From: a virus
Virus record (IMG/VR): IMGVR_UViG_3300037963_005719
Span: 16,201-45,692 of that record
Reading direction: 5' to 3' (one strand)
Length of the DNA stretch: 29,492 nucleotides
The notes beneath the pieces were generated by a model that worked only from the letters and a program-made list of their open reading frames with translations, made no database searches and was not told where the DNA came from. Positions 1 to 29,492 of the stretch are shown in pieces (positions within the stretch are counted from its first letter, which is position 1; the number at the start of each line of letters is the position of its first letter). Made by a program: the position numbers and the translations under genes.

Positions 1-221
1 TCTGAAAGTGCCTTAAGAGTATTAAGTATTTGTTCTATATCACATGAACCATCTTCGTTTGAATTAGTAGGAAGACATAGATATAGTATATCTGTATCAA
101 GTACATCGTCAATAGAAGTGTTAAATTTAATGTCATGGACTTTTACTTCATGACCTAAATCTTCAAATCCTTTTTTGATAGCAGTACCTACTACCCCTAC
201 TCCTATAACACCTATTTTCAT
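1..221 (-). CDS. UDP-glucose/GDP-mannose dehydrogenase family, N-terminal part (truncated by window edge)
   Basis: The first 73 codons are visible and the gene runs off the left edge. Residues 3-12 read IGVIGVGVVG, a Rossmann GxGxxG NAD-binding motif at the extreme N-terminus. Near residues 52-66 is LYLCLPTNSNEDGSCD, which matches the 'PT(P)...DGS.D' segment of UDP-glucose 6-dehydrogenases and UDP-ManNAc dehydrogenases. These enzymes oxidise a UDP- or GDP-hexose to the uronic acid. The ATG lies in an ATGA overlap with the stop of the glycosyltransferase gene upstream, so the two are probably translationally coupled. It would supply an activated uronic acid to the adjacent transferases. The catalytic Cys region lies outside the window, so substrate and activity cannot be judged. 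Confidence 0.75.
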   Translation of the reverse strand, partial: MKIGVIGVGVVGTAIKKGFEDLGHEVKVHDIKFNTSIDDVLDTDILYLCLPTNSNEDGSCDIEQILNTLKALS

Positions 222-1195
222 AACATTAATCTTCTTAAATATTTAGCAGAGTTTTCATATCCTTCTTTTTCTAACTCTACTTTATTATAAATACGGTTGC
301 TTAAGAATTTATTGAGTTTATATGCAATAAAATATCCATCAACTAGCTCTTGCTTATTAGTAGTATTATGAGCTATACCTATACCTAACTTTTCTACTAA
401 TTTAGCTAAAGTTATTATTTCACTTGAATCTTTAGGGTCATATAAAGCTACTATAGGTATATTATGTTCTACACAATGAGTTAACATTCCTACTCCTGGT
501 CTTATAACGTATACGCATTCGTTTATAGTGTTGATATCGGTTGATAATTCACTAATTTTACTGCATGTAGTTTTAATTATATCAAAACATTCTTGATAAC
601 TGCTAAGGTAATCTAAGCTTGGCTCTACAGTTACAATCGTTTTATAATAGTCCCAATAATTTACTTTTTGTTTATGCGGACAGCCAAAACCAAATTGTAC
701 TTTATTATCATAATGAATTAAGCTATCTGTTTCAGTATACTTATTAGTAATAATTGTAGGGTTATATTTTTCTAATAAATTATTATCATATTTAGTTAAA
801 GTATTATCTCCAAATTTATTTTCGAAAACGTCTTTCCATAAAAATGAACCCATTAATATTAAATCTTTTCTGTATTTTAGCAAGCCTACAATATTATCAC
901 TTATTACATAATCGTAATACTGCGTCTCTTTACCGTAGTATTCAATCCAATTGTGATAATTATCGAAATCTACTTTATTTTTTTTTATAGCAAGGTCCCA
1001 TCTAATATTTGGTTTTTTATAGAAAATAAAATTTGCTTTCAATAAAGGTTTAAATTTATCATATTGAAACTTCTCACAGTATATATCTATACAAAAATCT
1101 TGCTGTAAATGTCCGGCAACTTCTAGTACTCTTTTAAAATGACCGTACCCATTTGAACAGGTAAAAAACGCTACTGTTGGTTTTATATTCTCCAT
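218..1195 (-). CDS. GT-B glycosyltransferase, MurG/GT28-like
   Basis: The 325-residue protein has a glycine-rich N-terminal loop (CSNGYGHFKR, residues 13-22) like the GxGH loop of MurG-type transferases. A C-terminal donor-site-like stretch at 232-249 includes RPGVGMLTH and a later IPIVALYDPKDSSE, resembling the segment that grips the nucleotide sugar in family 28 enzymes. It probably transfers a sugar from a UDP donor to a glycan acceptor. There is no signal peptide or clear membrane segment, so it is cytoplasmic or peripheral. The start overlaps the end of the sulfotransferase-like gene by 13 bases, and the stop overlaps the dehydrogenase start as ATGA. Donor and acceptor are unknown. The fold-level call is fairly secure and the precise family is less so. 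Confidence 0.6.
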   Translation of the reverse strand: MENIKPTVAFFTCSNGYGHFKRVLEVAGHLQQDFCIDIYCEKFQYDKFKPLLKANFIFYKKPNIRWDLAIKKNKVDFDNYHNWIEYYGKETQYYDYVISDNIVGLLKYRKDLILMGSFLWKDVFENKFGDNTLTKYDNNLLEKYNPTIITNKYTETDSLIHYDNKVQFGFGCPHKQKVNYWDYYKTIVTVEPSLDYLSSYQECFDIIKTTCSKISELSTDINTINECVYVIRPGVGMLTHCVEHNIPIVALYDPKDSSEIITLAKLVEKLGIGIAHNTTNKQELVDGYFIAYKLNKFLSNRIYNKVELEKEGYENSAKYLRRLML

Positions 1196-1965
1196 TCTTT
1201 CAAAACTTTTATTATCGCTTCATGAAAATAAACTGAATAATCTGAAGACATATAAGGTATTTTCTTATTTGTTTGCTTTAAATACTTTAGTGTTGATTCT
1301 TTTATTCCTTTAACATTTTTTTTAGCAAAAGTAACTACACTATCTTCATAATCTTCATAAAAGTATTCAGGTAATTTATATTTTAATTTTATTAGATGAT
1401 TTAATGACTGTTGTAAGTGTAACTCTCTTACTATCCAGTTTAACCAAGTATATTTATTTTTATCTTCGACTTTTGGTTTAAAAAAATCGTTTTTATGTCC
1501 TAATGATATATGATTCCAAGGTATAGGATTTTTTAATAAATCATTATGAAATTTTATCATATTATCTTTTGTCCATTTTTCAGGAGTATCAAATAAACCG
1601 GTCGATATAAATGCTTCCCATAACGGTAATGATAATAAAGTTCTAGCTTTATTTTTTCTAGTTAAACAGAAAATATTATAATCTTCAACAAGTTCATCAA
1701 AAAAGTTTATTTTATTTAAAAATGTTATCACATCAGGATTATTTAATAATATAACTTGATATTTTTTATTATATCCTTTTGAAAGAAAACTATAAACTTG
1801 TTCTAATAAATCGCTTTCTTCTTTGAAATCTACTTCTCCTAAATTTATAGGTTTGAGATCAAAATGATGTTCTGCTATACGTTCTACTATGTGTAGCATT
1901 TGAGTTCCTCCGCATCGATAATTAGAAAGAATTATAGTTCCTTTTTTATTTTTATCTACTAACAT
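1183..1965 (-). CDS. Sulfotransferase-like P-loop protein (Stf0-type pattern)
   Basis: The 260-residue protein starts with a beta strand and P-loop-like segment, IILSNYRCGGTQML (11-24). This resembles the 5'-phosphosulfate loop of PAPS-dependent sulfotransferases (SxxRSGTT/SxL). A second segment, FCLTRKNKARTLLS (99-112), fits the 3'-phosphate-binding Arg...Ser pattern seen in bacterial Stf0 enzymes. If active it would move sulfate from PAPS to a sugar hydroxyl; PAPS would have to come from the host because no PAPS synthesis gene is visible. It lies between two putative glycosyltransferases with a 1-base gap upstream and a 13-base overlap downstream. The P-loop is atypical (RCGG for RSGT), so another P-loop role is possible. 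Confidence 0.5.
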   Translation of the reverse strand: MLVDKNKKGTIILSNYRCGGTQMLHIVERIAEHHFDLKPINLGEVDFKEESDLLEQVYSFLSKGYNKKYQVILLNNPDVITFLNKINFFDELVEDYNIFCLTRKNKARTLLSLPLWEAFISTGLFDTPEKWTKDNMIKFHNDLLKNPIPWNHISLGHKNDFFKPKVEDKNKYTWLNWIVRELHLQQSLNHLIKLKYKLPEYFYEDYEDSVVTFAKKNVKGIKESTLKYLKQTNKKIPYMSSDYSVYFHEAIIKVLKEWRI

Positions 1966-1966
1966 A

Positions 1967-2746
1967 TTAACTATGATACCAATTTCTAAAATATTTTTCC
2001 ATTACTTTCCAATGTTCCACATTTAATAAATGTAAGTCTTCTGGGCAGCCTTCTTTTACTAAAGTTTCTATAAATTCTAATCCGTTAAAAGGAGTTATGC
2101 CGTACTCCCTCATATAATCATGCATTAATACACCAGGTCCAACAGCATTAAAATTAGGATTATAATCTCTTTGTACTTTATCATGTATTAGGTACTGTCT
2201 AAAAAAATATAAATTTGCTAACATATCCATAGTATATGAATTACATCCAAATACACAGTCATTAATATTAAAAGAATAAAATTCATGTTCCATATAACCA
2301 CCGTGAGTATACATAAACATATTATCTTGCATAGGTTCCCATTTAATAGGTTCAGCTGGGTTGAAGCATACGTCAGGTCTAGTCTTAAATACGACATCGT
2401 ATTCGAAGTTATTTTCTATTTCATACTCTCTTTTAAGCATTATTGATTGAGATAAACTATAAAACAGAGAACTCCAATGATCATTATCGTAAAAAAATTC
2501 TTGCTTTTTATTATCTAAAATAAATTTTTTAGGCTTATATGCATCAACAAATTCTTTAAATTCTTCTGGTGATACATCTCTATAGTTATAGTCTTTCGAT
2601 AAACCAGGTCTGTCCATACTATAATCCCATGTATGCACAAAATAATCTACCTCATCTCCAGTAGTACTAAAAAACCATTTTTGATTTTCTAACGCTATTT
2701 TCCAGTTTCTTAACTGTCCGCTAATAATTACTGCTACTTTAGGCAT
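1967..2746 (-). CDS. Putative glycosyltransferase with N-terminal ISGQLR motif
   Basis: The 259-residue protein begins VAVIISGQLRNW, continues with FVHTWDY and, near the middle, has FEYDVVFKTRPDVCFNP. The combination 'SGQLR ... H.W ... YDvV.k.RPDv' is one I associate with uncharacterised GT-A-like proteins in capsular polysaccharide clusters of bacteria and marine phages. The RPD would sit where a DxD metal site is expected. No transmembrane segment is seen. It overlaps the next gene upstream by 13 bases and precedes the sulfotransferase-like gene by one base, so it belongs to the same transcript. Function as a sugar transferase is inferred from motif and context only. Confidence 0.5.
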   Translation of the reverse strand: MPKVAVIISGQLRNWKIALENQKWFFSTTGDEVDYFVHTWDYSMDRPGLSKDYNYRDVSPEEFKEFVDAYKPKKFILDNKKQEFFYDNDHWSSLFYSLSQSIMLKREYEIENNFEYDVVFKTRPDVCFNPAEPIKWEPMQDNMFMYTHGGYMEHEFYSFNINDCVFGCNSYTMDMLANLYFFRQYLIHDKVQRDYNPNFNAVGPGVLMHDYMREYGITPFNGLEFIETLVKEGCPEDLHLLNVEHWKVMEKYFRNWYHS

Positions 2747-3183
2747 AATTCTTTTATTTTAATTCTATTTGTATGACAACTACCATATAATGAATTTTTA
2801 GTTCTTTTAACATTAGCAACAAAAGGTAAAACAAATCCATTACAGAACATAATACTATCGTCAATTTTGCAGTACTTTGATGATCCGTTATGTACTACAT
2901 CTCTTACAAACAATGCTTTTTCATTTACATTTTTTTCAAAAAAATTATCGTAGTTAATATTTTTTAATAATTCTAAATCATTACATATTATATGTCCATT
3001 ATAAAAAAAGTCTCCGTCTAATTCTTTTTTCTTTATCTCAAAATAAATTTTTGAAATATCTCTTGTAACATATTCTGTAGGTCTTCTGCCAATATATAGA
3101 TCTACATTACTGGGTGTATCTATTTCGTAAGTTAATTCAGGAACTATTAGAGTATACTTCCCATTATAAAAATTACTGTTCAT
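2734..3183 (-). CDS. Hypothetical protein in glycan cassette, 149 aa
   Basis: I do not recognise this protein. It is soluble-looking, rich in Asn, Tyr and Ile, and mostly predicted beta by eye. It has cysteines near residues 68, 104, 113 and 135 and a short C-terminal CHTNRIKIKELCLK. Its start overlaps the end of the 438-residue gene upstream by 11 bases, and its stop overlaps the ISGQLR gene by 13 bases. That packing supports it being a translated gene. The position suggests an accessory part in the glycan pathway, possibly a partner of the neighbouring transferase. No catalytic motif is visible. Confidence 0.5.
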   Translation of the reverse strand: MNSNFYNGKYTLIVPELTYEIDTPSNVDLYIGRRPTEYVTRDISKIYFEIKKKELDGDFFYNGHIICNDLELLKNINYDNFFEKNVNEKALFVRDVVHNGSSKYCKIDDSIMFCNGFVLPFVANVKRTKNSLYGSCHTNRIKIKELCLK

Positions 3184-4489
3184 ATATTCTATATTTTAAT
3201 TCTTTATCAATAGAGTAGTTTCTCATTACATCTATATTATGTTGTAGTACGTCTTTCATATCAACATACATATCAAATAATTCAGTTGTTGATTTTTTTG
3301 ATACTTCTAATACTATATCCATTACAGCTTTTAATCTTTTCCAATCATTTTTTATTTCATCATAACTTTCATCCCACCATTTATCAAACGTTTTGAATCC
3401 TCTTTGTTTCAATACTTTTAATGCTCTATACGGTCCGTATTGAATTATAGGATGACCACAGTATATTGGATTAAAAGTTGAACTATGTAAATGACATGCT
3501 CCAGGTACTTCCGGAAAAGCACACATTACAACACTAATAAAAGTATTTCTATAATGTATAGACTGAAAAGGTAAATCAGCATTAAACTGACCTACTTCAT
3601 ATCCAGGCTCTCCATGATTAGTTACATCTGTGTTATCAATATCAAAAGGTATTTGTTTTTTTAACGAATCTATATTGTCATTATCTAATAAAAACTTAAA
3701 TGTTCCTTGACCCCAATGATTCATGTCTTCTTTATGGAACTTTGGATAACTTATTAATGATTTATCTATTAAGTTAAACTTATTAAAAAATAGCATCATT
3801 AAGTTTCTTTGTATTCTACCAGTACGGTTTACTTTTAAAAATGTTTTAACATTATCCCATTGCTCTCTTTTATATTTTATTTCTTCTTCTATATTTACTA
3901 CTGGAGGTAGAGCTCCATCATATACTAATCTTTTTGTATCAGTTACGTTCCACATATAACTAATTACATTTATAAAATTTTTTTGAGAATTATTTTTTAA
4001 ATATACGTCATGAAGTTCTTCAGCAACTAGATTATTAGTTATATAATATATTTGACTAGGAGGTAGTTTTAATATTTCTAAAGATTTATATAATATAGGA
4101 TAAAAATCCCATACTTGATCTCCTTCTAGTGTATTATCTAAAATTAATTTGCATTTTCCTACTCTAACATAGTCTAATATTTTATCAGGTATTATTTGCA
4201 AATTAGCAGCGGCTAGTTCTTGATGATGGTGGATTAATACAATATAAGACGTATTATGTTTTTCATCATAATCTTCTAATTTAATACCTTTTAAATTTAA
4301 TATTTCACGATTACCTAAAGAAGAATGAGAAAATAAAGGACGTCTAATTATGTTCCCATTATTATCTTCTTCTTCTACAGTATGATTTTTATAAGGATTT
4401 AAATTAGCATAAAGATCCATAATTTCTTGAGAAGCATCATGTAAATATGCTTGATTAAAATCATCTATTAAGTAAGTCTGATCATTCAT
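3173..4489 (-). CDS. Uncharacterised glycosyltransferase-like protein, 438 aa
   Basis: No family is securely recognised. Features seen include YIVLIHHHQEL in the N-terminal third, a central FLKVNRTGRIQRNLMM basic segment, and a C-terminal block containing STFNPIYCGHPIIQYGP followed by GFKTFDKWWDESYDE. The last block (a 'HPfi.yG ... GfkTF..wwdEsYDe' pattern) resembles the C-terminal half of GT-B-like proteins found in phage and marine bacterial polysaccharide clusters, where it would bind the nucleotide sugar. It overlaps both neighbours by 8-11 bases. I infer a role in glycan assembly from this block and the surroundings. An unrelated glycan-modifying role is not excluded. Confidence 0.45.
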   Translation of the reverse strand: MNDQTYLIDDFNQAYLHDASQEIMDLYANLNPYKNHTVEEEDNNGNIIRRPLFSHSSLGNREILNLKGIKLEDYDEKHNTSYIVLIHHHQELAAANLQIIPDKILDYVRVGKCKLILDNTLEGDQVWDFYPILYKSLEILKLPPSQIYYITNNLVAEELHDVYLKNNSQKNFINVISYMWNVTDTKRLVYDGALPPVVNIEEEIKYKREQWDNVKTFLKVNRTGRIQRNLMMLFFNKFNLIDKSLISYPKFHKEDMNHWGQGTFKFLLDNDNIDSLKKQIPFDIDNTDVTNHGEPGYEVGQFNADLPFQSIHYRNTFISVVMCAFPEVPGACHLHSSTFNPIYCGHPIIQYGPYRALKVLKQRGFKTFDKWWDESYDEIKNDWKRLKAVMDIVLEVSKKSTTELFDMYVDMKDVLQHNIDVMRNYSIDKELKYRIYEQ

Positions 4490-5312
4490 AATACATCTCT
4501 TTAATTTTAGTTTCTAAATCTTCTGCAATTATTTTACATGAATTGGCATCAGGGTGAGATTTATCCATTACTAAGTTTCTATTGCTAATCCTATCTGGGT
4601 CGGATTTTTCATCTCTAAATGCAGCTATTTTGCTTCTATCTATTTTATCTATCAAAGGTTTTAAATCTGGGTATTTGTCAGTATTAAAGGTATCATGTAT
4701 TGGTTGGAATCTAACAAATAAATAATCAATATTGTTTTCATTAAAGTAACTTTGTAAATTGATTATATTTAAATAATATTTTATTATTTGATTCCTAAGC
4801 CAATTATCATCATTTTTTACCCATTCCTTTAAGTAGCTATAATACTTTTTTATGGTATTAAAATATTTTTCATTTGCTTGCTCATAATCATCAGTTAATA
4901 GACTTTCAATACTTTCACTATCACTAATTTTATTGTTAATCGAATAAGTCATTCTATTACCTAATCTATGCATAACATATCTTCGAAAGTCTTCTTCTGT
5001 TCTTTCTTGAACACCAACTGAGCTTACAGTTAAGTTTATAATAGTATTTTCAAACCAAACACTCTGTCTTCCTGGCCATGTTAAACCTATTACTGCTAAT
5101 GTATCTTTATTATGAACTATTTCTGGTGAAAGGAAGTTGCTAAGATCCATTATAGTTCTATCAGATATAGTTTGCATTGAGTTACTATTAGCAGCTTTGT
5201 TATTTAAAGAAAGATTCAATTTTTTTCCAAGCAAGTAGGGCCAAGTTTTATCTTCATCTAGAAGATGTCCTTTAGTAAAACTACATCCATTAATATAAAG
5301 ATTTTTATACAT
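4482..5312 (-). CDS. SGNH/GDSL-like hydrolase or acyltransferase, paralog A
   Basis: The 276-residue protein opens with YINGCSFTKG, giving a nucleophile Ser at position 11 in the block I GxSxT context. It ends with KSHPDANSC, where the His at 253 would be the catalytic block V residue. SGNH proteins remove or add O-acyl (often O-acetyl) groups on sugars. The usual block III 'GxND' is not evident; instead there is IGLTWPGRQSVW, and the neighbouring gene has IGWTSPERKDFF at the equivalent place. The two adjacent genes are therefore paralogs of a divergent SGNH group. There is no signal peptide, so it is likely to act in the cytoplasm on glycan precursors or on virion protein glycans. Confidence 0.65.
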   Translation of the reverse strand: MYKNLYINGCSFTKGHLLDEDKTWPYLLGKKLNLSLNNKAANSNSMQTISDRTIMDLSNFLSPEIVHNKDTLAVIGLTWPGRQSVWFENTIINLTVSSVGVQERTEEDFRRYVMHRLGNRMTYSINNKISDSESIESLLTDDYEQANEKYFNTIKKYYSYLKEWVKNDDNWLRNQIIKYYLNIINLQSYFNENNIDYLFVRFQPIHDTFNTDKYPDLKPLIDKIDRSKIAAFRDEKSDPDRISNRNLVMDKSHPDANSCKIIAEDLETKIKEMYYE

Positions 5313-6192
5313 TCTTTAACTGTTTACTTAAATATTCAGCCCATAAATTATGTGATAATTCAGTAGGATGATAGGTTTCGTCAAATAAATGAAGTCTAGC
5401 ATCATGATCTTTAGTAAGGCCTGGTGGTAGTTCTTCTTTCATTCTCTCTATCATAGTTTTTTTAATAAATAAATCATCATATAAATCAAAATAAGTTTCA
5501 AACAACCCTCCTATATTCATTTCATTTAAATAACCTCCTTGTTTAATAAAATGTTTATACAAAGAATGAATAAATTTATTAAGATTAATACTTTCAAATA
5601 CTGCATGTTTATCAGGATCTAAAACTGCTTCAGTAGATTCATAAAATGCATCAAAAAAATAATGTTTTATGTTATTTGCTTTAAAAACGTTGTGTAAAGT
5701 TATAACTTGTGTTATATATCTAGTTATATACTCTTCTTCGTTCCAAAAATATCTTCCATACAAATCATAAAACTTCTTTTTATCTTTATGATTCAAAGCA
5801 TTATTTTCTAATTGAGATGGATACATAGTTTCCCAAGCTCTTATATCTTCTTTTCCATCTTTCCAAAAGAAATCTTTTCTTTCTGGGGAAGTCCACCCTA
5901 TAATAGCTATTATTTGACTAGATTTATACTGTTTTAATATAGAAGGTAGATTATTTAATATTCTTCTTACTATTCCATCATTAGAAGAACCTGCTTTAGA
6001 GATATTTAAAGTTTCATAATTAAGTAAGTTTCCTAATTTATGCGGCCATACTCGAGGTAATCTATATTGAGCATTGTCTGGATGGTTAACATGCCAAGGT
6101 TGATTAGGAAATAGTTCTGGGTCGACTATATCTCCTGCTGTCCAACTGCATCCATCAGTTAATAGTAATTTTTTCTTTACTTTTGTAGCCAT
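5305..6192 (-). CDS. SGNH/GDSL-like hydrolase or acyltransferase, paralog B
   Basis: The 295-residue protein has LLTDGCSWTAGD near the N-terminus (Ser 16), the intermediate block NISKAGSSNDGIVRR, the variant block III AIIGWTSPERKDFF, and a C-terminal DETYHPTELSH with His 275. The layout matches the 276-residue gene directly downstream, which it overlaps by 8 bases. The start overlaps the LamG-like gene upstream by 16 bases. Probable chemistry is ester hydrolysis or transfer on a sugar. Two such enzymes side by side suggest either two positions or acyl groups, or a heterodimer. Whether either is active cannot be told, since the family's Gly/Asn oxyanion residues are not clearly all present. 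Confidence 0.65.
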   Translation of the reverse strand: MATKVKKKLLLTDGCSWTAGDIVDPELFPNQPWHVNHPDNAQYRLPRVWPHKLGNLLNYETLNISKAGSSNDGIVRRILNNLPSILKQYKSSQIIAIIGWTSPERKDFFWKDGKEDIRAWETMYPSQLENNALNHKDKKKFYDLYGRYFWNEEEYITRYITQVITLHNVFKANNIKHYFFDAFYESTEAVLDPDKHAVFESINLNKFIHSLYKHFIKQGGYLNEMNIGGLFETYFDLYDDLFIKKTMIERMKEELPPGLTKDHDARLHLFDETYHPTELSHNLWAEYLSKQLKNV

Positions 6193-6890
6193 TCGTCTTT
6201 ATATAATATAGGGTGATTACCATTTATAGATTCATCCATTATTTTATAGTATGTATGTTTTTTAAAACTTGATGCAAATAAAGGATAAGCATTAGCAGTA
6301 ATATTTAAATCTTTTAAAAAAGTATCGTAATCAGTAAAAAACTTATTAACATGTGTATTTGTTAAAGCAGATTTATTTAAAGATACTTTTTCTATGTCTC
6401 CTCTAAAAGGAAAACTGTGTTCTTCCGAAAACATAGTAGCTGCTCCTAACCAAAGTAAACTATGGGTATAATCATCACTTAATAACTCAGTACTTTCTTG
6501 TAATACCTTTCCATTAACTGAAAAAGTAAATTTATTTTCATTTCTTCTTAATATTACATCAAAATACTCTATTTTATCATCTAATTTAAAAGAATGTACT
6601 AATGATTTAAATTCATCTCCCTGTTTTCCTAACTCCCACCATTCAAAAACTACTTGTTCTTCATATTCATTTACTTTATAAAAAATTCCTATATGTTTTC
6701 CGTTCATAGCTATAGGACAACCTACATGATCTGAGCCCATATTAGTATTTTGTAAGCTACTTTCTTTATCAGGTTTAAATCTCATCAGTAAAGTAAACTC
6801 AGAATCCCAAAACCTTGCTCCATTATTTAATATTAAGCTATTATGGTTACCAGTTTGGAATAAATAAACATTTTTACTATCGAATAACAT
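6177..6890 (-). CDS. Stand-alone LamG/concanavalin-like domain protein
   Basis: The 237-residue protein is mainly beta and fits the LamG-like jelly roll: an opening strand with NSLILNNGARFWDSEFTLL, a middle repeat of strands, FTFSVNGKVLQES in the usual 'l.vNG' position, then LWLGAA...FRGDIEKVSL, the standard 'ylG....f.G.i..v.l' finish. A tail, MDESINGNHPILY, resembles the post-domain 'D.s.ngn.g' segment in related proteins. Such domains bind carbohydrate or act as structural spacers. It has no catalytic residues and no signal sequence. The same domain type is built into two GT7 enzymes a few genes upstream, so it may bind the same glycan or pair with those enzymes. Confidence 0.6.
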   Translation of the reverse strand: MLFDSKNVYLFQTGNHNSLILNNGARFWDSEFTLLMRFKPDKESSLQNTNMGSDHVGCPIAMNGKHIGIFYKVNEYEEQVVFEWWELGKQGDEFKSLVHSFKLDDKIEYFDVILRRNENKFTFSVNGKVLQESTELLSDDYTHSLLWLGAATMFSEEHSFPFRGDIEKVSLNKSALTNTHVNKFFTDYDTFLKDLNITANAYPLFASSFKKHTYYKIMDESINGNHPILYKDEWLQK

Positions 6891-6891
6891 A

Positions 6892-8298
6892 TTATATTTT
6901 TATATTTTGACAATAATGCCAAAAATCCTCTAACTCAGGATAAGTTTTTACAAAATTTGTACCTCTTCTTTCATCATGAGCTTTAAAAAACTTACCAAAA
7001 TTATATCTTTGATGTCTTAACTTTTCATCATCCTCTCTAGAAATCATCCAATCATATATTCTTTTAATTTTTTGAGTTTCTATATCAGAATACCCTACGT
7101 GTTTATGGTCAAATTTAGGAATACCTAAAAAATCTGTATATTGAGCAGTTTTGAAAACTTCTTTAGCCCATTTTTGAGGTAAAATCTGTACTGTTTGATG
7201 AGTAGGATATCTTAAATAAGAGGAATCCAAAAAGATCGCTGATGTCCAGTATCTATCAGTTGAAGCATATTCTTTTTTTAAGTCATATACTCCATCGATA
7301 AGTTTTTTATAACTTGGTACCGATAAAGCATTAAATGTAGACATAATCGTTAAGTTAACTTTAGGACATTTAGTCAATACTTTATTCATATTATCCCAAA
7401 AACGATTAAATTCTAATCCATTTCTTATATATTCAGCTTGTTCTCCCCATCCATCTACAGAAGTAAATATAATAAATTCATTAACTCGATCTTCATCTTC
7501 TATTCTATTTACTTTTTCTATAAATTTATCTAATAACGCATCTTGTATTCCTAAATTAGAATTAATAGCTAAGTTTAATTTACGGTTTGGGTTAGGTTCA
7601 TTAATAATATAATCTAAAACACCCCAAGTATCTTTTGATAATAAAGGTTCCCCGCCAGTAATTCTAAAAGTATGTAGATCTCGATATAAATCGGGCCACC
7701 ATTTCCAAAAAGCCTCTACATAAGGGTTATGTTCTCTATGATTGATAGGCATTTTTCCTTCTTTCCTTAAAACTTCCATATCATTGAAGCTATCCATAGT
7801 AGGATAAGCACCATATTTATTTGCTTCTTGTACCCATGAAGAAGAAAACGAAGGACCACAGTAAGAACATTTAAAATTACATCTATTAGAAAAAGCTACT
7901 TCAACATACTTAGGATTATAATCAGCTCTCCAGTCAGATGTTGCTATTTCATTGAAATGTGGTAAGGACCAGCTTTCATTTGACTTAAATACCCTATCTG
8001 AAAATCTATCTGAGTTATCTTCTACGTTCCAACAGTAATCACACTCAGCAGGTCTTTTTCCTTCAAGCATTTCTTTACGTTTCTTCTTTTTGAACCTAGT
8101 ATTATGGAGTGCAGAAGGATTTCTTTTAATTTCTTTTACTGGTATATGATGAGTTGAAGGGTGATGACAAGAATGTGTTTGTCCCATTTGTAAATGCATA
8201 GTAACTTGTGTCCATTTTGCTAAACACATACCACATCCTATTCCATCTAACTTTTTTTTAGTTTCTGCGTAGTGAGGATTATCAAACGTTATAGACAT
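6892..8298 (-). CDS. Radical SAM protein with N-terminal auxiliary cysteine cluster
   Basis: Cys 140, 144 and 147 form the CxxxCxxC motif (CNFKCSYC) that binds the SAM-cleaving 4Fe-4S cluster, and GGEP at 215-218 is the SAM-binding motif. The 468-residue length leaves an N-terminal extension with Cys 22, 25, 44, 86 and 89 (GCGMC, SCHHP, ECDYCW), a likely twitch/SPASM-like auxiliary cluster that in this family sits before rather than after the barrel. Radical SAM proteins of this type occur in phage and bacterial polysaccharide clusters and catalyse radical chemistry on peptides or sugars. It is 1 base from the LamG-like gene and 4 bases from the GT7-LamG gene. Substrate unknown; could modify a sugar or a protein side chain. 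Confidence 0.8.
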   Translation of the reverse strand: MSITFDNPHYAETKKKLDGIGCGMCLAKWTQVTMHLQMGQTHSCHHPSTHHIPVKEIKRNPSALHNTRFKKKKRKEMLEGKRPAECDYCWNVEDNSDRFSDRVFKSNESWSLPHFNEIATSDWRADYNPKYVEVAFSNRCNFKCSYCGPSFSSSWVQEANKYGAYPTMDSFNDMEVLRKEGKMPINHREHNPYVEAFWKWWPDLYRDLHTFRITGGEPLLSKDTWGVLDYIINEPNPNRKLNLAINSNLGIQDALLDKFIEKVNRIEDEDRVNEFIIFTSVDGWGEQAEYIRNGLEFNRFWDNMNKVLTKCPKVNLTIMSTFNALSVPSYKKLIDGVYDLKKEYASTDRYWTSAIFLDSSYLRYPTHQTVQILPQKWAKEVFKTAQYTDFLGIPKFDHKHVGYSDIETQKIKRIYDWMISREDDEKLRHQRYNFGKFFKAHDERRGTNFVKTYPELEDFWHYCQNIKI

Positions 8299-8302
8299 AT
8301 TA

Positions 8303-9658
8303 TTATAACTTTACATTTATTAACTTAGCCCAAGGAGTTAATTTTTTTTCTTCTAAAAAAGTATACTTTAAACTATTTAAACCATCTTTTTTATACCTAT
8401 GCTTACCTTGTTGCATTTTAAGCACGTACTTTCTTTCGTTTTCTGCTGTTGTTTCACCTTTTATCCACTTTCCATCTACTAAACCTTCAGTTTCATGAGG
8501 TAAACATCTAAATCTACCATCTACTCTATGTGGTATTATTGAATGATTTATAACCATGTCGTCTTTTTCTATTAACTTTACATTTTTTGACTTGAAAGAA
8601 GTATCTTCTGTAAGTTTATAAATCTCTCTACCTCTACTTTCTATAATTAATTCACCAATATCTCCTTTAAAGTAGCTTCCAGGATGATTTTTATCGAAAG
8701 AAGGTGTATGTCCAAGATAAATATTCTGATTTTTATAATTATAAAGCTGTCCTTTCCAATTTAATGGTGATTGTGTGCCATGTCCTGCTCTTGCATCTGC
8801 TTCTATACCATTTAAATAGAAATGACATAGTTTATCCTTAATGTTGAACTCTGCAGTTAACCAAGACCACTGATTAGCATATCTTTTAAGCCACATATAG
8901 TTGTGTTGATTAAAAGTATTCCAAAACTGCAATGTCATAGCACGAGAATTATTATAAGCGAACCCGAAATCATACCCAGGTATCCTTAATATAGGGAATT
9001 CTACGAAGTCAGCATCAGGAGTACCTATTAAATGGATAGGAGCCTTATGTTGCTGGTGCTCTGCTCTTACTAAAACTGATATTTTAAAGTCTTTTTTAAA
9101 GAAATTAGGTTTTAATACTTTTGAAGGTATTTCTATTAACGAATTTTCACCATTAAACCTATAATATTGATTATATCTAGGTAGATCTGCTTTTCTAACA
9201 TCAGTATACCCTTCTAAATGGCATCTCCAAAAGAGATCATCATCTTCCATACCCCAATCCCAATAATTATTAGAATATCCATTAGTTTTATATGCCTGTT
9301 CTTTAGTGAAAAGTACTGCTCCACCGAAATACTCTTGATATTTTAATTGATAATCACTTTGTGATATACTTATTGCTATATGACGTGGATTTTCAGCTGG
9401 GTAGGAGTAATCACATGTGTCATTTTCAGGTATCATATCTATATCATGCCAAACTATATAATCACACCCATCTTTAAAGGCAAATTCTGCTGCTACATTC
9501 TTCATAGCACCTCTATTAAATAGTTTATCATCACATTGATGACCAAAATACATACAAAACTCTATATTTCTTTCTTTTAAGAATTTACCTACCTTAGGAA
9601 TGAATTCATGTAGGTGTTTTTCACGATTTCTATATGGAACACATACTCCTAACTTCAT
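8303..9658 (-). CDS. GT7 beta-1,4-galactosyltransferase-type enzyme with inserted LamG-like domain (copy 1)
   Basis: The 451-residue protein carries the full set of GT7 hallmarks: VPYRNR (7-12), FNRG (47-50), the DxD-type HDIDM (71-75), YFGG (110-113) and WDWGMEDDD (133-141). At about 166-345 the fold changes to a LamG-like domain (opening FNGENSLIEIP, closing IYLGHTPS and FKGDIGELII). The GT7 sequence then resumes with IIPHRVDGR (374-382), an N..R element and DGLNSLKY (425-432), equivalent to the C-terminal end of animal beta4GalT. His 377 aligns with the manganese-ligand histidine of beta4GalT1. Likely role: transfer of a hexose from a UDP donor to a non-reducing sugar end. The ATG lies in an ATGA overlap with the cytidylyltransferase stop. 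Confidence 0.8.
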   Translation of the reverse strand: MKLGVCVPYRNREKHLHEFIPKVGKFLKERNIEFCMYFGHQCDDKLFNRGAMKNVAAEFAFKDGCDYIVWHDIDMIPENDTCDYSYPAENPRHIAISISQSDYQLKYQEYFGGAVLFTKEQAYKTNGYSNNYWDWGMEDDDLFWRCHLEGYTDVRKADLPRYNQYYRFNGENSLIEIPSKVLKPNFFKKDFKISVLVRAEHQQHKAPIHLIGTPDADFVEFPILRIPGYDFGFAYNNSRAMTLQFWNTFNQHNYMWLKRYANQWSWLTAEFNIKDKLCHFYLNGIEADARAGHGTQSPLNWKGQLYNYKNQNIYLGHTPSFDKNHPGSYFKGDIGELIIESRGREIYKLTEDTSFKSKNVKLIEKDDMVINHSIIPHRVDGRFRCLPHETEGLVDGKWIKGETTAENERKYVLKMQQGKHRYKKDGLNSLKYTFLEEKKLTPWAKLINVKL

Positions 9659-10053
9659 ACTGTCTTAGATATTAATTTTTTAAACTTAGTAGTGCTCCAT
9701 CCATGAGATCTATCTAAATAATAAATAGGTATTTTTAAATCATCTCCTGTAAAAGGTTTATTTTTATAATCATCTCCTAAAAATCTAATATCAAACTCAC
9801 CTTCTTTTAAAAATCCATATAAAGTACCTTCATAAGTATAAGGTATAACGTCACATACGGATTTTAATTCTAATAACATCTCTTTTCTCTCTTCTACTGA
9901 TAGAATAGGTTTAATTTTTTGAGGTCTTTCAATAGAAGGGTCAGAATGAAGCATAACAACCAAACAATCACAGTTATCAGCGCATTCTTTAAACATCTTA
10001 ATATATCCTGGATGCATTACGTCGAAATTACCACAAATTACACCTTTTTTCAT
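9655..10053 (-). CDS. Cytidylyltransferase-like nucleotidyltransferase (TagD/RfaE family)
   Basis: The 132-residue protein is the length of glycerol-3-phosphate cytidylyltransferase. It has the nucleotide-binding GNFDVMHPGY (8-17, a GxFDxxHxGH variant with Tyr for the last His), an ERKEMLLEL helix, and RSHGWSTTKF (115-124) in place of the family's RTxGISTT. It would join a CMP or AMP to a phosphorylated small molecule such as glycerol phosphate, giving an activated donor. It lies exactly between the two GT7-LamG genes, with TAATG at its start and ATGA at its end, so all three are coupled. Which phosphate it activates cannot be decided, since the last loop deviates from typical TagD. Confidence 0.75.
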   Translation of the reverse strand: MKKGVICGNFDVMHPGYIKMFKECADNCDCLVVMLHSDPSIERPQKIKPILSVEERKEMLLELKSVCDVIPYTYEGTLYGFLKEGEFDIRFLGDDYKNKPFTGDDLKIPIYYLDRSHGWSTTKFKKLISKTV

Positions 10054-11471
10054 TATATTCCTACGTTTAAATGTATTATACTTCTTCTGCTCCCTTTTAA
10101 ATTTTGTTTTGTCCTACCATGTAAAGTAAATTTACAATTAGATAAACCATCTTTAGTAAAATCTACGGATCCTTCTTGTACTTCGTTTTCAAATCTAAGT
10201 TGATTCCACCTTGTATTTTGATCTTTCCACATTCCATCAATATATCCGTTATTTTCATGTTCTTCAACTCTTATTTTACTATCTCTCCTGTAAGGTATGA
10301 AATCTACTATATAATCTTTAGCGTTATATTTCATAATCTCACAATTTTTGATAGTACCAGTATTACCTCCTTCAGTTAAGTCCATTAAATTATAGTTTTT
10401 AATAAATCTAGTATCATAATACGTATTTATATGTGCAGCTGCATTATAATTATTAAAATCTTGTATTAATCCAAAGTATTTATTATTACAAACTTCTTTT
10501 ACTTCATTTTTATTTAGACAACTATCCCAAAGAGCGAATGTATCAACAGTTCCTTTAAAAAACTCTTTATTTCCTTCAGAACATCCTAAATATATAAAAG
10601 GTTGTTTATTATAATCGTGAAGTGGGTTATGTACTGTGCTTTTAGCTCTTAGATTTATAGTACCTACTAACTTTCCATGCATATACATATTAAATTCCCT
10701 TTCAGATGCACTAAAAGTTACTAATACATTACTACTTCTTGGTGAAAAAGGGTTAGAAGCTATTTGATGAAACTTTTTTCGTTTATCAAAGAACTGTAAT
10801 ACTACTCTTTTAAAAGAATTATAAAGAATAGAGAAATCATACCCTGGTATATTAAATAAAGTAAATCTATCTGATTCTTTATCCGGGTTTAGTTTCATTT
10901 TTTCAGGGCAAAAAGAAATAAATATACTAAAATCTTGAGATATATCAATAGTATTACGTAATTTAACGAAAGCGTTAAGTCCGTTAAATTTTAACACAGA
11001 TTTAGACGTATCAGCTAGTTCCCTATGCTGTCTATCTAATCTGATGTTGTTTTTAATACATCTATACCTAAGATCGTCATCTTCGAAGCCCCATCCCCAA
11101 TAAGTATTAGAGAAACCATTTATTTTTTCGAAGTCTTTTACTGGAAATAAAGTTATTCCACCAAAATACTCTTCAAAAGGTAAGTCGTGTGTAGCTAAAT
11201 GGACTGGATAATCGGAATTAGAGTAATCTACCTCAATTGGTGTCATATCTACGTCGTGGAATACAACATAATCGCATCGTTGCTTAACTGCTTCTTTAAA
11301 GCCTATGTTAAGTAACATACCTCTATTGAAGGCTGATGCGTTATCTTGTTCAACTATGATTATACAGTAGTTAAAATCTCTATTATCTAGATATTTAACT
11401 ATTTTCTCCTGAAAACTTAGTAGTTGGTCATAGCGATTTCGATAAGGTACTATAATCGCTAGTTTTTCCAA
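10053..11471 (-). CDS. GT7 beta-1,4-galactosyltransferase-type enzyme with inserted LamG-like domain (copy 2), TTG start
   Basis: The 472-residue protein is a paralog of the 451-residue GT7-LamG gene. GT7 motifs are VPYRNR (8-13), FNRG (48-51), HDVDM (72-76), YFGG (102-105) and WGWGFEDDD (125-133). A LamG-like insert spans about 162-385 (FNGLNAFVKL ... FIYLGCSEG ... FFKGTVDTFAL). The C-terminal GT7 part returns with FIPYRRDSK (391-399) and DGLSNCKF (441-448). The metal-ligand His of copy 1 is Tyr 394 here. The start must be TTG: the frame has a TAA two codons upstream and no ATG before the catalytic PYRNR motif. Differences at the metal site may mean changed metal use, changed specificity or loss of activity. 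Confidence 0.78.
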   Translation of the reverse strand: MEKLAIIVPYRNRYDQLLSFQEKIVKYLDNRDFNYCIIIVEQDNASAFNRGMLLNIGFKEAVKQRCDYVVFHDVDMTPIEVDYSNSDYPVHLATHDLPFEEYFGGITLFPVKDFEKINGFSNTYWGWGFEDDDLRYRCIKNNIRLDRQHRELADTSKSVLKFNGLNAFVKLRNTIDISQDFSIFISFCPEKMKLNPDKESDRFTLFNIPGYDFSILYNSFKRVVLQFFDKRKKFHQIASNPFSPRSSNVLVTFSASEREFNMYMHGKLVGTINLRAKSTVHNPLHDYNKQPFIYLGCSEGNKEFFKGTVDTFALWDSCLNKNEVKEVCNNKYFGLIQDFNNYNAAAHINTYYDTRFIKNYNLMDLTEGGNTGTIKNCEIMKYNAKDYIVDFIPYRRDSKIRVEEHENNGYIDGMWKDQNTRWNQLRFENEVQEGSVDFTKDGLSNCKFTLHGRTKQNLKGSRRSIIHLNVGI

Positions 11472-11479
11472 ATCTTAGT

Positions 11480-11689
11480 TTATTTATCGTCGTCTTCCTT
11501 AACGTACTTAGTGTAATATTCAGATAAATACCACTGAAGTCTTTCGCTCCACTCGTCTTTATCGATTTCTTCAACCCATAAAGTTAAATCTTCTAAAGAA
11601 GTAGCAATTTTTTCTAATGCTTTAATTTTTCTTTCTTCGATTTCCAATTTTTGGGCATCTGTGATTGCGGTTTGTACTTTTGCGCTCAT
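11480..11689 (-). CDS. Small charged helical protein, 69 aa
   Basis: I do not recognise this protein. It is highly charged and apparently all helical (KLEIEERKIKALEKIATSLE, then a Trp-rich WVEEIDKDEWSERLQWYLSE and an acidic KEDDDK tail), and could form a short coiled coil. The ATG overlaps the stop of the preceding glycosyltransferase as ATGA, and the stop lies 8 bases before the TTG start of the GT7 gene. Its size suggests a regulator, an adaptor for a neighbouring transferase, or a small virion-associated protein. Coding status rests on the overlap and on codon pattern consistent with its neighbours. Confidence 0.55.
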   Translation of the reverse strand: MSAKVQTAITDAQKLEIEERKIKALEKIATSLEDLTLWVEEIDKDEWSERLQWYLSEYYTKYVKEDDDK

Positions 11690-12525
11690 ATTTTAATTAT
11701 TAATTTAGTTAAACTGTTCCAATGTTTATAATCTGTATATTTAATATAGGAACTTTCTTTCAATTTTACAACTTTAAATACAGAATTTTTTATATTTACC
11801 TTAAAGTCAAATGCTTTAAGAGAATCATACATTTTTTTATACTCTTTAGAGTAAGAATAATCTTTTTTATTATCGGCTACCTCTTTAATTCTATCTATAC
11901 AAGTAGAATCCCATTTAAAATGATGTACCTGGGTAAAGCATTCCTGAATAGGCATTCTTTTAGGATGAGATTTACCCCAAGAATTAGTATTATCATCAAA
12001 TAATGCATAATGTTGACCAGAAGTTACTTTTTGATAACCTTTCATTAATGTAACTTTGTTAGGACATGCTCCTGATAAAGGATATCTGAAAAAACCTCCT
12101 AATGGAAATGCTTTTAGTATATCTGTCTCTCTGCTAATAACAGGAAATGTGCCATCTATACCTAACCTATCTAAGAAACCTCCTGTAACAAAGGAATAAC
12201 CATGTTTATCACAATGTTTCGTTATATCCTCTATAGACTCAGGATAAACTTGTAATTCATCATCATCTGATACTATCCACCAGTCGTTAGGTTTAGTTAA
12301 TTTTACTTCATTATATAAATCTGTAACTTTATTCCAGTTAAATTTTGGTTCAGTTACTATTTTATAAGGTTTTATACCTAATTCTTCTATTTCTTCTAAT
12401 ATACCATCATTTTCATGTTGTCTATAAACAACAACATACATTTTTTCTACTTTATCTTCATAATGTTTAAGCATATGAGGTAAAATAGTTGTATTATGTC
12501 CTACTACTGTAACTAAATTAGGCAT
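11686..12525 (-). CDS. GT-A (GT2-like) glycosyltransferase
   Basis: The 279-residue protein has a Rossmann-like first half (VTVVGHNTTILPHMLKHY, then MYVVVYRQHENDG) and DWWIVSDDDELQVYP, where Asp 87-89 give the DxD metal/nucleotide-sugar site. It also has YSFVTGGFLDRLGIDG and a basic C-terminus. This pattern fits family 2 or related GT-A enzymes that transfer from UDP or GDP sugars with inversion. No membrane anchor is visible. It overlaps the methyltransferase gene by 8 bases and ends in an ATGA overlap with the 69-residue gene. Donor and acceptor are unknown. Confidence 0.65.
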   Translation of the reverse strand: MPNLVTVVGHNTTILPHMLKHYEDKVEKMYVVVYRQHENDGILEEIEELGIKPYKIVTEPKFNWNKVTDLYNEVKLTKPNDWWIVSDDDELQVYPESIEDITKHCDKHGYSFVTGGFLDRLGIDGTFPVISRETDILKAFPLGGFFRYPLSGACPNKVTLMKGYQKVTSGQHYALFDDNTNSWGKSHPKRMPIQECFTQVHHFKWDSTCIDRIKEVADNKKDYSYSKEYKKMYDSLKAFDFKVNIKNSVFKVVKLKESSYIKYTDYKHWNSLTKLIIKI

Positions 12526-13252
12526 GTTGTATCAAAGTTAAACCAGTTGTAGAAGGTTTATTAGGAAGTATACCTTCATTAAATAAATTAAAAGTTTTCC
12601 ATTTCTTTTTGCTTATAGTCTTAACAAATTTAGAAGGACCGTCAGCAAATTCGTCATGATGATCTTGATCAGTAATATCTTTAGATACTATATAATTTTT
12701 TGCATATTCTAAATCAGTATCATGTATAGATATTATACCTGTCTTTTTAACTAACTTAGAATATAAATCAAAGTCTTGTTTTACTCCTTCAAAAGAATGG
12801 TCTGCGTCGATATGTAAGTAATCTATTTTTATATCTTCTTTTACAAAAAAATTATAATAAGCTTTTTCTGTAGTTTCATTTATAATTCTAGGATGAAAGT
12901 GCTTTCTTAAAAAAGAATCTTTTTCTAACCAAGTAACGTTTCCTCCAACTCCGTTAGCTGCGTCAACAATATATGTAGCACCTATATCGCCCCAGTTTTT
13001 ATCATTATTACCTTCAAATATTTCTTGTTCATGCAATTCTGCTCTTGCTTGAGTCATAATACGAGGTATAAATCCTCCTCCGCTACCTAAACATACACAA
13101 ACTTTAGCTCTTTTAAGTTGAATTAAGGAATATATTACCAAACCATCTCCTAAATGCAAATCTGTTGCACCGTGAGTCCAACGATAAGGTACTTCCTTAC
13201 CTAAATCACTAGTAATATAGTCTCTAATATATTCTTTATTTAAAATACTCAT
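12518..13252 (-). CDS. Class I SAM-dependent methyltransferase (Methyltransf_24 pattern)
   Basis: Within 244 residues, VCVCLGSGGGFI (51-62) is the glycine-rich SAM loop, and YLHIDADHSFEGVKQD (145-160) followed by GIISIHDTD (172-180) is the pattern of FkbM-neighbour/Methyltransf_24 proteins found in glycan and antibiotic clusters (LHIDgdHsyegv.qDl ... GG.i.iHD). Likely reaction is O-methylation of a sugar hydroxyl, with the Asp and His residues of the motif possibly holding a metal. It overlaps both neighbours (17 bases with the DND glycosyltransferase upstream, 8 with the GT2-like gene downstream). Substrate is unknown, but a sugar is the natural guess in this operon. Confidence 0.7.
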   Translation of the reverse strand: MSILNKEYIRDYITSDLGKEVPYRWTHGATDLHLGDGLVIYSLIQLKRAKVCVCLGSGGGFIPRIMTQARAELHEQEIFEGNNDKNWGDIGATYIVDAANGVGGNVTWLEKDSFLRKHFHPRIINETTEKAYYNFFVKEDIKIDYLHIDADHSFEGVKQDFDLYSKLVKKTGIISIHDTDLEYAKNYIVSKDITDQDHHDEFADGPSKFVKTISKKKWKTFNLFNEGILPNKPSTTGLTLIQHA

Positions 13253-14129
13253 TTATTTTTTTTGAAATATTCTGTAGGTTAACCATATAAGTTTTCTTAT
13301 CAAAGATATGATTTTTTACGCTATTATCCAACTGTTCAGTTTCTTTAATTAAACTAAACCCATCTTCGTTATTTAAAATTTTAGGTTTATCCATCCAGTA
13401 ATGTCTGAACCATAATTTTTGTTCTTTTCTATCGATTAATCCTTCATCAGTAGGAGAAAAATATCTTTCTTTACAATGCCATATTTCATTTACTAGTGTA
13501 TCGTACTTTTGATTATGTAAATCTAATAAATGTTTTAGTAAAAGTTGTTCAGCATAAACTAAATAATTAGAATTAGGAGCTTTCAATTTAGTAAGCTCTT
13601 TCATTAATTCAACGCTAGTAGATGCATAAGCGTTAGCAAATTTAAAATTAGGAAAATATAAAAAACTACAATTTATAGACATATGGTTAGGTCTATTTAA
13701 TAAATGGTTAGTCCTCCTTACGTAGGGATCTAAAGGATCTGGATAGTAGTCTTGTCCGTTTTCATCGTGAGTTACTATAACGTTATCTTTTAATAAATGT
13801 TCAAAACTTTTATAAACTACAAAGTCATTATCTAATATAATAGTAGGTGCATTAATACCTTGTAATACTTCTACTTTAGCACTAGCCCAAAAAATATTTT
13901 TATCTATACCTTCAGACGGAGCTATAATTTTTACATCATCCCACGCTTCTAATAGCTGTATCTTATTAAATGTATCATAAGTAAGTTTATCACAGTATAA
14001 TACAGTATGTGTATTAGGATTATGTTTCTTCCATTGACTAACAGAAGTTAAAATAAGTTTTGTATCGAAAGGGTTATAAAAATTAATACTTTTACGTATA
14101 TTTTCTAATACCCATATAACATTTACCAT
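13236..14129 (-). CDS. Putative glycosyltransferase with DxD (GT32/GT8-like)
   Basis: The 297-residue protein has FWASAKVEVLQ (80-90) then APTIILDNDFVVY (94-106). Asp 100 and 102 form a DxD at the end of a beta strand, as in GT8, GT32 and related retaining transferases. NCSFLYFPN follows, and FRHYWMDKP near the C-terminus may provide the second metal-binding His. Cytoplasmic, with no signal sequence. It is the first gene of the glycan cassette in transcription order and follows the last probable structural gene after 17 bases, so the cassette seems to be read through from the late virion operon. Specific family uncertain. Confidence 0.55.
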   Translation of the reverse strand: MVNVIWVLENIRKSINFYNPFDTKLILTSVSQWKKHNPNTHTVLYCDKLTYDTFNKIQLLEAWDDVKIIAPSEGIDKNIFWASAKVEVLQGINAPTIILDNDFVVYKSFEHLLKDNVIVTHDENGQDYYPDPLDPYVRRTNHLLNRPNHMSINCSFLYFPNFKFANAYASTSVELMKELTKLKAPNSNYLVYAEQLLLKHLLDLHNQKYDTLVNEIWHCKERYFSPTDEGLIDRKEQKLWFRHYWMDKPKILNNEDGFSLIKETEQLDNSVKNHIFDKKTYMVNLQNISKKINEYFK

Positions 14130-14146
14130 TAACCTTTAATTTATTT

Positions 14147-14617
14147 TTACGAATCAGTAGACCAACAATAAAAATCAGTTACACCTGTATGGTCTGTAGC
14201 GGTTAAGTTTAGTGTAGCGTTAGTTGATAAAACAGTACTTCCTGCTGAATCAGATGTCCATTTATGAAATACTTTTGGATAAGTAGCTGTTGCTACTAAC
14301 CTTACTGTTGCATTATCATTATAACTACAGTTTTTAATTACTTGGGTGCTACTTTGACCTATTGAATCTCCTGTATACGGTAAAGTTACTTGAGCACTTA
14401 TATTTGTTTTTGTATGAACGTTACCGTAAAATATTTTATTATTATATAATTGTTCTGATATTTTTATATTACTACCTCCTGTGGCAGGAAATAAATCATC
14501 ACCCCATGAAGAAGACGAACCAGATACTGATATATTATCGTTACCGTCTATTTCATTAGCCCAGTTATCTGTGCTGCTCCAAGAAATATTTGTAGTATTA
14601 TATTCGTAAACTGCCAT
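14147..14617 (-). CDS. Probable small virion surface/appendage protein
   Basis: Unrecognised at family level. The 156 residues are rich in Ser, Thr, Asn and Gly, predicted beta, with almost no charge clusters. The C-terminal third (AtATYPKVFHKWTSD, then STNATLNLTATD and TDFYCWS) resembles the secreted 'InlB/list-Bact' beta repeat pattern (aYp.f.gWtsd...v.s....ltltat....t...f). Such repeats occur in extracellular adhesive proteins. It follows the 171-residue gene after one base, in a row of fibre-like genes, and precedes the glycan cassette. A head or neck decoration, or a receptor-contact protein, is plausible. Its many Ser/Thr/Asn could accept sugars, but this is speculation. Confidence 0.5.
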   Translation of the reverse strand: MAVYEYNTTNISWSSTDNWANEIDGNDNISVSGSSSSWGDDLFPATGGSNIKISEQLYNNKIFYGNVHTKTNISAQVTLPYTGDSIGQSSTQVIKNCSYNDNATVRLVATATYPKVFHKWTSDSAGSTVLSTNATLNLTATDHTGVTDFYCWSTDS

Positions 14618-14618
14618 A

Positions 14619-15134
14619 TTAATCTACTATTATATCGTTATCAGGAAAAAGTTCCTCTAATTCTTCTCTTATTTTACTATATGCTAATCCAAAAATATCT
14701 TTTTGAATCATTGCAAAATTATCAACGTCAACTAACTCTTCTTTTTCGTCAACTTTTACCATTTTTTCACTTTTAACTTCTTCGTACGCTGTTATCTCAT
14801 CTCCTGTTTCTGGGTCAAAACTTACATAAGGTACTTTTTCTATTACCATTTGTTTTTCATACACAGGAACTATCTTATTTACCTTCTGAGCTAAGTTAAA
14901 TCTAAATGATAAAGGAATATTAACTTGCTCACCATTTGATGCTCTATTTGTATAAAAAATAGCATCTCCAGGTACATTTTGTTTTAGCGCTACATCTTCT
15001 TTTGAAGCATATAATGCAGTAGATACTATCATTCTATTAGCTTCTCTTTGAACAGTTATTTGATCAATTCTCATATAAGGTTTTGTGCTTGGCCCTCTAT
15101 GTGTGTCAATATCTATATTAAGTAGTAATCCCAT
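14619..15134 (-). CDS. Hypothetical virion-associated protein, 171 aa
   Basis: No family recognised. The N-terminal part is beta-rich (MRIDQITVQREANRMIVSTA, a 'strand-turn-strand' resembling small baseplate or fibre adaptor proteins). A middle hydrophilic section contains YVSFDPETGDEITAYEEVK, and the C-terminus is a highly acidic helix (REELEELFPDNDIIVD). It lies 4 bases downstream of the S74 chaperone-type gene and 1 base before the beta-repeat gene. Its position suggests a connector for the short fibre or a structural protein. Confidence 0.5.
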   Translation of the reverse strand: MGLLLNIDIDTHRGPSTKPYMRIDQITVQREANRMIVSTALYASKEDVALKQNVPGDAIFYTNRASNGEQVNIPLSFRFNLAQKVNKIVPVYEKQMVIEKVPYVSFDPETGDEITAYEEVKSEKMVKVDEKEELVDVDNFAMIQKDIFGLAYSKIREELEELFPDNDIIVD

Positions 15135-15138
15135 AACC

Positions 15139-15567
15139 TTATTGTTTTTTCTCTAATTTTTCTATTCTTTCTTTTAGTTCTTTATTAGCTTCAATTAATA
15201 AAGCAACTATTTTTTCGTACTGGACTGCTTTGTATCCATTATCTCTAGTAATAACTACTTCAGGTAGTATTTCTTCTACTTCTTGTGCTATTACTCCAAT
15301 ATCATGTCCTTCGTTAATGTGTATGCCTTCAGTAGGTATCCAATCAAAAGAGTACCCTCCAAGTTTAGAAACTTTTTCTAATGGGCTTTCTATAGGCTGT
15401 ATGTTATCTTTTAATCTACGGTCAGATGAGTAGTATGCCGTTATATCTCCTGCAACTCTTAAGTAACCAGTAAGGTTTCCATTGGAACCAGTTATTTCAC
15501 CTGCAACGTTTAGGCTAGCTAAATGTGCAGCTGAACCCGATACTATGACTTTTTTCCAATTCGGCAT
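15139..15567 (-). CDS. Short fibre protein with S74 intramolecular chaperone of endosialidase
   Basis: The 142-residue protein has a 45-residue N-terminus of fibre-like sequence (SGSAAHLASLNVAGEITGSN) followed directly by the peptidase S74 domain: Ser 48-Asp-Arg-Arg-Leu-Lys 53 (the self-cleavage site and catalytic Ser/Lys region), then LGGYSFDWIP, GHDIGVIAQEVEEILPEVV and YEKIVALLIEANKELKERIEKLEKK, the final trimeric coiled coil. S74 domains help trimeric fibres to fold and are then released by self-cleavage. Here the mature part would be only about 47 residues, unusually small. It sits 120 bases downstream of the 391-residue fibre gene. It could be a very short fibre tip or act in trans on the larger fibre. 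Confidence 0.85.
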   Translation of the reverse strand: MPNWKKVIVSGSAAHLASLNVAGEITGSNGNLTGYLRVAGDITAYYSSDRRLKDNIQPIESPLEKVSKLGGYSFDWIPTEGIHINEGHDIGVIAQEVEEILPEVVITRDNGYKAVQYEKIVALLIEANKELKERIEKLEKKQ

Positions 15568-15687
15568 TTAATTAATATTATGGTTGGTTACTCACAAGAG
15601 CCCACTTCCGTCAGGCCAATAATATATTTAATATATAATATTTTCTTATAAATAGCAACAAATATAAAAGAAAAGGTATGTTAATTA
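15568..15687 (-). promoter_or_regulatory. 120-base AT-rich gap with promoter-like motif before the S74 gene
   Basis: The only sizeable gap in the fibre region. On the minus strand GCTATTTATA (plus 15647-15655) comes first, then an AT stretch ending with ATATTATATATTAAATATAT, then a notably GC-richer island GGCCTGACGGAAGTGGGCTC about 40 bases before the ATG. No T-run terminator is seen. It probably carries its own promoter for the small fibre gene; the GC island has no explanation. Confidence 0.4.
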
Positions 15688-16863
15688 TTAAGAATAAATA
15701 TAAATATCACCTGTATCGGACTTGACGTGTATTGCTCCATAACCTGTTGAAGCCCCACCATAAGTTGGTGCAGTACTAGGTGCTGATGTAGAGTATGTAA
15801 CTAAACCTAAATAAGAATCTGGACTAATATCTGTAGCTCCTATTGCAAGATCATTATCTAATCCCCACCTAGAAGTACCACTATCATATCCTAAAGCAAA
15901 CCCAGCTCCGTCTGCTTGTTTACTAATTATTATACCACCATCGACAGCTGATGTAGAACCAGAGGCGAATACAGCAAATTTATCTTTTATAGTTAAATTA
16001 GTAGTATCTATAGTAGTTGTAGTACCTTGAATAGTTAAATTACCACCTGCGGTTATATTAGAATCAACAATTAATTCCCCAAAAGATCCGGTTGATGCTG
16101 CTGAACCACTTATTTTTACTGCATCTGGAAATAAAACATTATCAGTATCAGCATCAGTTCTAAAAAGTGTATCTCCATCATTATCTTTGATTTGAAAATC
16201 AATATGGTTTCCACCATTATTTATGGTAAAAAGATGTGGAGCAGAATCTTTTTTGTGTGCTCCAAAGAAATTAATACCGCCCGCTTCAAGTTGAACTCTG
16301 TCATCAGTAAAATTAAATCTTGTATTTGCATCACCTTTATGTGAAATGTATTCTCCAACAATTAAATCATCATTTGCAGTCAAAGTACCGTTTACCTGTA
16401 CACCACTTGCAGTAAGTTGAGTTACGATTGTTGAACCGCTAATTTGTACATCGTTCGAAGTTGCAACAAACGAACCAGTAGGAGAAAATACTATAGGATC
16501 TACTTCAGTTCCTGTTACATCCCCTGCAGAAGATGAAGCTTGTGCAACTGTACTAATAGTAGTACCGGCATTGTTTACTATATCAATAGAACCGGTAGTA
16601 ATTTTAATATTACCAACCTGTATACCTTCTTTTACAGCTGAAACTGTTGCTTGAACTACACCTCCTTTAACAAATTTTAATGAACCTGTAGTAAGGTATA
16701 AATCTCTAAAAGGTAAAGAAGTACTACCAATATCATGTATTTCAGCTACAGCAGGTAATAAATCTCCATCAAGATTTACCGATCCACTTATATTTAAAGA
16801 TCCAGTTAATAACCCGTAGGTTTTAAGGTCTGCTGAGAGTTGATTCCATTCGATTAATGCCAT
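15688..16863 (-). CDS. Fibre-like structural protein, 391 aa
   Basis: The protein is rich in Gly, Ser, Thr and Ile, with repeated short motifs of the kind GSLNISGSVNLDG, GSLKFVKGGV, GNLTIQGTTTTIDTTNLTIKDK and DGGIIISK. The 'GnlTvqGTTTTi.tt.LTi.Dk' segment is a well-known signature of trimeric beta-helical fibres and appendages in marine T4-like phages. It is expected outside the virion, attached to neck, collar or baseplate. A final region (GAIHVKSDTGDIYIYS) ends as a beta strand. There is no chaperone domain at its own C-terminus; the next gene downstream encodes one. It lies 6 bases after the 155-residue duplicate-domain gene. Confidence 0.75.
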   Translation of the reverse strand: MALIEWNQLSADLKTYGLLTGSLNISGSVNLDGDLLPAVAEIHDIGSTSLPFRDLYLTTGSLKFVKGGVVQATVSAVKEGIQVGNIKITTGSIDIVNNAGTTISTVAQASSSAGDVTGTEVDPIVFSPTGSFVATSNDVQISGSTIVTQLTASGVQVNGTLTANDDLIVGEYISHKGDANTRFNFTDDRVQLEAGGINFFGAHKKDSAPHLFTINNGGNHIDFQIKDNDGDTLFRTDADTDNVLFPDAVKISGSAASTGSFGELIVDSNITAGGNLTIQGTTTTIDTTNLTIKDKFAVFASGSTSAVDGGIIISKQADGAGFALGYDSGTSRWGLDNDLAIGATDISPDSYLGLVTYSTSAPSTAPTYGGASTGYGAIHVKSDTGDIYIYS

Positions 16864-16869
16864 AATTTT

Positions 16870-17337
16870 TTAACTATATTTTCCTACTAAGACTACTTCG
16901 TCGTCATTATTTAATAAATATCCCATACTATTCGTCACAAATACAACATTAATATTACTACCGCTCTGTGATACAGTTCTTTGAGAATTAGGAATATATG
17001 TGTTATTAATAAATAGTGAAAATGCTTCTTGTCCGAGAGTAAATCCTGAAGGAGGTGTTGCAATTGTTTTACCATTAAATATAGCAGTATTCGTTCCGCT
17101 TATACTACTAGCGGTAGAAGTTGTGTTTAAACTAATGTAAGCAATTTGTTCTGCTGTCATACTAACTGAATCTGCGTCTATTTTTATTTTTGTAACAGGT
17201 TGATCAAAAAATCTCGCTGTTGTATTTCTTACTTCGTTAGAGGATTTTACTTTTGCTGCTGCAGATCCTCTTTCTGTCGTTGGTTTTACCCCAAATGGTC
17301 CTTTTGCAAAGACACTTTTCCTATTCACTAATGCCAT
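16870..17337 (-). CDS. Stand-alone copy of the gp15-like C-terminal domain
   Basis: Over the last ~106 residues this 155-residue protein is about 78% identical (my count) to the C-terminal end of the upstream 407-residue protein: for example DSVSMTAEQI, GTNTA.FNGKTIATPPSGF, TLGQE and NNTYIPNSQRTVSQ are shared. The N-terminal ~45 residues (NRKSVFAKGPFG...) also resemble the matching stretch, so the whole protein is a duplicate of that domain. DNA of the two copies has diverged at synonymous sites while protein is retained, which indicates selection. It is beta-rich and probably a virion protein near the neck or tail terminus, either joining the same ring as its paralog or anchoring the fibre encoded next. 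Confidence 0.75.
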   Translation of the reverse strand: MALVNRKSVFAKGPFGVKPTTERGSAAAKVKSSNEVRNTTARFFDQPVTKIKIDADSVSMTAEQIAYISLNTTSTASSISGTNTAIFNGKTIATPPSGFTLGQEAFSLFINNTYIPNSQRTVSQSGSNINVVFVTNSMGYLLNNDDEVVLVGKYS

Positions 17338-17342
17338 ACTTT

Positions 17343-18566
17343 TTAACTAAACTTACCAGTTAATACAACTTCATCATCACTATTTAGAATATATCCCATG
17401 TCATTAGTAGTAAATACTACATGAATGTTTGAACTTACTTGAGATACGGTTCTTTGTGAATTAGGTATATATGTGTTATTAATGTAAACTGCAAATCCTT
17501 CCTGTCCTAATGTAAAACCTGAAGGAGGTGTTGCAATAGTTTTCCCGTTAAATACTGCTGTATTTGTTCCACTAATACTATTAGCTACTGCTGTAGTATT
17601 TAATGAAACATAAGATATTTGTTCTGCTGTCATACTTACTGAATCTGAATCTAATATTAATTTTACTCCTGGTTCATCATGAAATGTTGATGCTGCTCGT
17701 TTAGTATCAGTAGTTGCTGCTGCAAGTGCTGCATTAGCAGTAACTGTTTCTAACCCAAAAATAACAGATGATTTTGAATAAAATTTTCTATTACCTTGAA
17801 GTTGAGCATTAATTGAATCAGGTATTATATAGCCATTCAAAGTTATACTAAATGTAGTTTTAGTTACTCTATCAGTACCTTGTGCTACATCTGTTTCTGT
17901 TTCATAACTATCAATACTTGACCTAAATTTAAATTTATTAGGGTCTCCCCAATAACTATCTGAGGCGTAGTTTATACTCTCAATTATTTTATTATTTTGT
18001 TCTATATAATCCGTAAATATGATACATGAATAGGTTAATGTAACATAATCAGGAATAACTACTCCTTGATATTCTCTTTGTTCTTTTCTATTATTAAGTA
18101 TACTAAACCTATCATAGAAATTTTTTCTTGAATATTTTTTTTCAAATATTACTAAATTTTGAGGGGAATCAGCATCAACTTTATTACCTAATGATCTATT
18201 TTTTTCTAATCCAGTTCTCTTATACATTATAAGAGGTGCTTGTACTTTACCGTTTTTATCCCTATAAAACCCGTCTTTCTGTACCGCTTTCCATCTTTCT
18301 TGATTACCATATATAATTGGTACTTTTTTCTTTTTGCCGTTTTGTAATACTGTTGGTCTTATTACATTATTAAAATAATAATGAATAGATTCATCTATAT
18401 CTTTTATACCAACTGAGAAATCTTGATGAGAATCGTCTTTTACAGTTTTTTGATTAATTCTTTTTTTTAGATTTTCATTTTCTATTCTATCCTGTACTAA
18501 AGGTTCAACTGTTTCTTCAAAACGTTGTGCAGGTGTCTTACTTAATTGTTTCCTTCTTTCAGCCAT
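17343..18566 (-). CDS. gp15: gp15-like tail sheath stabiliser/completion protein with extra C-terminal domain
   Basis: The 407-residue protein follows the gp14-like gene as gp15 does in T4. Shared features with gp15 include a segment KVPIIYGNQERWKAV (T4: VPITYASKEHF type), a TLTYSCIIFTDYIEQNNKIIESI block (T4: YELSIFTRYEDDMFQIVEQI type), and TKTTFSITLNGYIIPD near residue 245 (T4: WSLTFEVNGWMYPP type). gp15 forms the ring that closes the tail and binds the head. Residues from about 255 onward are an added domain duplicated in the next gene. The N-terminus (residues 1-60) is basic and helical. Assignment rests on these short matches and on order. Confidence 0.65.
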   Translation of the reverse strand: MAERRKQLSKTPAQRFEETVEPLVQDRIENENLKKRINQKTVKDDSHQDFSVGIKDIDESIHYYFNNVIRPTVLQNGKKKKVPIIYGNQERWKAVQKDGFYRDKNGKVQAPLIMYKRTGLEKNRSLGNKVDADSPQNLVIFEKKYSRKNFYDRFSILNNRKEQREYQGVVIPDYVTLTYSCIIFTDYIEQNNKIIESINYASDSYWGDPNKFKFRSSIDSYETETDVAQGTDRVTKTTFSITLNGYIIPDSINAQLQGNRKFYSKSSVIFGLETVTANAALAAATTDTKRAASTFHDEPGVKLILDSDSVSMTAEQISYVSLNTTAVANSISGTNTAVFNGKTIATPPSGFTLGQEGFAVYINNTYIPNSQRTVSQVSSNIHVVFTTNDMGYILNSDDEVVLTGKFS

Positions 18567-18568
18567 TA

Positions 18569-19054
18569 TTAAATATTTTCAGTTAATCCTACTCTATCTG
18601 CTCTAGTCAAGTGACAGTCTACTATTATTGAAACTGATTCACCTTTATCACTACCGTAATCACCTAAATTGTATGCTTCGTCTCTACCTACAAATAATTG
18701 ATTTTCTCTTACTGTATCTACTTCATAGTAATCTTCATGCCAAAATACTATATCTCCTACTTCAGGGACAACTGATGTAAGTTCTAAGTCTTTGCGTAAA
18801 AATGCAAATGAATTTTCTCTATTCATATCAGGACCTAAATCATCAACAGTTATTACTTGATCTCCTCTAGTAATAAGACAATTAAGTTTTACTGGTGAAA
18901 GCCATGATTTTTCTAAAGCTTCACCGTATATGTTTGTATTAACATCTTCTAGAGATATTTTGTAATATAGTATTTCTTGCTCAACTATATCACTTAATAA
19001 CTCTCTATTAATTTTAGTTAATAAATTAAAATCTCTTGTAGTTCCAAATAACAT
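18569..19054 (-). CDS. gp14: gp14-like neck protein (short)
   Basis: At 161 residues it is shorter than T4 gp14 (256). It shares the 'VPEVGDIVFWHEDYYEVDTV' stretch (P..GD.iyf....lFei..V in T4 gp14) and NSFAFLRKDL, plus the position between gp13 and the gp15-like gene. gp14 forms part of the head-tail connector together with gp13. The C-terminal half is beta-rich. It overlaps the stop of the small 100-residue gene by one base and precedes the gp15-like gene by 2 bases. Assignment is by motif and synteny. Confidence 0.65.
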   Translation of the reverse strand: MLFGTTRDFNLLTKINRELLSDIVEQEILYYKISLEDVNTNIYGEALEKSWLSPVKLNCLITRGDQVITVDDLGPDMNRENSFAFLRKDLELTSVVPEVGDIVFWHEDYYEVDTVRENQLFVGRDEAYNLGDYGSDKGESVSIIVDCHLTRADRVGLTENI

Positions 19055-19356
19055 TACTTCTCTTCTATTGTTTCTGTTCCTATTTCTACTTGGTTAATAA
19101 AACTATACTTACTTTCTGCATTACTTTTAAATGCATTATATGCTTCTTCAGGTGATTTCTGGGAGATAATTTTTACTTTAAAAGTAGAGCTTTTAGCTTC
19201 AGCATTTGCTCCTGCATTAGTAACTGTTAGAACTCCTGGGAGAGCTCTTAATACATCACCAAGTTTGTTAGCTTCTACTTCTCCGTAGATAACTTTCACC
19301 ATGGCCTCGTACGTTTTGAACTCGACCTCTGTCAATATTTGACTTAATTTTATCAT
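19054..19356 (-). CDS. Small hypothetical protein between gp13 and gp14, 100 aa
   Basis: Not recognised with confidence. It starts MIKLSQILTEVEF and has a ferredoxin-like alternation of helix and strand (VIYGEVEANKLGDVLRAL, PGVLTVTNAG, STFKVKIISQ, SPEEAYNAFKSNA, VEIGTETIEEK). I know similar short proteins from neck regions of marine T4-like phages only as hypothetical. Its start and stop overlap gp13 and gp14 by one base each, so it is translated with them. The N-terminal 'KLSxILxE' is similar to that of the 168-residue head-region protein, which suggests a shared leader or cleavage signal. Confidence 0.6.
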   Translation of the reverse strand: MIKLSQILTEVEFKTYEAMVKVIYGEVEANKLGDVLRALPGVLTVTNAGANAEAKSSTFKVKIISQKSPEEAYNAFKSNAESKYSFINQVEIGTETIEEK

Positions 19357-20498
19357 TATCCTACGTATATTTTCATTGGTACAGATTTTAAAGTATTCTG
19401 TACGTCTTCGGCTTCTTTTGCTTGTGCTTCTAATTGAGCACCTCTAGTCGTTTGTTCCAGCATTTCACTTAATTCAGTTAATAATGCTTCTTTTTCTGTT
19501 CTAGCGTCTGCTAATAAGTCGCCTTGATTTAGTGTAGTTTCAGCTCCAGGTATTGGTACTGTTGTATATTTTCCTCTTATATAAGCTAATATTTCTTTTG
19601 CTAATGCTAAAGTATACCTGAATATCCATTGTCTTCCTACAGCATTGATATGATCATAAGTTATATTTTCGTAAGGTACTTCACCTACATTAGTAATAAT
19701 AGTATTATCAGTATTTGTACTTATTGCTGCTTTATCTGATACTTTATAGTATTCAAAATATAAACTACCTGATGCTGTTGGTGCAGGAAATAATTTTAAT
19801 CTATTATTTACAAGCTCAAATGAATAATGAGACTTTCTTATTTGATCATTAAACTCTATACCTTGTAGTAAAGATACATCGTATGAAACAGGCATTAACA
19901 TAAAGTTTATACCAGGACTAAATGAACCAAAACCAAATACATCCATCATGGATTGAATACCTGTACCAGTTCCTACATATGGGTCAAAGTATCTCATAAT
20001 AGCAGGAGGTGCTTCATAAAATACTTTTCTTATTTCTATACCGCCTGTAATACCAGCATCAGTAGCCCATAAATCCATATCATACTCTTGTTTACTTCCT
20101 GATATTTCTATAGAACCAGAATACTTTCTTACATTACCTCCTACTTCTGCTTCAGTACCGTAATGTTGAGATATTTGTATGATACGGTTTAAACTTGGAT
20201 CTACTAATTGATTATTAACAGTACTACCTGTAGAAGAACCTTCTAAGTTTAGATAGTTTTCTCTTATTTTATAATTAAATACTTCAGTACCGTAAGTAGT
20301 AACAGCTTCTTCAAAGCAAGCATATATTGATCCTGATGTTAGTTCCACATCCATTAAAGGATATCCTAACCTTGTTGTACAAAAATTCGCAACCTTATCA
20401 GCATCTGTTTGAAATGAACTATCTGAGTCATAGAAGCCAAAAGGTGTAGCTCCAGTAGCGAATGTTGAAGAGCCTGCCCATATTGCTATATCTGCCAT
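19356..20498 (-). CDS. gp13: Neck protein gp13
   Basis: The 380-residue protein matches T4-type gp13 by order (next to gp14) and by motif: RLGYPLMDVELTSGSIYACF near the N-terminus, RKVFYEAPPAIMRYFDPY in the middle, and the C-terminal helix YTLALAKEILAYIRGKY, VPIPGAETTLNQGDLL, then EKEALLTEL, a combination typical of marine T4-like gp13. It forms the connector ring under the portal. A promoter-like motif and a rho-independent terminator lie directly upstream, so it begins a new transcriptional unit after the capsid gene. Confidence 0.82.
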   Translation of the reverse strand: MADIAIWAGSSTFATGATPFGFYDSDSSFQTDADKVANFCTTRLGYPLMDVELTSGSIYACFEEAVTTYGTEVFNYKIRENYLNLEGSSTGSTVNNQLVDPSLNRIIQISQHYGTEAEVGGNVRKYSGSIEISGSKQEYDMDLWATDAGITGGIEIRKVFYEAPPAIMRYFDPYVGTGTGIQSMMDVFGFGSFSPGINFMLMPVSYDVSLLQGIEFNDQIRKSHYSFELVNNRLKLFPAPTASGSLYFEYYKVSDKAAISTNTDNTIITNVGEVPYENITYDHINAVGRQWIFRYTLALAKEILAYIRGKYTTVPIPGAETTLNQGDLLADARTEKEALLTELSEMLEQTTRGAQLEAQAKEAEDVQNTLKSVPMKIYVG

Positions 20499-20510
20499 TT
20501 GTAATACGTT

Positions 20511-20523
20511 TATTTATAAATAG
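20511..20523 (-). promoter_or_regulatory. Promoter-like motif before gp13
   Basis: Read on the minus strand, CTATTTATAAATA lies just upstream of gp13, with TAAACGT between it and the ATG. TATTTATA is separated from the ATG by 16 bases. The overlapping TATAAATA equals the T4 late promoter -10 consensus. It follows directly after the capsid terminator. Confidence 0.5.
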
Positions 20524-20525
20524 TC

Positions 20526-20553
20526 AAAAAAAAAGAGGGCACAAGGCCCTCTT
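20526..20553 (-). terminator. Rho-independent terminator after gp23
   Basis: On the minus strand AAGAGGGC, loop CTTGT, GCCCTCTT form a perfect 8-base-pair GC-rich stem followed by a run of T (nine counting the last two stem bases). It lies 28 bases after the major capsid stop codon. It would end or attenuate transcripts from the head genes while gp13 is driven by the promoter-like motif just beyond it. Confidence 0.9.
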
Positions 20554-20580
20554 CTTAATTTATTCTATAAGTAAATTATA

Positions 20581-22179
20581 TTAGACTTGAGTTAAGTCAG
20601 AAATAAATACTTTACCGTAGAATTCAGGTCTAATGATCTTTTTAGCATATCGAGTCATTAATCCTTTTCTTGGAGTGAAGGTATCAGGATCGTATACTAG
20701 TGGAGTCATTAATAATGGTACGTAAGGAGCATAAACAGCACCGCATTCTAGGAATTGGCTTCCTCTATATCCCATTAACAAGATTTGCTCTGTCATATAA
20801 GGATTTTTGTAAACTTGGAATCTGTTATTTAAAGCACCAACTTTTTGTACACCCATTGCAAACTGATCTTGATCACCATTAGTGTTAGCAGCATATCCTG
20901 GAATAGATTCTAGAATAGTTGCAACTGATGGAGAACATACGATGAAGTTAGCACCACCTCTTAAAGTCTTCTGGTGAATTTTATTAGATACTTTTTGGAT
21001 TTTAGTTCCTAAAGTTTGGAACCATTGTCCTTGAGTATTATAAAAGTCAGAAGTAGAAGTTACGAATGCACTACCGTTCCATACTTTGTTGTTTTCTGCA
21101 GACCACTTTTCAGTAGTTTTTGCATTTAAGATTAACATATCAAGGATTTCTAAGTCGATTTCCATTGAGATGTATTCACTCAATAATGAAGTTAATTCAG
21201 CTTCAGCGTCGATTGAGTGATAAGCATTAAGATCCTGAGCGAACTCTGGAGTCCATTGTGCTTTTAACTTTCTAGTCTTAGCAACTACTGCCTCACTCTG
21301 TAATTGAACATCAATTTCAGGAATAGTGATAGAAGTATCTACTGCTGCAGAACCAGAAGCTTCGAAATCGCCTCTTGAACTGTCAGTTGGAGCTTGACTA
21401 TATTTTACTGAACCAGCAAATGCACCTGAAACAGGTATTGCATGTGAACCAGTAATTACGAAAGTTACATTATTTCCACTTACTGTAGTTAATTCAGGGT
21501 GTGAAGTAACATCAGTTGATGCAGATAATAATCTGAATGATCTAACAGCTTCTTTGTCGAAGTCTACTGAACTCATATCAACAACGTAAGTGTTGAATTG
21601 AGAAGGTATTAATTCGTCATTGTAGCCAATAGAAGAAGATGTTGGAGCGGATCCAGTATCTTGTGAAGCAACAGTTAAACTGTGCTCGTTAATAGAGTAT
21701 CCGAAGTTTCCAGCGCCGTAAAGACCACCAGATGCTTCAGTATCGATAGTCATCTTAGTTGATCCAGCAGTTACGTTACCGTACATGTTGTCTCCGTCAG
21801 TTCTAACTCCTTTAGAAGTTCCATATTTGAAATCTAGATAAAATACTAGACCAGATGGAAGGTTCATAGGTTGAACAGAAACGAAATCTTTAGCAACGAT
21901 CTGAGAGAATACTTTTCTTACTAACGGTAATGCTACACCAGCCCACTGTTCTCCAGCACCAGCTGTAAAGCCGACACCTCTTCCAGAAGTACCTGTTGAG
22001 TTAGCTTCAGCAACGATTTGCTTAGCTTGGTTCTCAAGTATCATAGCCATGTTAGCAGAATCTTTTTCTCCTAGACCTTCAAGAAGACCAGATTTACTCC
22101 ATTTGTCAGCTAATCTTCCTGCATCAGCTTGTAAGCTTTTGAAAGAATTTGAGCTTTCTAATAGGTTGTTAATTTCCAT
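20581..22179 (-). CDS. gp23: Major capsid protein gp23
   Basis: The 532-residue length is close to T4 gp23 (521). Characteristic parts are the N-terminal helical leader (LLESSNSFKSLQADAGRLAD), GVALPLVRKVFSQIVAKDFVSVQPMNLPSGLVFYLDFKYG (in T4: 'RRAIPNLIAFDICGVQPMNSPTGQVFALR' type), the middle AKTRKLKAQWTPEFAQDL (T4 'vka.tR.LKA.yt.ElaQDL'), and the C-terminal NFIVCSPSVATILESI and YVPLLMTPLVYDPDTFTPRKG. The leader is probably removed by gp21. Builds the HK97-fold head lattice. No clear Shine-Dalgarno motif is seen before the ATG; A/T tracts are. Confidence 0.92.
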   Translation of the reverse strand: MEINNLLESSNSFKSLQADAGRLADKWSKSGLLEGLGEKDSANMAMILENQAKQIVAEANSTGTSGRGVGFTAGAGEQWAGVALPLVRKVFSQIVAKDFVSVQPMNLPSGLVFYLDFKYGTSKGVRTDGDNMYGNVTAGSTKMTIDTEASGGLYGAGNFGYSINEHSLTVASQDTGSAPTSSSIGYNDELIPSQFNTYVVDMSSVDFDKEAVRSFRLLSASTDVTSHPELTTVSGNNVTFVITGSHAIPVSGAFAGSVKYSQAPTDSSRGDFEASGSAAVDTSITIPEIDVQLQSEAVVAKTRKLKAQWTPEFAQDLNAYHSIDAEAELTSLLSEYISMEIDLEILDMLILNAKTTEKWSAENNKVWNGSAFVTSTSDFYNTQGQWFQTLGTKIQKVSNKIHQKTLRGGANFIVCSPSVATILESIPGYAANTNGDQDQFAMGVQKVGALNNRFQVYKNPYMTEQILLMGYRGSQFLECGAVYAPYVPLLMTPLVYDPDTFTPRKGLMTRYAKKIIRPEFYGKVFISDLTQV

Positions 22180-22208
22180 GGTTAAAAATTATAAAGGTTA
22201 AAATTAAA

Positions 22209-23321
22209 TTAAATTATTCCAGCTAATTTTTGCATTCTACGAACTGCATCATTTGCTTCTGTAATAACTTCTGGTTTTTTAGCTGTTGTACCAGTAGCTT
22301 TTGAAGCCATTCCTTTAGACTCTTTAATAGAGTTTGTAGGTTTAGCTATATTATCAGCAACAGTTTCGTAAACGAGTTTAACTTCTTTTACTGTTTCTGC
22401 TTTGTCAAACGCTGCGATAACGTTTACTTTTTGAGATTCAGTTAAGTTGTTAGACTTAAAGATTTTGTTGACATAAAGTAATTTAGAATTTAAAGTATTA
22501 ACTTCTGATAGTTGAGCTTTTAAATCATTAATAGTTTGTAATGCTTCGTTTAACTCATTATCTTCGTTAACTTCTTCTTCATCCATCTTATCTTTTTTGT
22601 CAGCTTCAGTTACTTCTTCTTCATTGACTTCTTCGTTCTTATCATCGTCTTCCTTTGCAGGAGCTTCTGATAATTCCGCTTCAGCAACTTCTGAAGTAGC
22701 TTCTAGTTCTTTTAGTAGTTCCTCAAGGTCGATTTCTTCTTCGTCAGCTGGTCCGTCGATTGCTCCGTCAATTGGTGCATCTCCGCCATCTAAGTCAGCG
22801 CCCATGTCCTCTTCGTCACCACCTACTTCTTGAGAAATAAGGTCTCTGATTACATCTTTAAGGTCAGATAAATTCATATCTTTTACTTCGATGTCTTCAT
22901 CAGCCTCTTCTTCTCCGTCAGCATCATGATCTTCTGCTTCAGCGTCGTCCTCTGATTCTTCAGAGTCATCCTCAGCTTCTTCCATTGCTTCTTCCTCTTC
23001 TCCGTGTGCAGCTTCGTCTTTTTTCTTATCATGCATTCCTTCGTTTTTATCTTCGTCGTCCTGCATCGCTTCTTTGACTTCTTCAGTTTCGTTTACTTCC
23101 TCAGTTGATTCTTCAACTTTCTCTTCACTTACTTCTTCTTCGTTTACTACTTCTTCTTCGTTTACTTTGGAATCATCCATTTCTTGAAGTTTAGCAGCTA
23201 ACATATCTTTTAAGTGTGGAGTTAACGACTCTTCTAAAGCTTCTTTAGCGTTTGCGATAGCGGCTTCACGAACAGATTTAGCTTCAGCAATAGCTTGCTT
23301 AAAAAGTTCTTTATTTGCCAT
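22209..23321 (-). CDS. gp22: Prohead core scaffold gp22
   Basis: The 370-residue protein is extremely acidic from about residue 45 to 260 (runs of E and D, repeated 'EEVNE' units). A helical C-terminal part contains INDLKAQLSEVNTLNSKLLY, VNKIFKSNNLTESQKVNVI and FDKAETVKEVKLVYETV, the arrangement found in T4-type gp22 scaffolds. It ends AVRRMQKLAGII, a tail seen in other phage scaffold proteins. It would fill the prohead and be cut up by gp21 before DNA packaging. It lies between a small hydrophobic protein and gp23 as expected. The acidic stretch produces an artefactual serine-rich frame on the other strand. Confidence 0.82.
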   Translation of the reverse strand: MANKELFKQAIAEAKSVREAAIANAKEALEESLTPHLKDMLAAKLQEMDDSKVNEEEVVNEEEVSEEKVEESTEEVNETEEVKEAMQDDEDKNEGMHDKKKDEAAHGEEEEAMEEAEDDSEESEDDAEAEDHDADGEEEADEDIEVKDMNLSDLKDVIRDLISQEVGGDEEDMGADLDGGDAPIDGAIDGPADEEEIDLEELLKELEATSEVAEAELSEAPAKEDDDKNEEVNEEEVTEADKKDKMDEEEVNEDNELNEALQTINDLKAQLSEVNTLNSKLLYVNKIFKSNNLTESQKVNVIAAFDKAETVKEVKLVYETVADNIAKPTNSIKESKGMASKATGTTAKKPEVITEANDAVRRMQKLAGII

Positions 23322-23444
23322 TTTTAAAAAAGTTTTGGGTAATGTACGATTATTATAAATCGTAATAGAAATTATATTGTGTTTGATATCGTATAAGGAC
23401 GATATATTCTTATATAAATATATAGAAATTTAGAAAACAGTAAA
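23322..23444 (-). other. 123-base leader of gp22 with two inverted repeats and a promoter-like motif
   Basis: Reading the plus strand, 23345-23364 is TACGATT, 6-base loop, AATCGTA, and 23386-23405 is ATATCGT, 6-base loop, ACGATAT. Each is a perfect 7-base-pair stem and they share the ATCGT/ACGAT core. At 23413-23420 there is a TATAAATA, which reads TATTTATA on the coding strand. Neither hairpin has a T-run directly after it, so they are poor terminators. A role in mRNA stability or operator binding is possible. Confidence 0.4.
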
Positions 23445-23951
23445 TTATATTGCTGCTGCAACTTCTGCACCAATATTAGCTATATCTCTACCTTTAAGTG
23501 CGGCTTTAAGTCCTGATGCTGCACCTGAAGCTATTTTAGCACCTTTCATTGCTTTATATGCTCCTACTCCGGCTGCAGTTCCTAATCCTGCTAATATTGC
23601 TATAAATAAACCTTTAGCAACCATTTGTCTTTTGGCTTCATCTTTTACAAAAGGAGATATAACTCCAGCTAATACACTTACTATATTTTTTTCGTTACCA
23701 TGAGCCCATTTATGAATAGCATCTAATTTATTACCGGTTTTTTCTAAACCCATTTTTCTAGCTGCTCTAGCTCCATATTTACCTAATAAATCTAAAACCG
23801 TATTAGAAGCAAGTGCCCATCCTAATAATGCTACTGCAGTAAATGCTTCGTTTAATTCACCATCGTCAGCTAATTCTTTATCTATTTCTTTTTTAAATAA
23901 ATTAGCTAGCTGTTGTTCGTCGCTTTCTAGAAGTATTGACGATAGTTTCAT
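23445..23951 (-). CDS. Small Gly/Ala-rich hydrophobic head-region protein, 168 aa
   Basis: No family recognised. After an N-terminal hydrophilic part (MKLSSILLESDEQQ ... KEIDKELADDGELNE) there are hydrophobic stretches at about 36-56 (AFTAVALLGWALASNTVLDL), 88-101 and 111-133 (VAKGLFIAILAGLGTAAGVG). The C-terminus is rich in glycine, alanine and lysine (KGAKIASGAASGLKAALKG). This is a membrane-active or amphipathic profile. It occupies the place of T4 prohead core genes 67/68, between protease and scaffold. It may be an internal head protein released on injection, or a prohead membrane anchor. The short leader ILLE resembles gp21 cleavage contexts (LxE). Confidence 0.5.
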   Translation of the reverse strand: MKLSSILLESDEQQLANLFKKEIDKELADDGELNEAFTAVALLGWALASNTVLDLLGKYGARAARKMGLEKTGNKLDAIHKWAHGNEKNIVSVLAGVISPFVKDEAKRQMVAKGLFIAILAGLGTAAGVGAYKAMKGAKIASGAASGLKAALKGRDIANIGAEVAAAI

Positions 23952-23953
23952 AA

Positions 23954-24532
23954 TTATGCTCTTAAAATATCATTAATAATACCATCTACAATAGTTAATT
24001 GAGATACTTTCTTTTTACCTTCATTTAATGATATAGGATTCATAAATGCTCCATGAGTAGAAGGATTAGATACAAAATCCCAACATACTAATTCGAAATC
24101 ATCTTGAACTTCTAATGTTCCTTCATTTGTTTGTTGTACTGATCCTGTACCTCTAGATGAGATACCTATAGTATGGCCAGCTTTTATAATTTCTTTTACA
24201 ATATTACCAGCAGGAGTATTTAATAGCTCTACTTTACCCATTAGGTCGTTACCGTCCCAATATAAGTCTTTTACTATATGAGAAGCATTTTTTAATGACA
24301 CTACAGGAGTTTCAGGATGATCAAGTTCTCCAAAAGCATTTCCTCTTTTTACAAACTCTTCCATATACTTTTTAGCCTCTCTTTGTAATAGAGCTTTACT
24401 ATAAACTCTACCGTTTTGGTTTTCAGCAGTTGCTCTTTGCATAACTCCTTCAACCTCGAATACTCCAGGTCTTCCTTTTGCTTCTCTTAAGGTAGGTTTA
24501 AATGGTGTTACGTCTACTAATAATTGTGCCAT
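23954..24532 (-). CDS. gp21: Prohead protease gp21
   Basis: The 192-residue protein contains NQNGRVYSKALLQREAKKY, GELDHPE (catalytic His 72), GISSRGTGSV (catalytic Ser, 125 or 126) and DFELVCWDFVSNPS (Asp 152), the order seen in T4-type prohead proteases (family S80, assemblin-like fold). It cuts scaffold and capsid leaders at (L/I)xE sites during head maturation. It stands 2 bases after the 168-residue gene's ATG side and 1 base from the large core gene upstream, in the standard region before gp22. Confidence 0.9.
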   Translation of the reverse strand: MAQLLVDVTPFKPTLREAKGRPGVFEVEGVMQRATAENQNGRVYSKALLQREAKKYMEEFVKRGNAFGELDHPETPVVSLKNASHIVKDLYWDGNDLMGKVELLNTPAGNIVKEIIKAGHTIGISSRGTGSVQQTNEGTLEVQDDFELVCWDFVSNPSTHGAFMNPISLNEGKKKVSQLTIVDGIINDILRA

Positions 24533-24533
24533 A

Positions 24534-25994
24534 TTATTTTTTTTCGTTTACTGGTGTAAATATAGTCTGTTTAGGAGTTTGTTCCATTTTAGGAGTTTCT
24601 ATATCTTTAGGCATAAACTTTACTTTTGGTATTTCAACTCCATTCATAAATCCTTTTCTAGTAACAGGTCTTAAATCTTTTAAAAATGCTGATTCAATAG
24701 CAGGAGCTAAAAATCCTCCTACTTTTAATCCTTCTTCATTTTCAACTTGACCAACTTTGTCAAATACACTTTGAAGTTTTTCTTGAGTTCTGGCATGGTA
24801 CGACTGTACATCTGTGACTATATTCTCTAAATCATTAAGTATAACTTGCATACCTTTAAAACCTCCATAGCTATCAGCTAACTTAGATAATTCATTAGTA
24901 GCTGCTTCGTTAAGCATATTTTCAGTTAAGGTACTTTTAATTATATTTTTGATAGCTTCTTTAAGTTGTTCGTTTTTTTCGTCATCTACTTCTTTACCCA
25001 TAGCTTTTTTAATAGCTTTATCTTTAGCAGCCATATAATCATCGGAATCAATATCTCCGTCTTTGTCGTGGTCTTTACCTTTTTTCTCTTCTATTTCAGA
25101 TTCATCTATACTATCATAGTTTACCGAAACAAAGTTATCAAACTCATCTATAGGATCTGCTCCATCCATTATATCTTTAGCATGAGTTTTTACAAAATCT
25201 TTTATAAGAGAATTTATACCAGGAATTTCTCCATACTTCTCTTTTATCTTTCCTATAGCTGATGCTATAACTTCTTTTAGGATAGGAGTACCTTCTGCTT
25301 TAGTATAGTTACTAGGTTGAGGTTCTATTTCTTTTTCACCTTTTCTATTAACTCCCATTACTTCACCTACTTCGTCTTCGATTTCATCGATTACAGCATC
25401 TTCAATACCTTTAATTCCTTCTACTGCGCTTTGTAATCTTTCTAATGAAATACCTAATTTTTCTGCTAGATCATCTAATCTACCTTCTTTATAAAGTTCT
25501 TTAGCTTCTTTTAAGTTAGCTTTTACTAATCCGTTAAATGTATCTACTTTACCTTCTCCTCTTTTTACTTCTACTTCCTTATCATGCTTATCTACATTTT
25601 TAGAATCACCAGATAAAAGGTCTAAATAGTGAGTTGGATTTTTAGCTAAGTTATCTTTAGCTTTCTTTTCAGCTTTAAAATAATCTTCAGCTTGAAGAGG
25701 TTCATGAGCCATCAAACCAGCTGCCTCTAATTCTGTTCTTATACCTCTTTCTAAAGCATCTAAAGAATAAGGTAATGTAACGTTAGCAGATACTACTTTT
25801 ACGTCTTGTTTCTTTTTCTTTTTAGCTTCGTATATAAGTCCTTTATTTTTTAGGATTTGAACAGAATCATCAAACCCATTATAATTACTTATGAAATTAG
25901 GAAAAGCCTGTCTCATTTGTCTAACAAACTCTCTCTTTGCCATTTTGCCTTCTTGTACGGCTCTATATTTTTCTGTTGCGGTTACTTGTCTCAT
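24534..25994 (-). CDS. Probable prohead-core or internal protein with EF-hand-like loop, 486 aa
   Basis: No named family recognised. The N-terminus (EGKMAKREFVRQMRQAFPNF ... DDSVQILKNKGLIYEAK) recurs in uncharacterised head-region proteins of marine T4-like phages. The rest is hydrophilic, highly charged and helical, with no membrane segment. Residues 308-319 are DHDKDGDIDSDD, filling the canonical calcium-loop positions 1, 3, 5, 7, 9 and 12, with Gly at 6 and Ile at 8, as in EF-hand or dockerin loops. A coiled-coil stretch precedes a C-terminus with KVKFMPKDIETPKMEQTPKQ. Position before gp21 and acidity suggest a core protein or packaged protein. Possible calcium binding is inferred. Confidence 0.5.
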   Translation of the reverse strand: MRQVTATEKYRAVQEGKMAKREFVRQMRQAFPNFISNYNGFDDSVQILKNKGLIYEAKKKKKQDVKVVSANVTLPYSLDALERGIRTELEAAGLMAHEPLQAEDYFKAEKKAKDNLAKNPTHYLDLLSGDSKNVDKHDKEVEVKRGEGKVDTFNGLVKANLKEAKELYKEGRLDDLAEKLGISLERLQSAVEGIKGIEDAVIDEIEDEVGEVMGVNRKGEKEIEPQPSNYTKAEGTPILKEVIASAIGKIKEKYGEIPGINSLIKDFVKTHAKDIMDGADPIDEFDNFVSVNYDSIDESEIEEKKGKDHDKDGDIDSDDYMAAKDKAIKKAMGKEVDDEKNEQLKEAIKNIIKSTLTENMLNEAATNELSKLADSYGGFKGMQVILNDLENIVTDVQSYHARTQEKLQSVFDKVGQVENEEGLKVGGFLAPAIESAFLKDLRPVTRKGFMNGVEIPKVKFMPKDIETPKMEQTPKQTIFTPVNEKK

Positions 25995-25996
25995 GT

Positions 25997-26227
25997 CTAT
26001 AAATAGTCAAATCCTTTAGTATGTGATGGCCGTTTTGGACGGCTTAATTTTTTAAAACCAAGCTTCTTAGATGCTTTTGTTGCTCTAGAGCTCTTACCAA
26101 ATGCAAACGGTGTTGCATATTGTGCACCAGAACCAGGAGTAAATGTTGCTGTTCCTCCAGTAACATTAGCTTCGTCTAATTCTTGAAGCACTTCTCTTAC
26201 TAAGTCAACTAATTGTGATCTTTTCAT
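25997..26227 (-). CDS. Small basic protein, 76 aa
   Basis: Not recognised. An N-terminal amphipathic helix (MKRSQLVDLVREVLQELDEA) of a kind often seen at the start of T4-like head-region proteins is followed by a Gly/Thr-rich linker (NVTGGTATFTPGSGAQYATP). A very basic tail comes after it (KASKKLGFKKLSRPKRPSH). The helix ends in 'LQELDE', which may be a protease site, so the mature part could be the basic linker and tail, fit to bind DNA inside the head. The stop lies in a TATTTATA motif immediately before the next gene. The start overlaps the 284-residue gene by 4 bases. Confidence 0.55.
   Translation of the reverse strand: MKRSQLVDLVREVLQELDEANVTGGTATFTPGSGAQYATPFAFGKSSRATKASKKLGFKKLSRPKRPSHTKGFDYL
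25998..26006 (-). promoter_or_regulatory. CTATTTATA motif before the 486-aa gene
   Basis: On the minus strand GACTATTTATAGAC directly precedes the ATG, sharing GACTATTTATA with the sites before the portal and gp13 genes. Here only 3 bases separate the motif from ATG and TAAACGT is absent, so if it is a promoter the transcript would start within the coding sequence. Confidence 0.25.
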
Positions 26228-27078
26228 AAAGATTTCAACTCATTGACTAAATCGTAATACTGCATTAAATTGACTAAATGAGTATCATTTACTTTTTCAG
26301 TCTTTTTCAAAGGTACTATACCTTTAGTAACTTCTTGTAATTTAATTTTTACTACTTCGTCTTTTACGTTTTTAATTAAACTATTAATTTCAGATAAAAT
26401 ATTCTTTAGTTCTTTATTAACTAAAGTATGTAATCTTCTATTTGAATTTACTGAAGTAATAAATTCTCTTAAAATATTTTTTTGAGCAGGTAATAATTCT
26501 TTATACTTATTATTAAATTTTTCTAATAAAATTTTAAAAGTAAGCATCTTAAGATCTTTATCATACTTGCTATAATCTTCTATTAAACTATCTTTGACTG
26601 CTTCTTTCTCCTGAGGATTAGAAGTAAGGTGTTCTAATATAGTAAATTTATTATCTACTAAAACTTTTGGATCTACTAACTCTGAGTTATTTTGTGCTTC
26701 TAATAAACAGTAAAGCGCTGCTAGAGGTTTATAATCTCTAACCTCCATTCCAAAAAAGCCTTCTAAATCATAATGATTTTTAATTTCTGATATAAGACTA
26801 TATTTTTGGTTCTTTAGCGTTTCTTGATCTAATTTTCTAGAAACTTCAGTAATCGTAGATAGAACTGCCTCTGCCTTAGATTGAGGAAGTTTACTATTTT
26901 TTAATACGAACTCATAAAGTTTGTACTCCTTGGCTAAAGTAGATTTGTTACTATAAAATTTTTGTAATATCTTGACAGCTTCTGAATCTTTATTATCTAA
27001 AGTATCAGCTGCTATTTGCTTAACAAGCAGTTCAAATATAAGTCCAGTATTACGATACTTTGAATGTTTTATCTTCAT
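26224..27078 (-). CDS. Hypothetical helical protein downstream of portal, 284 aa
   Basis: I do not know its role. MKIKHSKYRNTGLIFELLVKQI is an N-terminus I associate with uncharacterised marine T4-like phage genes next to gp20. The rest is all helix by eye, with an alternation of Lys and Leu (KILQKFYSNKSTLAKEYKLY, FKILLEKFNNKYKELL, KNVKDEVVKIKLQEV). No membrane or catalytic motifs. It is preceded by a promoter-like motif and separated from portal by 28 bases. Order suggests prohead assembly or a core component. Confidence 0.55.
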   Translation of the reverse strand: MKIKHSKYRNTGLIFELLVKQIAADTLDNKDSEAVKILQKFYSNKSTLAKEYKLYEFVLKNSKLPQSKAEAVLSTITEVSRKLDQETLKNQKYSLISEIKNHYDLEGFFGMEVRDYKPLAALYCLLEAQNNSELVDPKVLVDNKFTILEHLTSNPQEKEAVKDSLIEDYSKYDKDLKMLTFKILLEKFNNKYKELLPAQKNILREFITSVNSNRRLHTLVNKELKNILSEINSLIKNVKDEVVKIKLQEVTKGIVPLKKTEKVNDTHLVNLMQYYDLVNELKSL

Positions 27079-27094
27079 TATATACGTTTACTAT

Positions 27095-27103
27095 TATAAA
27101 TAT
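27095..27103 (-). promoter_or_regulatory. Promoter-like motif before the 284-aa gene
   Basis: On the minus strand ATATTTATA, then TAAACGT, then ATG, with 16 bases between TATTTATA and ATG. This is the same arrangement as upstream of the portal and gp13 genes. Confidence 0.45.
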
Positions 27104-27106
27104 GTA

Positions 27107-28999
27107 TTATTTACCTAAATCCTTGATATTGTTTTCATCTAATAGTTTAGAGTCGTCTTCCCTATTTTTTTTAAAAACTATATCTTTAAGCATATCTTTA
27201 TTTTGAAGGTAAACTGTTGAAGTAGACGTATTTTCCATAACATTGTCATTATCCGATGGATATCCACCTTTCATGCCTTGCTGTCCTAAAGGATCTCTTC
27301 CTCCTAATGCATCATTAGTTCCGTAGATGGATGCTTTTTCTACAGGTCTTCCGCCTTCAGGTCCAGGTTCACCCCAATCAGGGGCATCTTCAAAACCAGG
27401 AGGTACCTCTCCAGCACTTGCTCCTTTAGGAGTAGAAGTAGATCTTCTACCGTACATTGAAGCTAGATCGTGTGGTGTACCGTATGTTGTTCCAGATTTA
27501 GCAGGATCATTTCCTTCACCTTCTATTTGAGCTAATCTAAACATTCTTTTAGAATCTTCTCTTACTAAATCTCTCATTTCATTATACTTGTCTTCAGACA
27601 TATCGAAAATACTTTCGTAAATATAATCAGATGAGAATAATTTAGTATCTTTCATTTGATTAGCTAAATCTATCTTTTCTTTAAGTAAAGCTATTTTTTC
27701 TTGTTCGAATATAATAGAAGGAGTAGTTAATTTAATTTCAAAATTAGTTAAACTTTCTCCTGTAAATCCTTGTGAATATAAATGTACTAATGCAATCTTA
27801 GTAAGTTCCGATTCCATTATTCTTTGAATTCTCTCTACTGTTCTTGCAAATCTAATATCTTCTGCTGCTAAGGTAGCTTTACCACTCAATTCACCTTCAT
27901 ACCCGAAATACGCTTTTGGTATCTTTAATGCAGCAAACATTTTACTTTGTAAGTATTGAACATCTGTTACTCCATCATAATCTAAACCTTTAGTAGTTTC
28001 AATCCTAGTAGCAGTATCTCCTCCTCTAACTGGAAGGTAATAATCTTCCATCATATTCTGAAGGTTAAACTTCAAGTTATATTGACCGTCTGAGTCAACA
28101 TAAGGAGTTTTTTTCATTTGATTGATAGTCTTTTGCATAAACTGCTCTACCTCATTAGGTGGAACGTTTCCTACATTTATATAGAACATTCTCTTTTCAG
28201 GAGATCTCATTATACGATGAATTAACATCGCATCTTCCATCAATGTTACTTGTTTGTAAATTTTTCTAGCAGGTTCTAAATAAGATCTTCCGTAAGGTAA
28301 GTAATGTGAATCTGATATTAATCTAAAGTGAGCTATTTCATAATTATCAAAATCTACTACTCTATCATTATTTTTTCTTTTAGGTAAATAATTAGGATTT
28401 TGAGTAGTTGCTAATCCATCAGGATCTAATTGAAAAATTACTTTAGCAGGATTATCAGGGTCTTCTCCTTCTCTTCTAACCATATTATATACAGTATACG
28501 GTAGAACGTTATAAACTCCAAATTTTTCAGATATTTCTAATTTTAAGAAGAAATCACCGTACTTACACATATTTCTGGTCCAAGACCATAAGTTAAATTC
28601 TATATTTAAAACATCATAAAATAAGTTGTAAAGTACTCTTTGAATATTTTCATCAGAAGATTTTATTGCTAAAATCTCTCCTTGATCATTTTTAACAGTA
28701 GATTCATCTGCTAAAATATCTAAAGATGAAGCTATAATAGGATCTGTATCCATTGCTTCATAGTCAGAATATAATTGAATTCTTAAGGTTTGATAGTTTA
28801 AATTAGGATTAAATATATTTTTATTGTTGTAAATATATAATCTTGTAAATCTATCTATAAGTGAATTTGTTTGGTATCTACCTGTTGTCTGAATTTGATT
28901 GACATCGGCTATTTTTAGTTCTTTTCCTCCAACATTCCTTATAACAACATCAGAAGAGAACAATCTTCTTAATCTACCAAATAATGATTTATCTGCCAT
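27107..28999 (-). CDS. gp20: Portal vertex protein gp20
   Basis: The 630-residue protein has the T4-type portal layout: the first ~100 residues lead into SDYEAMDTDPIIASSLDILADE (T4 'YR.MsEyPEv..AvdeIVNE' type). Next come VLNIEFNLWSWTRNMCKYGD, GRSYLEPARKIYKQVTLMED, HRIMRSPEKRMFYINVGNVPP and YFGYEGELSGKATLAAEDIRFAR (T4 'lsvP.SR.' type region), ending with a Gly/Pro/Asp-rich C-terminal tail of over 100 residues. It forms the dodecameric ring through which DNA passes and nucleates the prohead. It is longer than T4 gp20 (524) because of this low-complexity tail. Confidence 0.92.
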   Translation of the reverse strand: MADKSLFGRLRRLFSSDVVIRNVGGKELKIADVNQIQTTGRYQTNSLIDRFTRLYIYNNKNIFNPNLNYQTLRIQLYSDYEAMDTDPIIASSLDILADESTVKNDQGEILAIKSSDENIQRVLYNLFYDVLNIEFNLWSWTRNMCKYGDFFLKLEISEKFGVYNVLPYTVYNMVRREGEDPDNPAKVIFQLDPDGLATTQNPNYLPKRKNNDRVVDFDNYEIAHFRLISDSHYLPYGRSYLEPARKIYKQVTLMEDAMLIHRIMRSPEKRMFYINVGNVPPNEVEQFMQKTINQMKKTPYVDSDGQYNLKFNLQNMMEDYYLPVRGGDTATRIETTKGLDYDGVTDVQYLQSKMFAALKIPKAYFGYEGELSGKATLAAEDIRFARTVERIQRIMESELTKIALVHLYSQGFTGESLTNFEIKLTTPSIIFEQEKIALLKEKIDLANQMKDTKLFSSDYIYESIFDMSEDKYNEMRDLVREDSKRMFRLAQIEGEGNDPAKSGTTYGTPHDLASMYGRRSTSTPKGASAGEVPPGFEDAPDWGEPGPEGGRPVEKASIYGTNDALGGRDPLGQQGMKGGYPSDNDNVMENTSTSTVYLQNKDMLKDIVFKKNREDDSKLLDENNIKDLGK

Positions 29000-29016
29000 T
29001 AAACGTTTAATTTATA

Positions 29017-29025
29017 TATAAATAG
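29017..29025 (-). promoter_or_regulatory. Promoter-like motif before portal gene
   Basis: On the minus strand GACTATTTATA, followed by TAAACGT and ATG, with 17 bases between TATTTATA and ATG. It starts 1 base before the terminase stop codon region in transcription order and would drive the portal gene. Confidence 0.5.
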
Positions 29026-29026
29026 T

Positions 29027-29492
29027 CTATTTTAATAACCAAGTGATATCTTGTTTACCGCCCGGTGTATCTATAATATACGGATTTTCTTTCTTAATTC
29101 CAACTGTCTTTATAACAGCTTTATTTCTAGCATTTAAATTACTAAATGAAGAAAGTTGTGCTCTAGCTAGGTCCATCCCTTGTTGTCTAAGTCTTAATGC
29201 TGTATCTCTTACATATAGAGCAGATGCACAAGACATTACTAAATCATCGTTATATCTATCTTGAGCTTGAGCTTTACCGTTTTTCCATATAAAAACTCTC
29301 ATTTCTTGTAATAACCTTTTAGATTGAAAAGTTACAGATTTTTCTCTAACATACTCAATCATCTTAGCTATCACTAAAGGTCTAGTTCTCATAGACATAG
29401 TGAAACCAGGTACTAATTTATCTCTTTCGTACTTATGCATATAAGATTCTACTGTATCCATTTGATTGGTAGGGCTGTAGTATAAGTTTCTA
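29027..29492 (-). CDS. gp17: Terminase large subunit gp17, C-terminal nuclease end (truncated by window edge)
   Basis: The frame stays open to the edge of the window: an internal Met at 29461 is preceded by in-frame codons for RNLYYSPTNQ, so this is the tail of a longer gene. LVPGFTMSMRTRPLVIAKMI, LLQEMRVFIWKNGKAQAQDR and YNDDLVMSCASALYVRD match the RNase H-like nuclease end of T4-type large terminases ('GW.Tt..tRp.....l...i...v...', final '.DDLVMA..l'). The C-terminal extension of ~60 residues after DDLVMS (LRQQGMDLARAQLSSFSNLN) is hydrophilic. The ATPase half is outside. It would pack DNA through the portal encoded next. Confidence 0.85.
   Translation of the reverse strand, partial: RNLYYSPTNQMDTVESYMHKYERDKLVPGFTMSMRTRPLVIAKMIEYVREKSVTFQSKRLLQEMRVFIWKNGKAQAQDRYNDDLVMSCASALYVRDTALRLRQQGMDLARAQLSSFSNLNARNKAVIKTVGIKKENPYIIDTPGGKQDITWLLK

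Follow-up and report, generated by a model that had tools for sequence, protein, structure and literature searches.

Genomic context and layout of P0001

The DNA studied here (29,492 nucleotides, hereafter the window) is a portion of a 50,958-nt viral record and belongs to a T4-like phage, in which the gene for a 168-aa protein, P0001, lies between the gp21 prohead protease and a gene in scaffold position (Table 1). The open reading frame is real: its translation runs on the minus strand from 23951 to 23445, just where the sequence-only reading had placed it, and the plus strand of the same interval is interrupted by stops throughout in the same frame. The P0001 gene begins 2 nt past the gp21 stop codon, with the scaffold-position gene and then gp23 beyond it. 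The portal gene of the window is also clear by Pfam, and searches of Pfam and profile families gave no significant family match for the acidic scaffold. The T4 gene order served for comparison. Among isolated phages, Flavobacterium phage immuto comes nearest in its gp21, and this kinship suggests a host among the Bacteroidota.

Table 1. Features of the P0001 gene and of neighbouring head genes in window coordinates (arrows mark predicted cuts; KD, Kyte-Doolittle).
Feature	Position	Strand	Basis
P0001 gene, predicted internal head protein	23445..23951	-	open frame, translation; corresponding position in related contigs
Leader MKLSSILLE (1-9), tag resembling a capsid-targeting sequence, with a cut predicted behind E9	23925..23951	-	E9 invariant in 24 aligned members; leader type at 48/1340 ORF N-termini
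Acidic pro-region, residues 10-35	23847..23924	-	residues 1-35 net -6; pro-region negative in 63/63 members
Further putative gp21 site at residues 33-36, LNE↓A (ELNE↓A, 32-36)	23844..23855	-	[LIVMF]xE near border across family
Mature body of residues 36-168, net charge +10, helical throughout by prediction	23448..23846	-	family profile, alignment A6; AlphaFold2 at low confidence (pLDDT 55.8)
Hydrophobic stretch 1, residues 36-57	23781..23846	-	KD up to 1.48; family median 1.67
Motif HKWAHGNE, residues 80-87, H-x-x-E core H84/E87	23691..23714	-	both in columns conserved to at least 90%, 61 members
Hydrophobic stretch 2, residues about 109-136	23544..23627	-	KD up to 1.81 (residues 109-131)
Gly/Ala/Lys-rich tail, residues 137-168	23448..23543	-	translation
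gp21 prohead protease, predicted processing enzyme	23954..24532	-	PF03420 Peptidase_S77, E 2.7e-33; 73.5% identity to immuto gp21
gp22-position acidic scaffold, right border of cargo slot	22209..23321	-	position and sequence; immuto counterpart gp067
Scaffold C-terminal RRMQKLAGII, motif reused near the N-terminus of a few tagged proteins elsewhere	22212..22241	-	pattern count
gp23 major capsid protein, processing motif IVAE↓A	20581..22179	-	PF07068, 3.8e-83; motif in 65/65 distinct N-termini
100-aa protein with related leader MIKLSQILTE↓V	19054..19356	-	ORF list, sequence
76-aa protein with MKKSEL-type leader (MKRSQLVDLVREVLQELDE↓A)	25997..26227	-	ORF list, sequence

P0001 can be divided into a short leader, an acidic pro-region and a basic body that ends in a Gly-Ala-Lys tail, the latter as previously described. 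Two positions resemble prohead-protease sites. The first, ILLE↓S (residues 6-10), closes the leader. The second, LNE↓A (residues 33-36), had been overlooked and is the better placed, as ELNE↓A stands directly before the first hydrophobic stretch and parts the acidic pro-region (net -6) from the basic body (+10). A charge split of this size between front and body (difference 16) was equalled in 125 of 20,000 shuffles.

Three hydrophobic stretches had been proposed, yet they are not equal on the Kyte-Doolittle scale (19-residue window): two are of membrane type (KD 1.48 and 1.81), whereas the third, at residues ~88-102, is weak and stays below 1.0 in any window. Of the remaining head-region proteins in the window, the nine that were measured peak at 0.19-1.25. 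By itself the P0001 peak is unremarkable, because composition explains it (when its residues were shuffled 2000 times, 494 shuffles reached it), and the case for the hydrophobic segments lies in their recurrence across the protein family described below. There, a KD of at least 1.6 is reached by 32 of 62 members in stretch 1 and by 39 of 62 in stretch 2, so that in some members the stretches may not be transmembrane but amphipathic. Two AlphaFold2 runs gave all-helical but weak models (pLDDT 53.9 and 55.8), and the fold therefore lends a membrane role no support; the alignment given to AlphaFold2 (A6) comprises 61 of the 63 family bodies (without L171 and Mel-JY01). In A6 the H-x-x-E of the middle helix is nearly invariant, with H-x-x-H in some distant members; metal binding, pH sensing or packing are conceivable reasons.

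P0001 founds a new protein family

By profile similarity, P0001 belongs to a new family of 63 members that includes proteins of the phages immuto and Mel-JY01; all other relatives stem from metagenomic viral contigs. The family grew from six close relatives to 36 loci and, through a profile, further scans and a body-only profile, to 63 full-length members. A full-length iterative profile search drifted to proteins sharing only the leader (218 rows) and was replaced by a search with bodies only (64 rows), from which the 73-aa fragment L090 was removed; the short-bodied L171 was further removed for hydrophobicity counts and the tree, leaving 62. As far as each of them reaches, the 36 loci have a matched gene order (portal, 26224-type, 25997-type, 24534-type, gp21, P0001 gene, scaffold, gp23), which is no unbiased count of conservation since the loci were picked by their P0001-type gene. 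Both isolate members, immuto gp095 (YP_010114588.1; profile E 1.7e-19) and WWT39316.1 of Microcystis phage Mel-JY01 (profile E 9.5e-10), are annotated as hypothetical; their homologous bodies lie at another genome place behind a different leader and share the site before the first hydrophobic stretch, the predicted cut in gp095 being GQLSE↓AIVAT. The family evolves faster than gp21 (51-62% versus 78-93% identity).

Neither for P0001 nor for its family did Pfam or PHROGs yield a usable match, PADLOC gave no match for P0001 or the family members tested, and the best hit among the sequences of solved structures in the PDB was unrelated (0.26). Two short patterns run against the GTDB bacterial and archaeal genome contigs returned 13 matches, none of them a relative. 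When P0001 was compared by tblastn with 50,697 phage records including T4 (E up to 10), the matches were confined to four entries of immuto and a single Vibrio phage; we regard the latter (GR7B, E = 1) as a chance match, located within a 793-aa protein that has no head genes nearby over the stretch viewed. Also dropped were the weak matches to Pfam Gate (17 of 24 members, best only 0.0023), TA_inhibitor (0.0014, below its own cut-off, in one distant member), Phage_holin_6_1 (0.013 in 1 of 24 members, P0001 itself being without a holin match), ARM_LIN and phrog_5108 (11 of 24 members, best 0.029). Among the PMC papers searched, none was found that contains three leader strings, QKLAGII, KWAHNNE or Mel-JY01, a negative result that applies to those strings there.

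A second site and a charge plan shared by the family

Thirty seed members had their bodies cut at the motif and were therefore left out of the second-site counts. In all 33 members added by HMM, [LIVMF]xE falls at most 4 residues from the border between pro-region and body. Eighteen distinct members were later reached by the unbiased route of gp21 neighbourhoods, and 16 of them have the full motif and all 18 the Glu, the hydrophobic P3 residue missing in two; control offsets in the same proteins ranged from 0/63 to 16/36 motif matches. Across 63 of 63 members the pro-region is net negative (-1 to -30) and the body net positive (+3 to +18), with the border at the motif; for the first 26 members these ranges had been -4 to -13 and +6 to +18. 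The second-site motif fits the specificity expected of the phages' own gp21, because [VI]xE occupies the T4-type position in every one of their 65 distinct gp23 N-termini. While the two-site architecture can be read directly from the family's sequences, the predicted cutting by gp21 at E9 and E35 is supported by the conservation of the motifs.

The plan of acidic mask and basic body is not general, as a family of the immuto gp092 type is tagged, of membrane type and equipped with an LxE-like site, yet has an acidic body (-4 to -6). Gly-rich proteins of this type, with an FDLKKFL leader and the LxE-like site before the hydrophobic part, were seen at L147:5450-5998, L173:3404-3967 and L185:4001-4564.

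The interval between gp21 and scaffold is a variable cargo slot

We surveyed this interval in 80 relatives chosen by gp21 alone (82-94% identity, the best 80 of 376), of which 66 had it complete. The P0001 family occupies 29 of these 66 intervals and a 284-aa membrane-type protein, with a leader mostly the same as that of P0001, another seven. Fourteen have other content, namely a CAAHVV-motif protein only (eight), FDLKKFL-tagged cargo (three) or something else (three, among them L281, whose protein belongs to the CAAHVV family by blastp), and in 16 there is nothing of at least 40 aa. Four of the 14 open intervals contain the P0001 family. The three closest gp21 relatives among these best 80 of 376 (L244-L246, 93.8-94.3%) have an empty slot, and the next one (L247, 93.2%) a filled slot. 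The interval is thus a variable cargo slot, and the sequence-only reading, which had called a protein of this kind unexpected at this position, holds in part only.

The first genes of the 50 filled slots have a leader of the MKLS (28), FDLRKFL (15) or MKKSQL (4) class in 47 cases, and all 28 MKLS-led ones belong to either the P0001 or the 284-aa family. At L317, the exact MKLSSILLE of the window heads a 284-aa protein (front -8, body +10), and an acidic/basic split like that of P0001 was present in all five members of the 284-aa family that were measured. Kinship between the two families was not detected by hhalign (probability 0.3%, from a shallow alignment), and a profile of the 284-aa family, run against 16 records, produced one marginal, leader-only match (0.005). 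That different cargo is exchanged behind one leader type at one genome place is hence directly visible in the sequences.

Absence of the family extends to longer records. Five of 14 long records have a member and nine have none at E<=0.01 (including records of 191, 167, 162 and 154 kb), although any of the 14 may be a fragment. Six of the searched viral records of 114-191 kb have no member at E<=0.01, nor does the 60.8-kb record of one of the ~94% gp21 relatives.

Leaders behave as separable tags

The fetched loci contain 1340 distinct plus-strand ORFs that are 100 aa or longer. Of their N-termini, 48 carry the MKLSxILLE-type pattern (0.08 expected), compared with 12 internal occurrences over 382,008 positions. 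These 48 fall into eight clusters without blastp kinship, a fairer count than 48 itself because the loci had been fetched for the P0001 family, which supplies 34 of them. MKLSSILLE is, by its distribution, an N-terminal tag type common to other protein families. Another leader class, MENxFDLKKFLVENKLTxNSRxL, was located at 210 viral loci; 80 of these yielded 61 distinct proteins, and the 59 over 60 aa form 30 blastp clusters, with truly unrelated bodies fewer than 30 because two clusters belong to the P0001 family by profile. The same classes of leader also head many proteins without an evident membrane character. In the window itself, MKLS-type and MKKSEL-type leaders are present; leader model A3 matched nothing in the window's own record.

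Leaders have been swapped between orthologous bodies, as direct comparison of the sequences reveals. The best tree of 62 bodies (several long branches, deep order unsure; labels of L139 and L163 hand-set to FDLKKFL) has 8 leader changes, where five labels require a minimum of 4. With starred support, L031 is nested in the MKLS clade despite its FDLKKFL-class leader, and L068 and immuto gp095 have a common body but different leaders. A third leader class resembles the end of the scaffold: an RMQKLAGII-type pattern scanned over 1953 ORFs gave 38 matches, 35 at scaffold-type C-termini, three near an N-terminus (one of them in the family member L142) and none internal, hinting that leader tags and the scaffold tail bind the same partner.

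Discussion

We consider P0001 an accessory, capsid-targeted, gp21-processed and injected membrane-type protein, that is, a variant of the T4 system of internal proteins (IPs) and capsid-targeting sequences (CTS), and assign this reading a probability of about 0.6. Its parts do not all share this standing. Packaging and processing are quite probable. A gp21 cut behind the ILLE leader and packaging in the head had both been proposed from the sequence, and the motifs now lend them support: E9 is invariant in 24 members, the gp23 cut motif [V/I]xE is found in 65 of 65 N-termini, and the leader type is almost restricted to N-termini, spans eight clusters and has been swapped between orthologues. 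Whether the body acts in a membrane is, by our estimate, an even call, and a purpose in exclusion or counter-defence is a tentative suggestion drawn solely from analogy and from the accessory distribution.

In the passages of the T4 literature cited here, IP leaders of 10-19 residues target proteins to the core, the IPIII CTS having 10 residues and its processing being governed by residues 8 and 10, where a change at position 10 reportedly stops cutting and leaves targeting intact; IPs are basic, present in ~300 copies each, in many cases ejected, and dispensable on standard hosts, and IPIII influences head assembly (PMC9026906). GmrSD restriction enzymes are blocked by Ip1, Ip2 and Ip3, each acting on different ones, and the signal sequence has allowed many ip genes to be recognised (PMC12373910). 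Within the scope of these sources, P0001 resembles IPI, IPII, IPIII and Alt in that its N-terminus bears a short leader closed by a gp21-type site, and T4 CTS cargo in that the leader is common to dissimilar proteins and the cargo accessory and variable (PMC9026906, PMC12373910, PMC3012670). Like the IPs, it would be basic when mature (+10; body positive in 63 of 63 members). Of T4-type CTS features we thus find the shared leader, its hydrophobic-x-Glu end, the basic mature protein and the accessory, variable cargo. Unlike the IPs and Alt, the P0001 family has an extra acidic pro-region, a second site, a membrane-type body and several leader classes, and the P0001 gene lies between gp21 and scaffold; homology to IPI, IPII, IPIII or Alt was not found by the tblastn search of phage records including T4. 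Prohead-protease substrates of the giant phage SPN3US, as far as the cited passages go, likewise carry propeptides, some with several cut motifs, that are removed in maturation, although the motif there is AxE and not the hydrophobic-x-Glu of P0001 (PMC5694885, PMC10052503).

In the mechanism that we propose, the first nine residues would act like a T4 CTS and dock the protein to the prohead core. As the conserved motifs suggest, gp21 would then cut after E9 and E35 and take off the acidic pro-region, which during assembly may hold the basic, hydrophobic body soluble and harmless. Some 133 residues would remain in the head with the DNA and be ejected together with it. In the last and weaker step, the body may insert in, or lie on, the inner membrane via its two hydrophobic helices and act early. 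Its target would most likely be a competing phage or a defence of the host, and a role as an essential DNA channel is less likely.

Such a channel, also raised by the sequence-only reading, in which the packaged body would be ejected first and form an inner-membrane pore for genome entry in the manner of the internal proteins of short-tailed phages, appears improbable to us. The two hydrophobic stretches and the basic body would suit it, and ejection proteins of the P22 gp7/16/20 type are, like P0001 in its candidate role, packed in the head and act on the envelope after ejection. Podovirus ejection proteins form a conduit, however, while the P0001 gene is missing in close relatives: the slot is empty in the three closest by gp21 (~94%, among the best 80 of 376), and no family member was detected in the 60.8-kb record of one of them or in nine of 14 longer records (E<=0.01; possibly fragments). 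This weakens the channel reading, as an essential channel should resist free loss or replacement. Then again, since the apparently unrelated 284-aa membrane-type family, built on the same plan, takes the place of the P0001 family in 7 of 66 slots, a stand-in protein could serve where the latter is missing.

The other serious rival, to which we give a similarly low chance, is a prohead membrane anchor, whose leader and acidic region would bind the core while the body sits in the host membrane, until the gp21 cut at E35 frees the prohead; the body would then be left behind and not enter the virion. According to the passages cited, T4 proheads begin at the inner membrane and are released from it once gp21 proteolysis occurs (PMC9026906), and SPN3US proheads without protease remain membrane-bound (PMC10052503). 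The E35 site, moreover, falls precisely where the presumed core-binding part meets the hydrophobic part. Against an anchor speak the gene's absence from some close relatives that share these head genes, and the leader classes, which also head many proteins not evidently membrane-type.

We likewise doubt that P0001 is a soluble core or scaffold helper like T4 gp67/gp68 or IPIII, with hydrophobic helices that pack on core proteins and not on membranes. This would agree with the position in the core gene cluster, with the effect of T4 IPIII on head assembly (in the cited passages of PMC9026906) and with hydrophobicity below 1.6 in part of the family, but disagrees with divergence faster than that of gp21, with replacement by other cargo and with the empty slots. 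A holin or other lysis protein is very unlikely: P0001 is small, hydrophobic and basic, and Phage_holin_6_1 matched one of 24 members at 0.013, but this is the best holin match in Pfam and none lies above cut-off, and the acidic pro-region with two conserved prohead-protease-type motifs, the leader common to other families, the head-gene neighbours and the tagged tandem copies in relatives all speak against it.

Extending the reading of P0001 as an injected, gp21-processed protein, we put forward a broader idea, which we would not yet favour: T4-like phages of Bacteroidota, together with one of a cyanobacterium, may deliver masked membrane proteins, with at least two apparently unrelated bodies following one plan of interchangeable leader, acidic mask, prohead-protease site and basic hydrophobic body. 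Head maturation would unmask these proteins within the capsid, and they would be injected with the DNA for action at the inner membrane, where they would serve entry, exclusion or the suppression of defences. One class of leader would copy the C-terminus of the scaffold, which would explain how the tags find the core. If right, the leader makes the injected repertoire of a marine and freshwater phage group readable from sequence (210 loci for one tag class), suggests protease-activated membrane effectors within a capsid, and proposes that one tag mimics the scaffold tail. The natural leader swaps, for their part, tell the address from the cargo.

Other tagged genes and neighbouring reading frames

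Immuto-like phages carry tandem leader-tagged genes (L052-L131, e.g. L059:2404-4981, L075:3001-3840 and L068:2274-3689), with three P0001-family paralogues in a row at L059; such arrays would amount to a catalogue of predicted injected proteins. Copies of the scaffold C-terminal RMQKLAGII occur in N-terminal segments at L142:1266-1850, L161:5278-5733 and L164:5075-5440. A 136-aa protein that follows a family member at L249:5110-5520 has a MIKFLDLLLE leader and an HEHTH motif, matches DUF3920 and a zincin of Pfam weakly without reaching the cut-off in either case, and is possibly a packaged metalloprotease. Proteins of 146-147 aa with a MISLYNILKE-like leader (L075:2558-3001, L059:1964-2404, L008:9935-10375) contain GEGDYGAVF, which we take to be a kinase-like pattern; the two that were scanned against Pfam, from L075 and L059, gave no match. 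Immuto gp077 (L045:1960-2961), annotated as cob(I)alamin adenosyltransferase, begins with an FDLKKFL-class tag and may for this reason be head cargo. In the window itself, a 468-aa ORF at 6892-8298 carries CNFKCSYCG, presumably a radical-SAM-like motif, and lies among glycosyltransferase-looking ORFs beside the structural genes.
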